DNA of 62,254 nucleotides, taken from the NCBI GenBank assembly GCA_003136315.1, contig PLDW01000151.1, positions 1 through 62,254 on the forward strand. The letters run 5' to 3'. Both the position numbers and the translations under genes were made by a program. Every line of letters starts with the position of its first letter. Positions within the stretch are counted from its first letter, which is position 1. Of this stretch, positions 1-62,254 are shown one piece after another. The notes under the pieces are model-generated. The model did not search any database and had not been told where the DNA came from. It saw only the letters and a list, made by a program, of their open reading frames with translations. The stretch is from Gemmataceae bacterium. Its GTDB lineage: Bacteria > Planctomycetota > Planctomycetia > Gemmatales > Gemmataceae.

Positions 1-159
1 GCTCCTCGTGCAACGGTATTGGGTTTAGTCCGGATACACTATCGCCGCAAGTGTTAGCCTACAAGCCTGCTGCAGCCGGGACTCGATCGCCCGAGCCATC
101 GGGTGCAAAGACACAGAGGTGACATGTCATACCAACCACACCCCAGGTTCTCACTTCTC

Positions 160-1347
160 TTACGAGGACCAATCCCAGCTCACGAACGGAACCGGCAGCA
201 GGAAGGCGTGTTGCTCGTAGAGGCTCGAAATCCCACTCCAGCCCAGATGCTGCGAGGAGAACACAACGAGCACATAGCCAACGACAACGGGGATCACCGC
301 CAGCCGACCGGCCCAGCGGAACACCCAGTACCTGGGGCTGTCTCTCCGGGCTGCTCGGGCATACGCCCAGCCGTCCAGCAGTCGTGCGGGGAAGATGAAC
401 GCCAGGAAGACCAACCCCTCCAGGAACGCCAGATCTCGCGGGATGAGCTCGATCTTCATCAGGTACAGTGGCATCGCCGCCATGAGATGGAACGACAGCG
501 CCACTGCAAAGGCAAGCGGAGCCCGGCGGTAGGTTGCCCGGACCGCCCCGAGCATCCGGAATCCCCGGAACCGGTTATCCCGGGCGAACCGCGTCTGGAG
601 GAATGGGAGATACACCACCACAAGCCCGAGCATAAACCCGCCCAGCACACCGACCGCTGGCACCCGGTGCCCCAGACCCAGCAACGTGAGTGGGATCAGC
701 AGCCAGAGCAACCCACCGGCATAGCCCCTCGCTCCAAGCCAAAAGTAGTACGGTAGACGGAGCGTCCCAACTGCACTCCACACCCCATCGCGTGCTTCCT
801 GGAGTAACCCCCCGCGCCAGCACCGCGTCCCCAGCCAGAAGACGTTCAAAGGGCGGGCAAAATCCCGGAGCCGCCCTCCCCGCAGCAAGGCCGCGATCAC
901 ATGCAGGGCGTAGAGTGTCGCGAGCAGGGTGAGCCAGTTCTCCCAGAGCCGTGTACCCCGCCCCACAGGATCGATGATCCGGGCCGAATCCGCCATCACC
1001 GAAAGACCGTACAGCGGTAGCCACAGGATCACACATCCGGCCGCAGCCCCACCGAATCGCGCGGCGGTCCGGACCCCGACAAAGCCGTCCCTGAGGCGAC
1101 CACTCCGGGCCACCCGGCCACAGGCTTCGAGCAGGTAACCCAGTACCAGAAACTGACCCAACGGGACCGCCGACAACACCGCCAGAGCGAGCCAGAGTGT
1201 CCCTGCCCCGAACACCCATCCGCAAGCCGACCTGACGAACCCGATCACCACATTGATCGGATCTGCCACCGGTACGGGGACGCGACGAGCAACCCGCGGC
1301 GGGGGCTCGGGTTCACGAATCGGGATGGCGACGGGCCGCATGGTCAT
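160..1347 (-). CDS. Polytopic membrane protein of unknown function
   Basis: This 395-residue protein has no enzyme motif that I recognise. After a Pro/Arg-rich cytoplasmic tail of about 30 residues it shows roughly seven to nine hydrophobic segments, including VFGAGTLWLALAVLSAV, GCVILWLPLYGLSVM, LLIPLTLLGLG, VLGGFMLGLVVVYL and VIPVVVGYVLVVF, so it is an integral inner-membrane protein. The start at 1347 is followed two codons later by another ATG (1341), and neither has a clear ribosome binding site. It is divergent from the DUF1549 gene, with an A/T-rich inverted heptamer repeat between them. The overall pattern resembles planctomycete membrane proteins that lack a functional assignment. The gene is convincing; the function is unknown. 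Confidence 0.75.
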   Translation of the reverse strand: MTMRPVAIPIREPEPPPRVARRVPVPVADPINVVIGFVRSACGWVFGAGTLWLALAVLSAVPLGQFLVLGYLLEACGRVARSGRLRDGFVGVRTAARFGGAAAGCVILWLPLYGLSVMADSARIIDPVGRGTRLWENWLTLLATLYALHVIAALLRGGRLRDFARPLNVFWLGTRCWRGGLLQEARDGVWSAVGTLRLPYYFWLGARGYAGGLLWLLIPLTLLGLGHRVPAVGVLGGFMLGLVVVYLPFLQTRFARDNRFRGFRMLGAVRATYRRAPLAFAVALSFHLMAAMPLYLMKIELIPRDLAFLEGLVFLAFIFPARLLDGWAYARAARRDSPRYWVFRWAGRLAVIPVVVGYVLVVFSSQHLGWSGISSLYEQHAFLLPVPFVSWDWSS

Positions 1348-1370
1348 TCCGCCGGGGACTATTTCAGTTT

Positions 1371-1454
1371 AAGGTTTAAAGTTTAAGGTTTAAAGTTCTA
1401 AAACCAATCTCTACATTCCAGGTCTTCAACTTTAAACTTTAAATTTTAAACCTT
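1371..1454. repeat. Imperfect inverted repeat built of TTTAAAG-type heptamers
   Basis: The arms at 1371-1397 and 1428-1454 are both runs of the heptamer GTTTAA(A/G). They are reverse complements with two mismatches in 27 positions, separated by a 30-nt loop. The element fills most of the 145-bp gap between two divergent genes and is strikingly A/T-rich against its surroundings. It could form a cruciform or act as a bidirectional promoter spacer. Similar heptameric tracts occur near 46.9 and 47.1 kb. Confidence 0.8.
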
Positions 1455-1555
1455 GTTACCTGGGCTACCCACGCTGGCCCGACGCAGTTTCATTGAAACG
1501 CACTGCCATGACGTGGGGTATGATCCAGGGAATCCCTACCTCCGGAAGAATGCCC

Positions 1556-3166
1556 ATGTGGGCCCGCAACCTCCTCTTCGCCGGAATCGTCATCGCCGGA
1601 GTCGGCGTCCTCCGGACGAGCCTGTTCCCACTCGACACCAAAGCCCGGCAGGTGACATTTGACCCCGGTCCGACAGCGAATGACGAGTTCCAGGCCGTCG
1701 TTCAACGCGTCGATGCAGCGTTCCGAACGGGGTGGGCGGACGAGGGCTTGACCCCGGCCCCACTCGCCCCTGACCTCATCGTCGCCCGCAGACTCTCGCT
1801 CGCCCTCACGGGGAGTGTTCCATCGCTGGAGGAGATCCGCCAGTTCGAGGCCCAACCGCCTGAGCACAGGGTGGATGGCTGGGCGACCCATCTTCTCCAC
1901 GACCGACGGTTCGCGGACTATTTTGCCGACCGACTCAGCCGGGCCTATCTCGGCACCGAGGACGGGCCGCTCATCGTCTACCGCAAGCGACGGTTCCTGT
2001 CCTGGCTCAGCAGCGAGATCGCCAAGAACACACCCTATGGCCAGATCGTCCGAGAGATGATCGCGGGTCGGGGCCTGAACACCGACACCCCTGCGGTGAA
2101 TTTTATCGCTGCGACTTACGATGACGTGAAGAAAGCGCCAGACCCGGAGAAGCTCGCAGTCCGGGTGTCACGGGCGTTCCTCGGGTTGCGGATCGACTGC
2201 GCTCAGTGCCACGATCACTTCCTCGAACCCGAATGGAAGCAGACCCACTTTCAGGCTCTCGCAGCGTACTTTGGCCAGACCCGGCAAGTGGTCACCCATG
2301 TATCCGATGCTGGTGGCGAGTATCACTACGAAGACCGCGTCCAGGGTGGAACTCATACGATCGAGCCATCTGTTCCATTCCTCCCCGAGTTACTCCCGAG
2401 TGGTGGTACCCGCCGGGAGCAACTCGCCGGGTGGCTCACCGACGAGCGAAACATTCACTTCGCACGGGCGACTGTCAACCGGGTCTGGGCGATGATGTTC
2501 AATCGCCCACTGCGTAAGCGAGTCGAAGCACAGACTCTGTCCGAGCCTGCCCCTCCCGCACTTGACATCCTGGCAGCCGATTTCGCTGCGCACAACCACG
2601 ACCTTCACCGACTCATCCTCCTGATCGCCTCCACCGAGGTCTTCCGGCTCGATAGCACTGGCCCGGAAGTCGTCACCGCCGACCACGAGCAATCCTGGGC
2701 CGCTTTCCCCCTCACTCGCTTGCGACCCGAACAGGTGATCGGTACAGTCCTCCAGGCGGCCACTGTCCGGACGATCAATCAAAACTCTCACGTTATCGTC
2801 CGCCTGTCTCGATACTTCGGCGAAAAGAATTTTGTCACGCGATACGGTGATGCCGGGGACGACGAATTCGACCACTCCGACGAGACCATCCCCCAGCGGT
2901 TGCTGATGATGAACGGGGATCTCGTCGACAAGCAGGCCCGTGACGAACTGCTCAACGCCTCCGCCCAAATCGCAATCCTTGCCCCGGACGACCGAACTGC
3001 CGTCGAGGCCGCGTACCTGGCCGTCCTGACTCGTCGGCCGACCGATCCCGAGCGAGACCACTTCACCGCCAAACTGGCTGGAACCACCGGGAAAGAGCGG
3101 CAGGGGCGGCTGGCCGATTTGTTCTGGGTACTGTTCAACTCCACGGAGCTGTCATGGAATCATTGA
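1556..3166 (+). CDS. DUF1549/DUF1553 domain protein (planctomycete PSD-type), membrane-anchored
   Basis: This protein of about 536 residues carries an N-terminal anchor (NLLFAGIVIAGVGVL) followed by the DUF1549 region (LIVARRLSLALTGSVPSLEEI, then RFADYFADRLSRAYLG). A CAQCHDH motif resembles the c-type haem or metal motif seen in this family, and a DUF1553-like C-terminal half follows (RATVNRVWAMMFNRPL, then PQRLLMMNGDLV). Proteins of this family are almost always paired with DUF1501 proteins in planctomycetes, as here; the biochemical role is not established. The reading frame is open from 1493 (TTG) and other ATGs lie at 1508 and 1550. I prefer 1556 because GGAAG lies 7 nt upstream. Its end overlaps the next gene by 13 nt, so the two are probably co-translated. 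Confidence 0.9.
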   Translation: MWARNLLFAGIVIAGVGVLRTSLFPLDTKARQVTFDPGPTANDEFQAVVQRVDAAFRTGWADEGLTPAPLAPDLIVARRLSLALTGSVPSLEEIRQFEAQPPEHRVDGWATHLLHDRRFADYFADRLSRAYLGTEDGPLIVYRKRRFLSWLSSEIAKNTPYGQIVREMIAGRGLNTDTPAVNFIAATYDDVKKAPDPEKLAVRVSRAFLGLRIDCAQCHDHFLEPEWKQTHFQALAAYFGQTRQVVTHVSDAGGEYHYEDRVQGGTHTIEPSVPFLPELLPSGGTRREQLAGWLTDERNIHFARATVNRVWAMMFNRPLRKRVEAQTLSEPAPPALDILAADFAAHNHDLHRLILLIASTEVFRLDSTGPEVVTADHEQSWAAFPLTRLRPEQVIGTVLQAATVRTINQNSHVIVRLSRYFGEKNFVTRYGDAGDDEFDHSDETIPQRLLMMNGDLVDKQARDELLNASAQIAILAPDDRTAVEAAYLAVLTRRPTDPERDHFTAKLAGTTGKERQGRLADLFWVLFNSTELSWNH

Positions 3167-4458
3167 TGAGAACGCAGAACGCGGAAGGCGGAACGCGGAA
3201 CGAAGAGTCGGGGCTTGTGACATCACGGCTTCCTCGGCGCGGTTTCCTTGCCGCGGCAGGGTTGGCCTGGCTGACCCCACTGGGCACGAGGCTGGCACGA
3301 GCGGCGGAGAAAGATCACGGACCCGCGAAATCGGTTATTGTCCTGTGGATGGGGGGAGGCCCCAGCCAACTCGAAACCTTCGACCCCAAGCCCGGGACCG
3401 ATATTGCCGCTGGCACCCGGGCGATCGACACCGCGGCACGGGGGGTTCAACTGGCTGCCGGTCTGGAGCAACTCGCCGACCAGATGGGTCACGTCGGGCT
3501 CGTTCGGTCGCTGGTCAGTCTGGAGGGCGACCACGAGCGCGGGACCTACCTGCTCAAGACGGGTTACCGCCCGGACCCGACCGTTGTCCACCCATCGATC
3601 GGAGCGATCGTCTGCCACGACTTCCCGGACGCGGGGGTCGATATCCCGCGGCACGTCTCGATCCTCCCCGGCCAGTGGCCAGCCCGCGGCGGTATGCTCG
3701 GGGCGGAGTACGATGCCTTCAAGGTCCACGACCCGGCCAAGAAAGTACCGGACGTCACACCCACCGTCCCCGCTGATCGATTCGACACCCGGCTGAAGGA
3801 CCTGGATGTGGTCGAGGGAGCGTTTGCGAAAGGCCGCGGGCAGGCCGGAGCGACCGGGCACCGGGACACGATGGACCGGGCCAGGCGACTGATGAGTTCC
3901 GAGCAACTGCGTGCGTTCGATGTCTCTCGGGAATCCGCATCTATCCGAAAGGAGTATGGCGAAACCCCATTCGGTCGCGGATGCCTGGCGGCCCGGCGGT
4001 TACTGGAGGTGGGCGCACGCTGCGTGGAGGTCACGCTGGATGGCTGGGACAGCCACGCCAACAACCACCAGATTCACTCGCGGCTCGTTGGGGTGCTCGA
4101 CCCTGCGTTCGCAGCGCTTTTGCGGGATCTGAAGACCCGGGACATGCTCCGGCACACGGTGGTGTTGTGCGTCGGCGAGTTCGGCCGGACCCCCATCGTC
4201 AACGCGCTGGGCGGGCGAGACCACTGGCCGCATACATTCAGTGCAGCAATCGCCGGAGGCAGGATTCGTGGCGGGGTGGTTGTCGGGGAAAGCGACCCGG
4301 CTGGCGGGAAGCAACCAAAAGAGCCGGTCCCTGTGGCCAACCTTCACGCAACCATCTTCAAAGCCCTCGGAATCGACTGGGAAAAGACCTTGAAAACCCC
4401 CATCCGGCGGACCATCCGACGAAGTGAAGGGACGCCAATCAAGGAATTGCTGTCGTAG
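3154..4458 (+). CDS. DUF1501 domain protein with Tat-type signal
   Basis: This is a 434-residue member of the DUF1501 family, which is distantly related to alkaline phosphatase and sulfatase folds. A twin-arginine signal (LPRRGFLAAAGLAWL, near residues 26-40) predicts Tat export. Family hallmarks visible are VLWMGGGPSQLETFDPKPG, LLKTGYR, VCVGEFGRTP and GRDHWPHTFSAAIAGG. The start at 3154 has GGAG 5 nt upstream and overlaps the preceding gene by 13 nt; a second ATG at 3166 is possible. The first 20 codons contain a quasi-tandem GAACGCGGA tract (about 3173-3208) that encodes a low-complexity N-terminus and looks like an expanded simple repeat. The pair with the DUF1549 gene is a standard planctomycete operon of unknown substrate. 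Confidence 0.92.
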   Translation: MESLMRTQNAEGGTRNEESGLVTSRLPRRGFLAAAGLAWLTPLGTRLARAAEKDHGPAKSVIVLWMGGGPSQLETFDPKPGTDIAAGTRAIDTAARGVQLAAGLEQLADQMGHVGLVRSLVSLEGDHERGTYLLKTGYRPDPTVVHPSIGAIVCHDFPDAGVDIPRHVSILPGQWPARGGMLGAEYDAFKVHDPAKKVPDVTPTVPADRFDTRLKDLDVVEGAFAKGRGQAGATGHRDTMDRARRLMSSEQLRAFDVSRESASIRKEYGETPFGRGCLAARRLLEVGARCVEVTLDGWDSHANNHQIHSRLVGVLDPAFAALLRDLKTRDMLRHTVVLCVGEFGRTPIVNALGGRDHWPHTFSAAIAGGRIRGGVVVGESDPAGGKQPKEPVPVANLHATIFKALGIDWEKTLKTPIRRTIRRSEGTPIKELLS

Positions 4459-4566
4459 TGACTGCCCAGGCGATTCCGGGCGAAAATGCGATTCCCCGAT
4501 CCTCCGAACCTCACCGGTTACCCCCAAGTTAATTGGGACCATATCCTAAGCCACTCCTCCGGTTGG

Positions 4567-7500
4567 TCACGGAGCTGCGGGCAGCAAATTCGGACTCTGG
4601 ACGATGTCGATACCGTTGAGCACCCAGATCGGGCCGCTGATGGTGATCGTCAGAATCCCGTCTCCGTTCACGTCCTGGCCCGTCAGGGTGTACACCCCCG
4701 GAGGATTGCTCGTCGCCGTTGCCGACACGGTCGTACCACCCTCCGCACCGATGGTAATCCCCGTCCAGGCGTTGTACGGATCGGACACATATGCCCGGAT
4801 CGTATACGTGGCTCCCGGCTGCACTGCGATCTCGAACTCACTCGTCCCTGAACCATACGCTGCCGAACCGTAAAACTGCTTCTCCGTTGGCGTCAACGGC
4901 GAATTGGCCGGGAAGTACGCTGCCGGACGCACGAACGAGCTGACCGGGCTCGACCAACCATACTGTGATCCTGGCGTGAACACCGTCGTGTTCGACACCG
5001 CCGCGAACCCAGCTATCGCCGTTCCCGGTGTCACGAATTCCAGTCGCGTCCCAGTCGCGGAGATCGGGTTCGTTGCACCCGTTGCCGGGGTTGGCAGTCC
5101 ACCGGTGGTCGCCACATCGACACCACTAGCCACCCAGATTCCCCCGTTAATGGTGATATCCAGAATACCCGTACCACCGTCGGACACATCATACAGGGTC
5201 ACATACCCGAACCGGTCCGCCACCGGATCGACTGCCTCCAGAGTCGACCCGTTCACGCTCACCGTGATCCCCGCCCAGGCGTTGTACGGGTCGCCCACGT
5301 ACACCCGCACATCCTCGTCACTGTTCTTGGGAACCGAGACCTCGAACGTCCCACTCCCTTCACCCCACACTCCTGCACGATACAGGTTGGCCGGATACGG
5401 TGCTGGCACCGACCCCACTCCACGGTCGTAGCCACTCTCCACAGTCGTCCAGCCGTAACCGATTGTCGGCGAGTACACCGTTGTGTTCGGCACCGACGTG
5501 AACCCGGACTGCACTGGCGAGCCATTGAACGTGAAATCGAGCCGCTGGACAATCGCGGTGGGCGGACTCGACGGCGGCGGTGGTGGTGTGTAACCGGTGT
5601 AGTTCTGCGTGAACACACCCAGACTCGCGCCCGTCACCTCGGTCACCGTGATTGTGCTCGTCATCGTCGATGTCGACAGTGGCGAGGTGATCGCGAAGTT
5701 CGCCATCCCACTCCCGTTTGCCAGCACCTGGATTCCCGTGTACGTTGGGCCGGCGTCCGCGGTCGTCTGCGTTCCCAGACTCGTTGTCACTGTGATGAGA
5801 GAGTTCGGCGTCGCACCGGTGATCGTGTACGTGGTTGACGTCTGACCATCGGCCGTCACCGTAGCTGGCAACAGGGTCGCCGTGTACGAGCCTCCGGTCC
5901 CGCTTGCCGAGCCTTTGTATGTCGTCCCGTTCAGGGTCAAGTCCGCCTCCGTCCCGACGGGCGGCGATGCTGTCCCCACCACCGGACGAACCTCGACATC
6001 CTGGAGTGTCCAGAACCCATTCGCCGAATTGGTCGACACCCCAAACCGCAGCCGAATTCGACCCGAGGAATCACTCGTCGCCGGGAAGGTGAAGCTAGTC
6101 GATTGACCGGCGGCAGTGCTCACTCCCGTCACCGGTGTGCTCTCGATGATCGTTCCCGTCGCAGGATCGACCACCTCCACATACATTCCACTCTCCGCGC
6201 TGAGCGGATCACCCAGTAGCACCGTCACGCTGTACACTGCGTTCGCGGCCGGCATGTCCACCTCAAAATCCCCCGGTGTCGAGGATGTCCCATACACCCC
6301 GTCCCGTTGGAGATTGTTGGGGCTGCCACCGCTGTCGAACGTGGTTGGGGCTGTCCCGAGCCAGCCCATCGCGTTCACAGCCGTCGAAATGTACGGCGAG
6401 TTATCGAACACTAGATACGCCGGGCCACTGTCGGAGGCGGCCGGCGTGCCCAGCGGGCCAACGTCGATCCGTCGGACCACCGGCAGCGTGTAGGTCTGGT
6501 AGACCGGGTTTGGCAGCAGGTACGGGCTGGAACTGACCGCCAGCCCGCCAGCCGCGGTCGGCCCAACCTGTCCCGTGCCGCTGGCACCTGTCACGTCTGT
6601 GACAGTGATCAGCGACGGCTCGTCCCCCGTCGGACGAAGGATCTGGAAGGTGAAGCCTCCCAGTGCATTGGCCTGCACCTGGAAGCCCTTCACTGCCGGG
6701 TCGATGTCCGTCCCGTAGGGCGTTCCGTTCTGCGGGTGAATTGTCAACTCGGCGTAGGGGGCCGCTCCACTGCCGTTGTAGGTGTCGACTGTCAATCCAT
6801 CAGCCACCTGCGGCTGGCTGAACGGGGCCGAATCCGCACGGGTCACTGTCAGCGGAGCGACCAGACCCAGCGGTCGGACATCCAAACCGCTGATTGTCCA
6901 GAACGCACTCGTCCCCCCATACGGCTTGTCGATAGTGAATAGCAGAGTCGAACTGCTCCCCGGATTAAACATCCCCGAGTACGACACATACTTGTACGAT
7001 GTCGAGGCAAAGGTATTAAACGTATTGGGCGACGGGTTGAGAAGGCTCTCGTAGGGGTTGCTCGGCGTGCCGACATAGACATTAATCAGATCGCGACCAG
7101 AGCCGAAGGTATCGCCGATGTAAGCGGTCACCTGCACGATCTGATTGGGAACAACAGTCACTTGGAACACTCCGTCGTTGGCACCGCCTCCTTGGTTGCC
7201 CCACTCAGCGGTCTGAAGCAGTGTCGCCAGGCCCGGAGAGTTCGGCACTCCGGATGCCCCATAGGTCGCCTGACGATCGTAGGCACCCGCACCTGGGTTG
7301 AGCCAGCCATCGTTGGCGGCACCGACAGGAGTCGCGCTGCCCGGGGTGGTGGACGGGGTCACCGCGTAGAACCCAGGCTGCGTCGCAGAACCGACTGGCT
7401 GGAAGTCGAACGAACCTCCCTCCCCGAGGGGAACCGATCCAGTGATGACTGTCAGAGTGAAATTCTGCGTGGCATTGGGGCTGACGCCGTTACTGGCGGT

Positions 7501-9945
7501 GAGAACCAAGTTGTAAACGCCTGCGGTTCCCATAGCCGGGTTGCCACTGAGGACACCCGTGGTGGGATTCAGAATCAGCCCGCTTGGTAGCATACCCGTG
7601 GTCACAGCGTAGGTCGGGGCCGGGAACCCGGTGGCCGTCACAGTAAAGGTGCCGATACTGCCCACGGTGAAGGTTGCGTTCGCAGCGCTGCTGAATGCCG
7701 GTGCCTGGTCGACGGTCTGAGTGATGGACGACGAGGTGCTCCCGGCAAAGTTCAGGTCGCCGCTGTAAACGACCGTGATGGAATCTTGACCTGCGGGCAA
7801 GGAGGACGTGGTAAACGTCGCCACCTGGGACGAGGAGGGAGAGGTTGACTGGTCCAGTGGGTTGAGCGCGACCGTCCCCAGCAACGTGCTACCGTCCATG
7901 AACGACACGGTCCCAAGGGGGACGAAGAACACGCCCTCCGGATTCACCGTGGCAGTGAACGTCACGCTTTGTCCGACGGTGATGGTCGGAGCCGAAGAGG
8001 TGACGGTGGTGGTGGGGTTCGCGAGGACCACCTGCACCAGCGTCGTGCTGCCAGCCGCGTAACCATCGGTCGCGTCGCCGCTGTAAGTCGCGATGATGTG
8101 GTAGTGGTCGGGAACCAGTGCCGAGGTCGTGAAAGTGGCCTGGCCGTTCACCAGGGGCTTCGTGCCCAGCGTCACCGGAGTGCTGTTCAGCGGATTGTTG
8201 ACCCCGGAAGTGTACGAGTAGGTGATGCTGCCCGTCGGCACAGCGCCGCCGTCAGTGGAAGCGAGCGTCGTCGTGAAGGTGACCGGTTGGCCGACGACAG
8301 CGGGGTTGAGTGAGGAGACGTTGGTGAGGCTGTAATTGCTGTAGCCGCCCAGAGCGAACAGCGTGCCCCCGTTGATGGCGTAGACCACGCCATTGGGACC
8401 GATGGCCGTTGGCGTGTAGGGTTCGCCGTAGCCGTCGGTGATCTCCACCGCCTGGGTGATCGTGTCGGTGGCCAGGTTCCAGCGGTAGGAGTAACCATCT
8501 TCATTGTTGATGAACACGCTGTCGGTGGCAGGATCGACGGCGGTGCCGTTGGTACACCACTCGCGCGTGGCGTCGGGATAACCACCGTTGATATAGCCGC
8601 TGTCCTCGGTCGGGCTGGTGATGGTCAGGATCTGCTTCATCACCAGCATGTTGGGGTTGGGGTCGTTATTGGGGTCGGTCTGCGTGGCGTACGGGTCGAG
8701 GACGGCGATCTCGTTGACACCGTTGCCTCCGGAGGAGCCCGTCTCGGCGGCCACGTAGTTGTTGTACTTGGTCAGAATGAGGTACGGGGAAGTGCCGGTG
8801 TAGGAGGGGACCATCGAGGTGGGAATGATCGATGCCGTGTCGTCCCATCCGAAAGCGCCAGGAGTGTATTCGGTGGCGAGGTTGGCGGAGTAATGGGTCA
8901 TCAAGCCGCGCGAGCCGTCGTAGTTGTCCGCGAAGACGCCCATGAAGACAGTGCCGTCCGGGGCCACCATCGGCGCGGCCGTGCTGACATTGATCAGTTC
9001 AACGCCGGTACCACTATTGGGCACCGAGAGCACCACGGCGTACTCAGGCGCCAGGGTGGTGGCATTCAAGCCGACCAGGTTTGGCCCATTGGAGCCGTTG
9101 ATGGCGACGTACACGATCGAGTTGTCGTTGCTGAGCGCGGGGACCGAGCCAAGGGCCGGAGTGCCGGTCCCCCCGGAAACCTGAATGGCTGCCCCACCCA
9201 GCACGTAAGTGCCGGCACCCGTCGCGCTGACGCGGCCAACGCCCCCATCGTTGATCCCGGAAGGATTGCTCCCCGTCTCCGTGAAGCCGAAGAAGACGTT
9301 GCCCGCATTGTCCACCGTCAAGGGCGTATTGATGTAGAGGGTGGAGTTGTAGGCCGACTCGTTGGCGGTGTAATTGGCGGTCCCGTAAAACGCCACCTGG
9401 AGGGGGGTCGGCGTGGAACTGCCGGGATTGTCGGGATGGCTGATGTAGTCGAGCGTTCCACCGGGGCCTGGGAAATAGACGCGGTCGGCGACCGGGTCGT
9501 AAACGGGCTGGTAGGGAGGCATCCAACTATAGCTCGGCGTGACGTACTGGCTGGTTGCGGTCCAGAGGAGGGCCCCCGTGTTGCCGTTGAACGCTTCCAG
9601 CTCGAAATTGGTCGTACCAGGGCTGTTCCCACCCGAGGTGACCTTGACGGGAACGATGACCGTGTCGTTGGGCGTGAAGACCGGCTCCCCCGTGTGGTAA
9701 AAGTACGTGCCGTTGAGGTTGATCGAGGTCTGCCAGAGAATCTGGTCCGTGGGCTGGGCCGCCACAGTGGAGATCCCCGTGTGTTGTGCGTTGCCGTTGA
9801 AATTGTTCCAGGACGCTGGGACGGTGCGGTCTTCAAGTACCTCGATCCTTCGACCGACTAGCCGGTAGGGTTGACAAATTGGGGTGGTCTTCCGGTTACG
9901 GAAGGCCTTTGTCGTCAGGCGTCGGAACAGGGTGTTGGAAGACAT
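4567..9945 (-). CDS. Giant secreted surface protein: beta-propeller plus Ig-like and malectin-like repeats
   Basis: This protein of about 1792 residues is probably exported to the cell surface. The N-terminus is basic and carries RRIEVLEDRTVPASW, the planctomycete extracellular-protein motif (Planc_extracel type). Next comes a propeller-like region (about residues 20-540) with repeated VDPATDSV and VAPDGTVFMG-type strands. Two Big_3-like Ig repeats follow (VGQPVTFTTTLAS and VGQSVTFTATVNP), then a putative-Ig domain (LPSGLILNPTTGVLSGNP). The C-terminal half holds four diverged copies of a module that reads roughly FDF or RLDF, GYGW, YDRG, VYG, FEV, VYVGDP, as in carbohydrate-binding malectin-like folds. 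There is no enzyme motif. The frame stays open to 10014, but I place the start at the ATG at 9945, before MSSNTLFRRL. A role in adhesion or glycan binding is inferred. Confidence 0.85.
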   Translation of the reverse strand: MSSNTLFRRLTTKAFRNRKTTPICQPYRLVGRRIEVLEDRTVPASWNNFNGNAQHTGISTVAAQPTDQILWQTSINLNGTYFYHTGEPVFTPNDTVIVPVKVTSGGNSPGTTNFELEAFNGNTGALLWTATSQYVTPSYSWMPPYQPVYDPVADRVYFPGPGGTLDYISHPDNPGSSTPTPLQVAFYGTANYTANESAYNSTLYINTPLTVDNAGNVFFGFTETGSNPSGINDGGVGRVSATGAGTYVLGGAAIQVSGGTGTPALGSVPALSNDNSIVYVAINGSNGPNLVGLNATTLAPEYAVVLSVPNSGTGVELINVSTAAPMVAPDGTVFMGVFADNYDGSRGLMTHYSANLATEYTPGAFGWDDTASIIPTSMVPSYTGTSPYLILTKYNNYVAAETGSSGGNGVNEIAVLDPYATQTDPNNDPNPNMLVMKQILTITSPTEDSGYINGGYPDATREWCTNGTAVDPATDSVFINNEDGYSYRWNLATDTITQAVEITDGYGEPYTPTAIGPNGVVYAINGGTLFALGGYSNYSLTNVSSLNPAVVGQPVTFTTTLASTDGGAVPTGSITYSYTSGVNNPLNSTPVTLGTKPLVNGQATFTTSALVPDHYHIIATYSGDATDGYAAGSTTLVQVVLANPTTTVTSSAPTITVGQSVTFTATVNPEGVFFVPLGTVSFMDGSTLLGTVALNPLDQSTSPSSSQVATFTTSSLPAGQDSITVVYSGDLNFAGSTSSSITQTVDQAPAFSSAANATFTVGSIGTFTVTATGFPAPTYAVTTGMLPSGLILNPTTGVLSGNPAMGTAGVYNLVLTASNGVSPNATQNFTLTVITGSVPLGEGGSFDFQPVGSATQPGFYAVTPSTTPGSATPVGAANDGWLNPGAGAYDRQATYGASGVPNSPGLATLLQTAEWGNQGGGANDGVFQVTVVPNQIVQVTAYIGDTFGSGRDLINVYVGTPSNPYESLLNPSPNTFNTFASTSYKYVSYSGMFNPGSSSTLLFTIDKPYGGTSAFWTISGLDVRPLGLVAPLTVTRADSAPFSQPQVADGLTVDTYNGSGAAPYAELTIHPQNGTPYGTDIDPAVKGFQVQANALGGFTFQILRPTGDEPSLITVTDVTGASGTGQVGPTAAGGLAVSSSPYLLPNPVYQTYTLPVVRRIDVGPLGTPAASDSGPAYLVFDNSPYISTAVNAMGWLGTAPTTFDSGGSPNNLQRDGVYGTSSTPGDFEVDMPAANAVYSVTVLLGDPLSAESGMYVEVVDPATGTIIESTPVTGVSTAAGQSTSFTFPATSDSSGRIRLRFGVSTNSANGFWTLQDVEVRPVVGTASPPVGTEADLTLNGTTYKGSASGTGGSYTATLLPATVTADGQTSTTYTITGATPNSLITVTTSLGTQTTADAGPTYTGIQVLANGSGMANFAITSPLSTSTMTSTITVTEVTGASLGVFTQNYTGYTPPPPPSSPPTAIVQRLDFTFNGSPVQSGFTSVPNTTVYSPTIGYGWTTVESGYDRGVGSVPAPYPANLYRAGVWGEGSGTFEVSVPKNSDEDVRVYVGDPYNAWAGITVSVNGSTLEAVDPVADRFGYVTLYDVSDGGTGILDITINGGIWVASGVDVATTGGLPTPATGATNPISATGTRLEFVTPGTAIAGFAAVSNTTVFTPGSQYGWSSPVSSFVRPAAYFPANSPLTPTEKQFYGSAAYGSGTSEFEIAVQPGATYTIRAYVSDPYNAWTGITIGAEGGTTVSATATSNPPGVYTLTGQDVNGDGILTITISGPIWVLNGIDIVQSPNLLPAAP

Positions 9946-10651
9946 GGATATTCTCTCGAAGGGGTAGAGCGTACGGGCAATTGAATCGCCGCATGACCTC
10001 TCGAAAGGCCACACTCGCCTACCCGGATGGAGTCAAAGTCACTGAGAAAAGTTGATGCCACCATTACCGGAGTTCGGGAGGTTCGGCAAGCATTGAAGAG
10101 AAGATGTCTGGGAAGAAAAAATGAAGACTAACGATTTTGCTGGCTGCAACGGGTGAGATCCCTCGGGTGCGAGCTTTTTGAGGGGTTTTGCCCTTGGGTA
10201 GAGTTGCGGGAGCGGGAGCGGGGATTAAGGATTCTGTCGTGAGCCGGAATGCAAATGAGGCTGGAAATAGCCGCGTCCGGCGGGCGGAATGGAGGTAGTT
10301 ACGTCAACCACATCACATGCACAGACGCGAGGATGACTGACACTACCCGACTGGTGCTAACGTTCGTTTCTCACCTCCAAGCTCGGGTCAGTGACCGGCG
10401 GCAAATACGTCTTCCGAATCGCTGGGGACGAGTGCAACTACGAACTGGGAGTGGAAGGCCCGATCTCAGCCGCGAGGTTCGCCATCGACAAGCTGTGCCC
10501 GGGGAAGCGCGAGTGACTGAGAGCTACTGAGGCCAGCATAACGGCGATCCACGTGAGGGTGGTGCCGTTTCGTAAGGCAGAAAAGTAGCCCTCACCTTCC
10601 GTTCCGGCTATGATCGTTAGGGAGGATAAGACGAGGCAGGAGGAACAGCAG
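9946..10651. other. Intergenic region; one possible 41-codon remnant
   Basis: There is no convincing full gene here. It contains the upstream region of the giant surface protein. A short plus-strand frame at 10391-10516 starts with GTG and ends in TGA (KYVFRIAGDECNYELGVEG, then a tail ending in PGKRE). Its amino acid composition looks protein-like, but it is preceded in frame by a stop at about 10358 and has no clear ribosome binding site. It may be the tail of a decayed gene. Confidence 0.4.
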
Positions 10652-11140
10652 GTGAGTTCCGGTGGTGTAGTGGCTAGGTCGGCACTGATCGGAGCGGCTC
10701 AAGGGCTTGCTGAGTCTGTGGTTCTGTACGCCACCAGCGAGAAGCACACGCTCGCGAACGACTGGTTCCTGGGCGTTATGATCGTCTTCGCGAACACGGT
10801 TGGTTTCGCCGTCGCGGCCCGGTATGGGATCAACCTGCTAGGTGTGGCTATCGCTGGTGTGGCCGGGATGATGATCGGCGGGTGGTTCGGCGTGCGCCTG
10901 ATCGGTAACTACGAGTACACTGTCCCAACTCCGCGAGATGATCGGGTACTCCGGATCATCGCGAAAGGTAAAGAGCGGGAGGTCGAGTTGCCCGGAGTTC
11001 CCGAGAAGACTGTCAAGCGTGTGCCAGTCGGCGGCGCTGTGGGATGCCTGCTTGGGTTCGGGGCAGGCGCCAGCTTATTCGGGTGGTTCTCTGGTAGACG
11101 GAATGAGGAACCCGATCTCAATCAACAGGAGGCAGAGTAG
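10652..11140 (+). CDS. Small membrane protein of unknown function
   Basis: This protein of about 162 residues has three hydrophobic segments (NDWFLGVMIVFANTVGFAVA, LLGVAIAGVAGMMIGGWFG and VGGAVGCLLGFGAGASLFGWF). A short charged loop lies between the second and third, and the C-terminus is acidic. No family was recognised. I chose the GTG at 10652 because AGGAGGAA sits 6 nt upstream. The frame can be extended to an ATG at 10610, but that codon has no ribosome binding site. The glycine-rich last helix resembles glycine-zipper membrane proteins, which is only a resemblance. The flanks are poorly coding. Confidence 0.6.
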   Translation: MSSGGVVARSALIGAAQGLAESVVLYATSEKHTLANDWFLGVMIVFANTVGFAVAARYGINLLGVAIAGVAGMMIGGWFGVRLIGNYEYTVPTPRDDRVLRIIAKGKEREVELPGVPEKTVKRVPVGGAVGCLLGFGAGASLFGWFSGRRNEEPDLNQQEAE

Positions 11141-11467
11141 CATTCCGCCGCGCCTGCTTTCGGCAGTACTTCCATTCACGGTAGAACAGATCACAATGTG
11201 GCGGGTGCGTTTAAGAAGTGATGCTGTGGGCTGGCTCTCGACTAGCTCGGCGGGGCATATCCCTTACCGCGTTCCTCACCGAACATCGAGCCCTCGCGGG
11301 GCGTGCCACCTGTTAGCGGGTTTCTCTCCACCCTGATCGCCACCGAGTTCCGTTCCCGTCTCTCCTTGATGCCGCAGCCCCAGGATACTGCCACGGGGCG
11401 GGGGTTGGGTCAAGCAGTCACTTGGAAGGCAATCGATACGTCAGAACAAGCGGATTTAGTTCTCCTT
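11141..11467. other. Intergenic region with no supported gene
   Basis: Short frames on both strands show no recognisable protein pattern. I see no strong hairpin or repeat. Confidence 0.5.
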
Positions 11468-11647
11468 CTACAGAGCGGTGTTGTAGAATACATCGGGCCT
11501 TAACTCCGCGATGACCTGACGCAACTCCTCTATCGTCAGCGCCAGTTTATGGGGCTGATGATCGGGTCCAACGATATAGACGCCCCACCCTTCCGCTAAA
11601 ACGATCTCGGTCTTATCGACGAAGAGCTTCCCAGACTCTGGTCGCAT
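11468..11647 (-). CDS. Small hypothetical protein, 59 residues
   Basis: The frame runs from ATG at 11647 to TAG at 11468. It encodes a compact, soluble-looking protein with alternating beta-strand and helix character: KLFVDKTEIVLAEGWGVYIV, then TIEELRQVIAELRPDVFY. The mix of charged and hydrophobic residues and the amphipathic C-terminal helix look like real coding sequence, whereas the opposite strand gives low-complexity residues. No ribosome binding site is obvious, which is common in planctomycetes. It lies directly downstream of the acyl-carrier-like gene on the same strand, about 38 nt apart, so the two may be co-transcribed. Function unknown. Confidence 0.5.
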   Translation of the reverse strand: MRPESGKLFVDKTEIVLAEGWGVYIVGPDHQPHKLALTIEELRQVIAELRPDVFYNTAL

Positions 11648-11684
11648 GAGCAGAATGGGTTAAATGGGTTAGGTGGGGCATCCA

Positions 11685-11939
11685 TCAGTCCGCGCCGAGA
11701 TCCTCTATGAAGTTGCTCGAAGGGTAGATCCGTTCGTACTCGACGGCCAGATGTTCGGCGACGATCTTGCGCACCTTGAGCGCCACCTCGGGGCTGGTCC
11801 CCGAAGAACAGCGGGCCAAGAACTCCGCGTCCGAAATCGGGGGGAAACGCGCCTCAAAGGCGCCCCAGTGGCGTTTCGTTACTGCCCAGAACACCAAGGC
11901 GACGAGTATGACAAACACATATGAGAAGATCGCCGCCAT
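11685..11939 (-). CDS. Membrane-anchored acyl-carrier-like protein, truncated before the DSL serine
   Basis: This 84-residue frame starts at ATG 11939 with GAGGTGAG just upstream. Residues 1-20 form a hydrophobic anchor (IFSYVFVILVALVFWAV). The C-terminal part reads VRKIVAEHLAVEYERIYPSS followed by NFIEDLGAD, which matches helix I and loop of an acyl carrier protein up to the residue before the phosphopantetheinylated serine of the usual GADSL motif. A TGA follows immediately, so the serine and helices II-III are absent. Either the gene is a remnant cut at its key residue, or it encodes a degenerate carrier-like domain with another role. The sequence after the stop does not restore the family in another frame. 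Confidence 0.55.
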   Translation of the reverse strand: MAAIFSYVFVILVALVFWAVTKRHWGAFEARFPPISDAEFLARCSSGTSPEVALKVRKIVAEHLAVEYERIYPSSNFIEDLGAD

Positions 11940-12046
11940 CGCCTCACCTCGAAATCCATCCCTTCCCCCCAACTCTACCCGCAACCCCCCGGCCCCCGCA
12001 AGCGTCAGTGACCTGATCCGTGCTGCCACCAGTTGCAGGCGAACCA

Positions 12047-12493
12047 TCATTTCACTGAGGTACCGGCCAAAGCGCCTCCCGCCACGATCATCACCGCTCC
12101 GGCGATCAATCTCCACTCGTTGAGGCCCTCCCACTCCCCGAGAACGAACAGGCCCAGCAGGACGGCGATCAGGGTGTTCATGTTGTAGAGTGGGACGATC
12201 ACGCTCACAGGACCATCGTAACGGCCGAGAGCCAGCATGATAGAAACGATAGCTGCTGACCAGAGAACCGCAAAGCCAGCAGTCTGACCAGCCCCGGACC
12301 ACGAAACGGAAGCATCCTGTGAAACGAGCGTTATAACGCCCCCGATGACGACGGCGACCACTCCGATGATGAGGATGTATGGCCCTGGCCCGATGCCCGT
12401 CTTCGAGGCCGTCTTCTGAAGAACTCCGGCAGCACCGTACAGCAGCGCTGGAAGTAGTCCGCCGATTAGAATCGCCAGCGTTTGTTTTGACAT
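12047..12493 (-). CDS. EamA/DMT-like membrane protein with a single repeat
   Basis: This protein of about 148 residues has about five transmembrane helices: TLAILIGGLLPALLYGAAGV, YILIIGVVAVVIGGVITLV, FAVLWSAAIVSIMLAL, LIAVLLGLFVLGEW and LIAGAVMIVAGGALAG. The pattern, ending in LGEW followed by an AGAVMIVAGGAL helix, is that of one EamA half (drug/metabolite transporter superfamily). Full transporters carry two such halves, so this one would work as a dimer, as small multidrug resistance proteins do. The substrate cannot be read. The start at ATG 12493 (MSKQTL) is preferred over 12586, because the upstream extension is not hydrophobic or domain-like. Confidence 0.75.
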   Translation of the reverse strand: MSKQTLAILIGGLLPALLYGAAGVLQKTASKTGIGPGPYILIIGVVAVVIGGVITLVSQDASVSWSGAGQTAGFAVLWSAAIVSIMLALGRYDGPVSVIVPLYNMNTLIAVLLGLFVLGEWEGLNEWRLIAGAVMIVAGGALAGTSVK

Positions 12494-12630
12494 CGTTAGC
12501 CCCCTGGGAATCGCAGTGGGAGCATACGAGATACCGCTAGACGGACCATAGAACGCAGTGTACCTTGCCCGAAGGGGGACGCCCAAAACCTTGATAATCC
12601 TGTAGAATCACTGCCAGGAGAGGGCGACCG

Positions 12631-13323
12631 ATGACCGAGGAGGAGTGGCTTGCCGGCGAGGATCCGACCCCGCTACTGGATTTCGTCCAGGACCGGACGA
12701 CCGGCCGGCGGTTCCGCTTGCTCGCTTGCGGATGCTATGGGCTCATCCATCACGACCTCACCGACCCGGTGTGCCTGACGGCCGTCCGGGCGGGCGAGCA
12801 ATTCGCAGACGATCGTGCCGGAGTGGCGGAATTTGCTGCGGCCCACCACGCGCTTCGGCTGGTGATCCCCAACGCTCCACTGAGCCCGATCGGCTCAGAC
12901 GCGATGGCGGCGGCGTTCCACGCCTCGTACCTCGCGCCGGACGTTTCCACCGGGGACGCGAGCGATGAGGCGCACCGGGTGGTGAGCTTCATCAGTGCCG
13001 TCACCACGGCCAGATCCGTGCCGAAAGTGTTGGCCAGGAGGATGCCCTTTCGGGTGGCACGGGGGATGGTGATCGGGTGCCTACGCTGTATCGTCGGCAA
13101 CCCCTTCCGCCCCATCACCCTCGATCCGTCCTGGCTCACCTCTACAGTCACCATCCTTGCCCGCACCATGTACGAGTCCCGCGACTTCACTGCGATGCCG
13201 ATCCTGGCCGACGCCCTCCAGGACAGCGGTTGCGAAGACTCCCAGATCCTGAGCCACTGCCGGGGCGATTTGGTTCACTGTCGCGGTTGCTGGTTGGTTG
13301 ATCTGCTCCTTGAGAAGAATTGA
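12631..13323 (+). CDS. Planctomycete MTEEEWL-family hypothetical protein
   Basis: This 230-residue soluble protein opens with MTEEEWLAGEDPTPLLDFVQ and continues with RRFRLLACGCYGLIHHDLTD. It ends with DALQDSGCEDSQILSHCRG and then RGCWLVDLLLEK. I recognise this layout, with its cysteine-containing central helix and closing HCRG...RGCWxVDLLL tail, as a family present in many copies in Gemmata-type genomes. No function is established. The ribosome binding site AGGAG lies about 11 nt before the ATG. Compared with the family, the central RKLRLFAxACCR segment is altered here (LLACGC), and the middle is more alanine- and threonine-rich. It lies just upstream of a lipoprotein gene, 64 nt away. Confidence 0.75.
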   Translation: MTEEEWLAGEDPTPLLDFVQDRTTGRRFRLLACGCYGLIHHDLTDPVCLTAVRAGEQFADDRAGVAEFAAAHHALRLVIPNAPLSPIGSDAMAAAFHASYLAPDVSTGDASDEAHRVVSFISAVTTARSVPKVLARRMPFRVARGMVIGCLRCIVGNPFRPITLDPSWLTSTVTILARTMYESRDFTAMPILADALQDSGCEDSQILSHCRGDLVHCRGCWLVDLLLEKN

Positions 13324-13387
13324 CCGACACGAAACACCTTGACCGAACCCACCCCCATCGGCATATCCGGGCGAGGGGGGAATCCAC

Positions 13388-13921
13388 ATGCACAAGCTCG
13401 CGCTCGTCGCGGTCCTCTCGTGCGCAGGTTGCGTCGTGCCCTCGGGCTCGAACCGGGGTGAGGAGCCCCATCAGGAGTCCCAGTCCAAGAAAGAGCGGAC
13501 GACAGCCATCCTCGCTGCCGCCAGTGCCGACAAAGCCGCCGGGCGGGAAAACGGTGTTACTGCCTCGGATACCGTCGCCTACTGGCTGGGCCTGAAGGCC
13601 GCCCTGCACCCGATTCCCATTGATCCCGATCCCGCCGCACGGAAGATCGTTAACCTGCTGACCCTGGGCGTTGACCCCGAACTCGTTCGCGAAGGTCAGC
13701 TCGTTGGGGAGAAGATGCGGGCGGCCGCGGCCGCGATCAATTCCATCTCGGCCTTCGAGATTCTCTTTCACTTCCCCCGCACCCGGTTAGTCGAGGCGGC
13801 GGCCTTGAGCCGGGCTGCGATCGAACAGTGCCAGGTGGTCGAACGGATGCGGCCGGACCTGACGGCCCGGTACGGGGTGGAGTTTCCACCCCTCGACGTG
13901 CCGACCCCGCGAATTGAGTAG
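13388..13921 (+). CDS. Putative lipoprotein, unknown function
   Basis: This 177-residue protein opens with a short signal sequence and a lipobox-like site (MHKLALVAVLSCAGCVV), which predicts lipidation at Cys14 or Cys18. A charged linker with lysine and glutamate follows. The mature part is helical, with a repeated Ala/Val pattern (AAAAAINSISAFEILFHF and LVEAAALSRAAIEQCQVV). No domain was recognised. It follows the MTEEEWL-family gene on the same strand and may be transcribed with it. Confidence 0.65.
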   Translation: MHKLALVAVLSCAGCVVPSGSNRGEEPHQESQSKKERTTAILAAASADKAAGRENGVTASDTVAYWLGLKAALHPIPIDPDPAARKIVNLLTLGVDPELVREGQLVGEKMRAAAAAINSISAFEILFHFPRTRLVEAAALSRAAIEQCQVVERMRPDLTARYGVEFPPLDVPTPRIE

Positions 13922-14297
13922 CCGTCCTTTGCAGCCCCGAGGCTGAACTTGTGCTCGACCACGGGCCTGTGATGCCGATGGGGAAGATCAATTCTCGTCG
14001 GTGGCTGAGTTGGTGTTTGGAAAGTTGTGCCCAAGCAGGCGGGAAAGCTCCCGTCGATGTCGCCTCGTTATTGCTCTGGAACCTCACCCCACAAATGCTC
14101 CAGGAACTTCGCCAAGATCCCGCCCCAGCCGAACTCGACCCTGACACCAGTAGACTCGGGCAACGGGATCAAACTCGACGAGCAGGCTCACAAAGTGTGA
14201 CCAGGTTCCTATGCGCCGAGAACGACTTGGGCGAATCTATACATAAACCTTAAACTTGAGCAGTGAGGAGCCATCGTCCGCATCCGCTGGAGGGGTT
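13922..14297. other. Intergenic region upstream of rex
   Basis: A 100-codon plus-strand frame (13951-14253) has no recognisable features and looks fortuitous. The last 60 bp are less GC-rich (around ACATAAACCTTAAAC) and probably hold the rex promoter. No Rex-type palindrome (TTGTGNNNNNNTCACAA) was seen. Confidence 0.4.
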
Positions 14298-14975
14298 GTG
14301 GGGGAGCATCGACCAGGAGGCGGGCAGCGGTTATCTCGGGCGGCGGCCCACCGTTTGAGTTTGTACCTGCGGACTCTCGCAGGGTGGCCGTTGGACGGGA
14401 CCAAAGTGTCGAGCGGGCGGATCGCAGAAGCGTGTGGCGTGAGTGATGCCCAGGTCCGACGGGATCTGGCCGCGCTGGGACATCTGGGTCAGCGAGGCAT
14501 CGGGTACGACGCCGGTGAGCTGGCAACAGCCATCCGAGCCGCCCTGGGGATTGATCGGTTGTGGCGAGCAGTGCTGGTCGGAGTCGGGAACCTGGCCCGG
14601 GCGCTACTGCGATACCAAGGGTTTCGCGCTCAGGGTTTCGAGATCGTCGGGTTGTTCGACAACGACCCAGGCAAGACCGGTCATATCGTCGAGGGATTGG
14701 TGGTGGAAGCCTGGGACCGACTTCCTGTGCGAGTGCCAGAACTTCGTGCGGAGTTGGCTGTGCTTGCCGTTCCGGCGGAGGCTGCCCAACCGGTGGCGGA
14801 TTTACTGGTCCTGGCAGGAGTACGGGGGGTTCTCAACTTTGCCCCCGTCCTTCTGCGCTTGCCCTCACGAGTGAAGAGGGTCAATGTCGATCTTGCGATC
14901 CAGCTCGAACAACTCGCCTTCTTGATCCAGCTCGGTAAACCAGACAACTCCGGGCCCGGCGACCAGACCGCATGA
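14298..14975 (+). CDS. rex: Redox-sensing transcriptional repressor Rex
   Basis: This protein of about 225 residues represses fermentation or respiration genes according to the NADH/NAD+ ratio. It has a winged-helix N-terminus (RLSLYLRTLAG, then RIAEACGVSDAQVRRDLAAL) and a Rossmann NAD(H)-binding core (VLVGVGNLARALLRY, then VGLFDNDPGKTG). The typical C-terminal swap helix follows, after GVRGVLNFAPVLL (VNVDLAIQLEQLAFLIQL). All Rex hallmarks are present and the length is normal. The frame can begin at TTG 14256, but GTG 14298 has a GGAGG just upstream. No obvious operon partner is adjacent, so it is probably a stand-alone regulator. Confidence 0.92.
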   Translation: MGEHRPGGGQRLSRAAAHRLSLYLRTLAGWPLDGTKVSSGRIAEACGVSDAQVRRDLAALGHLGQRGIGYDAGELATAIRAALGIDRLWRAVLVGVGNLARALLRYQGFRAQGFEIVGLFDNDPGKTGHIVEGLVVEAWDRLPVRVPELRAELAVLAVPAEAAQPVADLLVLAGVRGVLNFAPVLLRLPSRVKRVNVDLAIQLEQLAFLIQLGKPDNSGPGDQTA

Positions 14976-15014
14976 GATGTGCAGCGATGACCACCGGGCT
15001 GGAGAGCCAGAGTC

Positions 15015-15785
15015 TTATCGCGTCTTGGTCAGGTCGATGGTCATGTTATCCCCGCCCTGAAGTCGGAGCGGGAGATCGAAGGAGCCACCCTCCCAGCGGG
15101 CCTTCACGGAGACGACCTGCGTTTTCCCAGTCTCCACGGCCGGAGACTTGTAGATCCACTTTGTCCCGTCCTGAGGGGTCAAGACATTGTCGAACCACAC
15201 CTGGCCGCCCTGGGGAACGACGACCGTCAGGATAGCCTGATTGTTCGCAGCGACCGCTGGTGCTGCGGGTGGGCCAATCGGTTGGGCGGCGTTCGGGTCG
15301 TTCATTGGAGGTGCGGGGTTGGCTGGTGGTGCCGGAGGGGGCATTCCTCCGAGCGAAGGGTCGCTCACTCCGTAAGGGACGAGTGGTGAGGCTGTGAGCC
15401 CACCAGTCGAATACGAACCGCCGTAGCTTCCATAGCCGCCAGCTCCGGCGTAACCGCCATAGCCACCGTAACCGCCATAGCCACCATAACCGCCATAGCC
15501 ACCGTAACCCAGCCCGCCGTAGTAACCGCCCAGCCCGTACCCGCCCAGTCCGTACCCGCCGTAGTATCCGCCGACGACAGCCACTCCGCCCCGGTAGCCT
15601 CCACCGTAAGCGGGAGCGTGAACTGCACCGACGTGGACACCACCACCACCCACATGGGCACCGCCTCCCGCGTGGCCCCCACCGCCACCGCGGCCACCAC
15701 CACCTCCGCCATGACCGGCCAATGCCGGCCCAGTCGCAAGGCCTAGAACGGCCGCAGCCCACAAGCCACTTCCCTTGAGAAACAT
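15015..15785 (-). CDS. Exported Gly/Tyr-rich protein with TIGR03000-type domain
   Basis: This protein of about 256 residues has a signal peptide (MFLKGSGLWAAAVLGLATGP, then ALA). It is followed by about 120 residues of Gly/His/Tyr-rich repeats, including a run of YGGYGGYGG units, and a Pro/Ala linker. The C-terminal domain (AILTVVVPQGGQVWFDNVL through NMTIDLTKTR) matches the small beta domain known as TIGR03000, found in exported planctomycete proteins. AGGA lies 6 nt before ATG 15785. The composition suggests a cell-wall or matrix protein; histidines in the first repeat block could bind metal. Function is inferred only. Confidence 0.82.
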   Translation of the reverse strand: MFLKGSGLWAAAVLGLATGPALAGHGGGGGGRGGGGGHAGGGAHVGGGGVHVGAVHAPAYGGGYRGGVAVVGGYYGGYGLGGYGLGGYYGGLGYGGYGGYGGYGGYGGYGGYAGAGGYGSYGGSYSTGGLTASPLVPYGVSDPSLGGMPPPAPPANPAPPMNDPNAAQPIGPPAAPAVAANNQAILTVVVPQGGQVWFDNVLTPQDGTKWIYKSPAVETGKTQVVSVKARWEGGSFDLPLRLQGGDNMTIDLTKTR

Positions 15786-16323
15786 GATGAGTCCTCTTCG
15801 TGTCGGTCGATGGCGGGCGGAGGGAGAAGATCCCGAATCGAAGTGAACGGATCGCGTCCCTCTTGTGTAATCTACCCGACCCGGGCTGCGCCTCTCACAT
15901 CCGGAAAGGCCGTTTCTGGCCTTCAAGTTCGGCGTCGACCGCGCAACCGGCACGGATGTCATTTTAGACAAAATCGCTGCGGGATAGTACGGAATTCCGG
16001 TCAGATCCAAACTCCTGATGCGAACAGCAACACCGGCTAGTCGGCAAGTCGGCAGCGTCTTCGATCGGAGGAGCAATCCTGACAATCACTTGCGCACTCC
16101 ACTCGCTGACATCCCAGGCTCGTCAGGTGTGATCCCATTTGGGTTCCGGCTGAATTTTCTGAGACAGCCACAATGGCCAGCGGCAGCCCCGGGCGCTGGC
16201 AGTTGCAGTTGCATTGGGGGCCGCGAGTGTGAGACTCTTCCGGCCACGCCGCCGGGAGATCGGTCGACATCCGGTCGGCCCAGCGGAGCCTGCCTCCCCC
16301 GAACCTGTCGCGGATGTCGCACG
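15786..16323. other. Intergenic region between divergent genes
   Basis: It holds the promoter regions of the glycine-rich protein and of the GT87-like gene. The plus-strand frame into the GT87-like gene stays open from 16018, but its translation before 16324 is low-complexity and not membrane-like, so I treat it as non-coding. No repeat or strong hairpin was noticed. Confidence 0.45.
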
Positions 16324-17625
16324 ATGCTGCCGGACCGATTCGTGAGCTCTCACTCCCGTTTGCCCAGTCACCCGGACGGGCCGTCCCATCCGACCGCTCC
16401 CCGCACCCGGGCGGAGATCCTTGCCCACATTCTTTGGTGCGGACTGGCACTGGCGGTTGCGGTGAAAGCAATCGTCAGCCCGGATCGGCACACCGTCTGG
16501 CCGGTGTTCGCGACCGCCTCGGACCACTGGCGTGCAGGCAAGCCGCTGTATGTGGACTATCTCGATGTGGACATGTACCGGTATAGCCCCTCGTTCGCCG
16601 TCGTAGTGACGCCGCTGGCTCTGCTCCCCATGCGTTTCGGAGGGTGTCTGTGGGGGCTTGGAAGTCTTGCCCTTTCGTACGTTGGGCTCCGGGCGCTCTA
16701 CCGGGACGTTCTTGCCGACCGACCCGGCTTGCCTGATCGGGGTGTGTTTCTCCTCGTGGCAGCGGTCGGGGTTGGCCCAATGGTCTGGAACCTCCAGTCG
16801 AATACCTTGCTCCTTGGATTGCTCACACTGGGGACGGCGGCCACGGCCCGGCAACGGTGGTGGTCAGCGGCCTGGTTCCTGGCAGCGGCGGTGTCCATCA
16901 AGGTGTGGCCTCTGGCCTGGGCTGCGGTGGTCGTGGTCGGGCAACTCCGGTCGCTCGGGTGGAGGTTGGCGGTTGCACTCGCTGGGCTACTCGCAATCCC
17001 CGCGCTGACAGCCCCACCCGAACAGGTGGCCCAGAGCTACAAGGACTGGTGGTACATCCTGGGGGTGGGGGAGGGTTACCGGTGGCCCGGGTATCGGGAT
17101 CTGCTGACCATCTTGCAACAGATTGACCTGACAGTCAACCCCCATGTCTACCGTGTGGCTCAAGTCGCGGCGGGGTTCGGGGTACTGCTGGCAGCCCTGT
17201 CCGCAACCCGCCAAACTGGGGACGTCCGGCGGGGTTTGGGAGTCGGCCTCGGAGCCTGGCTCTGTTGGCAACTGATACTCGGCCCCGGGAGCGAGCGGAA
17301 CACCTACGGACTCATCGTGCCCCTCATCGGATGGGAGGTGATCCGTGCCCGACAGGACGGCCGGTCGTGGTGGTGGCCGGGGACCGCGCTGGCGGTGATC
17401 CTGCTCTTCACTTCGGGCGATGTTGAGCGGTCAGTCTGTCAGTGGCTCCCCGCAGCCAAGGCTACCCTTCCGATGGCGGTCCTGGGCTTCGCAGCCTGGC
17501 TGCTCCACGAAGGGCTGCAAACCACCCGCCCCACCGCATCGATCATCCTCGGGCCGTGGGCAGTCCGCCGAAGGGCCGGACGCGAGATGCCACGGGTTGG
17601 CGATTCGGTTGGGAAATCGAGCTGA
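16324..17625 (+). CDS. Polytopic GT87/DUF2029-like glycosyltransferase
   Basis: This protein of about 433 residues has 9-11 hydrophobic helices. The first periplasmic loop reads HWRAGKPLYVDYLDVDMYRY followed by SPSFAVVVTPLALLP. This resembles the PLY...Y.P.F.....PLA.LP pattern of GT87 (polyprenyl-phosphate-dependent GT-C mannosyltransferases). Later segments include SIKVWPLAWAAVVVV and, in the long loop, YKDWWYILGVGEGY. The acidic residues in the first loop (D, D) are where GT-C enzymes place catalytic aspartates, but I cannot assign them. ATG 16324 is the first start that gives a plausible N-terminus. A second GT87-like gene occurs at 52843. Confidence 0.75.
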   Translation: MLPDRFVSSHSRLPSHPDGPSHPTAPRTRAEILAHILWCGLALAVAVKAIVSPDRHTVWPVFATASDHWRAGKPLYVDYLDVDMYRYSPSFAVVVTPLALLPMRFGGCLWGLGSLALSYVGLRALYRDVLADRPGLPDRGVFLLVAAVGVGPMVWNLQSNTLLLGLLTLGTAATARQRWWSAAWFLAAAVSIKVWPLAWAAVVVVGQLRSLGWRLAVALAGLLAIPALTAPPEQVAQSYKDWWYILGVGEGYRWPGYRDLLTILQQIDLTVNPHVYRVAQVAAGFGVLLAALSATRQTGDVRRGLGVGLGAWLCWQLILGPGSERNTYGLIVPLIGWEVIRARQDGRSWWWPGTALAVILLFTSGDVERSVCQWLPAAKATLPMAVLGFAAWLLHEGLQTTRPTASIILGPWAVRRRAGREMPRVGDSVGKSS

Positions 17626-17671
17626 GGCTGGACTGGGTCAGCACCGCGTCGTTTTATGCTCCGTTGTTTTG

Positions 17672-17802
17672 TACCCCGGAGGGGTTATATAGCATAGCCC
17701 AGGGTCGCGTTTCGCGCACCCTGGGAATGCGATTGAGATCGCAACTTACCCAGGGTGGCGCTGCGCTGACCCTGGGCTATGCTATATAACCCCTCCGGGG
17801 TA
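17672..17802. repeat. Long palindromic element with 35-bp perfect arms and nested hairpins
   Basis: The arms 17672-17706 and 17768-17802 are perfect reverse complements over 35 bp, beginning TACCCCGGAGGGG. Inside them is a second inverted pair, CACCCTGGG (17717-17725) against CCCAGGGTG (17749-17757), and a central GCGAT-TGAG-ATCGC hairpin (17729-17742). The whole 131-bp element can fold as one multi-level cruciform. It sits in the gap after the GT87-like gene. The core CCCAGGGT recurs in a shorter palindrome at 47029-47064, so this is likely a dispersed repeat family or a MITE-like element. Confidence 0.85.
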
Positions 17803-17880
17803 AGAACATAGAGGTTGGCAATTGGTCCGAAGCGAGACATCGACAGTCGCTGCTCAGGGATTCCATTTTCTGCCGATCGC

Positions 17881-18522
17881 CTAATACACCTCTGGCAGCT
17901 CGCCTCGACTCCTTCTCGCGTGGTGGCTGTCGTGTACTCCTTGTGGCCGGGAGTTGCCTCCTGGAGGTTTCGGGCGCGTGAGATCCGGGAGGTTTCTGGG
18001 GTATCCGAATATCTTCAAGAACAGTCGATGGATGACTTCGTGATCCGGTAATTGACGCTTCGCTTTGAGGAGAAGCAATGTCTCCTGTCGCACCTCTACG
18101 GCCGGGCTATCCGCCAGGTCCAGGAGTTCGATCAAGTCTCGGCCTTCTGGAGTCAACCCTTCAATGAGTCCTTCCTCAGTGACACGCAGGTGATCTGCCA
18201 TCGCGACGACAGTGGGGTCGATCAAAACGCTTTTGGCCTGCTTCAGCGAATTGCATCGCGTGCAGGCATAGATGAGATTTTCGTAATCCTGCTCCCGGGA
18301 GGGGTTGAGCACTTTCGGCTCGAAGTGGTCCGCCGAAAAGGAGCTGGCTCGATCCGGATACCAGGTTTCCCGCTCCAGGCAGTAGGCACAGCGGAAGATG
18401 AAATCATCCCGGAGGAAAGGTTTGTAGTCGGCATAGTCCTTGTAGCCAGACGGCCCATGACGCCTGGCGTGGGGAGAGGTCGGGTAGGCGAACGGGGCTG
18501 GGAGATCCATCATCGGGGTCAC
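17881..18522 (-). CDS. HNH-family nuclease
   Basis: This 213-residue protein carries a zinc-finger HNH core: FRCAYCLERETWY, then FSADHFEPKVLNP, then YENLIYACTRCNSLKQAK. Both CxxC pairs and the DHFxPK histidine are present, so it should cut DNA or act as a nickase. The helical C-terminal half (LTPEGRDLIELLDLADSPA, then EVRQETLLLLKAKRQL) resembles the extension of HNH proteins paired with partner proteins in defence loci. The start codon overlaps the stop of the upstream gene (ATGA at 18519-18522), so translation is coupled. The target is unknown. Restriction or toxin roles are inferred from domain type alone. Confidence 0.85.
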   Translation of the reverse strand: MTPMMDLPAPFAYPTSPHARRHGPSGYKDYADYKPFLRDDFIFRCAYCLERETWYPDRASSFSADHFEPKVLNPSREQDYENLIYACTRCNSLKQAKSVLIDPTVVAMADHLRVTEEGLIEGLTPEGRDLIELLDLADSPAVEVRQETLLLLKAKRQLPDHEVIHRLFLKIFGYPRNLPDLTRPKPPGGNSRPQGVHDSHHARRSRGELPEVY

Positions 18523-19091
18523 TCCCCGGCGGAGTCGAGAGCCTGTTTGATCGCGGCCAACTCGTCGGGGCTGAGTTTGGGCCTCGGGAACGTCCGGTTG
18601 ATCGCCTCCCGGCTGAGTTGCTGAAGCTGTTCATACTCGGCCAACTCTGGCTCCGTCAAGCCTTGACGATTCTTTTTATGAATCAATTCGGCCCGTCGCT
18701 CGGTGAGCTTGTGCCAGTCCGCCGAGCCAACCTCGATCACCTCGTTGGCTTTCGCCGGCAATCCGCTGACTGGAGAGGCAGCGGACCCGCCGTCATGTAT
18801 ATCGACCTCGATCACCTCACTAGCATTCGCTTGGGCCGGCAGGGTTTCGGGGGGTGCGATGACGGGCCCGGACAGGTGTCCATGAAGGTGAACCAGTGCG
18901 CGGCGGATAAGAGATTGCACCGTTAGGTATGTGTGGCCGGGGAGCCTGCCGATCTCACTGTGACTTATTCCAGCGAGGTGCAGTGAGATCGGTATTGCTT
19001 CTCTCATCGGTAGCTCGTGGAGCGCAGCTACGACTCGTGCCCGACCCGCGGCTGCAACCAGTCCCATCAACTCGATATCGGATGGCGTCAT
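18519..19091 (-). CDS. HTH (sigma region 4-like) protein paired with HNH nuclease
   Basis: This protein of about 190 residues has an N-terminal helix-turn-helix of sigma region 4 type (VVAALHELPMREAIPISLHL, then ISHSEIGRLPGHTYLTVQS). The middle is Ala/Pro-rich with a repeated (S/N)EVIEVD motif. A C-terminal coiled segment reads LTERRAELIHKKNRQGLTEP then ELAEYEQLQQLSREAI. The C-terminal segment is of a type I associate with partners of planctomycete HNH nucleases. The start at ATG 19091 is preferred to 19196 because the extension has no domain character. Coupling to the HNH gene by a 4-nt overlap suggests a complex or a regulator of the nuclease. A transcription role is possible but unproven. 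Confidence 0.7.
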   Translation of the reverse strand: MTPSDIELMGLVAAAGRARVVAALHELPMREAIPISLHLAGISHSEIGRLPGHTYLTVQSLIRRALVHLHGHLSGPVIAPPETLPAQANASEVIEVDIHDGGSAASPVSGLPAKANEVIEVGSADWHKLTERRAELIHKKNRQGLTEPELAEYEQLQQLSREAINRTFPRPKLSPDELAAIKQALDSAGE

Positions 19092-19284
19092 TGTCTTGCA
19101 CCGGCGATCTCGATTACAGAGATTGGGCCAAATGACCCCCAGTCGCAGCACCACAGACCCAGAGCACAAGGGAGGAGCGGCAGCTTTCACGCACACCTAT
19201 CATTATATCACCCGATTTCCGGTCCACGAGTCAATCTGGCAATGGCCGCGGGTGTGATTCCTCCCCCTCGCAGTACCAGGCGCC

Positions 19285-21135
19285 CTACTTCGTCGCCGCC
19301 TCCGGCAGTGTTTGCAAGCTGAGGTGCGATGGGTACTTCGGCGACCGGTACACCTTCTGCCGGGCCGATTGGAAATCGGCGTCCACGGCCTCGAAGATGT
19401 TCGGCACGTACTTCTGCGGGTTCCGATCAATCAGCGGGAACCAGGTGCTACTCACCTGCACCATGATCCGGTGTCCCTTGCGGAAGCAGTGGTGTCCCCA
19501 ATTGAGCGGGATCGTGTACTCCTCGACCTTGTCTGGAGTCAGTGCTTCGGGCTTCTCCAGGCTCTTGCGGAACCGAGCCCGGATCGGCTCACCCGCGATC
19601 AGCAACTGATACCCCCCCATCGTCGGCTCCTTCGGGGTCTCCTCGGGATAAACATCGATCAGTCGGGCGACCCAGTCGCAATCCGATCCGGACGTTGCCC
19701 CGAAGAGTTTGACCGCCATCGACCCGGCGACTACCACATCCTCCGAAAGTGGCTCGGACTCATAGCTCAGGACATCCGGTCGGCCGTGAGTGAACCGCTG
19801 ATCCTGGAGCATCCAGACTGGCCAATCTGGCCCAGGATACGTCGGGCGGACCGGACGCGGCCGATAGGGAACCGGGTTCGCGGGGTCGGACACGTACTCG
19901 TCGGCCGGGCGGTCGGTCTCGGCGGGTGGGTCGAAACCGAGTTTCCCGCCAGCTTGCAAGTAAAGCTTGCGGGTGGTCGTCTCCTTTGGTGGCCAGGCAT
20001 CATACGTCTCCCACCGGTTCGCCCCGGTCTGGAACATCCGGGCCTCGGGTGGGGGTGGCCCCTTGTCCTTGAGATGGTGAGCGAAGAAGGGGGCCTGCAC
20101 CTTCTCCCGGAAATACGTTCCGGTCGACGATCCGAATGAGACGCGCCCGAGTCGGTCGCCTGGTCCGTCCCCCCATCCGCCGTGGTTCCACGGGCCGACC
20201 ACCAGCACGTTCTTGTCGGCCTTATCGTGCTTCTCCAGAAGCTCGTAAATCCGAAGCGGGCCGCGGAAATCCTCCTGATCGTACCACCCGGCCACGTTCA
20301 GAGTCGGGACGCTCACCTGGGTGAGCCGCGGTTCCAGTGACTGCGTTTTCCAGAACGCATCGTAGTTCGGATGGGCGACAAAATCGTTCCAGGTCGGCAT
20401 CTTCCCCTTGAACTGGGTTCGGTTCACATTCGACAGTGCCCCGAGACGCAGATACCAGTCGTAGGTGTCGAACTTGTTGAACTTGAAGTCAAAGTTAGTC
20501 TTGTCGGTTTCCATCAGGGCGACGTACTCAAACCCATAGCTGAGCCGGAATGCCCCGTTGTGATGGAAATCGTCGCCGAGAAACATATCGACCGGCGACG
20601 CCTGCGGGGAAACGGCTTTCAGTGCCGGGTGCGGATCGAGCATGGCAACGGCCGCAAGCCATCCCGGGTAGCTGATCCCGAGCATGCCGACCCGTCCGTT
20701 GTGGCCTTTGACGGTCTTGAGCATCCAGTCGATGCTGTCTGCGGTGTCGGACGCCTCGTCCACCGCCTTCGGGTTGGCCCGGTCCCGCGGGGGCCGAGTC
20801 ATGACGAAAGTTCCCTCCGACTTGAACCGGCCGCGGATATCCTGAAACGCGAAGATGTATCCGTCTTCGACAAGATCCTTGAGGTAACTTCGGAAGTTCC
20901 TCTCGGGTCGGCCGTCGATCCCGTAAGGGGTGCGGATGAAAATGATCGGGAGCGGCTCTTTCGCCTCCTTCGGAACGAACACGATGGTGTGCAACTTCAC
21001 CCCATCGCGGGTTGGGACCATCTCCTCGGTCCGCTCGAATCGAGAATCGGACTTGGTTTTCTCCTGCGCCGGTACTGGCGTAACCGACAGGATGAGAACG
21101 ACGGCGAGAATGAGCAGACGGAAAGCGCAACGCAT
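19285..21135 (-). CDS. Secreted CocE/NonD-family hydrolase (X-Pro dipeptidyl-peptidase-like)
   Basis: This protein of about 616 residues is an alpha/beta hydrolase with a signal peptide (MRCAFRLLILAVVLILSVTP). The catalytic serine lies in GRVGMLGISYPGWLAAVAML, and the oxyanion region is upstream (IIFIRTPYGIDG). A helical cap follows. The C-terminal jelly-roll is typical of CocE/X-Pro peptidases (SDCDWVARLIDVYPEE, supplying the Asp, and LNWGHHCFRKGHRIMVQVSS, supplying the His). This family hydrolyses acyl-amide or ester bonds, such as cephalosporin acyl groups, cocaine or N-terminal X-Pro dipeptides. The physiological substrate here is unknown. ATG 21135 gives the clean signal peptide, so the 15-residue extension is rejected. 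It appears monocistronic. Confidence 0.92.
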   Translation of the reverse strand: MRCAFRLLILAVVLILSVTPVPAQEKTKSDSRFERTEEMVPTRDGVKLHTIVFVPKEAKEPLPIIFIRTPYGIDGRPERNFRSYLKDLVEDGYIFAFQDIRGRFKSEGTFVMTRPPRDRANPKAVDEASDTADSIDWMLKTVKGHNGRVGMLGISYPGWLAAVAMLDPHPALKAVSPQASPVDMFLGDDFHHNGAFRLSYGFEYVALMETDKTNFDFKFNKFDTYDWYLRLGALSNVNRTQFKGKMPTWNDFVAHPNYDAFWKTQSLEPRLTQVSVPTLNVAGWYDQEDFRGPLRIYELLEKHDKADKNVLVVGPWNHGGWGDGPGDRLGRVSFGSSTGTYFREKVQAPFFAHHLKDKGPPPPEARMFQTGANRWETYDAWPPKETTTRKLYLQAGGKLGFDPPAETDRPADEYVSDPANPVPYRPRPVRPTYPGPDWPVWMLQDQRFTHGRPDVLSYESEPLSEDVVVAGSMAVKLFGATSGSDCDWVARLIDVYPEETPKEPTMGGYQLLIAGEPIRARFRKSLEKPEALTPDKVEEYTIPLNWGHHCFRKGHRIMVQVSSTWFPLIDRNPQKYVPNIFEAVDADFQSARQKVYRSPKYPSHLSLQTLPEAATK

Positions 21136-21721
21136 GGCAGGCTCAAGCGGGGTGGGGGGTTGGGTGCAACGAGTGATCATTCTGCCCCAATCGGTCCGCC
21201 CGGGGGGAGGTTAAGGACGGGCCAGTGAGTCGGGGATGTCTGGACAAGGTTACCCGAAACATCGGGGCGGGGGAAGTGGTGTGCCATTGCGGTGATGCGT
21301 AAGAGTAACGGGGCATTTGGCGACGACGAACACTCGGCTCCCTCCACAAGGACCGCTCAACCACCCGAGTTCTCACACCGTTGCTGCTACAGTGTCGATT
21401 TTCAGGGTGTTTGCAGACTCACCGTCTGCTTGAGTCCAGCCGTATCCGTGGTGTACGGTGGCGATGGCTGAAACGACCCAACCCCACTCTTAATCGCTTA
21501 CGTCTCCGTCGAGTGACTAAAAGCATAGGGGCGTGAGCGAGATCCAATGGAGCGAAGCACCAGATCCGAGAAATCGAGTATTCCCCACGGGAACCACCCT
21601 TGCCAGGAGTCAGGTTCTGCTGTCAAATGCATCCTGCAATGTCGCAGGAGGAGAGGCTCTCCAGGCCATTGTTGGCATTAGCAAGCTGGTACAATGTGGA
21701 CTGGCAACCCGGAGGTCACTC
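21136..21721. other. Intergenic region with no supported gene
   Basis: The plus-strand frame that leads into the zinc-ribbon gene is open from 21533, but its translation before 21722 lacks domain character. The region should contain the promoters of the two divergent genes. No repeat was noticed. Confidence 0.5.
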
Positions 21722-22201
21722 ATGGTTCAAGACTGCCCCGTTTGTGGACTTGTGAACCCTCCAGACGCTCAGCAGTGTGATTGCGGTTATGACTTTTCCA
21801 GCCGCAACGTTCAACGCTCCAATCTGACTGACAAAGATCTTGCCCAGCTTGAAGACAATGCGCGTAACCCTCGGGTCGTCCCTGTACCGGGCGGCTGGGT
21901 GACAGCCATTCTATTAAACGCCATAATTAATGGAACAAATGAATATGGCATGATTGGTTTAGTGGCTTCGTCTTTTATAGCAACAGTGGCTAGCTCAATC
22001 TATCAGGGTGGATTTGGGGCATTTCTAGTAGCTCTAGGCCCATCATGCGTAGTATGTGATCTGATTGTCAGACTATTCGTGATTCGTTGCAGCCTACTTG
22101 ATGTGAGACTTGGGCCACGTTTCGCCCTTTTCCCACTTTGGCTTTTCGGACTGTTCTGGTTGGCCGCAGCAGGCTCAATCGCCATCGCACTCAATCAGTA
22201 G
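21722..22201 (+). CDS. Zinc-ribbon membrane protein of unknown function
   Basis: This protein of about 159 residues begins with a zinc ribbon (CPVCGLVNPPDAQQCDCGYDF) with four metal ligands. A short linker precedes three or four hydrophobic helices (GWVTAILLNAIINGT, LVASSFIATVASSIYQ, GAFLVALGPSCVVCDLIV and LFPLWLFGLFWLAAAGSIAI). ATG 21722 has GGAGGT upstream and gives the zinc ribbon at the extreme N-terminus. The gene is less GC-rich than its neighbours, with frequent T- and A-ending codons, which suggests recent acquisition. Its stop codon is followed in the same frame by a fragment of an integrase-like tail. Confidence 0.7.
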   Translation: MVQDCPVCGLVNPPDAQQCDCGYDFSSRNVQRSNLTDKDLAQLEDNARNPRVVPVPGGWVTAILLNAIINGTNEYGMIGLVASSFIATVASSIYQGGFGAFLVALGPSCVVCDLIVRLFVIRCSLLDVRLGPRFALFPLWLFGLFWLAAAGSIAIALNQ

Positions 22202-22379
22202 GGGTCGCCGTTTTCCGCACGCGGACGGGGAATGTGTGGAACCGCTGAGAACAGCAACAACCGTCTACATAGCCCCACCGATCCCGACCGCGCACGGGTT
22301 GTCGAGACATGGCCTGCGCTCCCTGAACCGTTCCGCCGGGCGGTCCTGGCTCTGATCGGGACGACCCGGGGCGTGTAGC
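22202..22379 (+). pseudogene. Fragment resembling the C-terminal tail of a tyrosine recombinase (copy 1)
   Basis: A short open frame directly after the previous stop reads NSNNRLHSPTDPDRARVVET and then WPALPEPFRRAVLALIG before a TAG at 22377-22379. The DPDxARVVExWxxLPExxRRAVLALI pattern is what I recall from the C-terminal tails of Gemmata-type phage integrases. The catalytic domain is absent. A second, diverged copy on the same strand lies at 26153-26358, beyond the kinase gene. Confidence 0.5.
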
Positions 22380-22538
22380 CCCCTGAGGGGAGGAAGCGAA
22401 CAGTCTGGACGCTCATTGCACTGACACTTCGGATAGCCCACGCAGCAGGTCACGGGTGTTGGTCGCCGGTAGACCCGCCCCTGACCAGGGGTTATCATCT
22501 CCCTTGACACCCCACCGCGTTCCGTCACAGGACCGCCC

Positions 22539-25500
22539 ATGCCGACCGATGAGTCGAACCGGACGCCCGACTTCACCCCCCACCCCGGGGACGCAAACGG
22601 CCGGGCCGACGCCACCCACACCCCTCCCGCGCCAGCGGCGGTGTCGCGGGGAGACCCGAGCGGGGACACCATCGGACTTCCGGCGGATTCCGGTCCGCTG
22701 ACCCTGAACCACGATGGGGCCGACGCGGTGACGGCCGCCCCAGGGACCGTGGTGGGGTCGCCCTCCCGAGCGTTCCCGACCAGTTCGCCCGAGGTCACCT
22801 CGGCCGGTCCGGGGGTGTTGCCCGAAATCCCCGGGTACAGGGTCGAGGCGGAGATTGCCCGGGGTGGAATGGGGGTGGTGTTCAAGGCCCGCCACCTCCG
22901 GCTGAACAGGGTGGTGGCGATCAAGATGATCCTGGGCGGAAAGTATCACGACCCGGCCACCCGGATTCGGTTTCTGATCGAAGCGGAGGCGGTCGCTCAA
23001 CTCGATCACCCGCACATCGTCGGGGTACACGAGTTCGGTACTCATGAGAACCTGCCGTTCTTCGTCCTTGAGTACACCGGTGGCGGGACGCTGGCCGGGA
23101 AGCTGGCTCGGGATGGGCAGCCCCCCCCGCGGGCGGCGGCGGAGTTGGTGGCCAGGTTGGCTGACGCCATCGCGGCGGCCCACGCCAAGGGGATTGTTCA
23201 CCGCGACCTCAAGCCGGCCAACATCCTGCTGACGGAGGCAGGCGAGCCAAAGGTCGCCGATTTCGGGCTGGCCAAGGTGGGCCAGTCGGACATGACGGCG
23301 ACCGGGGCCGTGATGGGCACTCCCAGCTACATGAGTCCCGAACAGGCGGCCGGTCGGGTGCGGGAGGTTGGGACGGCAACGGACGTGTACGCGCTGGGGG
23401 CGATCCTGTTCGAGTTGCTGATCGGTCGCCCGCCGTTTTTGGGCGAGATGGCAATGTCGACCATCCAACTCGTTCTCACTCAGGAGCCGACCCGGCCGCG
23501 GGCGATCAAGCCGAGTATTCCCCGCGACCTGGAAACGATCTGCCTGAAGTGCCTGGAGAAAGACCCGAAGAAGCGGTACGGAACGGCCAACGCCCTGGCC
23601 GAAGACCTCAGGGCGTTCCTGGACGGGCGGCCGATCGCGGCACGACCGGTCGGCAGCCTGGAGCGGGTGTGGAAATGGACGAAGCGGCACCCAGACCGGG
23701 CGTCGGGTGTGGTGGGCGGGGTGGTGGTGGCGGTCGGAGTGCTTGTCGCCTGGAACACGATCCAGAAGCAGCAGGCGCGGGATCGGTTGGCAGCGGAAAA
23801 GCGACTGGGTGATGAACGGACGGCCGCCGAAAGGCAACGGGCCGACGACCGAATCGCAGCCGAGGAGAAACGGGCCGCAGACCTGAAGGAAGCCGACGCC
23901 GCGGCCAGGCAGGCGCAGCGGCAGACTCGGGCCGCATCCTTGGTGGACGCGCTGGCGTCGGCGGACACCGCGGTTGTGCCACGGTTGATCCGGGATCTGG
24001 CCGAATACCGCGACCTGACCGGGGCGACCTTGCGTGAAAAGGCGAAGGAAGCCGTGACCACGAAGCCGGGTCTCCACGCCCGGTTGGCCCTCCTGACGGA
24101 CGAACCCGGGCGGGCGGCGGAGTTGGCGGCCTACCTGCCGACCTGCCGGCCAGAGGAACTCTTGCCCATCCGCCTGGCCCTGACCCCCCAGGCGTCGGCC
24201 GTTGCACCGGGGTTGTGGGCCGTGCTGACGGATGCGACCGGGGACTCCGGCAGGCGGGTGCGGGCGGCCTGCGCCCTGGCAGGTTTGGCCAAGGCCGACC
24301 CGCGGTGGCCAACGATCGCCCCGGATGTGGTAGAAGTCGCGGTGCGGGCGAACACGTTCGAGTTCGTGGCATGGTCGACAGCACTGGAACCAGTCTGGGA
24401 GCAACTGATCCCAGCACTGATGGCCCGCTACCAGGTCGCCCGGGGGAAGATTCGAACGGGCAAACTCGGGGAATCCGAACTGGTCGCGGAGGCGTCCCGG
24501 TTTGACCTGACGGCCGAGTTGCTGGCCCGCTACGAGGCAAGCGCGCCGGTGCTGGCGGAACTGGCGATGACGGTCGATGCCCGTCACCACCGCCTGTTCC
24601 ACCAAGCGATCCGGGCGAAGGCCGAGGAGGTGTCATTACGACTCCGGAGCGAACTGGACAAAGTTGCGTTTCCGGGTGCGGTGGTGGGGCCAGTGTTGAC
24701 TTCGATAGTGGGTGCCCCTGTGTCACTGTCGGCCCTGGACCCCGATCCGGTGTTCGATGACCTGGCGAAGCGAAAGGCGAATGCGGCGGCAGTGCTGCTT
24801 TCCCTTGGTGAACTTCGGCCGGTCTGGCCCCTCTTCCGATTCCCTGCGGACGGTGACCCGTCGGTTCGGAGTTACTTGCAGGAGCGGATGGCCGCGATCA
24901 GCATCGGCGTCGCGCCGATACTGATGCAACGGTTTCGAGAGGAGCGAGACGTATCGGCGAGGCGAGCGCTGGTGATCGCGCTGGGCGACTTCCCTCTGGA
25001 GGCATGGTGGGATCAAGAGCGAGAGGAGTTCACCAAGGTATTGCTCATGCTGTACCTGGACGACCCGGACGCGGGTTTGCACGGCGCGATCGACTGGTTG
25101 TTGCGTCAGCGATGGGGAAAGGCGAAGGAACTGACCAAAATCGACGCGGCCCAGACCGCCCGTGCGCAAGCCAGGGTGGCGGCAGGTTCGCTGCCGTGGG
25201 TGGCGGGTGCTGCTGCCCGTGCCATGTTACGGGCTGCGGACGGTCCCGGGCGGAACTGGTACGTCAACGGGCAGGGTCAGACGTACACCGTCGTTCGCAA
25301 CCCACAGGAATTCATCCAGGGCTCTCCGCCGACCGAACGCGGCCGCTACGATTCCGAGGTGGCCCACCGCCAGCGGATCGGGCGATCGTTCGCGATTTCT
25401 ACCCGGGAGGTGACAGTGGGAGAGTTCCGGCGGTTCCGGCGGAACCACTGGTTCGAGAAGCGGTATAGCCCGGACCAGGACTCTCCGGTTCCGTACGTGG

Positions 25501-26060
25501 AGTGGTACGACGCGGCGGCGTACTGCAACTGGCTGAGCGAGCAGGAAGGTATCCCGGAGAGCCAGTGGTGCTACGCCCGGAATGACGCGGGGGAATACGC
25601 CGAGGGGATGCGAATCAAGCCGGATCACTTGAAGTTGACGGGTTACCGGTTGCCGACCGATGCCGAGTGGGAGTATGCCTGTCGGTCGGGGTCGGTGGTG
25701 TCGCGGTATTTCGGTCGGTCGGAGGAGTTGCTGCCGCGGTACGTGTGGTATTTCAAGACGTCCGATGACCGAACATGGCCGGTGGGCCGACTGCGACCGA
25801 ACGACCTGGGGTTGTTCGACACTCTGGGGAATGTCTGGGAGTGGGTCGAAGACTCCTGGCCCACCCACGATGCCTCGCTAATTAATGATCAAGAAAATAT
25901 AATACAATTACAGATAAACGAACGTATCCCTCGCATTACTCGGGGTGCCTCGTACTACGCCACGCCAGTCGCCTTGCGGTGTGCGGTACGCTTCACGCGC
26001 CGGCCCCTGGACGCGGGGAATGTCCACGGGTTCCGCCCCGCCAGGACTTCTCTCGATTAG
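22539..26060 (+). CDS. Membrane Ser/Thr kinase fused to an FGE-sulfatase-like domain
   Basis: This 1173-residue signalling protein has a disordered N-terminus and then a complete Hanks-type kinase at about residues 100-365. It shows the glycine loop IARGGMGVVFKARH, lysine in VAIKMIL, HRDLKPAN, DFGLAK and GTPSYMSPEQA. One transmembrane helix follows (VVGGVVVAVGVLVAW, about 390-405), then a Q/R/A/E-rich coiled coil and a helical HEAT-like region. The C-terminal FGE-like domain (about 943-1173) has FAISTREVTVGEF, YRLPTDAEWEYACR and LGNVWEWVEDSW. Its active-site cysteine position reads RGASYYATPVALRCAVRF, so one of the paired cysteines is missing. It is therefore probably a sensing or ligand-binding domain, not an oxidase. 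An A/T-rich patch interrupts this domain at about 25876-25925. Confidence 0.92.
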   Translation: MPTDESNRTPDFTPHPGDANGRADATHTPPAPAAVSRGDPSGDTIGLPADSGPLTLNHDGADAVTAAPGTVVGSPSRAFPTSSPEVTSAGPGVLPEIPGYRVEAEIARGGMGVVFKARHLRLNRVVAIKMILGGKYHDPATRIRFLIEAEAVAQLDHPHIVGVHEFGTHENLPFFVLEYTGGGTLAGKLARDGQPPPRAAAELVARLADAIAAAHAKGIVHRDLKPANILLTEAGEPKVADFGLAKVGQSDMTATGAVMGTPSYMSPEQAAGRVREVGTATDVYALGAILFELLIGRPPFLGEMAMSTIQLVLTQEPTRPRAIKPSIPRDLETICLKCLEKDPKKRYGTANALAEDLRAFLDGRPIAARPVGSLERVWKWTKRHPDRASGVVGGVVVAVGVLVAWNTIQKQQARDRLAAEKRLGDERTAAERQRADDRIAAEEKRAADLKEADAAARQAQRQTRAASLVDALASADTAVVPRLIRDLAEYRDLTGATLREKAKEAVTTKPGLHARLALLTDEPGRAAELAAYLPTCRPEELLPIRLALTPQASAVAPGLWAVLTDATGDSGRRVRAACALAGLAKADPRWPTIAPDVVEVAVRANTFEFVAWSTALEPVWEQLIPALMARYQVARGKIRTGKLGESELVAEASRFDLTAELLARYEASAPVLAELAMTVDARHHRLFHQAIRAKAEEVSLRLRSELDKVAFPGAVVGPVLTSIVGAPVSLSALDPDPVFDDLAKRKANAAAVLLSLGELRPVWPLFRFPADGDPSVRSYLQERMAAISIGVAPILMQRFREERDVSARRALVIALGDFPLEAWWDQEREEFTKVLLMLYLDDPDAGLHGAIDWLLRQRWGKAKELTKIDAAQTARAQARVAAGSLPWVAGAAARAMLRAADGPGRNWYVNGQGQTYTVVRNPQEFIQGSPPTERGRYDSEVAHRQRIGRSFAISTREVTVGEFRRFRRNHWFEKRYSPDQDSPVPYVEWYDAAAYCNWLSEQEGIPESQWCYARNDAGEYAEGMRIKPDHLKLTGYRLPTDAEWEYACRSGSVVSRYFGRSEELLPRYVWYFKTSDDRTWPVGRLRPNDLGLFDTLGNVWEWVEDSWPTHDASLINDQENIIQLQINERIPRITRGASYYATPVALRCAVRFTRRPLDAGNVHGFRPARTSLD

Positions 26061-26152
26061 CGGCCGGGCGTTCGTGATTCTGGTGAGGTTCCCAGGGCGT
26101 GGCCCAAATACCACTGACAGCAAATGGCAACTCGGATTCAATAACCCGTAAG

Positions 26153-26358
26153 GGCGGGCGAAGACTCCCAATAACGGATGTCTTGCCGCTGACCCCGACC
26201 TTGCCCGGGTTGTCGAGGCGTGGGCGACGCTTCCTGAACTGCTTTGCCGGGCGGTTCTGGCGCTAATCGGCGCGAACGGGTGGGGGAACGATCCACACGG
26301 GGCCGGAGTCGAAGAAGGGGAGAGTGTACTCCGATCTGGAAGTCGTGGGCGTCCATGA
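26153..26358 (+). pseudogene. Fragment resembling the C-terminal tail of a tyrosine recombinase (copy 2)
   Basis: The translation from 26191 reads DPDLARVVEAWATLPELLCR followed by AVLALIG. It matches the fragment at 22280-22364 at roughly three quarters of nucleotide positions over about 76 bp. Upstream in frame, PNNGC parallels SNNRL of copy 1. The frame ends at 26356-26358. No recombinase catalytic region is present. Together the two fragments bracket the kinase gene as direct repeats. Confidence 0.5.
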
Positions 26359-26684
26359 CGGTAACCGTGATGGATGCGCCAAACGAAAGTCATAGGAAAA
26401 TCACCTCGTTCGATGATTTGCCCAGCCGAAGCCATGCATCATCATCTTGGCGGTCGTTGCCCGCTTCCCCGCAACTCAAAGGAGCGATCTGTTGAAGTCT
26501 GCCTTGGAAAAATCGAAGGGTCGAGTTGACAGCCAATAATTCTACGCGTAATATGCGTAGTGTAAGCAGTCGCAGGGGACGAGCCTGAGCCGGCAGTAGC
26601 CTGTGGCTTCAAGCAAAATAATTGACAGTTAACCAGTGTAAATAGAAATGAGGTGACTTACTGGCCGAGAAGGAATAATAATCC
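26359..26684. other. A/T-rich non-coding region
   Basis: Base composition drops well below the local average from about 26500. A weak palindrome, CTACGC-GTAATAT-GCGTAG, lies near 26540. A 46-codon plus-strand frame (26355-26495) starts MTVTVMDAPNESHRKI, but nothing marks it as a gene. The region looks like a scar of decayed or acquired DNA. Confidence 0.45.
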
Positions 26685-26849
26685 AAGTCTAGGGTTATCT
26701 GTTCTAGACTCAGGTGCTTTACCCTGATCGAACTTCTTGTCGTCATTGCAATTATTAAACCTTTTCTTTCCTTATTCTTGCTTACGCAATATGCTCCAAC
26801 CCTGGTGTCCTCCCTATACAAACGGCGGGTCGCCAAACAGATAGAGTGA
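26685..26849 (+). pseudogene. N-terminal prepilin (DUF1559-type) fragment
   Basis: The frame contains CFTLIELLVVIAII (about 26715-26756), the type IV pilin/pseudopilin N-methylation and hydrophobic motif that begins DUF1559 proteins, which are very abundant in planctomycetes. The upstream residues KSRVICSRLR fit the basic leader, but no start codon is present and a TAA lies just upstream. After AII the sequence changes abruptly to an unrelated tail ending in a TGA at 26847. It is a short remnant left by recombination or deletion. Confidence 0.7.
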
Positions 26850-26920
26850 GTTGCAAGGCGGGAACACAGTAGGAGGCTTCGGCGATGTCAATCGTCGCGT
26901 GCCACTCACTGCGTTCGCGC

Positions 26921-26946
26921 CGTGGCCTCCCCCAACGGGAGCCACG
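26921..26946. other. Short hairpin before a small membrane-protein gene
   Basis: CGTGGCCTCCC and GGGAGCCACG form a stem with one bulged base around a five-base loop. It ends two bases before the ATG at 26949, so it could affect translation of that gene. It is equally possible that it is a minor repeat. Confidence 0.35.
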
Positions 26947-26948
26947 GC

Positions 26949-27332
26949 ATGAGCGCAGCGCAGAACTCGATTGAAGTCCGAACCTCGAACGGAGACCGCA
27001 ACTCCGCGACAGCCGTGAAGCGGCCCGAGGTTCGACCGGACCCGTCCTACATGGACAGTCTCCGGGAAGTGAGGGAACCGTGGTGGGGCAAGGCGATACG
27101 AACTGTTGTCCAGGGAGCCATCCCGCTTGGCGTGATCGGCTTCGGGTGCTTTGCAGTCCGGGAACTGATCCGGGCCGAGGGCATGGACAACGGGTCGAAA
27201 ATCGTTGGCGTCTTCGCCGTCTCCCTCGCAGTCGTGATCTGGGGCATCGCCACGCAGTTCGTGGGCGGTAAAAACGATGCCACGCATAGCAAAAACCAAC
27301 CCGATGACTCGGCTCAGCCTCGAAATGGCTGA
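26949..27332 (+). CDS. Small two-helix membrane protein
   Basis: This protein of about 127 residues has a polar N-terminal half with a PSYMDSLREVREPWW motif. Two hydrophobic helices follow (VVQGAIPLGVIGFGCFAVRE, and KIVGVFAVSLAVVIWGIA then TQFV), and the tail is polar. No family was recognised. The gene overlaps the following ribbon-helix-helix gene by 29 nt, so the two form a small operon. The start at ATG 26949 is preferred to 26922 only because a hairpin covers the earlier site. The pairing with a small regulator might suggest a toxin-antitoxin-like unit, but neither protein shows toxin features. Confidence 0.55.
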   Translation: MSAAQNSIEVRTSNGDRNSATAVKRPEVRPDPSYMDSLREVREPWWGKAIRTVVQGAIPLGVIGFGCFAVRELIRAEGMDNGSKIVGVFAVSLAVVIWGIATQFVGGKNDATHSKNQPDDSAQPRNG

Positions 27333-27537
27333 GAGCGTTCGCAAGCAACTGGAGCACATCCGCGACCAGACAAACGCCGACAGTCTGGCCGAAGTGATCC
27401 GACGGGCTTTGGCCGTCTACGACATCCTGCGGAAGACGACTGCCGATGGTGGCGTGATCGTCCTGCAAACGGCAACAGGAGAGCAAAGGCTCGTGATTCC
27501 GGAATTCGCCCCCCTCGACGACAAGACGACCCCTTGA
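27304..27537 (+). CDS. Ribbon-helix-helix-like small regulator
   Basis: This protein of about 77 residues has MTRLSLEMAESVRKQLEHI then ADSLAEVIRRALAVYDILRK. A beta-strand followed by two helices is the ribbon-helix-helix DNA-binding fold of CopG/MetJ type. A short C-terminal strand pair follows (GGVIVLQTATGEQRLVIPEF). It probably binds DNA as a dimer and may autoregulate. I chose ATG 27304 because it places the first beta-strand at the N-terminus; 27277 would add nine residues. A strong hairpin 19 nt after the stop probably terminates the transcript. Confidence 0.75.
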   Translation: MTRLSLEMAESVRKQLEHIRDQTNADSLAEVIRRALAVYDILRKTTADGGVIVLQTATGEQRLVIPEFAPLDDKTTP

Positions 27538-27555
27538 TGGGGCATTGCCAGCGGA

Positions 27556-27603
27556 ACGACAGCGGCCCGGCAAAGCCATTTGGCTTTGCCAGGCCGCTGT
27601 CGT
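27556..27603. terminator. Strong hairpin, 23-bp stem with a 2-nt loop
   Basis: The arms 27556-27578 and 27581-27603 pair over 23 positions with a single mismatch. It lies between the convergent RHH-protein gene and the leftward transcripts from 28-30 kb. There is no long T tract, so it may be a bidirectional terminator or a mobile palindrome. Confidence 0.6.
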
Positions 27604-27738
27604 ACTGGCCGTGGGGGTAAAGTGCCCGGATGTTATCCTCGACTGGTTCGGTGGGGATCGGGTGTCTACTCCGTTCCCCTTCGTTTCCCCCACTGTCACT
27701 AAGATCGCGAGCACCAAAAAGGTCCAACGCTTCCCCAT

Positions 27739-28020
27739 CTACATCCTCCGACATGGGCCTTCTGCCGCCGACCGCCCGGAACTCAGGTGCATGCGCGTAC
27801 GAGGGGCCCGCACTCCCCGGAAGCAATCGCGGCCAGTCTCTGCGGGGAGGTCCACTCGGACGACCCACCACGGAGTCGATTGTGATTGGTGGACCGCCCC
27901 GCCGTCAAGCGAATTGCCGAGGCACTCCGGGCCAGCGGTGAGCGGGTTCACTTTCACCACCCCCAGCACCTCCAGCAGTTTCGATTTCTTCACCGTTGCC
28001 AGCGCCTGGTCAGTGATCAT
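27739..28020 (-). CDS. Hypothetical protein downstream of a kinase
   Basis: This possible 93-residue protein starts at ATG 28020, only 10 nt after the kinase stop on the same strand. Its first two thirds look like coding sequence with G/C-rich third positions (MITDQALATVKKSKLLEVLG, then TPWWVVRVDLPAETG). The last third is Arg/Ser-rich and less convincing. No family was recognised. The position suggests it could be translated with the kinase. Confidence 0.4.
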   Translation of the reverse strand: MITDQALATVKKSKLLEVLGVVKVNPLTAGPECLGNSLDGGAVHQSQSTPWWVVRVDLPAETGRDCFRGVRAPRTRMHLSSGRSAAEGPCRRM

Positions 28021-28030
28021 CTCGATCCGC

Positions 28031-30277
28031 CTACCCCCAATCCCGAGTCGGAACCTGTGCGAGGGCAGCGAGGTCGGTGCGGGTGCGGCCCTCAAGCAGG
28101 TAGGCGAGTCCGACGCCCGCCAGACCTGCCGCGCTGAGTACCGCCATCGCCGGCACGATCGAAGTTCGGCTCAAGGCGAGCAGGGTCACCGCGAGAAGGG
28201 GGACAGCGGCAGCTACCGCGCGGTAGAAGCCCAACTCCCGCTCCACTCGGCGAAGGGCAGGGGGGTCGGTAGAGACCAAACCGTTGGGACCGAGCAGAGT
28301 CGGGTAAAACACCCGGACGGCCAGAAAAGTCACAAGGAAGTACGGGTACGCGGCCGCGATCAACCCACAGACGACAAGTGACATCAGGAAATGCGCATAG
28401 GCTACCGGACCCTCCGGGGGTGGACCGGCGGCCGCCCGCAGGGCCACCGGCCATACGGCCCCAGCCACTGCCCAGCAGCCAACGCTCACCCACGCGGTGA
28501 TCCCGCCCAGCCGTAGACTCCGCAGGCGGAGGCAGGCAAGATCGTCCGGGTTCGGCCGTGTTCCCTCCTGAATTTGCCGCAACCCTCTGGCTACCGGCCG
28601 CACCGCGCGGGCGACGAGCCACAGGCCGAGCGGGAAAAATACCCCATTCACGGCCAAAATGATCAGATTGAAGACTGATTGCTCAATTGGCTCGTGGAGG
28701 ATGATCTTCTGGGCTCCCGGCCATTTCTCGATGATCTCAGTCTGGTTGTAGACGATGTTAAAAAGTGAAGCCAGGATGTTCGGGATGAGCGCGATCAGGT
28801 AGATCGTCGCGAGTGGAAACCGCCGGGCCACCCTCCGCCACCCTCCGGAAGTGGGCCGGACCAGGCTTCGGGTGGCTGGACGCAGGCACAGCTCCAGTTC
28901 GCGGGCCATTTCCCCGGCGGTTGCTGGCCGCTGATCGGGGTCCGGGTCGAGGCAACGTAGAATAACCTCGCGAAAGCCAGGGACATCCCCCTCCGGGAAG
29001 CTTGCAGCGGCGACCGGCGGGCCTGCCCGCCGTCGCGCCGCCAGGGCGGCGAGCGTTTGAGGCCACTGACCGTTGAAAGCTTCCGGGCCAAACGGCCGGG
29101 CCAGGGTTGTCAGCTCCCAGAGAGTGACCGCGAGCCCAAAGATATCAGTCCGGCCGTCCAGACTCTCGGGCGGCCGGGGGTGGTCGGGATTGAACGCCTC
29201 CAGATGTTCGGGAGACATGTAGGCCAGGCTCCCGCCGAAGAAAGCGGCCGGGCCAGCCCCTTCCAGTTTCGAGCAACTGCCGACATTGAAGTCCGCCAGC
29301 AGAGGCTCCCCCTCGGTCGTCAGAAGTACGTTCGCTGGCTTGACGTCCCGGTGCAAGACCCCGTGTCGGTGGGCGTAGTCGAGAGCCGCCGCGAGCTTCG
29401 CTCCGATGCCGCAGACCGTCGCGGGCCAGCTCCGAGCGGCCCACATCTGCCGGGCTGTGGAGGCCGCCGGGGGGATTTCGCCCCTCCGTTCGAGTGCCGC
29501 ATCGACCGCTGCCAACAGGGTCCGGCCCGAACGATGATCGGGGGAGACCAGACGGACGTGGTCAAGCAAATCGAGGAGAGTTCCGCCCGCGAGATAGGGC
29601 ATGTAGACAAGCTGGAAGCCGCGATCAGGTACAACTCGCTGGTCGTACACCCGGACGATGTGGGGGTGGTCGAGCTGCGCGAGCGTCTGGGCTTCCTTCC
29701 CGCGTTGAGACGAGATTTTCAGCGCGACCAGCCGCTGCATGGCTCGTTGCCGGGCGAGGAAGACCTTGGCAAACTGGCCCTCTCCGAGTAGGGCCAGGAG
29801 GTCGAAATCGTCGATCTGGTCCCCAGGAACGACGGTCAAAGGGACACGCCCGCCAAACACCGATGTCGATTGAGCTGGGGTCGTCCCGCCGAGCAACCGG
29901 GCGAGGTCGGCAGCACGATTTGGGAACCGGCGGTAGTAGTCGGCTGGGTCAGCGGACCAACCAGCCCGGCGACGGAGATGATAGTCCTCGTACAACAAAT
30001 CAGAAGGCGGGCCATCTGCCGCCAGTTCAGGAAAATCGCGAAGGTAGCTTTCGAGCGCGCGGTCCAGGTTCCGCTGGATCCGGTAGTCGAGGTCGAGCTT
30101 GATCAACTCGACCAGGACCAGCCATCGGGTGGGCGGGCCGGGCGGAAGGAATCCGGCCAGGTTGGGAGGCGGGCCAGCCGTCTCCCAGACCCGGGCGAAC
30201 GCCTCCAGGCGATCGCTCACCACCTCCCACAGGCGGGTCACGTCACTCGGGCCGGGAATCGTATCGGCGGTTTGCAT
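28031..30277 (-). CDS. Ser/Thr protein kinase with C-terminal membrane domain
   Basis: This protein of about 748 residues has a planctomycete-type N-terminal region (LVLVELIKLDLDYRIQRNLD, then YLRDFPEL) ahead of a Hanks-type kinase at about residues 160-460. The motifs are LLGEGQFAKVFLAR, VALKIS, HRDVKPAN and GSLAYMSPEH. The magnesium motif reads DFN instead of DFG, although the aspartate is kept. The C-terminal region carries five or six helices (IYLIALIPNILASLFNIVY, LIILAVNGVFFPLGLWLVA, GLIAAAYPYFLVTFLAVRVF and others). It is therefore a membrane-embedded receptor or transducer. The long open frame up to 30520 is not needed: ATG 30277 gives a normal start. It is divergent from an ECF sigma factor, a frequent pairing in planctomycetes. 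Confidence 0.92.
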   Translation of the reverse strand: MQTADTIPGPSDVTRLWEVVSDRLEAFARVWETAGPPPNLAGFLPPGPPTRWLVLVELIKLDLDYRIQRNLDRALESYLRDFPELAADGPPSDLLYEDYHLRRRAGWSADPADYYRRFPNRAADLARLLGGTTPAQSTSVFGGRVPLTVVPGDQIDDFDLLALLGEGQFAKVFLARQRAMQRLVALKISSQRGKEAQTLAQLDHPHIVRVYDQRVVPDRGFQLVYMPYLAGGTLLDLLDHVRLVSPDHRSGRTLLAAVDAALERRGEIPPAASTARQMWAARSWPATVCGIGAKLAAALDYAHRHGVLHRDVKPANVLLTTEGEPLLADFNVGSCSKLEGAGPAAFFGGSLAYMSPEHLEAFNPDHPRPPESLDGRTDIFGLAVTLWELTTLARPFGPEAFNGQWPQTLAALAARRRAGPPVAAASFPEGDVPGFREVILRCLDPDPDQRPATAGEMARELELCLRPATRSLVRPTSGGWRRVARRFPLATIYLIALIPNILASLFNIVYNQTEIIEKWPGAQKIILHEPIEQSVFNLIILAVNGVFFPLGLWLVARAVRPVARGLRQIQEGTRPNPDDLACLRLRSLRLGGITAWVSVGCWAVAGAVWPVALRAAAGPPPEGPVAYAHFLMSLVVCGLIAAAYPYFLVTFLAVRVFYPTLLGPNGLVSTDPPALRRVERELGFYRAVAAAVPLLAVTLLALSRTSIVPAMAVLSAAGLAGVGLAYLLEGRTRTDLAALAQVPTRDWG

Positions 30278-30396
30278 GGCCTGGTGTGGGGATGAGTGGG
30301 AGCGTCGACAGCCGCCTTCGAGTGTTACGATATGACCGTCCGCTACTCGTCGGGAAGGGATGACCCCGGCCAGCAGTGGGCTACGGAGGATCGATC

Positions 30397-31002
30397 GTGC
30401 GTGAGAACACTTCCGACCCACCGGCCAACCGCCCCGACCTGGGTCCGGCCGGCCTGGCTGCGTTTCTGGACCAACGACGCCCGGCCTTACTGGCGTTTGT
30501 CGAACACCGGCTCGGGCCAACCTTGCGCGGCAAACTGGAGCCGCAGGATGTGCTCCAGGAAGTCGCCATCAAGGCCCTCCAGGAACTGCCGCAAACCGAC
30601 CTCAGCGGCAAAGACCCCTTCGGCTGGCTGTGCCACCTGGCCGAGCAGTGCATCATCGATGGCCACCGCCACTTCGCGGCAGGAAAACGGGCGGCCGTAC
30701 GGGAGCAGCCAGGGAACGTGCCGGTCGGCGACGGGAGCCAGGATCTCGTTGCTCTCCTTGCCGCCAGCATGACCACTCCCACCCAAGCAGTCGTACGAAG
30801 CGAGCGGGAGAAGCGACTTCGGGCGGCGATCGCTTCGTTTCCGGAGGAACACCGCGAAGCGTTGCGGTTGCGGTACGGAGAGGGTCTGGCGACGAAGGAC
30901 ATCGCCCGCCGAATGAAGAAAACCGATGTGGCGACCAGGGTTCTTTTGACCCGGCTGGTCCAGCGACTTCAGGAGTTGCTCGGACCCGCAGAGGAATCGT
31001 GA
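30397..31002 (+). CDS. ECF-type RNA polymerase sigma factor
   Basis: This protein of about 201 residues has a region 2-like segment (LLAFVEHRLGPTLRGKLEPQ then DVLQEVAIKALQEL, and GWLCHLAEQCIIDGHRHF). Region 4 is clear (RLRAAIASFPEEHREALRLR, then GLATKDIARRMKKTDVATRV). This is the layout of ECF sigma factors. GTG 30397 has GGAGGA 6 nt upstream; an in-frame GTG at 30376 has no such site. The divergent kinase suggests phosphorylation-controlled activity, as proposed for planctomycete ECF groups linked to Ser/Thr kinases. No anti-sigma factor is adjacent. Confidence 0.9.
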   Translation: MRENTSDPPANRPDLGPAGLAAFLDQRRPALLAFVEHRLGPTLRGKLEPQDVLQEVAIKALQELPQTDLSGKDPFGWLCHLAEQCIIDGHRHFAAGKRAAVREQPGNVPVGDGSQDLVALLAASMTTPTQAVVRSEREKRLRAAIASFPEEHREALRLRYGEGLATKDIARRMKKTDVATRVLLTRLVQRLQELLGPAEES

Positions 31003-31103
31003 TCCCGTTATCTGGGAACTGACCCGGGTGATGGACCGCCTACCGGGGTCGGGAAGAACTTCCCCTCACAGCCACGGGTGAGCCTGGCAGATCGGATCAA
31101 CGC

Positions 31104-31132
31104 CATCGCCCCCGCAAGTTGCGGGGGCGATG
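31104..31132. terminator. Perfect 14-bp hairpin between convergent genes
   Basis: CATCGCCCCCGCAA and TTGCGGGGGCGATG flank a single G. It sits between the stops of the sigma factor and the leftward gene at 31146, so it could terminate both transcripts. No T tract is present. Confidence 0.65.
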
Positions 31133-31145
31133 TCCTGGGCAATGA

Positions 31146-31688
31146 TCACTCCGAGGGCGGGCGGGCATCAGGCGGCAGCGGCCGGTAGGTGTCGGCCGCC
31201 TTGTCGTACCGATACCACCACTTGGTCTTCGGGCACCAGTACAGGTTGCAATCGAAGGCCTCGCTGTAGATCTTCTTCGTCCAGAACTTCGTGGCACGGC
31301 CCTTGTACTCTGTCGGCGGCGGGACTGCGGGCTGAGGCCGCGATGGGAGGTCGAGCACCGGCCCGGCGGGAGTCACAGTGACCGAATTCCCGATCCCGTT
31401 GCGGACGTTCTGGAGGATTGTCACCCCCGAGGTTCCGCCGTTATCCACCACGATCCGGTTCCCGACTCCGTTGCCAGAGCCGGTAATCAAGTTGGTGCTA
31501 CCGCCAGGGCCCCCTTGCCGAAGAACCACGCTGGGGCCGTCCACGTACATCCACCCGCCAGGCCAGCGGATGATCTGGCGGGGCGGGGGGGCCTGGGCCG
31601 GGGCAGCCGGGGGTTCTGCTGCCATCACTCCGCTTGCCCCGAGAAGCCCGAGGGCCGCCACCCCCGGGAAGAGAACTTTGCGAATCAT
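31146..31688 (-). CDS. Exported protein with GN-type repeats
   Basis: This protein of about 180 residues has a signal peptide (MIRKVLFPGVAALGLLGASG, cleavage probably after VMA). A proline-rich linker follows, and then two strand-type repeats (STNLITGSGNGVGNRIVVDN and TILQNVRNGIGNSVTVTP). They resemble the Ser/Asn/Gly strand-turn pattern of curlin-like or beta-solenoid proteins. The C-terminal part is different: Trp/Tyr-rich with two cysteines (FWTKKIYSEAFDCNLYWCPK). The next two genes share the GNGxGN motif. A matrix or surface role is inferred. Confidence 0.75.
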   Translation of the reverse strand: MIRKVLFPGVAALGLLGASGVMAAEPPAAPAQAPPPRQIIRWPGGWMYVDGPSVVLRQGGPGGSTNLITGSGNGVGNRIVVDNGGTSGVTILQNVRNGIGNSVTVTPAGPVLDLPSRPQPAVPPPTEYKGRATKFWTKKIYSEAFDCNLYWCPKTKWWYRYDKAADTYRPLPPDARPPSE

Positions 31689-31719
31689 CGTCGTCTCCTG
31701 CAAATCTGGGGACAGGCGA

Positions 31720-31998
31720 TTAATGGTTGGAGATGGTGACACTGTTGCCGTTCCCGTTGGCGACGTTGCTCAAGTTGTTGGTGTTCGTCGTCGATCCCCC
31801 TCTTGAGAAGCCCCCAAATACCGAGCTTCCCTGGTTGGAGATGCTGACACTGTTGCCGTTCCCGTTGGCGACGTTGCTCAAGGTGTTGATGTTCGTCGTC
31901 GAACCGCGGTGCCCACCGCTGGGCGGGTGGGCCGCGGCCACGCCGCTGACCAGGAGAGCCACTGCCACCGCCGCCATGCTCTTCAGAAACCGTTTCAT
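31720..31998 (-). CDS. Small exported protein with two NGNGNS repeats
   Basis: This protein of about 92 residues has a signal peptide (MKRFLKSMAAVAVALLVSGV, then AAA). The mature part is almost entirely two copies of STTNxNxLSNVANGNGNSV with (T/S)ISN at the end. The corresponding DNA repeats, about 50 nt each, are nearly identical. The regular Asn/Gly/Ser strand-turn pattern recalls curli repeats, although the glutamines that define curlin are mostly missing. Its leader and first codons match those of the gene at 32493, so the two are diverged copies placed head to head. Confidence 0.78.
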   Translation of the reverse strand: MKRFLKSMAAVAVALLVSGVAAAHPPSGGHRGSTTNINTLSNVANGNGNSVSISNQGSSVFGGFSRGGSTTNTNNLSNVANGNGNSVTISNH

Positions 31999-32089
31999 CG
32001 TACTCACTCCGTCTGAGGTTCTGTTCGGGGCGAGCGTTGTTGCCCGTCCCCAACGTGCTGAGCGAGAATTCCGGCCGAGTGTTACTCAG
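31999..32089 (-). promoter_or_regulatory. Leader shared with the paralogous gene at 32493
   Basis: Read on the minus strand, this sequence contains CAACAACGCTCGCCCCGAAC, then AGACGGAGTG, just before the ATGAAACGGTT start. The same blocks in the same order precede the gene at 32493. A further upstream block (GTAACACTC) is also shared. Conservation of the whole upstream region suggests a duplicated promoter and untranslated leader. Confidence 0.65.
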
Positions 32090-32275
32090 CTTTTTTCCGT
32101 TCGAGTGGAGAATCCGTTCCGAGATGGCCCGCGGATCGACGGAACACCCGCAGACGACACGGAAACGGAGAGTGCTCACCAACTCTCAATCATTGTGGTG
32201 ATCAGCTTCACGCGACGGTTCCGGATCGACGCAATGGTTAGGCAGGCGGCGGGAGAAAATCTCCCATCGGGATCG

Positions 32276-32340
32276 GGTGCCACAGGCGGCTGGTGAGCCC
32301 GTGAAGGCGTCCCACGGGCGGACCAGCCGCCCGTGGCACC
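32276..32340. other. Compound hairpin in an intergenic region
   Basis: The arms 32276-32294 and 32322-32340 pair over 19 positions with one mismatch. An inner GCCCGTG/CACGGGC stem lies within the loop. It is placed between the two divergent GN-repeat genes. It could be a structured RNA, a terminator or a dispersed palindrome. Apart from this hairpin and the two shared leaders, nothing else was seen between 32008 and 32492. Confidence 0.5.
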
Positions 32341-32406
32341 CACAAGCCCGGTAGGCCAGATCCGGCCGCTCCCTTACCCCCCCCTCCAGAAGAACTGGAA
32401 GAATCT

Positions 32407-32492
32407 CGTAACACTCCCCCGGGTTTGTCGCTTCAGACGATGGAGGCGGACAACAACGCTCGCCCCGAACAACCCAAGACGGAGTGCATTCG
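32407..32492 (+). promoter_or_regulatory. Leader shared with the paralogous gene at 31998
   Basis: This is the mirror copy of the leader described at 31999-32089. It contains a 21-nt block that is identical between the two copies, beginning CAACAACGCTCG and covering CGCCCCGAACA, followed by AAGACGGAGTG, and ends at the ATGAAACGGTT start. Confidence 0.65.
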
Positions 32493-32918
32493 ATGAAACG
32501 GTTCCTCACGAAGACAGTGGCTGTGGTGGGGTTGATGGTCGCACAGGTCGCGGACGGGCAGGCCGCGTCCCCGCCCTCGCTCGTCGTCGACGGCAGTGCG
32601 GACGGCCAGAACAACCGACTGACCGTCGATCCTAGCAAGGGACAAAATGTCGTCATCAATAACAGCGGTGACGGCCGCGGCAACAAGATTGTGGTGGCCC
32701 CGGACCCGGGAGGCACGGTCACCATCAATGCCAGCGGGGATGGGCAAAAGAACACGATCGTGGTCAAGGAGGCGCGAGGCGAACACGTGGTGATTCGTGG
32801 CAGCGCTGATGGGCAGGGGAACAAGGTGGTGATTGAGAAAGTCCCCGGTCATAAACCCGGCAAGCCATCCGCCCCGCAGGGGCCGGTCTGGAAGCCGCTG
32901 AACCACTCGCGGAAGTAG
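32493..32918 (+). CDS. Exported protein with four (S/A)DGQGN beta-strand repeats
   Basis: This protein of about 141 residues has a signal peptide (MKRFLTKTVAVVGLMVAQVA, then DGQA). Four repeats of about 22 residues follow, each with a G(D/A)GxxN turn and a hydrophobic strand: GSADGQNNRLTVD, NSGDGRGNKIVVA, ASGDGQKNTIVVK and GSADGQGNKVVIE. This predicts a small beta-solenoid or stacked-hairpin fold. The C-terminus is Pro/Lys-rich. The leader and start region match those of the gene at 31998, although the repeats have diverged. The fold and export suggest a surface or matrix component. Confidence 0.78.
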   Translation: MKRFLTKTVAVVGLMVAQVADGQAASPPSLVVDGSADGQNNRLTVDPSKGQNVVINNSGDGRGNKIVVAPDPGGTVTINASGDGQKNTIVVKEARGEHVVIRGSADGQGNKVVIEKVPGHKPGKPSAPQGPVWKPLNHSRK

Positions 32919-32921
32919 GAC

Positions 32922-33651
32922 GGACCCTGAGATTCAACGAACTCACCGGGAATGTGAAGAAGTGCTCCGAGGTATTCGCTTCGGCGTTGGAGGCTGCGGT
33001 CGCGGAGGAGAAGATCCCGGTCGCCCCACCCGCAACGCGGCAAAGCCGCGGGTGATCTCGGCCGAGATTGAGGTGTTCACCGACGAGGAGGTTCGAGCGA
33101 TCCTCTCAGCGGCTACCGGTGATCGGTTGGAGGCCCTCTGCACCGTGGCAGTCGGCACGGGTGCCCGTGAGGGCGAGTTATTTGCCCTGGAGGCGGCGGA
33201 CTTCGACCTCAACGCGGGTGCGGTCAAAATCACGAAGATGCTCGACCAGGGGGAGGACGGCTTCAAACTCCAGCGCCCGAAAAGCCGGTCGGGGTTGCGA
33301 ACGATCGGGCTTCCGGCTTTCGCCCTTGAAGCCATTGGCCGACATCTTGTGGGCCGCAAGCCTGGCCCCGTTTTTACCAGCCTCTCAGGAACGTATCTCG
33401 CCCGATCGAACTTCATTCGGCGGGATTGGGCCGCGCAACTCGAAAAGGCCGGGGTGTCGTACAGGAAGTTCCACACCTTGCGGCACACCCACGCAAGCCG
33501 ACTCCTGGCTGCCGGGGTCGATCCTGCGGAGGTGTCCAAGCGGATCGGTGACCTTATCGAAACCGTGATGCGAGTGTACGCCCATTGGATACCGACGATC
33601 GGCCGGGACACTGCCGCCCGGGTCGACGCGATTTACGGGGGCAAAAAGTAG
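32922..33651 (+). pseudogene. Degraded tyrosine recombinase (phage integrase-type)
   Basis: The catalytic domain is recognisable: EVFTDEEVRAILSAA, GTGAREGELFALEAADF (first Arg), KFHTLRHTHASRLL (HxxRH) and TVMRVYAHW (Tyr). Two defects are visible. The N-terminal part ends at SEVFASALEAAVAEEKI and the frame then shifts before NAAKPRVISAEI. The usual LGH segment ahead of the tyrosine reads RIGDLIET, with the conserved His missing and a residue deleted. The N-terminal arm-binding domain is absent. A hairpin follows the stop, and tRNA-Thr lies 75 bp further on with its 3' end facing this gene, the classic position of an integrated element. Confidence 0.75.
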
Positions 33652-33673
33652 AGCCCCGGAGTGATCCGGGGCT
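33652..33673 (+). terminator. Hairpin after the recombinase remnant
   Basis: AGCCCCGGA-GTGA-TCCGGGGCT is a perfect 9-bp stem with a 4-nt loop, directly after the stop codon. It is probably an intrinsic-type terminator, although it lacks a T tract. Confidence 0.6.
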
Positions 33674-33725
33674 GTAAGGTGGCGATAAGGTGGCGGTCGG
33701 GGGTGCCGATCGCCATAAGTCTAAA

Positions 33726-33796
33726 GCCGCCTGTCGGATTTGAACCGACGACCCCCGCTTTACGAAAGCGGTGCACTACCACTGTGCTAAGGCGGC
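33726..33796 (-). tRNA. tRNA-Thr (anticodon CGT)
   Basis: Read on the minus strand, the 71-nt sequence folds as a cloverleaf. The acceptor GCCGCCT pairs with AGGCGGC. The D arm is GCACAGTGGTAGTGC, the anticodon arm CCGCT-TTCGTAA-AGCGG, and the T arm GTCGG-TTCAAAT-CCGAC. The anticodon is CGT, which reads ACG (Thr). CCA is not encoded. Confidence 0.93.
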
Positions 33797-34022
33797 ATTG
33801 TCCAAGAACTTATGGCAAGAACGATCAAGCCTCTGGTGAGCGACTCAACCCTGGCTCCCTTACTTTACCCAGTTCAGGCACCACGACAAGTCCAGCATCT
33901 GGGAGTGGTGACACACGGATCGGCCGTGCGGTTCACACCCCCCCCCACTCTTGCTTCCGACACTTGTCGCGTGAGTGATCGAGCGCCGAGGTGGGGGAAT
34001 GGTGTTCGTCGTCCTGTGAAAC

Positions 34023-34475
34023 TTACTTGCCGATCAGGTGATGGTGGGACTGAATCGCAGCATGAACCTCCTTCTCGGCAGCGGTGACGTCATGGGCGGC
34101 GTTGCCGACATTGCCGGTCCTCAGTTGCCGTTCCGCCTTGTGACACTCGGCAAGTGCCCGCTGGAGAATTCCGTGGTGATGGTGATGGGCGGCAGTCGTG
34201 ATAGCCCCGCTCAATCCTGACCGCTGTTTCGAGAGGTGGTGCTGCTTGTGGTGACTGATCGCCTGGTCCAGTTGATGGATGGCTGCGGAAATGTGGTGGT
34301 GTCCGCGAGATGCGTTGTTTGCTTTGATGGCACCGTGCGCGGCTCCGAGGTCACGCAGTGCCTGGTGAAGGTGTTGCAGGTGGTGGTTTCGGCCCAGATT
34401 CACAGCCGGGGAGGCGCTACTGGTGGTCAGGACCGTTGCCAGGGCACATCCGAAAAGTATACGGGTCGAGAACAT
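34023..34475 (-). CDS. Exported histidine-rich protein
   Basis: This protein of about 150 residues has a signal peptide (MFSTRILFGCALATVLTTSS, then ASPAVN). The mature helical domain is rich in histidine, with clusters such as HHLQHLHQAL, GHHHIS, HHKQHH, HHHHHGI and SHHHLIGK. The rest has an Ala/Gln/Asp helix pattern in which His recurs on one face. Such a composition suggests periplasmic binding of nickel, zinc or copper, or proton buffering. That is an inference from composition alone. It stands apart from its neighbours, with the tRNA on one side and an HNH gene on the other. Confidence 0.78.
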   Translation of the reverse strand: MFSTRILFGCALATVLTTSSASPAVNLGRNHHLQHLHQALRDLGAAHGAIKANNASRGHHHISAAIHQLDQAISHHKQHHLSKQRSGLSGAITTAAHHHHHGILQRALAECHKAERQLRTGNVGNAAHDVTAAEKEVHAAIQSHHHLIGK

Positions 34476-34698
34476 GGGGCACTCCGGAGAATGAGCGCGG
34501 AACTGTTTGGCAGGAAATGGCAACTTGAGCTACCCGGTAAAACCCCACTCCGGAGATCGGGTTCCGGCGGTTTTTCATTTTGCGTTCACGAAGAGGGGAG
34601 ACGGCCCACTGGGAGGAATCGTGCGATGGAGAGGAGGACTGTTTTCCCAGCCGATGAGCCACGAAATGATGAACGCCCCGGAATTTCCGGGGCGTCAA

Positions 34699-35334
34699 TT
34701 ACTTCAGTTCGACTGACCAGTAAGCAGCATCAATGAATGACTGCCATGACTGGTATTTCTTCTGGGTCAACTTGAGATTCAACAGTGGGCTCCGCTTGGG
34801 CTTCTCGGGCTTGCGGATCAAGGTCATATTCGCTTGACGCGGGGTGCGCCCGCCCTTTCGGACGTTGCAGTCCACACAGGCGCAAACGATATTGTCCCAG
34901 GTCGTCCCACCGCCCTGACTCCGTGGAACAACGTGGTCCAGGCTCAACTCGCTGGTCGGGAACTTCTTCCCGCAGTACTGGCACTGGTTGTGATCACGAG
35001 CGAAGATGTTCCGCCGGTTGAACTTCACCGTCTGCTTCGGCATCTTGTCATAGCCAAGCAACCGGATCACCCGTGGAGCCTGAATCTCCGTGGTCGGCGT
35101 TCGCACCCAGTCGTCATCCTCTTGACGGAAATTCCGCGCCCGGAACTCACTCAGTTCCGACCACGACTGGAAGTCGTAGGTCGCGTACTGCCCGTCCTCC
35201 AGGCTCACCACCTCGGCCAGTTCCTTACACAATAGACAAAAGGCCCGACGGACGGAAATCACGTGCACGGCGAGGAACGTCTTGTTCAAGACGAGCACGC
35301 TCGCATCCAGGCCCGAATATGTGCCGGCATTCAT
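34699..35334 (-). CDS. HNH endonuclease-family protein
   Basis: This 211-residue protein has a beta-rich N-terminal region (DASVLVLNKTFLAVHVISVR). Its HNH core has CQYCGKKFPTSELSLDHVVP followed by RSQGGGTTWDNIVCACVDCN. Two CxxC pairs bind zinc, and the DHVVP histidine is catalytic in the family. The lysine-rich tail is typical of the conserved bacterial HNH protein group with this N-terminal domain. The group is widespread as single chromosomal genes, and its role in repair, restriction or mobile-element biology is not settled. There is no linked methylase. Confidence 0.87.
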   Translation of the reverse strand: MNAGTYSGLDASVLVLNKTFLAVHVISVRRAFCLLCKELAEVVSLEDGQYATYDFQSWSELSEFRARNFRQEDDDWVRTPTTEIQAPRVIRLLGYDKMPKQTVKFNRRNIFARDHNQCQYCGKKFPTSELSLDHVVPRSQGGGTTWDNIVCACVDCNVRKGGRTPRQANMTLIRKPEKPKRSPLLNLKLTQKKYQSWQSFIDAAYWSVELK

Positions 35335-35587
35335 AGCGGGGTGGCCTTTCTGAAAGTGGATTCAAGCCCGACGATTCCCGATATCGCCGGTTCTCTTGGC
35401 TTTGAAACGACGCGCTGCGGTGCGAGTAGGTTCAATCACTCTCCATGATACAGGCGGATTTTTCTCCTTCGCAAGACCCGGCAACCCCAGAAGTCCCACG
35501 ACTTCATCCCGCCTTCATCGTATGGCCGCAGTTCCCGAACATTCGGAAAACACGATCGAACCTGCCCTCTTTAGGACAAGCGGCCAG

Positions 35588-35641
35588 AACCTAACCCCCC
35601 ATCCCCCTTCCCTGAGAAGGAAGGGGGAGCCGGAAGGCGGT
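35588..35641. repeat. Dispersed repeat, partial copy (CCCCCTTCC hairpin)
   Basis: It begins AACCTAACCCCCC and carries a CCCCCTTCC/GGAAGGGGG stem followed by AGCCGGAAGGCGG. It is nearly identical to the first half of the next copy, 62 bp downstream. Confidence 0.85.
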
Positions 35642-35649
35642 GAGGGCGG

Positions 35650-35751
35650 AACCTAACCCCCCATCCCCCTTCCCTAAGAAGGAAGGGGGAGCCGGAAGGC
35701 GGTTTGACTCTCCTCCGCCTCCCTGTTGAGGGTTTTGTCCGCTGGTCCTTA
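35650..35751. repeat. Dispersed repeat, full copy, overlapping the mcrC stop
   Basis: This copy of about 100 bp has the CCCCCTTCC/GGAAGGGGG stem and then CTCTCCTCCGCCTCCC, GAGGGTTTTGTCC and GGTCCTTA. Its right edge reaches the stop codon of mcrC at 35749. A third copy in the same orientation lies 14 bp from the mcrB stop. Confidence 0.88.
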
Positions 35752-36936
35752 GCCTCTTGCACATCGTTTCAGTGCCCGCGCAAGACGCTTCCCGCTGGCT
35801 CGACATTCCTCCAGTGCGCCCGCGACTGGGAGTTGAAATAAGGAGACACGCAACTCCCGATTGCCCACAAACAAATCACGCTGGGCGAATCGCCGCCCGG
35901 GGTAGACGAGTCCGACCTGCCGGGCTCCCGTAATGGTGCCATAAGCCAGGATCTGATGCAGGTCGGCTGGGTCGGGGCCAGGGTGTTTCCACTTCGCATC
36001 GAGCACGACACGCGTTTCTCCCCCACCTCGGACGACAAGATCGGGTTGAAGCACGAGGGGTGTGCCTCGCACAGACCCGATCACAAATTCCGGCTGCGAT
36101 TCGACAACCCACTCCCCCCGGGTGACCAGTGCACTGGTGAGAGTGGCCACGAGATAACCCTCGAACGCCCGCCCGAGGTCGATCAGAAATACCCGCCCAC
36201 CGTTCCCGAACGGGGCCGATGCCCGCACCCCGTCCCGGATCAGTTGGCAGAGCGCAATGGCTTCATTGTAGTGAGCCACGCGCGGTTCCCTTCCGGCGGC
36301 CAGAAAGTCGTCATCGGAGACAGGCCCAACCGCCATTCCGTCAAGGGGGGCCGCCGCAGCGATCAGTTCGTCACGAACTTCGGGAGGCAACTCGGTGTGA
36401 GAAAGAAGTGTCGAGACGCATCCGCGGAGTATGCGATTCCAGGGGGTATCCAGGTCGAACGTGGTGTCGGTGATGTGGAACCGCTCGTGGACGGCCCGGC
36501 TGACCGCGTCGCGGAGTTGATCGGCTGCCCGCAACCGGCCGCGGAGAAAGCGGTCGGCCCGATCCTCCTCGTGGTAGCCGGGGATCAACCCCCTGGCGGT
36601 CACGCAACGTAGTCGACTAGCGAGTTCTTGGGCGAGCGCTGCAAGCAGCCCTCCGGTCGGTGCGATAGACTCTCCAGACGGTCGCGCTGGTGAGCCGAGA
36701 CCGAGAATCAGAAGGAGATTCGGCCACGGGTACTTGGGTAGGATCTCGTAGCGGACCGATGGGCCATCGAAGAACCCGACAAGCCCCCGTGGAGTGAGAC
36801 GAAACCGCCCCGTGCGGAAGCCAGGGACGAGATCGATCACCTCCCGGGCGTGTTCACGGAGGAAAGAGACTTCCGGCCGTGGGAGTTTCACCTCCCGGGT
36901 CCGTCGTTCGACCAATCGGATCGTTGGTCGTGTCAC
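35749..36936 (-). CDS. mcrC: McrC-like nuclease subunit of a type IV restriction system
   Basis: This protein of about 395 residues would be the endonuclease partner of an McrB-type motor. The C-terminal PD-(D/E)XK core reads VLQPDLVVRGGGETRVVLDA then KWKH (about residues 295-318), with the paired acidic residues and lysine in place. The McrC landmark FEGYLVATL precedes it, and the N-terminal beta region (GLVGFFDGPSVRYEILPKYP) is also typical. GTG 36936 overlaps the preceding gene's stop by 4 nt, which implies coupled translation; the extension to 37032 overlaps that gene and is rejected. mcrB lies upstream on the same strand but is separated by the membrane gene. It probably degrades modified (methylated) foreign DNA. 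The exact modification is unknown. Confidence 0.85.
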   Translation of the reverse strand: MTRPTIRLVERRTREVKLPRPEVSFLREHAREVIDLVPGFRTGRFRLTPRGLVGFFDGPSVRYEILPKYPWPNLLLILGLGSPARPSGESIAPTGGLLAALAQELASRLRCVTARGLIPGYHEEDRADRFLRGRLRAADQLRDAVSRAVHERFHITDTTFDLDTPWNRILRGCVSTLLSHTELPPEVRDELIAAAAPLDGMAVGPVSDDDFLAAGREPRVAHYNEAIALCQLIRDGVRASAPFGNGGRVFLIDLGRAFEGYLVATLTSALVTRGEWVVESQPEFVIGSVRGTPLVLQPDLVVRGGGETRVVLDAKWKHPGPDPADLHQILAYGTITGARQVGLVYPGRRFAQRDLFVGNRELRVSLFQLPVAGALEECRASGKRLARALKRCARG

Positions 36937-38387
36937 GGTGTCTTCGTCGCCCCCGATTGGTCGACAGGGTCTTCGGGAGGAGGTGTGGCAGGCTTTGGCT
37001 TGCCGCGAAGATCGGGGTTCCACAGCTTCCACCCTCTGCCCAGAGCGGCGAGAGGGTCGCGCGTCTCTCGCCGATGTCTGACTGTGTTCGCGTCATCATC
37101 CTTGACGCAGAACACAGCGACCCCATCAGGCAACACACGATACCCCATCGGCTGGCCGTTGGAGGGGTCAGAGGGAATTTCCGGCAGGATCTCTTTGGGG
37201 ATCTCGTCGAGCGTTTTTGGCCAACGGCCATTCGCCTGTCGGAATCGCTCGCATGCGATGGCAACCGATGCAGCGAGCAGCTCGCCACGTGTCCGGATGC
37301 CCGACTGAGCGATTTTCGCGAAAGAGGGCAGGAACAAGTTCGAGAGGAGATATCGAACGTCTTCAGGCGGACGCGGCGGGAGTGGGATTCGAGCGAACGC
37401 CTCCATCTGCTCCGGATAGGGTCGCTGGGAGGCTTCCACATACTCGGTCATGATTCGCAGTGAAGCCGCCCGATCTTCGGGGACGAAGCCGCGGTAATAA
37501 CTGAGAATTGGACCACTCAACCCGGAGGGGACTCCGAACTCACTCAGATTCTGGGAGCTCAACTTCCCTGTCTGAATGTTCTCGAACAGCTTATCGAGAG
37601 TCGCTCGCTCTCCCCGCAAACAGACCTCAATCCAGGGGAAATCCGCCTCGGCACGGAATTCGGCTTGGAGTTCAGCGAGCCCTGCTTTTGGTTCACTCCA
37701 GGCGAGAACCTGGAACGCCGATTGACTCGCAACCCGGTCCCCGGCCATCCGCACGAGTTGGGAAATCCAGATCGGTTCGTCTCCGATTGACCGAGACGCC
37801 ACCAGCCCTGCCCGGGCGGCTCGGATCCCGCGGTCCGGGTTTCCCTCCAGGGCTGCCAGCCGAGCATCGTAGTTCAGGAAACCAAAGACAAGGCGGCTCT
37901 TTTGGACATGCGGCAAGACGGTGTCCAGCGGGTTGTCGGCGATCGTAATGGCGTAGCGTCCGCCTGGTCGGGCGAGCACATCCGGGCGAAGAAGGGCTTC
38001 GCGGGCCTCATCCCGGGCAGAGGTGGTGGCGTCCCGGAAGAGAAGCATCCACACGAAGGGGATGAAATCTGGATGAGCGTTGGAGAGATACTCGGGGGGC
38101 CACCCACCACTCTGGTTCAGGTTTTCCCACTCCACCGGGAATCTGTCTTGCGTCCTGCGGACGATTGCAGCGGAGTTCTGGTCCGCTGGGGGACTGGCAG
38201 CCAGTCGTCTGGCTTCGATCTCATCAATGCGCCAACCCGGTTCCGTGGCGTCCAGGCGGGCTGTGAGATCGGCGAGTTTGCGCTCACCTGTCCGCTGGAC
38301 CGACGCCCGCCCGATGAAGAGAACGAGTGCCAGGAGCCCGAGCACCACCAAGACACCTGCGGCAAATCGCTTGAGCCATCGTTTCAT
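36933..38387 (-). CDS. Membrane-anchored protein inserted between mcrB and mcrC
   Basis: This 484-residue protein has an N-terminal helix anchor (FAAGVLVVLGLLALVLFIG) and a large, mostly helical extracytoplasmic domain. The C-terminus (CERFRQANGRWPKTLDEIPK, then DPSNGQPMGYRVLPDGVAVF) resembles an unnamed planctomycete family in which a short RWPxSLD...DPFxGxPLxYR motif ends the protein. The protein has no nuclease or ATPase motif. The stop overlaps the mcrC start by 4 nt, so the pair is translationally coupled. It is separated from mcrB by 206 bp that contain a dispersed repeat. Whether it takes part in the restriction system or was captured beside mcrC cannot be decided from sequence. Confidence 0.8.
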   Translation of the reverse strand: MKRWLKRFAAGVLVVLGLLALVLFIGRASVQRTGERKLADLTARLDATEPGWRIDEIEARRLAASPPADQNSAAIVRRTQDRFPVEWENLNQSGGWPPEYLSNAHPDFIPFVWMLLFRDATTSARDEAREALLRPDVLARPGGRYAITIADNPLDTVLPHVQKSRLVFGFLNYDARLAALEGNPDRGIRAARAGLVASRSIGDEPIWISQLVRMAGDRVASQSAFQVLAWSEPKAGLAELQAEFRAEADFPWIEVCLRGERATLDKLFENIQTGKLSSQNLSEFGVPSGLSGPILSYYRGFVPEDRAASLRIMTEYVEASQRPYPEQMEAFARIPLPPRPPEDVRYLLSNLFLPSFAKIAQSGIRTRGELLAASVAIACERFRQANGRWPKTLDEIPKEILPEIPSDPSNGQPMGYRVLPDGVAVFCVKDDDANTVRHRRETRDPLAALGRGWKLWNPDLRGKPKPATPPPEDPVDQSGATKTP

Positions 38388-38477
38388 ACTTGTCGGGGGA
38401 ACCCCCCGCCTCGTCCGAGACTTCGGTCAGGTCTCCTCTTCGGGAGTCTGGGGAAACAGCCTAAGGATGAGCAGACA

Positions 38478-38580
38478 AAACCTAACCCCCCAACCCCCTT
38501 CCCTAAAAAGGAAGGGGGAGCTAAAGGGCGGTTTCACTCTCCTCCGCCTCCCAGTCGAGGGTCTCGTCTGTTGGTCCTAA
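38478..38580. repeat. Dispersed repeat, full copy, directly downstream of mcrB
   Basis: It matches the copy at 35650-35751 along its length (AACCTAACCCCCC, the CCCCCTTCC/GGAAGGGGG stem, CTCTCCTCCGCCTCCC, GAGGGTCTCGTC and TTGGTCCTAA), with some substitutions. It ends 14 bp from the mcrB stop. The two copies bracket the membrane gene and mcrC as direct repeats. The stem could also serve as a terminator. Confidence 0.88.
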
Positions 38581-38593
38581 CTCAACGACGAGA

Positions 38594-41254
38594 TCAGCCC
38601 CCCCCGATTGTCTCCCCGCGAGATCTCGTCCGGCGGTTCGACCCACCCAGCAACCGTGCGGGATCGTAGTCCGCAAGCCTCTCCCGACGTCCCCCAAGCG
38701 CATCGAGCAAGAGTGGGCGGATGTGGTGCTCCCAAACCCTCGTCAGCTTATCAGTGTCGAGGTCCGGAATCATGAAGAAACTATGACCGATTTGCCGGTC
38801 CGGTCCCAGATCCCGGGTCAGGCGAGTGTTCAACTCCTCAAACACCCGGACCACACGGGGTCCGAAAGTCTCGTCCGGGTCCGCCGGTGGATGGTGATCG
38901 AGCCATGCTGCCAGGAGAGCAGGCTCCGGTGCCATGTCCACAAAGGAGAATCGCCGCCGGAGGGCCTGATCGAGCGCGACCGCCGAACGGTCCGAGGCGT
39001 TCATGGTCGCAACCACGAACAGGTTGTCTGGGAGCCGGAACTCCCGACGCGAATACGGCAAGGTCACCGCCTGATCGCGATACTCCAGCAAGTACAGCAA
39101 CTCACCGAAAATCCGGGGCAGGTTTCCGCGGTTGAGTTCGTCGATCAGCAGGACGTGAGGCTCGCTTGGCCGACGGATGGCCTGCTCCGCGAACCCGCAC
39201 AACACCCCATCCTCGACCGGGTAATTGACCTCGTTCCTCCCGTTCACTTCCACGTTTCTCACCCGGATTCCTTCCACGAATTCCTCGTAACTGTAAGCCG
39301 GGTGGAACTGCACCAGCCGCACACAATCGGCCCGGTCGTGGGTGAGCCACCGGGCCAGGCAGCGAGCGACATGCGTCTTTCCGGTTCCTGGCACACCCTG
39401 GAGGACCAGTTGTCGCTTCATCCGAAGCAGTCCGAGGACTCGGTCGAGCCATGTCTCTGGAAGGAAAGTGTCCCGTGCAAACGCAGCCCGATCGTAGGGT
39501 CCACGGCTCACAGGCACACCGGCTCGCCTGGCCAGAATCGTCCGCGGGTCGGGTTCGGCAGTACATGCGAAGACCGGGACGAGCCGATCGAATGTCAGAA
39601 GGATCTCACCGACCAGATCGTCCCGGCGGAGGAGGAAAGCGTCTGGCGGGAGGTGTTTGGCGATGGCAATCGTCTTGGCCGTGGCCCAGTGTCGCAGGTC
39701 GGCAGGGGACCGCACCGATACCACACCCCCCAGGTCGTCCCCGGTCAAGAACTGGCACTCCTCGAACACCGCGCCGATGGCGAGGGCTGCATGGATCGCT
39801 TCGGCGTGATCCTGGACGTTCCGGCGGAACTGCTTCCCAGCCTCCCGTGCAGAACGACCGAGGTGGAAGCCATATCGAACTCCCTCCGCCGCCACCCGAA
39901 CGAAGAACTGAGCGTCTGCCCGACGGTTGGCCTGCGATTGGCGATAAAATGTGATCCATTGCACCGTTTGGTAGGGTCCAGACCGGCCAAAATCGTTCTT
40001 GCAGATGCTCGTCAGCGCCCGCCCGGGCTTTGCCTCGGCCTCAAGGTTCCAGCCGTACTCCCCCCCGAGCACTGGCCGAACGTACCGGGCTTCGAGTCCC
40101 TTGCACAACTCCACGACGGGTTCACGGAGGACGAACCGGTACCGCTCCCGTCGGGCGTTCATCCACTCCCGTGTGTTTGTGGTGGCGAGTTCATTCAGGA
40201 ACTGAAAGGTGTCCGTGCAGAACCCACCAAACGTTGGTTCACGGGAAGGGCTCTCGGGCGGGAAGCCTGCCAGTTCGATCAACACGTCAGCAAGTTCCAG
40301 AGGGTGAATTCGGAACTCATCTCGGAGTACCCCCGCCACCTCGGCCCAAAGGTGGGTCCTAGCGGAAATGGGGAGGGCGGGGGTGTATGCATCGTCAACG
40401 TGAGCGAGTGCAAGCTCCCACTGGCTGTCCGGGAAGGTGGCGCGGAACGTCTCAAAAGCGGCTTCATGATTCCCACACCGGGCAGCGATTTGAAACTGGA
40501 GATTCCCGGCCCGGACCTCATCCGGAGCCTCCCGGATACGCTGGCGAAGGGGGACACTCACCCGAACTTTGCGAACCGCGTCGCGGATGCGCTCGGCATC
40601 CGGCCCCCAGGCAAAGATGGCCACAGGGAGAGGGTCGGTCGGGAGTTCCCGTCCGTCGATCCGCCCCACACGGGCGAGGAAATCATCAATTGCGAGAGCA
40701 GACAAGTTGGGGGCGAGAGTGCGGAGGATGTCATAACCGCTGGCGACCGCCCCGAACCGCTGTGCGATCGACCCTTTGGGAGGTGAGACAAGGCCGAGTC
40801 GCACCAGACCGGCTTCCGTGGCCGGACACCAGCACGGGAGTCGGTCGGGGTCAAGGGCCTGGACGACACCCGCCCAGAAGGTCGGCCCAAGACCGGGAAC
40901 GGAATACGCCTCTCCCGCTTCCAGGCACCGACTGACACGGTCCGGTAGGGGATCTTGGCCGCGGATCAGGTGGTTGAGGGCGTGTCGGAGAAATCGCGGG
41001 CGACGCTCGATCGCTGCGGGATGGAAGGAGACGGGAGACACAGCCAGATAGAAGGATCTCAGCTGTTGGCACAGAGAGGGATCGTCGCCACGGTCGAGAA
41101 ACTCCGGGTTCAGCCACACGGAACGGGCATCCTGGATCGCGGCCTCCCGACGGCCTTGTCCGTGCGTGACCCCTGCCGCCTGGTAGATGCCCAGGAGCGG
41201 GCCGGCTGGAAGGCGCAGGGAGTGTGGCGTGGTCTGGTGGCGGTGACGGTTCAC
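38594..41254 (-). CDS. mcrB: McrB-like AAA+ GTPase/ATPase with DUF2461-like N-terminal region
   Basis: This 886-residue motor protein has its AAA+ module at about residues 600-850. It shows Walker A GVPGTGKTH (about 619), FHPAYSYEEFVEGIR (an McrB family segment), Walker B LLIDELNRGNLPRIFGELLY, and ATMNASDRSAVALDQALRRR, where MNxxDR is the McrB signature. At about 340-540 a region beginning FCTDTFQFLNELATTNTREW and ending FHLGRSAREAGKQFRRNV looks like DUF2461. An earlier helical region (1-330) has no recognised domain. In the McrB type IV restriction family the N-terminal region recognises modified DNA, so the DUF2461-like part may be a reader here. The start is GTG 41254. No ATG is better placed. 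Confidence 0.87.
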   Translation of the reverse strand: MNRHRHQTTPHSLRLPAGPLLGIYQAAGVTHGQGRREAAIQDARSVWLNPEFLDRGDDPSLCQQLRSFYLAVSPVSFHPAAIERRPRFLRHALNHLIRGQDPLPDRVSRCLEAGEAYSVPGLGPTFWAGVVQALDPDRLPCWCPATEAGLVRLGLVSPPKGSIAQRFGAVASGYDILRTLAPNLSALAIDDFLARVGRIDGRELPTDPLPVAIFAWGPDAERIRDAVRKVRVSVPLRQRIREAPDEVRAGNLQFQIAARCGNHEAAFETFRATFPDSQWELALAHVDDAYTPALPISARTHLWAEVAGVLRDEFRIHPLELADVLIELAGFPPESPSREPTFGGFCTDTFQFLNELATTNTREWMNARRERYRFVLREPVVELCKGLEARYVRPVLGGEYGWNLEAEAKPGRALTSICKNDFGRSGPYQTVQWITFYRQSQANRRADAQFFVRVAAEGVRYGFHLGRSAREAGKQFRRNVQDHAEAIHAALAIGAVFEECQFLTGDDLGGVVSVRSPADLRHWATAKTIAIAKHLPPDAFLLRRDDLVGEILLTFDRLVPVFACTAEPDPRTILARRAGVPVSRGPYDRAAFARDTFLPETWLDRVLGLLRMKRQLVLQGVPGTGKTHVARCLARWLTHDRADCVRLVQFHPAYSYEEFVEGIRVRNVEVNGRNEVNYPVEDGVLCGFAEQAIRRPSEPHVLLIDELNRGNLPRIFGELLYLLEYRDQAVTLPYSRREFRLPDNLFVVATMNASDRSAVALDQALRRRFSFVDMAPEPALLAAWLDHHPPADPDETFGPRVVRVFEELNTRLTRDLGPDRQIGHSFFMIPDLDTDKLTRVWEHHIRPLLLDALGGRRERLADYDPARLLGGSNRRTRSRGETIGGG

Positions 41255-41443
41255 ACGTCCGATCGTATCAAATCTGCGGGTTTTTCGCCCTCCCAGTCCA
41301 CAGAATTGCTGCAGGGATCTTCAGGCATGGTGGGATAGGGAGTGCGCTCCGTTCGGGTTGGCTTGCTGCACCTCACATCGCGCCGAATCATTCACCCTGA
41401 GTCGCGGCTGCCCCAGAGCGTTGACAAACAAGGAGAAATGACG

Positions 41444-42469
41444 ATGGTCAGGATCGGAATTGTCGGCCTTGGTTTCATGGGCCGAATCCACTACCTCGCA
41501 GCTCAGCGGTTAACGGGTGCGAAGGTGATGGCCGTTTGTAGCCGAGACCCGGTGAAGCTCTCGGGGGATTGGCGGGCCACACGGGGGAATTTCGGTCCCG
41601 AGCCCGGTTTGGTCGATCTGACCGGTGTGAAAAAGTACTCCACCGTCGCCGACCTCCTCGCCGATCCGGAGATTGATCTGATCGATATCTGCACAGTCAC
41701 CGATCAGCACGCTTCGCTCGCCGTTCAGGCACTCCACGCCGGGAAACATGTCCTTGTCGAGAAAGCGATGAGTCTCTCGGCCGACGAGGCCGATGCGATG
41801 CTCGCTGCCGCCCGGCGGGCCAGTCGGTTACTCATGGTTGCCCATGTCCTTCCGTTTTTCCCGGAGTTCAAGTTCGCTGCCCAGACGATTCGCGAAGGGC
41901 GCTATGGGAGCCTCCGGGCAGCCCACTTCAAACGAGTGATCGCCCGCCCGGACTGGTCGGCCGATATTGCTGACGCAGCCAAGACTGGCGGCCCTGCCGT
42001 TGACTTACACATCCACGACACTCACTTCATAGGCCTCGTCTGCGGCGTGCCCAAGGCAGTGTTCTCGGTCGGGACTGTGGAGGGGGGGGCGGTGACATAC
42101 CTCACCACGTCCTACCTGTACGGGCCTGGGGGTCCAGCGATCAGTTGTTCAAGTGGGGCCGTGTGCATGTCCGGCCGACCGTTCGTCCACGGGTTCGAGA
42201 TCTATCTGGAGAACGCCACTCTCCTCTACGATTCTGGCGGCACCCGCCTCAGTCTCTTGACCACTGACGGGAAATCGGAACACCCACAACTTTCGGGTGG
42301 CAGCGATCCGCTCGCTGCGTTCGCGGACGAAATTGAGGCGGCCGTCCGCGGCGTAGCAGTGGGCCAGGAACCCGATCTGCTCAGCGGCCAACTCGCGCGA
42401 GACGCGCTGGTCCTCTGTCACCGGGAGTGCGAATCAGTAATGACAGGGAAAATCGTCGCAGTTGGGTGA
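41444..42469 (+). CDS. Gfo/Idh/MocA-family NAD(P)-dependent oxidoreductase
   Basis: This protein of about 341 residues is a sugar or inositol-type dehydrogenase. The Rossmann motif is IGIVGLGFMGRIHYLAAQRL, and HVLVEKAMSLSADEADAML supplies the EKP-type catalytic loop, here EKA. The C-terminal alpha/beta domain contains GGPAVDLHIHDTHFIGLVCG, which matches the D..H.D..HW region of the family. ATG 41444 has AGGAG at a good distance, whereas ATG 41438 is too close to it. Its substrate is unknown, but the gene opens a glycan-associated region with RmlD, GT2 and SDR proteins, so a sugar-modifying role is plausible. The catalytic proline of EKP is replaced by Ala. Confidence 0.85.
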   Translation: MVRIGIVGLGFMGRIHYLAAQRLTGAKVMAVCSRDPVKLSGDWRATRGNFGPEPGLVDLTGVKKYSTVADLLADPEIDLIDICTVTDQHASLAVQALHAGKHVLVEKAMSLSADEADAMLAAARRASRLLMVAHVLPFFPEFKFAAQTIREGRYGSLRAAHFKRVIARPDWSADIADAAKTGGPAVDLHIHDTHFIGLVCGVPKAVFSVGTVEGGAVTYLTTSYLYGPGGPAISCSSGAVCMSGRPFVHGFEIYLENATLLYDSGGTRLSLLTTDGKSEHPQLSGGSDPLAAFADEIEAAVRGVAVGQEPDLLSGQLARDALVLCHRECESVMTGKIVAVG

Positions 42470-42531
42470 GTGCGGAAAACCCATCTGAGTCAGGATGAGA
42501 CTTTTGGAGATCGGTTGATCTATGAACGATG

Positions 42532-43398
42532 TTATGGGATCTTCTTCCGCCGTTCTGTGAGATAATCCGCGAGGGCCTCCGGCCACGGTCGAAGGGGTGC
42601 CAGGCCAGCCGACACCGCACTCGCGTTGGAGAGAACGCTGAAGGTTGGTCGACGGGCTGGGGCAGCGAACTGGGCGCTCGTGATCGGTGTGAGATCCGCA
42701 CTCATCCCAGACAGCCGGAAGATTTCGGCCGCGAACTCGTACCACGTACACGCACCGCCGTTGGTGACGTGAACAAGCCCGCTCACTCCCATTGCGATCA
42801 AGGCAGTCGTGGCTGAGGCCACATCCGCGGTAGAACTGGGAGTACACCGCTGGTCGTGGACGACCCGCAGTGGCTTGCCCTGCCCGGCGACGCGCAGCAT
42901 TGTCTCGACGAAGTTCCCACCCTTGCCACCGCTGCCCCAAACACCGTAAAGGCCACAGGTTCGGATCACGAGGTGGCCCGGATCGGCCGCCCTGACGAGG
43001 TACTCCCCCGCCAGTTTGCTCAGACCATAGACGCTCGCGGGACCCGGAGGATCTTCTTCGCTCAGTGGGGTCGTCCGCGAGGAGTCGAGGCCGAACACAT
43101 AGTCCGTGCTAAAGTGGACGAGCTTGCAACCGACCGCATGACAGGCCTGAGCGAGCACCCGCGGCCCCCAGGCGTTGACCGCGAAGGCTATCTCCGGCTC
43201 TGTTTCGGCCTTGTCGACGAGGTTGTAGGCAGCGCAGTTGATGAAGATGTCTGGCCTCAGGGCAGCCAGAACGGACGGGATGGTATTCGGGTGGGCGAGA
43301 TCGATCTCAGCGCGGGTGAGGGGGACCAACTGGCAGGACAGTCGCTGGCAGAGATCACGCCCAAGCTGACCATGTGCCCCAAGGACGGCAATCTTCAT
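42532..43398 (-). CDS. rfbD: dTDP-4-dehydrorhamnose reductase-like protein
   Basis: This protein of about 288 residues catalyses the last step of dTDP-L-rhamnose synthesis if it matches the family: NADPH-dependent reduction of dTDP-4-keto-L-rhamnose. The nucleotide motif is MKIAVLGAHGQLGRDLCQRL. The family segments FINCAAYNLVDKAETEPEIA and HFSTDYVFGL, and the catalytic YGLSKLAGEYLV (YxxxK), are all present. The later FVETMLRVAGQGKPLRVVHD then QRCTPSS is also typical. ATG 43398 is preferred to 43422. No rfbA, rfbB or rfbC is adjacent, so the pathway would be dispersed or the protein may act on another dTDP-sugar. Confidence 0.87.
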   Translation of the reverse strand: MKIAVLGAHGQLGRDLCQRLSCQLVPLTRAEIDLAHPNTIPSVLAALRPDIFINCAAYNLVDKAETEPEIAFAVNAWGPRVLAQACHAVGCKLVHFSTDYVFGLDSSRTTPLSEEDPPGPASVYGLSKLAGEYLVRAADPGHLVIRTCGLYGVWGSGGKGGNFVETMLRVAGQGKPLRVVHDQRCTPSSTADVASATTALIAMGVSGLVHVTNGGACTWYEFAAEIFRLSGMSADLTPITSAQFAAPARRPTFSVLSNASAVSAGLAPLRPWPEALADYLTERRKKIP

Positions 43399-43420
43399 GG
43401 CGACTCCGGGAGGAAACAGC

Positions 43421-43449
43421 ACCGCCCGGCGGTGGTGGCGCCGGGCGGT
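43421..43449 (-). terminator. 11-bp GC hairpin between the DUF6263-type gene and rfbD
   Basis: ACCGCCCGGCG pairs with CGCCGGGCGGT around a 7-nt loop. It starts 27 bp after the stop of the upstream gene on the minus strand and lies 23 bp before the rfbD start, so it should reduce read-through. No T tract is present. Confidence 0.6.
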
Positions 43450-43476
43450 TCAGTTGGCACTATGGCCGAAGAAGAC

Positions 43477-44484
43477 TTACTTCTTCTCCGGCTGTTTGAC
43501 CTGTGTAGGATCCTTGAGCTGCGGTTCGTTGCTGCTTTCGATAGTGGTCGTCTGGGTCTGCGTCAACTCCACCTTGGTGTCCGACCCTCCAATGGAAACC
43601 GTCAACTCACCCCGGAGGTGCAGGCTGATGACGGCTTTCTCGACCCGGCCTGTTTGGGGGTTGTAGAGGACCACGCTGGGAGGCTGGGTCGGATCCAGTG
43701 GCTTGCTCTCCATCGTTCCGCCCTTGATTTTAAACAGGAGACCATCGCTCGCATCATTCGCCGGGGGCTTGTAAGTGAGTGATGAGACGACCTCGATCCG
43801 GTCGAGATTCTTCTGCGTGGGATCTTTGCCCTTGTAGGTGAATTTATTGGTCACCTCGTAAGCCCCGATCGGTCCAAGACTCAGGGTCTGCTTTTTCTCC
43901 CAGGTGTCGTTCACGGCCTTTGGTTGGTCAGGGGCGAGTCCGTAGGTCGGATCGGCCATCTGCTTCACGGCGTCATCGGTCATGATTTTCTTGAGCAGTT
44001 CGTTCATCTGGGGGCTGCCCACTCCGAGCTTCTTGACGAACTCGTCTTTCCCATCCACCTTCTCGACTTTCCAGTCTTTGGTGTTGAGGGTGACAGTGAA
44101 TTCAGCCCCTTCAAGGCCCTTGAAGAAATCCATCAGTCCGGGGTTCCCGGCCGACCCAGGGGAATTCTTGTTGGCCGAGTCGTAAGTGATGGGGTTTCCA
44201 GAGATGTCGATCGACATCGCCAGTCCCTCAATTTTCTGTTTGATCGTCCACTTGTCCCCGTCCTGCTTCTCGGGGGTCCACTTGAAGTAAAAGGTGCTGT
44301 CCTGCTTTTGTGTCAGATCCTGGCCCTGGACTTTGATGACCTGATTGACTGTCGTCGACAGTTTTTGATAGAAGGATTTATCCTTCTCCAGTTTGAGGTC
44401 GAATTTTTGCTTGTCCTGTGCGAGGCCAATGGCCCCGATCACCAGGGCCAGCCCTGCAGCCACGACGAGTCGGATGCGCAACAA
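43477..44484 (-). CDS. Exported DUF6263-like protein
   Basis: This 335-residue protein has a signal peptide (MLRIRLVVAAGLALVIGAIG, then LAQ). The rest is a beta-strand-rich domain of the DUF6263 type. Landmarks are TPEKQDGDKWTIKQKIEG, LNTKDWKVEKVDGKDEFV, MADPTYGLAPDQPKAVNDTW and IEVVSSLTYKPP. The family is common in planctomycetes and has no known function; it is probably periplasmic. The C-terminus is rich in Gln/Lys. The gene is separated from rfbD by a hairpin, and from lpxA by a divergent promoter gap with no other gene (44485-44822). Confidence 0.85.
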   Translation of the reverse strand: MLRIRLVVAAGLALVIGAIGLAQDKQKFDLKLEKDKSFYQKLSTTVNQVIKVQGQDLTQKQDSTFYFKWTPEKQDGDKWTIKQKIEGLAMSIDISGNPITYDSANKNSPGSAGNPGLMDFFKGLEGAEFTVTLNTKDWKVEKVDGKDEFVKKLGVGSPQMNELLKKIMTDDAVKQMADPTYGLAPDQPKAVNDTWEKKQTLSLGPIGAYEVTNKFTYKGKDPTQKNLDRIEVVSSLTYKPPANDASDGLLFKIKGGTMESKPLDPTQPPSVVLYNPQTGRVEKAVISLHLRGELTVSIGGSDTKVELTQTQTTTIESSNEPQLKDPTQVKQPEKK

Positions 44485-44822
44485 AGTAAGACCCTCCAGA
44501 GTGTCCTGTCCAGCCGGGCCGGGACATGATCGCTTATCCTACCGGGGAGGTTGAGGGAAGCAAGGGACTGGGGTGGGCCAGGACCTCATCGCGTTTCCGG
44601 GAGTCGTGATTTTTCGGGCCGATTTTGGCCCAGGATGCCAGATTTTGCTGCATCTGCCAACAACTGAGGGAGCTCGGGAAGGAGAGTGGTCGGTTCGGGT
44701 GAGGGGAAATTGGGCTGGAACGGGTTCGGGGAATGGCGTAAACACGGAAACCCCGACGGACCAGGATGGTTCGTCCCGTGTTGCTGGCCGGGAGAGTCCT
44801 GGCAGCCCCGGAAAGGATTTCC

Positions 44823-45650
44823 ATGCCCCCGCTGATCCACCCCACAGCAGTGATCTCCGCCGAGGCCACACTCGCCGACGACATTCGGGTTGGGCCATTC
44901 GCGCTGCTGGAGGGTCCGGTGACGTTCGGTCCCGGATGCGTGATCGGACCCCATACTCACCTGAGTGGTCCATTGGTGGTCGGTCGAGACAATACCTTCG
45001 GCGCTGGATCGGTCGTCGGCGGTCCGCCCCAGCACCTCGCCTACAGGGGGGAACTGACTGCTGTTGTGATCGGGGACGGAAACTCCTTGCGCGAGCACGT
45101 CACGGTCCATCGTGGGATGCCGATTGGAGTTGGCCCGGGGACGGGCGAGACCCGGATTGGGAACGGGAACCTTTTCATGGTCGGCAGCCACGTTGGCCAT
45201 GATTGCCGGATTGGGAACCACGGGGTCTACGCCAACTCCACTCTCCTGGGCGGGCACGTCGAGACTGGCGACCGGGTGCTTTGCTCGGGGAATTCTGCTG
45301 CCCACCAGTTCTGTCGGATCGGCCGACTCGCCCTGCTCAGCGGAGTGTCGGCATGCAGCAAGGACATCCCGCCTTTCTGGATCATCCGCGATGTCAATCG
45401 GGTGTGTGGGGTGAATGTCATTGGGATGCGGAGGGCAGGCATACCGCAAGCGGAGATTCTTGCTGTCCGCCGGGCGTTCAAGATTATCTGCCTGGACCGC
45501 TTGACGGTTCCACACGCCCTTACCCGGATCGAAGCCGAGATCGATGATTTTCCGGCAATCCGCGAGCTGGTGACTTTCATTCGAGGGTCGAAGCGAGGGA
45601 TCTGTGGGCCGGGCGACTTTCATCCTTCGGGAGAGGCCGCCGCAGCGTGA
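44823..45650 (+). CDS. lpxA: UDP-N-acetylglucosamine acyltransferase, first step of lipid A synthesis
   Basis: This protein of about 275 residues is a left-handed parallel beta-helix enzyme that transfers a 3-hydroxyacyl chain from ACP to UDP-GlcNAc. Hexapeptide repeats fill the first 190 residues (for example IHPTAVISAEATLADDIRVG and GSVVGGPPQHLAYRG). The catalytic-loop region GNGNLFMVGSHVGHDCRIGN keeps the HxxHD histidines that include the base. AAHQFCRIGRLALLSG and ACSKDIPPFWI then lead to the helical C-terminus. ATG 44823 has AAGGA upstream. It stands apart from lpxD or fabZ, with an FAD oxidoreductase gene downstream. Presence of lpxA supports an LPS-type outer membrane. Confidence 0.92.
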   Translation: MPPLIHPTAVISAEATLADDIRVGPFALLEGPVTFGPGCVIGPHTHLSGPLVVGRDNTFGAGSVVGGPPQHLAYRGELTAVVIGDGNSLREHVTVHRGMPIGVGPGTGETRIGNGNLFMVGSHVGHDCRIGNHGVYANSTLLGGHVETGDRVLCSGNSAAHQFCRIGRLALLSGVSACSKDIPPFWIIRDVNRVCGVNVIGMRRAGIPQAEILAVRRAFKIICLDRLTVPHALTRIEAEIDDFPAIRELVTFIRGSKRGICGPGDFHPSGEAAAA

Positions 45651-45707
45651 ACAGCGACCAAGGCGGGACCACGAGTCGGATCGCCTCCCTGGGCGGTGGA
45701 GCCCAAC

Positions 45708-46841
45708 ATGGAAAAGTGGGACGCGCTGGTCGTCGGAGGCGGGTTCTACGGTCTGTACCTGGCCGAGGTGCTTGCCGCCCGCGTGCCACGGGTTCTCCTG
45801 TGTGAGCAGGCTGGGGATCTCATGCAGCGGGCATCGTACGTGAATCAGGCCCGAGTTCACAATGGGTATCACTATCCCCGGAGTGTCCTCACAGCCCTTC
45901 GCAGCCGGGTCAACTTCCCCCGGTTCGTCGCGGAGTTCCGGCTCGCCGTCCGATCCGATTTCGAGAAACTGTATGCGATCGCTCGACAGACATCGAAGGT
46001 AACGGCCGAGCAGTTCGCCGAGGGGATGAGACGCATCGGGGCTGCCATCGAGCCGGCAAGTCGGCCGATCCGAACGCTTTTCGACCTGTCCCTCGTTGAG
46101 GAGGTATTCCGGGTCCAGGAGTGCGCCTTCGATGCGGCCATCCTCAAGCGTCTCATGACGGACCGGGTCCAACGCGCGGGGGTGACGGTGCGGCTCAACA
46201 CATCGGTCGAACGCCTTTGGCCCCAACCGAGTGGAGCGATACGGGTGCGGTTGGCGGCTCAGGAGGTGATGGCAGGGTCAGTCGTCTGTTGTTCTTACGC
46301 TCAGACGAACGGAGTTGCGGCAGCCTCGGGCCTGCCAGTCATTCCGCTCAAACACGAACTGGCGGAGATGGCGCTGGTTGAGGTTCCAAAGGCCGTCCGG
46401 GGGCTTGGAGTGACGGTGATGGATGGGCCATTCTTCTCGTGTATGCCGTTCCCCCCGCGCGGGCTGCACACTCTCAGCCATGTCCGCTACACGCCGCATG
46501 GGCACTGGTACGATGGGCTCCCAGGCGAGCCGCATGCACCCGCCTACGAGGTGTTCGCGCTGGCAGACCGTCGGAGCGCGTTCCCCCACATGGTTCGAGA
46601 TGCTGCCCGTTATCTCCCCGCACTCATTGCGTGCGAATACCGAGACTCCCTCTGGGATGTGAAAACGGTTCTTCCCCGAAGCGAGACCGACGACTCCCGA
46701 CCGATTCTCTTCCGTCCAGATCACGGGATTCCGAATTACCACGTGGTGATGGGGGGGAAGATCGACAACGTGTACGATGTCGCCGACGAAATGGCAAAAC
46801 GATTGGGGTGGGAGTCACCAATCGGCAGTGAGGCTGCTTGA
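45708..46841 (+). CDS. FAD-dependent oxidoreductase (DAO-like), glycan region
   Basis: This protein of about 377 residues starts with the dinucleotide-binding motif DALVVGGGFYGLYLAEVLAA, GxGxxG type. It carries EQAGDLMQRASYVNQARVHN then GYHYPRS, which matches the FAD-binding loop of D-amino acid oxidase-like proteins near polysaccharide genes. Later segments LKHELAEMALVEVPKAVRGL and PDHGIPNYHVVMGGKIDNVY, and DVADEMAKRLGW at the end, support the fold. ATG 45708 is favoured by an upstream GGTGGAG over the GTG at 45696. In such clusters these enzymes oxidise sugar or amino-acid groups on precursors; the substrate is not known. Confidence 0.85.
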   Translation: MEKWDALVVGGGFYGLYLAEVLAARVPRVLLCEQAGDLMQRASYVNQARVHNGYHYPRSVLTALRSRVNFPRFVAEFRLAVRSDFEKLYAIARQTSKVTAEQFAEGMRRIGAAIEPASRPIRTLFDLSLVEEVFRVQECAFDAAILKRLMTDRVQRAGVTVRLNTSVERLWPQPSGAIRVRLAAQEVMAGSVVCCSYAQTNGVAAASGLPVIPLKHELAEMALVEVPKAVRGLGVTVMDGPFFSCMPFPPRGLHTLSHVRYTPHGHWYDGLPGEPHAPAYEVFALADRRSAFPHMVRDAARYLPALIACEYRDSLWDVKTVLPRSETDDSRPILFRPDHGIPNYHVVMGGKIDNVYDVADEMAKRLGWESPIGSEAA

Positions 46842-46845
46842 ACTC

Positions 46846-46948
46846 GTGTTGAGTGTTATCGGAGTTTGTGTTGAGTGTTATCGGAGTTTGTGTTTAGTGT
46901 TATCGGAGTTTGTGTTTAGTGTTTAGTGTTTAGTGTTTAGTGTTTAAC
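46846..46948. repeat. 22-bp tandem repeat decaying into GTTTAGT heptamers
   Basis: Three 22-bp units (GTGTT(G/T)AGTGTTATCGGAGTTT) at 46846-46911 are followed by a tail of about five GTTTAGT units to 46948. The first unit begins 4 bp after the stop of the oxidoreductase gene. There are no spacers, so it is not a CRISPR. Confidence 0.9.
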
Positions 46949-47025
46949 GATTAGTAGAGGGAAGTTTACCGACCGCTGTGGAGTCGTTGATGGGGGAGTG
47001 GAGCCCCGAAGGGGGCGTCGGACAA

Positions 47026-47064
47026 TAGCCCAGGGTGGAGCCGGGCTTCCGGCGCAACCCTGGG
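47026..47064. repeat. Short copy of the CCCAGGGT palindromic repeat
   Basis: CCCAGGGT at 47029-47036 and ACCCTGGG at 47057-47064 form an inverted pair around a GC-rich loop that itself contains CCGGGCTTCCGG. The core and the flanking ATAGCCCAGGGT match the arms of the long palindrome at 17672-17802, so the two belong to one family. Confidence 0.75.
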
Positions 47065-47121
47065 GGCGGCTTGGCATCGAGTCAAAGTGCCTAACACCAA
47101 ACGCGAACCATCAATACGAAC

Positions 47122-48153
47122 ATGCCTGACACCAAACACCAAACACCAAACACCAAACACCAAACACCACCCAAGGCGGACGTGTTTGTGTCGGTGGTGG
47201 CTGTCCTTCGGAGCTATGCCCGATTTCTCCCAGCATTCGTCACGGAGGCGTATCGGACTCTCGACGAACGCTATACGAACTTTGAACTGGTGCTCGTGGA
47301 CAACGGCTCCCGGGATGACACACCGGGTGTGGTTCGTGAGTTACTCACTGGGCACAAGTGCGTCCGGTATCTGCGGCTTTCACGACGGATGAAGCCGGAG
47401 ACTGCGGTGATGGCAGGGCTCGATGCGGCCATCGGGGATTACGTCGTGACGGTTCACCCCGAGTTTGACCCCCCAGGTGAGATCTCAGCGCTGGTCGATC
47501 AGTGTCGCAACGGTGCAGATGTGGTGTTCGGAATCGCGCCGTTTGCAAGTCCTCCCGGACCCCTCTATCGGGTGCTCCGGTGGGGGTTTTACCTCACTGC
47601 TCGGAGGCTCCTGGGCCTGGATCCGGTCCGGGTCAACAGCGGGTTCCGGTGCCTGAGTCGGGCCGCAGTGAACGCCCTCACTCGGGTCCGCCAGCGGAAA
47701 CGGTTCTTCGGCTTGATGGCGTCCGAGATCGGGCTTTCGACCGCGACTCATCCCTATCGGTTCATCTCCCGGACCGGAAGATCGCCCCGGGTCAATCTTC
47801 GGAGGTCGGTCCGGACGGCCGCATCAATGGCTGTGAATCACTCAGTCGCCCCACTCCGGCTCGTCAGTTTGCTCGGGCTGACCGGCAGCTTCCTGAGCCT
47901 GCTGTACAGCCTGTACGTGGTAGGGGTGTACCTGTTCAAGCAGGATGTGATGTCGGGGTGGACGACTCTCAGCCTCCAGGTGAGTGGGCTGTTTTTCTTG
48001 GTTTTTGTCATGCTCACGATGATCGGCGAACACCTCGGACGATTGCTCGATGAGGCTGTTGATCGGCCGCTCTACCACGTCCGGGAGGAGCAGGCCAGCG
48101 CAGTCATGCTCTCGGACCTTGCCCGCCGGAATGTGATGGACCGGTCGGAGTGA
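47122..48153 (+). CDS. GT2-family glycosyltransferase with two membrane helices
   Basis: This 343-residue protein is a GT-A type glycosyltransferase like polyprenyl-phosphate mannosyl/glucosyl transferases. FVSVVAVLRSYARFLPAFV and LVLVDNGSRDDTPGVVRELL form the nucleotide-sugar site. DYVVTVHPEFDPP supplies the usual DxD position, read here as HPEFD, so the metal-binding residues look altered. After FFGLMASEIGLSTATHPYRF come two transmembrane helices (RLVSLLGLTGSFLSLLYSLY and LSLQVSGLFFLVFVMLTMIG). The first 17 residues are coded by the CACCAAA tandem repeat, so the true start may lie further in. It overlaps the next GT2 gene. Confidence 0.85.
   Translation: MPDTKHQTPNTKHQTPPKADVFVSVVAVLRSYARFLPAFVTEAYRTLDERYTNFELVLVDNGSRDDTPGVVRELLTGHKCVRYLRLSRRMKPETAVMAGLDAAIGDYVVTVHPEFDPPGEISALVDQCRNGADVVFGIAPFASPPGPLYRVLRWGFYLTARRLLGLDPVRVNSGFRCLSRAAVNALTRVRQRKRFFGLMASEIGLSTATHPYRFISRTGRSPRVNLRRSVRTAASMAVNHSVAPLRLVSLLGLTGSFLSLLYSLYVVGVYLFKQDVMSGWTTLSLQVSGLFFLVFVMLTMIGEHLGRLLDEAVDRPLYHVREEQASAVMLSDLARRNVMDRSE
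47130..47164. repeat. CACCAAA heptamer tandem repeat in the 5' end of a GT2 gene
   Basis: Five copies of CACCAAA lie just after the ATG at 47122 and code for the DTKHQTPNTKHQTP segment. The repeat is flanked on the left by the other two repeat types at 46846-46948 and 47026-47064, so the 280 bp between 46842 and 47121 are almost entirely repeats. Confidence 0.9.
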
Positions 48154-49037
48154 TGCTGCCCTTCTGTCGGGATGCAATGACCGCAGCAACGGAGTGCGAC
48201 ATCATGCTCACTGCCCCAGGGCTTACTCTTGGACGTCATCCAATCGGGCCGAGGGAATTTCCCACATCGACTGAGGTTGGCTTCCGCCCGAAGCAGGCCG
48301 ATTACTGTGTCTGCGTGTTCGTGATCAACGAGAACGGCAAGCTGCATAAACAGCTCGTGTCGATGCAGGAGCATTGCGCTGGGGTGGTCGATGTGGTGGT
48401 CGCCGATGGGGGCAGCACTGATGGATCTACTGGACCCGCCAAGCTCCGATCACTCGGAGTCCACACGCTGTTGACAAAAACTGGTCCGGGGAAACTCGGA
48501 GCGCAGATGCGAATGGCCTTCGCATGGGCTCTCGATCGGGGATACAAGGGCGTCATCTGCATGGACGGGAACGGGAAAGATGGTCCCGACGCGATTCCCC
48601 GATTCGTGCAGAAGTTGGATGAGGGATATGACCACGTCCAGGGGTCGAGGTTTATCCGAGGAGGTGTGTCGGAGAACCTCCCATTGTCGCGGTGGGTTGG
48701 CGTCAGGTTCCTCCATGCACCTCTGGTCTCCCTTGCAAGCCGGTTCCGTTACACCGACACGACGAATGGATTCCGGGGGTACAGCAGGCGATTCCTGGAA
48801 GATCCGAGAGTGTCCGTCTTCCGGGATGTCTTTCCGGGATACGAACTCCACTACTACCTTGCGATACGGGCAGCTCGATTGGGATACCGGGTGTGCGAGA
48901 TCCCTGTCTCCCGGCGTTATCCTGCACACGGCCCTATCCCGACGAAGATCAGCCCCATCCGTGGTAACCTGCGTGTGTTGAAGTGTCTCTTCGCAGCATG
49001 CCTTGGCCGGTATAACCCTGCAAACATGGGATTGTGA
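48153..49037 (+). CDS. GT2-family glycosyltransferase
   Basis: This protein of about 294 residues has a GT-A fold. The nucleotide-sugar region is CVCVFVINENGKLHKQLVSM then VVDVVVADGGSTDGST. The metal-binding position reads GVICMDGNGKDGPDAIPRFV, with DGNGKD carrying the aspartates, as in dolichol-phosphate mannose synthase-type enzymes. TTNGFRGYSRRFLED and GYELHYYLAIRAARLGYRV are the acceptor-loop region. It has no transmembrane helices. The start overlaps the stop of the previous gene (TGATG at 48151-48155), so the two transferases are translated together. The sugar and acceptor are unknown. Confidence 0.87.
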   Translation: MLPFCRDAMTAATECDIMLTAPGLTLGRHPIGPREFPTSTEVGFRPKQADYCVCVFVINENGKLHKQLVSMQEHCAGVVDVVVADGGSTDGSTGPAKLRSLGVHTLLTKTGPGKLGAQMRMAFAWALDRGYKGVICMDGNGKDGPDAIPRFVQKLDEGYDHVQGSRFIRGGVSENLPLSRWVGVRFLHAPLVSLASRFRYTDTTNGFRGYSRRFLEDPRVSVFRDVFPGYELHYYLAIRAARLGYRVCEIPVSRRYPAHGPIPTKISPIRGNLRVLKCLFAACLGRYNPANMGL

Positions 49038-49110
49038 GTAAAGGCCCAACGCCTCGTGAGTCTTATGGCGAGACCCGCGTTTGCCGAATGAGATTGGAAG
49101 GAGTCGCCCC

Positions 49111-49899
49111 ATGCCGGATGCCTTGATCGGTCACACCGGATTCGTCGGCGGAAACCTTGCCGCGCAGCACCGGTTTCACGCCTGTTTCAATTCCAAAAAC
49201 ATTGAGGCCATCCGGGGCCAGCGGTTCGAGGTGCTGGTGATCAGCGCGATGCCGGCCGCAATGTGGATCGCGAATCGGGATCCGGCTGTCGACCTTGCGG
49301 TGCTCGACCAGATTTGGTCGTGCATCTCGACGTGTCGTGCCGACACGGTCGTGGTGATGTCGACCGTCGCGGTCTACCCAGAGGCGGTTGGGGTAGACGA
49401 GGATTCGCGAATCAACCCCGCTGCCCAAACAGCGTATGGTCGCCATCGGTTGATGCTCGAAGAGCGTGTGGCGGGACATTTTCCCCGGGTCTTGGTGGTC
49501 CGACTGCCGGGCCTCTACGGAGACGGGTTGAAGAAGAATGCAATCTACGACCTGCTGCACGACCATGAGACGCACAAAATCCCGGCAGCGGCAACGTACC
49601 AATTTTACAACCTCGCCCGTGTGTGGCGGGACATCCACACGGCCCTGGATGCGGGTTTGTCTCTGGTCAACTTTGCGACTGAGCCGGTATCTGTTCGGGA
49701 GGTGGCACGGGAAGCGTTCGGGAAGGAATTCGACAACGATCCCGGCACCATCCCCGCCCGGTACGACATGCGAACACGGCACGCTGCGACCTTCGGTGGT
49801 CGAGACGGCTACCTGGAGAGCCGCGCCGAGGTTCTGGCCGGGGTCAAGACGTTTGTGGCGACCATCCGCGCTCGCTTACGGCAGGGGGTGGCGGCATGA
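49111..49899 (+). CDS. Short-chain NAD-dependent sugar epimerase/reductase-like protein
   Basis: This protein of about 262 residues has a Rossmann motif ALIGHTGFVGGNLAAQHRFH. The catalytic region reads VVVMSTVAVYPEAVG and then AYGRHRLMLEERVAG, where the usual YxxxK lysine is replaced by arginine. LVVRLPGLYGDGLKKNAIYD completes the fold. AGGAG lies 7 nt before ATG 49111. The stop overlaps the next gene (ATGA). It may reduce or epimerise a nucleotide-sugar in the same pathway as the flanking glycosyltransferases. The Lys-to-Arg change could reduce or alter activity. Confidence 0.82.
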   Translation: MPDALIGHTGFVGGNLAAQHRFHACFNSKNIEAIRGQRFEVLVISAMPAAMWIANRDPAVDLAVLDQIWSCISTCRADTVVVMSTVAVYPEAVGVDEDSRINPAAQTAYGRHRLMLEERVAGHFPRVLVVRLPGLYGDGLKKNAIYDLLHDHETHKIPAAATYQFYNLARVWRDIHTALDAGLSLVNFATEPVSVREVAREAFGKEFDNDPGTIPARYDMRTRHAATFGGRDGYLESRAEVLAGVKTFVATIRARLRQGVAA

Positions 49900-50723
49900 G
49901 GCTGGCCGTCTCGAATATCGCCTGGCCGCGGGCCGAGGATGAGGCCGTGGCCGACCTGTTCGTCGACCTGGGTGTGACAGGGATTGAGGTTGCGCCGACG
50001 AAGATTTGGCCAAACCCGCTCGCGGCCACCGAGGACGAGATCAATGACTACCGGGCCTTCTGGAACGACCGAGGAATCCAGATTGTCGCTGCGCAGGCAT
50101 TGCTTTTTGGTCGGCCGGACCTGACCCTGTTTGAGTCGGGCGATGTCCGTAGCCAAACGATTGGCTATCTCTCCGGAATGATTTCCAGATGTTCGCGTCT
50201 TGGCGCTGGTCCTCTGGTGTTTGGCTCGCCGAAGAACAGGAGGGTCGGGACCACCCCCCCTCCCGAGGTGAGACGGATCGCAGTCGATGTTTTCCGCCAA
50301 CTGGGGGATGTCGCAGCCAAGGCCGGGGCGTGTGTAGTCCTGGAGGCAAACCCTCCGGAATACGGGGCAGACTTTGTCACCCGCGCGGCTGAGGCAATCG
50401 AGTGGATTGAGGCGGTGAATCATCCCGGGTTCCAGCTTCACCTCGACACCGGATGCATGACACTCGCCACCGACCCGATCACTTCCTCGATCACCGCGGG
50501 GTTCCCGTATCTTCGGCACTTCCACATCAGTGAGCCAAACCTGGATCCGCCTGGCACCTCCGGCCGGGTCGACCATGCGAAATTTGCCGGAGAGTTGACC
50601 CGGCGGGGGTATGTGGAGTGGGTGTCCCTGGAAATGCGGGAGAGGAATCCGTTCACGCTGGACGGTCTCGCCTCCGCGGTGAGGTGGGTTCAGGAGCATT
50701 ACACCCCGAGGGCCGCAGCATGA
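49896..50723 (+). CDS. TIM-barrel sugar isomerase/epimerase-like protein
   Basis: This 275-residue protein belongs to the AP-endonuclease-2/xylose isomerase-like barrel family. MRLAVSNIAWPRAEDEAVAD and FVDLGVTGIEVAPTKIWPNP mark the first strand and helix. FQLHLDTGCMTLATDPI and YLRHFHISEPNLDPPG supply acidic and His residues that bind metal in this family, and YVEWVSLEMRERNPF holds the final glutamate. It overlaps both neighbours by 4 nt. The context suggests isomerisation of a sugar or sugar phosphate for a surface glycan; the true substrate cannot be read. Confidence 0.83.
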   Translation: MRLAVSNIAWPRAEDEAVADLFVDLGVTGIEVAPTKIWPNPLAATEDEINDYRAFWNDRGIQIVAAQALLFGRPDLTLFESGDVRSQTIGYLSGMISRCSRLGAGPLVFGSPKNRRVGTTPPPEVRRIAVDVFRQLGDVAAKAGACVVLEANPPEYGADFVTRAAEAIEWIEAVNHPGFQLHLDTGCMTLATDPITSSITAGFPYLRHFHISEPNLDPPGTSGRVDHAKFAGELTRRGYVEWVSLEMRERNPFTLDGLASAVRWVQEHYTPRAAA

Positions 50724-52825
50724 TGCCAACCGCACAGCCGCTGCGGCGATCCATTTCGCCCGCGGCCAGTTTGGCGAGGCTCAACGCCACGCTCGGGAGT
50801 GTCACGCCGTCTTGGGGATTGCTCCTGGGGATTGGCTCGGCGGGTCTGATTGGCCTGTGGGTGCTCGCTCACGTCTGGTACGATGGTCGGGCGTTACGCG
50901 AGTTCGACGATCACATCGGAGACGGGCCGTTTCAGTTATTGAACCCGCTTCGGCGGATTGCTGCGGGTCAGGTTGGGGGGATCGACTTCCAGTACTTCCA
51001 CGGGCTCGCTCTGCCGTACCTCCATTACCCCTTCTACCACCTCCTGGGAGCCGACTTCTTCGCTAGCGAAGTGGCCCGCTACGTGATCAGCCAGGTCGCC
51101 TACCTGGGGGCGTTCCTGTTCGTGTTCGGGTGCGCGACTCGGCGGCTGGGAGCAACACTGGCTCTGACCGCTGTCGCACTCGTTCTCACAGAGCGGGTTG
51201 GCTACGACTCACTTGCCCTTCCAGGGGTGAACCTGATCGGGCTCCGGACAACCTGTCCACTCTTGATCCTTGGCGTCTTGCTTGGCGGATTCCGTCCGAG
51301 TCGGGAGGCGGTCGCCGCGGGTGTGCTGGCTGGCATTGGGTTCACCCTTGGAACCGACCACGGGATGGCCGCTGGCGTTATGCTCGGTGTGGTCTGGCTG
51401 GGGCGGGCCTTTGCGCGGCTTCCGGGTGGTCGGATCCAATACCTCGGCTACATGATCGCCGCCGCGGTCGTAGGAGCGGCAGCGACCCTCCTCATCATCG
51501 GTGGACCGGCTGGCGCGGTCGGGGCGTTGCGGTATGCTCTGGTCGAACTCCCGGCCGATCAGTTCTGGTTCTTTGGTGTGCCTCCAAACAAGTTCCTCCA
51601 CTTTCCCCGTCAACTCTTCGCCGAGCGCTATCTGCTCCCGTCCGTGATTGTACCCGCAGCGATCGCGGTCGCCGGAGTCGCTGGGATGCGCAGGCATGCG
51701 GCCCTCCGGCCCCTCGGGGTGGTGCTGATCGGTGCGATGAGCTACTCTGTGCTCTCCTGTGTCGGGTATTTCGGCTATTGCTCAGCCCATTATCTGACGC
51801 CGGGTTTACGAGTCATGGTCGTGGCTGGGTTGGTTGGTGGCTGGCACGCGGTCTCATCGCTCTCGCGAGTGGCGGAGTTCGGGCCGACTATCGATCAGAC
51901 GGGGAGATGGGTGTTCGGTGGGTTCCTGCTCACGTTCGTACTGATCGGACCCACCACAACCGGGCGGTCGTCGATTGTTGAAGCCCGATCGGCGGCGACA
52001 GAAGCCCGTCACTGGGCTCAAGAGGCCATTGCCACCCGATGCCCCCTCGGCCCGAGGTTCCACGCTCATCTGGAGGCATTGACGGGGGCGATCAACCGTG
52101 ACCGGGCCAGCGCCGGGATCACCCGCCCACCAGTCATTTGGTCGACCTATGCTGGCATTCTGGAATCGCATTACGGGGTCTTTCATCCCTCATGCGACTA
52201 CCTCATTCACGCTGTGGGGCCGGAGCGCCGCGATGAGTACCTCGCGACATTTCGGCGGTCCCAGCCAGACTACGTCTGCACGTTTCGCAGATCGGTCTGG
52301 CCCTGGGAGGAATGCCTTCAAAATAACTGCTGGGGATTCTACGAAGAGTTAATTATGAACTACGAGCCACTCACTGAGAGTTGGGCGTATCGGTTGTGGA
52401 AGCGGCGGCCCGGGGAGTGGCAGACTCCTGACCCTACCGCCGGGGAGGTGACCGTTCGCCCGGATCGGCCAGACCTCTTCACCGTCCCGATCCCGGCAAA
52501 TCTGCCGCCCGGGAGTGGGTTAGTGGTCGAGGTCGAGTACGAGGCGACCGTGCCAGCGCGAGGCGTGCCAGTGGTCGGTGGGCTGCCACGGTTCCTGCTC
52601 CACCCGCACGACTGTGAAAACGAGACACCGGTGAGTCTGCCCCCCTACCGAACGCGGTGGGCGTTTGCCGTGTATCCGACACCCGGTAAGACGCCCTCCT
52701 TCTTCGCCGGAACAGCCTCGCTTGTCGGCGGGAAACTAAGGGTGACGGGGGTCCACATCCGGCCAATTCAGGCCGGTGGCCGGGAGCAGTATCTGCACAA
52801 CGAACCGCTCGTAAAACTTCCCTAG
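50720..52825 (+). CDS. Polytopic membrane protein, 701 residues, paralogue of the one at 54153
   Basis: This membrane protein has about ten or eleven helices in its first 440 residues and a soluble C-terminal half. Landmarks are GDGPFQLLNPLRRIAAGQVG then GIDFQYFHGLALPYLHYPFY, and WFFGVPPNKFLHF. The soluble part holds TRPPVIWSTYAGILESHYGV then FHPSCDYLIHAVGP, and it ends with a beta-rich domain. An early acidic loop before the first LPYLHYP segment resembles GT-C glycosyltransferases, but I recognise no named family. The frame opens earlier at 50618, inside the previous gene. ATG 50720 overlaps the previous stop by 4 nt. A second protein of identical length lies 1.3 kb downstream. Confidence 0.85.
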   Translation: MMPTAQPLRRSISPAASLARLNATLGSVTPSWGLLLGIGSAGLIGLWVLAHVWYDGRALREFDDHIGDGPFQLLNPLRRIAAGQVGGIDFQYFHGLALPYLHYPFYHLLGADFFASEVARYVISQVAYLGAFLFVFGCATRRLGATLALTAVALVLTERVGYDSLALPGVNLIGLRTTCPLLILGVLLGGFRPSREAVAAGVLAGIGFTLGTDHGMAAGVMLGVVWLGRAFARLPGGRIQYLGYMIAAAVVGAAATLLIIGGPAGAVGALRYALVELPADQFWFFGVPPNKFLHFPRQLFAERYLLPSVIVPAAIAVAGVAGMRRHAALRPLGVVLIGAMSYSVLSCVGYFGYCSAHYLTPGLRVMVVAGLVGGWHAVSSLSRVAEFGPTIDQTGRWVFGGFLLTFVLIGPTTTGRSSIVEARSAATEARHWAQEAIATRCPLGPRFHAHLEALTGAINRDRASAGITRPPVIWSTYAGILESHYGVFHPSCDYLIHAVGPERRDEYLATFRRSQPDYVCTFRRSVWPWEECLQNNCWGFYEELIMNYEPLTESWAYRLWKRRPGEWQTPDPTAGEVTVRPDRPDLFTVPIPANLPPGSGLVVEVEYEATVPARGVPVVGGLPRFLLHPHDCENETPVSLPPYRTRWAFAVYPTPGKTPSFFAGTASLVGGKLRVTGVHIRPIQAGGREQYLHNEPLVKLP

Positions 52826-52842
52826 TTCGTCCCAGGGTACGG

Positions 52843-54177
52843 ATGCGTCACCTGATTCAGACACTGGTCCGACTCCACCCACTCCAACGGGTTGCAGTCT
52901 TTATCTGGTTCGCCCTCCTGATCGGAGTGACGGGGCGGGTGCTATTTGCCCCGCTGCGTTCGCACACGGTTGTCCCGATCTACCTGACTGCCGCCGAGCG
53001 GTGGCAGCGCAGCGAGCCACTCTACGTGGAAGTTCCGCGCCTGGACGTGTACCGCAATCCTCCCGGGATTGCCGCTGCGTTTATCCCTCTCACCTGGCTG
53101 CCCGAGCGCCTGGCTGGGTTGCTCTGGCGGGTGCTCGGGGTGACGCTCTTTCTCGTTGGGTTGGGCCGCATGGTGCGCGACGGGCTCCCCCGTCCACTCA
53201 CCCCCGGCGAAACGGGAGCGGTGTTCTCGCTTGCAGTCATTCCGGCCATACCGAGTATTAGTAATGGCCAGACAAATATGATTATTATTGGCGCACTGCT
53301 GCTTGGAGCAACAGCGGCCGCGCGGTTACCTGGACCATCTCAAACCAGAGCAGTCCCACCCCCGACGCGGGGGCGGTGGACGTTTGCCATCATTGGGAGC
53401 TGGCTCACCATCGCCACGGCGGTGAAGGTCTACCCGGCGGCGGTCGGGCTCCTGATCGGCCTGGTGAATCGCTATCGGGTCTACCCGTGGTTTTTCGCGG
53501 GGTGTGCGGTCTGCTTTGCGTTCCCATACCTCCTCCAGAATCCCGGATACGTCTCAGACGAGTACGAGAACTTCGCCGTCCATGTTGTGGCTGATGACCG
53601 GACCTGGGCGGCCCTCACCCGGGCACCACAGGATCTGTTCCTCGCTTTTCGGGTCTGGGCCGCTCCCCCGATGGTCGAGATCTATTTGCTGGCCAAGCTG
53701 TTGGCCGCGGCCGGGATGGCGGGGCTCGTTGGTCTCGCGCTACGCCAGACTCGCAATCCACGAGAGGTTGTCCCGCTCGGGTTTCACCTTGGCTGTATCT
53801 GGGTGACTGTCCTGGGTCCGGCCACCGAGATCCCGACCTATGTTCTCCTCGGCCCAACCGCGGCATCGGTTGCAGTGCTGGCTGCGGCCGACCGTCGGAC
53901 GCTCGGTGGGAGGATACGCTTTGGCCTGGCGGGCCTCGGCTACGGGTTGATGATCCTCCCGATTGTCCGCGACATGCTCCCAAACGGAAAACCATTCCAC
54001 GCGCTGGCCCTCCCGCCGATCGGAGGGGCACTCGTACTGATGTCGGTCATCTGGTCCGGAGCGCGGATGATCTGGGCGGGAACAGGATCGCACACGTTGC
54101 ACATCGCCAGCGCTGATCGCGATGAGACATCCACCGAGGAGAGGAGACCACCATGTCCGACAGACCACGCAGCGTGA
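52843..54177 (+). CDS. GT87/DUF2029-like glycosyltransferase
   Basis: This 444-residue membrane protein has about ten helices. The first large loop reads RWQRSEPLYVEVPRLDVYRN then PPGIAAAFIPLTWLPERLAG. This matches the pattern of GT87 polyprenol-phosphate-dependent mannosyltransferases and the gene at 16324. ISNGQTNMIIIGALLLGAT and TIATAVKVYPAAVGLLIGLV are further family-like segments. It lies 18 bp after one 701-residue gene, and its 3' end overlaps the next by 25 bp, so the three genes form one transcription unit. A GT-C role in building a surface glycan is inferred. Confidence 0.82.
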   Translation: MRHLIQTLVRLHPLQRVAVFIWFALLIGVTGRVLFAPLRSHTVVPIYLTAAERWQRSEPLYVEVPRLDVYRNPPGIAAAFIPLTWLPERLAGLLWRVLGVTLFLVGLGRMVRDGLPRPLTPGETGAVFSLAVIPAIPSISNGQTNMIIIGALLLGATAAARLPGPSQTRAVPPPTRGRWTFAIIGSWLTIATAVKVYPAAVGLLIGLVNRYRVYPWFFAGCAVCFAFPYLLQNPGYVSDEYENFAVHVVADDRTWAALTRAPQDLFLAFRVWAAPPMVEIYLLAKLLAAAGMAGLVGLALRQTRNPREVVPLGFHLGCIWVTVLGPATEIPTYVLLGPTAASVAVLAAADRRTLGGRIRFGLAGLGYGLMILPIVRDMLPNGKPFHALALPPIGGALVLMSVIWSGARMIWAGTGSHTLHIASADRDETSTEERRPPCPTDHAA

Positions 54178-56258
54178 CCCCTCGACTCCGGCTCCCGTTC
54201 GCTGCGGTCGGAACGATGGTGCCGCGGAGGGGTGGACTCGCCCGACTGCGAGCCGTTGCCGTCCGCATCGGGCCGGGGCTGGCTTTCCTCACTCTTCTGA
54301 TTCTCTGGGTCGGCGCGTACCTCGGTCGGGCAGTCCGGGACGTGACTCTGTTCCCGGGTCACGAGGGCGATGGTCCGTTCCAGTTGTTCAACCCGCTCCG
54401 AAGAATCGCGGCCGGACAGGTCGGGGGAGTCGACTTCCAGTATTTCCACGGCATTGGTTTACCGTATCTCCACTACCCTCTCTTTGCCCTGGCCGGGGGT
54501 GACCTGTTCGCTGCGGAACTGGCTCGCGCGGTGGTGGCCCTGGCGGCATTCCTCGGGACGACGCTCGCTGTCTGTGCTGCCCTGACCCGTCGGCTGACGC
54601 CAACTCTGGGTCTGACGGCCGCAACCGCGATCCTTGTCGACCAGCTCGGGCTGTATGGGCTCATTCTGGCGGGGAATGCCTCACTGGGTGTTCGTTCGGC
54701 CGTTCCGTTCTTCATTCTCGCGAGCTTCCTCGCCGGGTTCCGCCCCCGGGTCGAGGCGATTCTGATTGGGGTGCTGGCAGGGGCGGGGCTGCTCTTTGGG
54801 GTCGAGCATGGAGTTGCGACATTGGGGATGATCGGGGTGGTGTGGGGCTGGCGTCGGTTGCTGGGGTTGGCGGGTGGGTCGCTGGGATGGGCGGGGACTG
54901 TCGCAGCGCTGGGAATTCTGACCACGGCCGCTGGGCTGTTGGCAATTGGAGGGCCTGCGGGGGCGGTGGGAGCGCTCCGGTATGCGTTTGTGGAAATGCC
55001 ACACGACCAGTTCTGGTACTTCGGAGTCCCGCCGAACCCATTCTTGTACCGCTGGGCCGACATTTTCACCGACCGTGGGCTCTGGCTAAGAGCCCTGGGT
55101 CCGTTCGCTCTGGTCGGCTTCGTGGCGGTTCGCAGGCTCCGATTTCACCCGGCCGACCGACCGGCAGCCATCGCGGTGCTGGGATTACTTGCGTACGGCT
55201 TACTGGCGATTGTTGCCTATTTTGGCTACTGCTCGGGCCACTACCTGGAGCCGCTGACACGGGTCGCCCTCGTGGGTGGAGTCGTCCTGGGCTGGCGAAT
55301 CTGGGCGAGTCTCCGGACGGGAGCGCCAGGGGAGGTTCCGATCCCCCCCGGAGTTCGCTGGGGCATTGCGGTCGTGGTCGGAGCACTGTTCCTTGCCGGT
55401 CCCTCAAGTCACGACCCATCGTCCCTCGCTGACGTCTCTTTCCACGGTCGGAAACTGGTAGCCGGGGTGGAGACGATTCAGTCGGGTGGCTGTCAAGTGA
55501 CTCCAAAACTTCAGGCCGATTTCGAGAAGCTGGTCGCGGCCATTGATGCCGATCGGGGCAAGCACGGTGTGACCCGTCCGCCAGTCATCTGGTCGACTTA
55601 TGCCGGGCGGCTGGAGGATCACTATGGGGTGTTTCACCCGGCCTGTGACTATGCGATTCACGCTCTTGGTCCGGTCCGTCGCGCGGCCTACTTCGACACC
55701 TTTCGCCAGTTGCGCCCGGACTATGTGATTACGTGTCGGCAGTCATACTTCTTGTACGAGGAGTGGCTGCGGAACAGCACCTGGGAACTGTACGAAGAGG
55801 TGATCCAGAATTATGAGGTGCTTGTGGCGGGGAGGTTGTTCGCGGTGTGGCGACGAAAGTCGGCGGACTGGGTGGACCTGGACCGGGCTGCTGGCCAGGA
55901 GAGCCGTGAGCCAGAAGGGCCAGACTGGTTCACAGTACCAGCCCCTCCAGGTAGCCCGGCTGACGCGCCCCGGGTTGTCGAGGTGGAGTACGAAGTGAGC
56001 AACCCGCTTGCATCAGTGCCGATCATCGGCCGGTTACCGCGTTATTTGTTAGGACCAAATAAATGCCAGAATAATCTTCCCATCAGTCTGCCACCGGACC
56101 GGACGACCTGGAGCTTTCCGGTCTTCCCGCACGCTGGCCAGACCCCCACATTCTTCGGCAAAACATTCTCACTGGTCGGGGGCCAGTTCACAATCAAACG
56201 CATCCGCATTCGCCCGATGAACGCTACCCCCGCACAGATCAATGCAATCACTGGTTGA
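54153..56258 (+). CDS. Polytopic membrane protein, 701 residues, paralogue of the one at 50720
   Basis: This membrane protein has the same layout as the gene at 50720. It shows GDGPFQLFNPLRRIAAGQVG then GVDFQYFHGIGLPYLHYPLF, WYFGVPPNPFLY, and TRPPVIWSTYAGRLEDHYGV then FHPACDYAIHALGP. Both proteins are 701 residues long and conserved through the C-terminal beta domain. GAGGAG upstream supports ATG 54153, which overlaps the GT87 gene by 25 bp. The two copies on either side of a GT87 gene suggest a duplication and division of labour, for example two transferases acting at successive steps. A short A/T-rich patch occurs near 56040-56080. Confidence 0.85.
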   Translation: MSDRPRSVTPRLRLPFAAVGTMVPRRGGLARLRAVAVRIGPGLAFLTLLILWVGAYLGRAVRDVTLFPGHEGDGPFQLFNPLRRIAAGQVGGVDFQYFHGIGLPYLHYPLFALAGGDLFAAELARAVVALAAFLGTTLAVCAALTRRLTPTLGLTAATAILVDQLGLYGLILAGNASLGVRSAVPFFILASFLAGFRPRVEAILIGVLAGAGLLFGVEHGVATLGMIGVVWGWRRLLGLAGGSLGWAGTVAALGILTTAAGLLAIGGPAGAVGALRYAFVEMPHDQFWYFGVPPNPFLYRWADIFTDRGLWLRALGPFALVGFVAVRRLRFHPADRPAAIAVLGLLAYGLLAIVAYFGYCSGHYLEPLTRVALVGGVVLGWRIWASLRTGAPGEVPIPPGVRWGIAVVVGALFLAGPSSHDPSSLADVSFHGRKLVAGVETIQSGGCQVTPKLQADFEKLVAAIDADRGKHGVTRPPVIWSTYAGRLEDHYGVFHPACDYAIHALGPVRRAAYFDTFRQLRPDYVITCRQSYFLYEEWLRNSTWELYEEVIQNYEVLVAGRLFAVWRRKSADWVDLDRAAGQESREPEGPDWFTVPAPPGSPADAPRVVEVEYEVSNPLASVPIIGRLPRYLLGPNKCQNNLPISLPPDRTTWSFPVFPHAGQTPTFFGKTFSLVGGQFTIKRIRIRPMNATPAQINAITG

Positions 56259-56306
56259 GTGCTCGACAACACGGTGACATCATGGGGGGAACTACGGCCC
56301 CTCACG

Positions 56307-57368
56307 TTACTTCACGACAGGGGCGGTGGTGACCTCCCACCCATTCGGGCCGGGAACACTCTCGAACGCCCCACGTCCAGCGACCCAGTAATACGGCCCG
56401 AGTTGGAGGAGGTCGGCAGTCCGTTCTTTGTCCGGAAACGGGAGCCGCAGGTCGAAATCCACGTGCAACACGAGGAGGTCGCCGGGGTCGTGGCCGATAA
56501 ATGCTGTGACCGGATTCTCCTTGGTAGCGACCGCATAGGACGGATCGACCGGCACCCATCCCACGCCCTCAACGTACATCTCGGCTCGGGCGTGGGGGCG
56601 GTCAAACTCCAGATCGGTCGGCATCGCACCCGGCTTTCGTGGGAGCGCGAGTCGCCCGATCAGCGCACGGGCCGGGATCTCGTTGGCCCGCATCACTGCG
56701 ACAAATAGATTCGTCATGCCCCCGCAATCGGTCCCGGCCCGCGTACACACGGCGGAGGCACGTTTGTCTTCCAGCTCGTCATATCGGTATTTGAAATCGT
56801 CTCGGAGCTCCTCCAACACCCGTGCCGCGAGAGTCAGTGGTTGCTCGTTTTTCTGGAGGCGGAGCTTTTTGGCGTCGAGCCAGTCGCGGAAGGGTTTCGC
56901 GTCGAAATCCACGAGGTTCGAGGGGGCGAGGTAGTATTTCTTCTCGGTGGGTGCCAGTGAGGTGACAGTGGGCGGCGATTCGCCCTTCGCCAGCGGGACG
57001 AGTTCACGGCTTCGGAGAGTGGCCCGGATCTCGAGTCGGACTTTGAACTCTGCACCTGGAGCCGGTTTGGCGATCTGGAGATCAATCATCCGGACGTTCC
57101 GGGCGAGCGGGCTCTTTTCAGCGACCACTTTCCCGGTCGGCGTCGATGTGGTTTTCACACAGGTCTGGGACGGCAATTCCGGGGGCTCGGGCAGGAACGT
57201 GGTCCAGCGGCTGACAATGCAATTCCGCGCCCGTGTCTCGTAGGTGATCGTGGCGGACACCGTTTCGTGGTCGGTGGCCTCGATCTTCAGGAGTGGCGGC
57301 TGGGCCACGCCGGGTGACGCACCCTGGACAACGAGGATGCACAGAACGAGGCAGACATTTCGTGACAT
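56307..57368 (-). CDS. Secreted transglutaminase-like domain protein
   Basis: This 353-residue protein has a signal peptide (MSRNVCLVLCILVVQGASPG, then VAQ). A beta-rich N-terminal region is followed by a transglutaminase-like core. The Cys is in GTDCGGMTNLFVAVM, the His in FDRPHARAEMYVEGVGWV, and the Asp in PVDPSYAVATKENPV. This Cys-His-Asp set is the catalytic triad, so it is probably a peptidase or amide-forming enzyme acting in the periplasm. It is convergent with the glycan operon. The gene is preceded by a short gap facing the GTPase-like gene. Confidence 0.9.
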   Translation of the reverse strand: MSRNVCLVLCILVVQGASPGVAQPPLLKIEATDHETVSATITYETRARNCIVSRWTTFLPEPPELPSQTCVKTTSTPTGKVVAEKSPLARNVRMIDLQIAKPAPGAEFKVRLEIRATLRSRELVPLAKGESPPTVTSLAPTEKKYYLAPSNLVDFDAKPFRDWLDAKKLRLQKNEQPLTLAARVLEELRDDFKYRYDELEDKRASAVCTRAGTDCGGMTNLFVAVMRANEIPARALIGRLALPRKPGAMPTDLEFDRPHARAEMYVEGVGWVPVDPSYAVATKENPVTAFIGHDPGDLLVLHVDFDLRLPFPDKERTADLLQLGPYYWVAGRGAFESVPGPNGWEVTTAPVVK

Positions 57369-57467
57369 GAGACCCTGTCCGGGACCGATCCGACCGGATG
57401 TGAGACAACGCTGTAGACAACTTTACGAGTTACCGGCGATAATGGGAATGAAGTTTGGAGGAAAGCC

Positions 57468-58301
57468 ATGCCCGAAGGCGGCTTCGGATGGTGAGGAGCC
57501 CTAAAGTGGGTCTGGACCAACCGGGCCGAGGTACTCGGCTTCCTCAAGACGATCCGGACGTGGTTCAAAACCGACTCGGGCCGAGGCATCCTGATCATCG
57601 GTCCGGGTGGGGCTGGGAAAACGACCCTCGCAAGGCTTCTATCGGGCGACTTTGATTGGCTGCTGGATGAGCCGTGGCGGTACGACGAAAGTTACGGTAT
57701 CGAACACACCACACTCCAGGATGATCCCAAGGTCACGATTGTGGTCCCGCCCGGACAGCACATCCGGAGGGAGGCCACCTGGGGAAGCATTCAGCAACAG
57801 CTTGCGACAGGAAAATACCGAGGGGTGATACTGGTGAGTGCCGGCGGTTACCACACGATCGGAGCCCTCAGCTACAAACGCCACACGCTGTACCAGGGGA
57901 ACAAAGGCCAGTTCTTGACGGCTTATACCGAGGCGTGCCGACGTGACGAAGTGAACGTTTTGCGCCAAATGATCCCGTACCTTCGCACGGCTCCAGGCAA
58001 GGTATGGTTGTTATCGGTGGTGACAAAGCAAGACGTGTGGTGGCCAGACTGCCAATCGGTTGAACAGTTTTACTCTGCAGGAGAGTACGCGGCAGGTGTG
58101 AATGAACTCACCACCGCCCGCGGGATAGAGAAGTTCCGGCATGAACTGGTACCGGCCTCCCTGGTAATAAGTAACTTCGTAACGGGTGAGGCCGAACCGC
58201 TTCTGAAGAACGCCGAGGGTTATGACCATCGGCGACAGGTCGAATCGGTCCGGCGGCTATTTGAAGCAGTCAAGGCGTTGATGGATTGGGAGGCAGCGTA
58301 A
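57468..58301 (+). pseudogene. GTPase-like P-loop gene with an in-frame TGA at codon 9
   Basis: GGAGGA with good spacing precedes ATG 57468, which opens MPEGGFGW and then meets a TGA at 57492-57494. The same frame continues without another stop to 58301 as a P-loop protein. It has GRGILIIGPGGAGKTTLARL (G1, about residues 45-52), VVPPGQ where GTPases usually have DxPGQ (G3), and VVTKQD (G4-like TKxD, about residue 185). Without the stop it would be 277 residues. No ATG, GTG or TTG lies between the stop and GTG 57741, so the Walker A part cannot start from a usual codon. It is a nonsense mutation, readthrough or an error. The next gene overlaps by one base. The likely role is a small GTPase or ATPase switch. 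Confidence 0.7.
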
Positions 58302-58729
58302 TGGGCACAACCACCCCTAGCTCATGGGACGAAGCTCAGGTGCTCGGGCCTTTGCTGGGAGAGTACGCACAACGGCTCTCGGCGTTGAACCGCGATTTGA
58401 CGAGTTTCCTGTTAGTAACTCGGACAATTCACGAGAGAACCGCCCAGGCTGCCTGGCTGCTTGATAGCTTTGAAGTTATCCGGAAGCCATTGGGGCAGGT
58501 TCTCTCACGCTCCTCGCAATTCGTGGAACACACCAATCTTGAACCGCTCGTACGCGACGTAATGATCCTGCGTCTCGCCGATCTTGAGTCGCAACTGCAC
58601 CACTCGGAGGGTCTCATCAGATTCTTACGTATGTATATCAAAAGTTCTCGGGTGGAGCAGGATGTCACACCGCTACGCATGGCAGCGGGTCAACCCCTGT
58701 CGAAAAACGGCTCCACTCCGCCCCGCTAA
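58301..58729 (+). CDS. Small helical protein, partner of the GTPase-like gene
   Basis: This protein of about 142 residues is almost all helical and acidic-basic (SWDEAQVLGPLLGEYAQRLS, then DLTSFLLVTRTIHERTAQAA, and LVRDVMILRLADLESQLHHS). The tail is Ser/Pro-rich. It has no transmembrane helix or recognised domain. The start codon overlaps the stop of the upstream gene (TAATG), so the two are co-translated. Its length and coiled-coil character fit an adaptor or effector that binds the GTPase-like protein. The pairing is the only clue to function. Confidence 0.65.
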   Translation: MGTTTPSSWDEAQVLGPLLGEYAQRLSALNRDLTSFLLVTRTIHERTAQAAWLLDSFEVIRKPLGQVLSRSSQFVEHTNLEPLVRDVMILRLADLESQLHHSEGLIRFLRMYIKSSRVEQDVTPLRMAAGQPLSKNGSTPPR

Positions 58730-58736
58730 CTGACAC

Positions 58737-58786
58737 CGTCGTAAGCGTTGCGGGTGTGTTTCCGCTGCGGCCGCTCCCGTTCGGTC
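58737..58786. repeat. Possible degenerate copy of the gnd 3' end
   Basis: The plus strand from about 58737 (GTCGTAAGCGTTGCGGGTGT, then GTTTCCGCTGCGGCCGCTCC) aligns with the gnd 3' end at about 59450-59500 (GTTGTAGGCGTTGCTAGTGG, then TGTTCCCGCCGCGACCGGTC). About 36 of 46 positions match with one gap. The two copies flank the nuclease-like gene as a direct repeat. The similarity is moderate and should be tested. Confidence 0.4.
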
Positions 58787-59396
58787 AGGCAGTCGGCACG
58801 GCCTGTGCCCGTGTCACCGCAAACAGAATCGCCCCGAGAATGCCCCCAAGGTTGTCGAGATAGAGCCGGTCGGGGTGGACGCTCACGATCGAATCCATGA
58901 GCCGGAGGAACTGCCACGCCTCGCCTGTGGTCACACATCCGAAAACGGCACGGTCGGCGAGACCGGCTCGCTCGTTGAACATCTGGGCTCCAACCATCTG
59001 GGCGACACACTGGCCCAGGGCCGACTCGATATCGTGCCGCTTGGCTTCAATGAGTGTGAGCAGTGGGGCCTGGAGGAATGGGAGCGCCAGGCCGGTCGCG
59101 AGGATGAAGTCGCACTCCCCGGTCAACCCCTTGGCTGCGTCCACATCGAGCCGCTGACCGGAGAGAATGACGAGCTGATCGCCGGTCAGGTCGCGGACGG
59201 CCAGAAGGACCGGTGCGACGATGAACTCGCTGCGGGACTTCTCGCTCAGTAGTGCCAATTGTCGAGTTTTGGCCAACTGGTCCGTCAGCCATCCGGGGGG
59301 TGGGATGGAGCGAACCCCCGGGAACAATTCGGCCAACTGGAGGGAGACGCCGAGACGTTGTTGCACAGCGTCTGTCGTGAAGTCGGTGTACGCCAT
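58785..59396 (-). CDS. PD-(D/E)XK nuclease-like protein
   Basis: This protein of about 203 residues has the core of a restriction-endonuclease-like fold. LTGECDFILATGLALPFLQA provides the aspartate. LLTLIEAKRHDIESALGQCV then AQMVGAQMFNE provides the ExK pair and the following amphipathic helix. The N-terminal AVQQRLGVSLQLAELFPG and ALLSEKSRSEFIVAPVLLAV are of the kind found in stand-alone proteins of this group. ATG 59396 and GTG 59405 are equally possible starts. It sits between gnd and the GTPase-like pair. The target is unknown. It could be a defence nuclease or a repair-type enzyme. Confidence 0.75.
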   Translation of the reverse strand: MAYTDFTTDAVQQRLGVSLQLAELFPGVRSIPPPGWLTDQLAKTRQLALLSEKSRSEFIVAPVLLAVRDLTGDQLVILSGQRLDVDAAKGLTGECDFILATGLALPFLQAPLLTLIEAKRHDIESALGQCVAQMVGAQMFNERAGLADRAVFGCVTTGEAWQFLRLMDSIVSVHPDRLYLDNLGGILGAILFAVTRAQAVPTA

Positions 59397-59446
59397 CCGC
59401 TTCACCCCCGGACGGCATCGCGGCTCCGGTCACCCGGGCCGCTCGT

Positions 59447-60919
59447 TTACACGTTGTAGGCGTTGCTAGTGGTGTTCCCGCCGCGACCGGTCCAGTTGGT
59501 GTGGAAGAACTGGCCGCGGGGCTTGTCGATCCGCTCGTAGGTGTGCGCTCCGAAGAAGTCGCGCTGGGCCTGGAGCAAGTTCGACGGTAGTCGGGCGGTT
59601 CGGTAGCCGTCGTAATAGGACAGGGCCGACGACATTGCCGGGAGGGGGATGCCGCCGGTCACCCCCGCCGCGATTGCTCGCCGCCAGCCGTGTTGAGCCC
59701 GGCCGAGTTCGCCTGCGAAGTATGGTGCGATCAACAGGTTCACGAGGTTCGGGTTGTCATCGAACGCCGCCTTGATCTTCCCGAGGAACGCGCTGCGAAT
59801 GATGCACCCACCCCGCCACATCAGGGCAATTCCGCCGTTATTCAGGGTCCAGTTGCTCGCGTGCGCCTGGGCCGCCATCAAGGCGTAACCCTGAGCGTAC
59901 GATACCACCTTGCTCGCGTAGAGGGCCATCTCCACGTCGGCAATGAACTGCTCCTTGTCGCTGACCTTCTGCGCCACCGGCCCGGCCAACAAAGCTGATG
60001 CGGCGACTCGCTCGTCCTTCTGGGCCGACAGGCACCGCGCGAAGACAGCCTCAGCGATGAGCGTGAGCGCGACGCCATGCTCGGTGGCAGCGTCGACCGT
60101 CCATTTCCCGGTCCCTTTCTGACCAGCCTTGTCGAGGATCGAATCGACCAGCGGCTTCTTGGTCTCGGGGTCGATGTACCCGAAAATCTCGGCGGTGATC
60201 TCGACCAAGTAGCTGTCGAGCACGCCCTTGTTCCACTTCGTGAACACCTCTTGAAGCTCGGCGGGGGTGAGGCCCGCCAGATCCTTGAGAAGCTGGTACG
60301 CCTCGGTGATGAGCTGCATATCTCCGTATTCGATCCCGTTGTGGACCATCTTGACGAAGTGCCCGGACCCTTCCGGCCCGACCCAGTCGCAGCAAGGCAC
60401 TTCAGCGCCGGAGGTGTCTTTCGCTTTGGCGGCAATGGACTGGAAGATGGGCTTGATCTCGGGCCACGCCTTGGCGTCGCCACCGGGCATGAGGCTTGGC
60501 CCCTTGAGGGCACCTTCCTCACCACCGCTCACCCCGGAGCCGACGTAGAGCAGGCCCTTCGCGTTGGCCTCCTTCATCCGCCGTGTCGTGTCCGGAAAGT
60601 GGGTGTTCCCGCCATCAATGAGGATGTCGCCGGGTTCGAGGTACGGGGCGACCGAGGCGATGCTGTCGTCGACGGCCTGACCGGCCTTGACCAGCATCAC
60701 GATCTTGCGGGGCCGCTTGATACTGGCGACGAGTTCCTGCGGCGAATGTGCTCCGACGAATTTTTTCCCTTTTCCACGGCCGTTAACGAACTCATCCACC
60801 TTGCTGGTGGTCCGGTTGAACACGGCGACGGTGTAGCCGTGCGACTCCATGTTCAGAACGAGGTTCTCGCCCATCACGGCGAGCCCGATCAACCCGATAT
60901 CAGCGCTGGGGGTGGCCAT
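59447..60919 (-). CDS. gnd: 6-phosphogluconate dehydrogenase, decarboxylating
   Basis: This 490-residue enzyme of the oxidative pentose phosphate pathway converts 6-phosphogluconate and NADP+ to ribulose 5-phosphate, CO2 and NADPH. The nucleotide motif is IGLIGLAVMGENLVLNMESH. The signature ILIDGGNTHFPDTTRR, SGVSGGEEGALKGPSLMPGG and HFVKMVHNGIEYGDMQLITE are all present. The C-terminal domain (GTGKWTVDAATEHGVALTLI through RRAIAAGVTGGIPLPAMSSA) and the ending NTTSNAYNV are typical. Length is normal. It is monocistronic here. Confidence 0.96.
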   Translation of the reverse strand: MATPSADIGLIGLAVMGENLVLNMESHGYTVAVFNRTTSKVDEFVNGRGKGKKFVGAHSPQELVASIKRPRKIVMLVKAGQAVDDSIASVAPYLEPGDILIDGGNTHFPDTTRRMKEANAKGLLYVGSGVSGGEEGALKGPSLMPGGDAKAWPEIKPIFQSIAAKAKDTSGAEVPCCDWVGPEGSGHFVKMVHNGIEYGDMQLITEAYQLLKDLAGLTPAELQEVFTKWNKGVLDSYLVEITAEIFGYIDPETKKPLVDSILDKAGQKGTGKWTVDAATEHGVALTLIAEAVFARCLSAQKDERVAASALLAGPVAQKVSDKEQFIADVEMALYASKVVSYAQGYALMAAQAHASNWTLNNGGIALMWRGGCIIRSAFLGKIKAAFDDNPNLVNLLIAPYFAGELGRAQHGWRRAIAAGVTGGIPLPAMSSALSYYDGYRTARLPSNLLQAQRDFFGAHTYERIDKPRGQFFHTNWTGRGGNTTSNAYNV

Positions 60920-61160
60920 GTCGAAAGCCCTTCGTGAGTGCGGTGGAATGACGACAGCCCCATTCTAGAAAGGGGACCGCAAGTCGGCCCTCAAGAGGCC
61001 AATCGTTGGCATGTTTCGCCCATCGGACGAAGGCCCTCATGAGCTCTACCCGACGTCAGAGGCTCTGCCCCCTGGAGTAGTTGGCATGCGGCAGAGGGAG
61101 GAATACCACCCATCAGGGACAGCCTGGCCCCGCCCAGGGGTCGCCCTCCGTTCACTCCGA

Positions 61161-62096
61161 CTATTTCCAGGAGGGGCCAGCCAGCGGTTTCCCATCTGTC
61201 TCCAGGATCTGGAAGTGGTGGATGCCCGACTTCCGAGTGTCGGTATAGGTCCACACGATCTGCTTATCCCGGGTGACTTCGAGCAGCTTCACCTGATTGG
61301 CGGTGGCGTGGTGACTGGTGATCACGGTGTTGCCGTTGGGCAGTCGCTGCACTCCGCAGGCGTCGTTGATGGGCTTCCCAGGGAGGTCGTCGTTGGTCAC
61401 CCGCCAGACCTCCTTGGCGTCCTTGTCGACCTCGATCACCAGATTCCCGAGCGTACACCCGATGAGGGTGTTGCCATCAGGCAACCGGATGGCGGTGAAT
61501 GGCATGTGAGGTGTCTTGACCTCCCACACCACCTTCCCCGATGGGGTGTACTCGCGGACCACCCGGTCCAGCAGTTGCGGGACGAGATAGTTCCCATTGG
61601 CCAGTTTCCGGGCCATCCGGGTTTGGAGGTGGTGGTCCTTCGTCTGGGCCTGAAGCGCCACCTCCGCCACGACTTTCCCATCGCGACTGACTTCCCGTAG
61701 CCGGGGCTTGTCGCCCGCCTCGGTCATGAGGACTGCCCCACCAGCGAGTGGCTGAACGGTGTTCACCTCCGACTGCGTCCCGGCGAACTCGAACACCATT
61801 TTTCCCGCCCGGGTCACCTCGACGACTGCCCCGCCTGGATAATTCTTGTTCTTCGACAGTGCAAGGAGGACGTTTCCGTTCTCCAGAACCCAGCCATCGC
61901 GAGAGGACTGCGGGTACGACCAGGTCACTTTCCCCGACCCATCGACAAGGTAGGTCTCATTGCCGGTGGCGAGGAAGGAGTGGGTGATCGGCTTGGGGGC
62001 TGGTGGGTCCGCGGCTGGTGTCGCGATCACTGGTCCGAAGACGAGGATGGCCAGGGCCGCGAGCCGGACGAGGCGGGATGTGAGGGGGGATGGCAT
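61161..62096 (-). CDS. Secreted beta-propeller protein
   Basis: This protein of about 311 residues has a signal peptide (MPSPLTSRLVRLAALAILVF, then cleavage after TPA). It consists of beta-strand repeats with W-x-Y-P and NGN(V/T)L motifs: GKVTWSYPQSSRDGWVLENG then NVLLALS, LANGNYLVPQLLDRVVREYT, LPDGNTLIGCTLGN and LPNGNTVITSH. This is the pattern of PQQ/YVTN-type or arylsulfotransferase-like propellers. A propeller of six or seven blades fits the length. There are no catalytic residues that I can assign. ATG 62096 gives the signal peptide; the longer frame to 62237 is not needed. It is probably a periplasmic binding or scaffold protein. Confidence 0.82.
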   Translation of the reverse strand: MPSPLTSRLVRLAALAILVFGPVIATPAADPPAPKPITHSFLATGNETYLVDGSGKVTWSYPQSSRDGWVLENGNVLLALSKNKNYPGGAVVEVTRAGKMVFEFAGTQSEVNTVQPLAGGAVLMTEAGDKPRLREVSRDGKVVAEVALQAQTKDHHLQTRMARKLANGNYLVPQLLDRVVREYTPSGKVVWEVKTPHMPFTAIRLPDGNTLIGCTLGNLVIEVDKDAKEVWRVTNDDLPGKPINDACGVQRLPNGNTVITSHHATANQVKLLEVTRDKQIVWTYTDTRKSGIHHFQILETDGKPLAGPSWK

Positions 62097-62254
62097 TGGA
62101 GTTCCGTGTAAGAGTGGAAGGTCGGGGTAGTGTATCGCCCTCACCCTTCCTGTCCGTCTCGATCCTCGCGTGGTGGTTCGGGTGGCCCAGGAAGCCATCC
62201 CCAGGGTCGAGTGGCTGGGCGTCCGGGGATGTGTCACCCGACAGGAGGTTTTGC

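Follow-up and report, generated by a model that had tools for sequence, protein, structure and literature searches.

A predicted membrane protein gene lies recurrently between mcrB and mcrC in Gemmataceae

Described McrBC systems and the layout of the locus

The prototype McrBC has two components. In E. coli K-12 the AAA+ motor McrB, with Walker motifs and the NxxD signature, is encoded upstream of, and on the same strand as, McrC, which carries the PF10117 domain and a PD-(D/E)xK nuclease motif; the locus described here shares these features. Two groups of relatives with an NxD motif and coiled coils have been defined (PMC11090510). CoCoNuT systems possess extra operon genes, some with overlapping frames, beside a McrB/McrC-like core. 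In CoCoPALM, an FtsB-like domain that contains a transmembrane helix is joined to the McrB GTPase, from which a membrane link has been predicted, and signal-peptidase/pilus-assembly-like genes lie close by; among McrBCs a membrane link has so far been predicted only for this fusion branch (PMC11090510). The same source names the NxxD signature for McrB, and its methods mention that McrB and McrC homologues are now and then parted by intervening genes; the words DUF2461, planctomycet and Gemmata are absent from its main text (PMC11090510). In titles and abstract openings of the open PMC literature, no McrBC with a separate membrane component was recognised in Planctomycetes.

The window analyzed is a 62,254-nt stretch of DNA from a Gemmataceae bacterium (contig PLDW01000151.1). 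Its genes run in the order mcrB, M (the middle gene), mcrC, all on one strand with mcrB upstream:

38594..41254, minus strand: mcrB, 886 aa, GTG start
38479..38578, no strand assigned: dispersed repeat copy in the mcrB-M gap
36933..38387, minus strand: M, 484 aa, ATG start
36933..36936, minus strand: overlap of the M stop and the mcrC start, bases GTGA
35749..36936, minus strand: mcrC, 395 aa, GTG start overlapping the M stop by 4 nt
35588..35749, no strand assigned: dispersed repeat copies after mcrC, in the orientation of the copy before M
34699..35334, minus strand: HNH-family gene, 211 aa, 415 nt after mcrC

The spacing from the mcrB stop to the mcrC start is 1657 nt and the mcrB-M gap, which contains the repeat, is 206 nt. 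The first-pass annotation had described a gene of 484 residues that splits mcrB from mcrC by about 1.65 kb and overlaps mcrC by 4 nt on the same strand, and both statements are borne out, the common bases being GTGA. The flanking direct repeats were set aside as marks of a mobile cassette because 49 matches to the repeat are listed within the same genome.

Pfam identified PF10117 in the mcrC product (E 9.7e-32, residues 97-346) with no match to DUF2357 at its N-terminus, and in McrB an AAA_5 domain (E 4.6e-18, residues 616-769) preceded by a DUF2461 domain (E 1.2e-15, residues 348-561) that was absent from the first-pass annotation. The N-terminal region of McrB (residues ~17-330) is helical. 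The motifs GVPGTGKT, LLIDELNRG and MNASDR (NxxD) were read by eye in McrB and PD...DAK in McrC, in agreement with the earlier statement that the Walker motifs, MNASDR and D...DAK are intact; P298, D299, D313 and K315 are invariant across 36 McrCs. With an AAA_5 motor bearing NxxD, a PF10117 nuclease and the shared strand and order, the window system is classed by sequence as an McrBC, and restriction of modified DNA would be a property taken over from that family. It differs from the E. coli K-12 system in that Pfam found no ADAM/DUF3578 domain in McrB, which has DUF2461 and the helical N-terminus instead, and in the membrane protein encoded between mcrB and mcrC. The NCBIfam scores are also far under the cut-offs, with 140.9 bits against 637 for McrB (NF008457, E 4.8e-41) and 26.5 bits against 338 for McrC. 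As defined in PMC11090510, both CoCoNuT and CoCoPALM have NxD, whereas the window McrB has NxxD (MNASDR). The predicted membrane link is a likeness to CoCoPALM; however, the CoCoPALM helix is fused to McrB (PMC11090510), whereas M is unfused and of a different protein family.

PADLOC matched McrB to REase_II models (E 3.3e-17) and to AAA-type models, and neither PADLOC nor PHROGs matched M or McrC. A model of the McrB N-terminus, where a specificity domain for modified DNA would be expected, was built on 12 sequences (pLDDT 78.5) and gave 2a8e and the DUF1054 protein 3mqz as best PDB matches (E 0.05-0.07) followed by 8-oxoguanine glycosylases (E 0.75 and above), all non-significant. Among four other McrBs scanned for DUF2461, one had a sub-threshold match (L276, E 0.0004) and three had none.

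Recurrence of M at mcrBC loci of Gemmataceae

Ninety-five genomes of the family were surveyed by single-sequence queries; 37 contain this McrC, and no McrC of this kind was found in the other 58. Start codons, both in locus mapping and in the survey of M N-termini, were set by a heuristic. In 24 of the 37 genomes M immediately precedes mcrC, in one it lies 759 nt away, in another a 22-residue remnant represents it near mcrC, and in 11 it is missing beside mcrC, thus M is not required. The 4-nt overlap occurs in 22/37 genomes, counting the window's own (36 genomes scored jointly, G010 separately). Contiguous mcrB/mcrC loci number 25, of which 20 contain one to four M copies between the two genes and five have no middle gene. 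Among the mapped Ms, no copy precedes mcrB or follows a full-length mcrC; in L101, M sits after a 40-codon mcrC remnant. The M-mcrC pair is still intact in G004, where mcrB is 10 kb off on the other strand, and in G028, G015 and G013, where mcrB and mcrC are apart, M is at neither gene. At 20 McrBC loci outside the subfamily M is absent throughout, and all 20 have abutting or overlapping mcrB and mcrC frames when judged stop-to-stop, so that the earlier premise that the two genes usually abut or overlap holds for these loci.

The recurrence could reflect a chromosomal location that is fixed next to a core HNH gene, the gene order being simply inherited. The HNH gene follows mcrC by 168-430 nt in 27/37 genomes and, on the mcrB side, a calcineurin-like phosphoesterase gene and an MFS transporter gene (Pfam on the L102 copies) are found again in 11 of the 18 complete loci. 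However, the outer neighbors vary while mcrB-M-mcrC stays constant, and M accompanies mcrB or mcrBC even where the HNH gene is not next to them (G016, G033). In the McrC group away from the HNH gene, M lies between mcrB and mcrC in G016, behind mcrB in G033 and 1.6 kb behind it in G107. The Ms of these three genomes and of G086, whose contig ends 317 nt past mcrC and so leaves HNH adjacency outside it, form one clade (97*) with four unlinked Ms of G086's genus group. M thus accompanies mcrBC in a second chromosomal setting as well, which weakens inherited synteny, and we consider that explanation unlikely. As a further component of the system the HNH gene was set aside despite its adjacency, because 85/95 family genomes have it (E up to 1e-40) and many of these lack this McrBC; it was not found beside L103, L105 and L109, the first of which leaves room of just 180 nt.

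The first-pass annotation had weighed a three-component system against capture of an unrelated gene and proposed looking upstream of mcrC in relatives. The middle gene proved recurrent there (24/37), which speaks against a one-off capture, and the same recurrence excludes a chance arrangement. Two findings named in advance as contrary were each seen in part: relatives with adjacent mcrB-mcrC make up 5/25 contiguous loci (not the other 20), and 64 of 77 named loci of M relatives, from the best 80 of 156 matches, have no mcrB or mcrC. Because M recurs, appears in two settings and is absent from 20/20 other loci, the arrangement is a recurrent three-gene variant, more than a single capture or chance insertion. 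Across several genera and at least two settings M has been kept next to mcrB, next to mcrC or between the two, in one to four copies and with the overlap to mcrC mostly retained.

In genus group g17 the M-less mcrCs (L095, L110, L112, L113) still start GTGA, as though an upstream M had disappeared. All 19 genomes of this group carry this McrC, and presence in every genome of a genus group is unusual for a restriction system. This would suit a locus domesticated for a core role (repair of DNA or maintenance of the chromosome, at the membrane) in place of phage defense, as would the frequent adjacency to a core gene and the weak resemblance of the McrB N-terminal model to HhH-type glycosylases. 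Nonetheless, the locus diverges fast, the g1 and g17 McrCs being 45-57% identical to the window's McrC while their HNH proteins are 86-93% identical to its HNH protein, and the 58 family genomes in which no such McrC was found also argue against domestication, which we regard as very improbable.

The M protein and its relatives

M has a single N-terminal hydrophobic stretch, FAAGVLVVLGLLALVLFIG, with a mean Kyte-Doolittle value of 2.84. The AlphaFold model is confident (pLDDT 92.6) and comprises an N-terminal hydrophobic helix, a helical domain and a small beta part at the end. From sequence and model, M is predicted to be membrane-anchored, and a positive-inside charge bias in 38 of 44 M reading frames predicts that its bulk lies outside the cytoplasm. 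Pfam gave no hit that passed its threshold (the best being Tad, E 0.14), Foldseek with the model gave no significant match (best E 0.62 in the PDB, 0.31 in BFVD), and the best hit of a sequence profile against the PDB, a receptor/cytochrome fusion (E 0.083), was rejected as a known fold. A T2SSG-like C-terminus was detected in 1/60 members (E 0.0097) and is a lead at most. Searching with tblastn produced no M match on plasmids or phages.

The dN/dS of M is 0.16-0.22 in four close pairs, three of them drawn from the same three loci, compared with 0.14-0.22 for McrC; in a fifth pair (L091/L092) that of M is 0.56. In four of the five pairs, purifying selection on M is therefore about equal to that on McrC. 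The distances do not support co-evolution of M with McrC, as they show no co-variation once the HNH (species) signal is allowed for (partial r of 0.18, attained in 301/2000 permutations); the McrB-McrC counterpart is 0.84.

As the 64/77 count indicates, M relatives among the matches listed are mostly away from restriction genes. These M-like proteins of Planctomycetota, Verrucomicrobiota and other phyla belong to the same family by HMM and many have an N-terminal hydrophobic stretch, but they differ from M in being encoded by single or tandem genes with no mcrBC nearby, some in tandem arrays; two distant homologues examined, L170 and L205, stand behind sigma-70-family genes. Ten neighbors of unlinked Ms, scanned with crude gene calls, revealed no recurrent downstream partner. 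Fourteen unlinked Ms, some from genomes without the subfamily McrC (G022, G087, G093, G094), fall in one 58-row group with linked Ms, where the 41 rows labeled linked include L097 (G080, on a contig without mcrB or mcrC) and L116 (1.6 kb from mcrB).

This distribution, including the sigma-70-associated homologues, the missing M-McrC co-variation and the genomes that keep mcrBC without M are what one would expect if M were a planctomycete envelope protein in its own right, whose gene joined the operon a single time in an ancestor and is held there by translational coupling, with no role in restriction; mcrC would have lost its own ribosome-binding context, so that imprecise loss of M would silence it. 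This account is quite possible, although not the one we favor. Although M can evidently be lost, most contiguous loci retain it, often in multiple copies. Moreover, in G033, where mcrC is on a different contig, M still follows mcrB, and coupling to mcrC therefore cannot explain M there.

Possible role of M in an McrBC variant

The reading we favor, at about even probability, is a type IV McrBC variant, so far within Gemmataceae, that consists of a DUF2461-containing McrB ring ATPase, a membrane-anchored accessory M and the nuclease McrC, encoded in a single run, with M auxiliary to McrBC. Translational coupling of overlapping genes is the basis for tying M synthesis to that of the nuclease: ribosomes ending M would re-initiate on mcrC, so that both proteins would be made together. 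M would reside in the inner membrane, its helical domain on the far side from the cytoplasm. It would aid McrBC without being essential, and its most plausible role would be that of an anchor, or of a sensor on the envelope side, by which McrBC is positioned or activated at the points of entry of foreign DNA. A more specific proposal, which we hold only tentatively and consider rather doubtful, is envelope-coupled restriction, in which M, a sensor or anchor that faces the periplasm and has no PDB fold match, ties the DUF2461-type McrBC to the inner membrane and links DNA entry or envelope disturbance to the McrC nuclease. If true, a recurrent, coupled but separate membrane protein in the operon would imply that a further branch of type IV restriction has its seat at the membrane, and would provide the first functional handle on the large uncharacterised M family of Planctomycetota, Verrucomicrobiota and other phyla.

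The 11/37 genomes without M, the unlinked relatives and the lack of M-McrC co-variation beyond the species signal speak against an obligatory subunit. The charge bias, which puts the bulk of M away from the DNA, is a point against M as an McrBC accessory.

The mcrB–M–mcrC locus and its recurrence

The first-pass annotation had placed a 484-residue membrane-anchored protein, termed M here, between mcrB and mcrC. The positions of the three genes, all on the minus strand, were confirmed.

38594–41254, minus strand, mcrB, ending at 38594
36933–38387, minus strand, M
35749–36936, minus strand, mcrC, with a GTG start at 36936
34699–35334, highly conserved HNH-family gene (211 aa), 3′ of mcrC

The proposed overlap of M with mcrC also holds, the four bases GTGA being common to the end of M and the start of mcrC. 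McrC belongs to PF10117, and McrB combines AAA_5 with an additional DUF2461 domain. Scans of M against Pfam, NCBIfam and PADLOC gave no match that passed the thresholds, and at most two of 60 aligned family members matched Pfam at E ≤ 0.01, both marginally (DUF2603 and T2SSG). Its motor, nuclease and gene order make the locus an McrBC system. Identity with CoCoNuT or CoCoPALM, two McrBC branches, was ruled out by the McrB signature motif. The census defining these branches reports McrB and McrC homologues occasionally parted by intervening genes and, for the McrB fusions of CoCoPALM, a predicted link to the membrane; planctomycetes and DUF2461 find no mention in its main text (PMC11090510).

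Among 95 genomes of the window's family, Gemmataceae, the McrC query matched 37 and the M query at least 67. The three genes were located by HMMs in 40 stretches that, with the window, represent 36 of the 37 McrC genomes; the 37th (G010), split over two contigs, was assessed apart. M lies immediately 5′ of mcrC in 24 of the 37. The junction is a 4-nt overlap in 22 of these, including an M split between two frames (G069) and a fragment at a contig end (G076), and a gap of 11 or 16 nt in two. One genome (G086) has M 759 nt before mcrC, another (G080) shows no more of M than 22 residues that match its C-terminus, and in 11 M is not beside mcrC (G074, G072, G078, G021, G107, G085, G028, G033, G015, G013 and G010), as judged for G072 from 1074 nt upstream of mcrC. 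Contiguous mcrB and mcrC enclose M in 20 of 25 cases, two of them with mcrB cut by a contig edge (G075 and G069); the five without M are G074, G078, G021, G085 and G010. Loci carry one to four M copies, and mcrB–M spacing is 4–255 nt in 18 complete loci. Of the six genomes with mcrB and mcrC known to lie apart, G004 keeps M with mcrC, G033 and G107 keep it with mcrB (at a distance of 1.6 kb in G107), and G028, G015 and G013 have it at neither gene.

One stretch (L101 8416–12768, G081) contains a tandem M–mcrC duplication with one mcrC copy down to 40 codons. Within the genus group g17, this McrC occurs in all 19 genomes, a constancy unusual for a restriction system.

Control loci and synteny

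McrCs outside the subfamily were taken from a survey of 347 genomes, and 20 of 27 such loci were examined, two of them (G087 and G092) from the window's own family. The mcrB and mcrC open frames abut or overlap in all 20, and M was found at none.

The HNH gene has a match 3′ of mcrC in 17 of the 18 complete loci, and 27 of the 37 McrC genomes have it after mcrC. With 85 of the 95 family genomes carrying it, the gene order is in part plain synteny. The informative test of such synteny is the McrC group not seen beside HNH (G016, G028, G033, G085, G086 and G107), which forms one clade (support 93/88); the G086 contig ends 317 nt past mcrC, any HNH adjacency lying beyond that range. Within this group, G016 has M enclosed by the two mcr genes, G033 has it behind mcrB, G107 has it behind mcrB at 1.6 kb, and in G086 it lies 759 nt 5′ of mcrC. 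M accompanies mcrBC in two settings and, in three of the six genomes that have these genes apart, is beside one or the other. Both observations favour M as an anchor or envelope-side sensor over M as a pure hitch-hiker in the mcrBC locus, which we regard as somewhat less likely.

In G092 (L257 5173–8562), mcrB is followed directly by HNH, and mcrC of this subfamily was not found between them. Other elements flank the window locus:

32962–33651, plus strand, phage-integrase-family ORF (229 aa, PF00589)
33725–33796, minus strand, adjoining tRNA-Thr gene
35588–35749 and 38479–38578, direct copies of a dispersed repeat on both sides of M–mcrC, with at least 49 matches in its own genome

The phage-integrase-family ORF, next to the tRNA gene, is possibly the remnant of an integrated element.

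History, selection and co-variation of M

A tree of M, built by a quick method, comprised 41 rows labelled as linked to mcrBC, 52 unlinked and 11 far. All 41 linked rows fall in one set of 58, whose other members are 14 unlinked and three far rows; support for this set is 88, below the starring level. The linked label requires nine changes, five of them forced by starred branches. The Ms of the non-HNH group cluster with four unlinked Ms of the G086 genus group (97, starred). This pattern fits a single old M–mcrBC association followed by departures and losses, or there may have been several separate gains. By heuristic starts, mcrC begins with GTGA in the four g17 genomes where M is not beside it (G072, G074, G078 and G021), as expected if M was lost there, and likewise in G015; the start is ATG in G107, G085, G028, G033 and G013.

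M is under purifying selection, with dN/dS of 0.16–0.22 across four closely related pairs, of which three are drawn from the same three loci (McrC 0.14–0.22, McrB 0.06–0.14). A fifth pair (L091/L092) gave 0.56 for M, 0.39 for McrC and 0.28 for McrB. Over 18 loci, the partial correlation of distances given HNH was 0.84 for McrB–McrC and 0.18 for M–McrC (301 of 2000 permutations as high). McrB and McrC behave as partners; such co-variation with McrC was not seen for M in these loci, which counts against M being a subunit that binds tightly. The missing co-variation and the losses of M leave the anchor or sensor reading only slightly ahead of hitch-hiking.

Predicted structures and proposed role

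The AlphaFold model of M (60 sequences, pLDDT 92.6, pTM 0.90) has a long N-terminal helix (2–48), a helical domain and a small C-terminal β part, and had no match in the PDB or BFVD at E < 0.3. The most hydrophobic window near the N terminus scores above 1.6 in 41 of 44 M reading frames. The charge ahead of it is more positive than behind in 38 of the 44 and less positive in two. The positive flank of a membrane helix stays on the cytoplasmic side, so this bias would place the bulk of M outside the cytoplasm. M and mcrC would be coupled in translation, and M would sit in the inner membrane in a role auxiliary to McrBC; it may well be an anchor or envelope-side sensor.

The model of McrB 1–607 (12 sequences, pLDDT 78.5) best matched PDB entries 2a8e and 3mqz, the latter a DUF1054 entry (E 0.05–0.07, probability 1.00), followed weakly by 8-oxoguanine glycosylases (E 0.75 and above). 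A part for this region in base recognition is a lead, not a result.

Unlinked Ms are solitary or in tandem in the stretches examined, where no recurrent downstream partner was seen; ten of their neighbours, scanned with Pfam, belong to unrelated families or to none. The best 80 of 156 matches include M relatives in Planctomycetota, Verrucomicrobia, Hydrogenedentota, Nitrospirota and others. Two distant homologues have a sigma-70-family gene and one unassigned gene upstream, in what are possible envelope signalling operons:

L170 453–1573, distant M homologue
L205 8743–9785, distant M homologue
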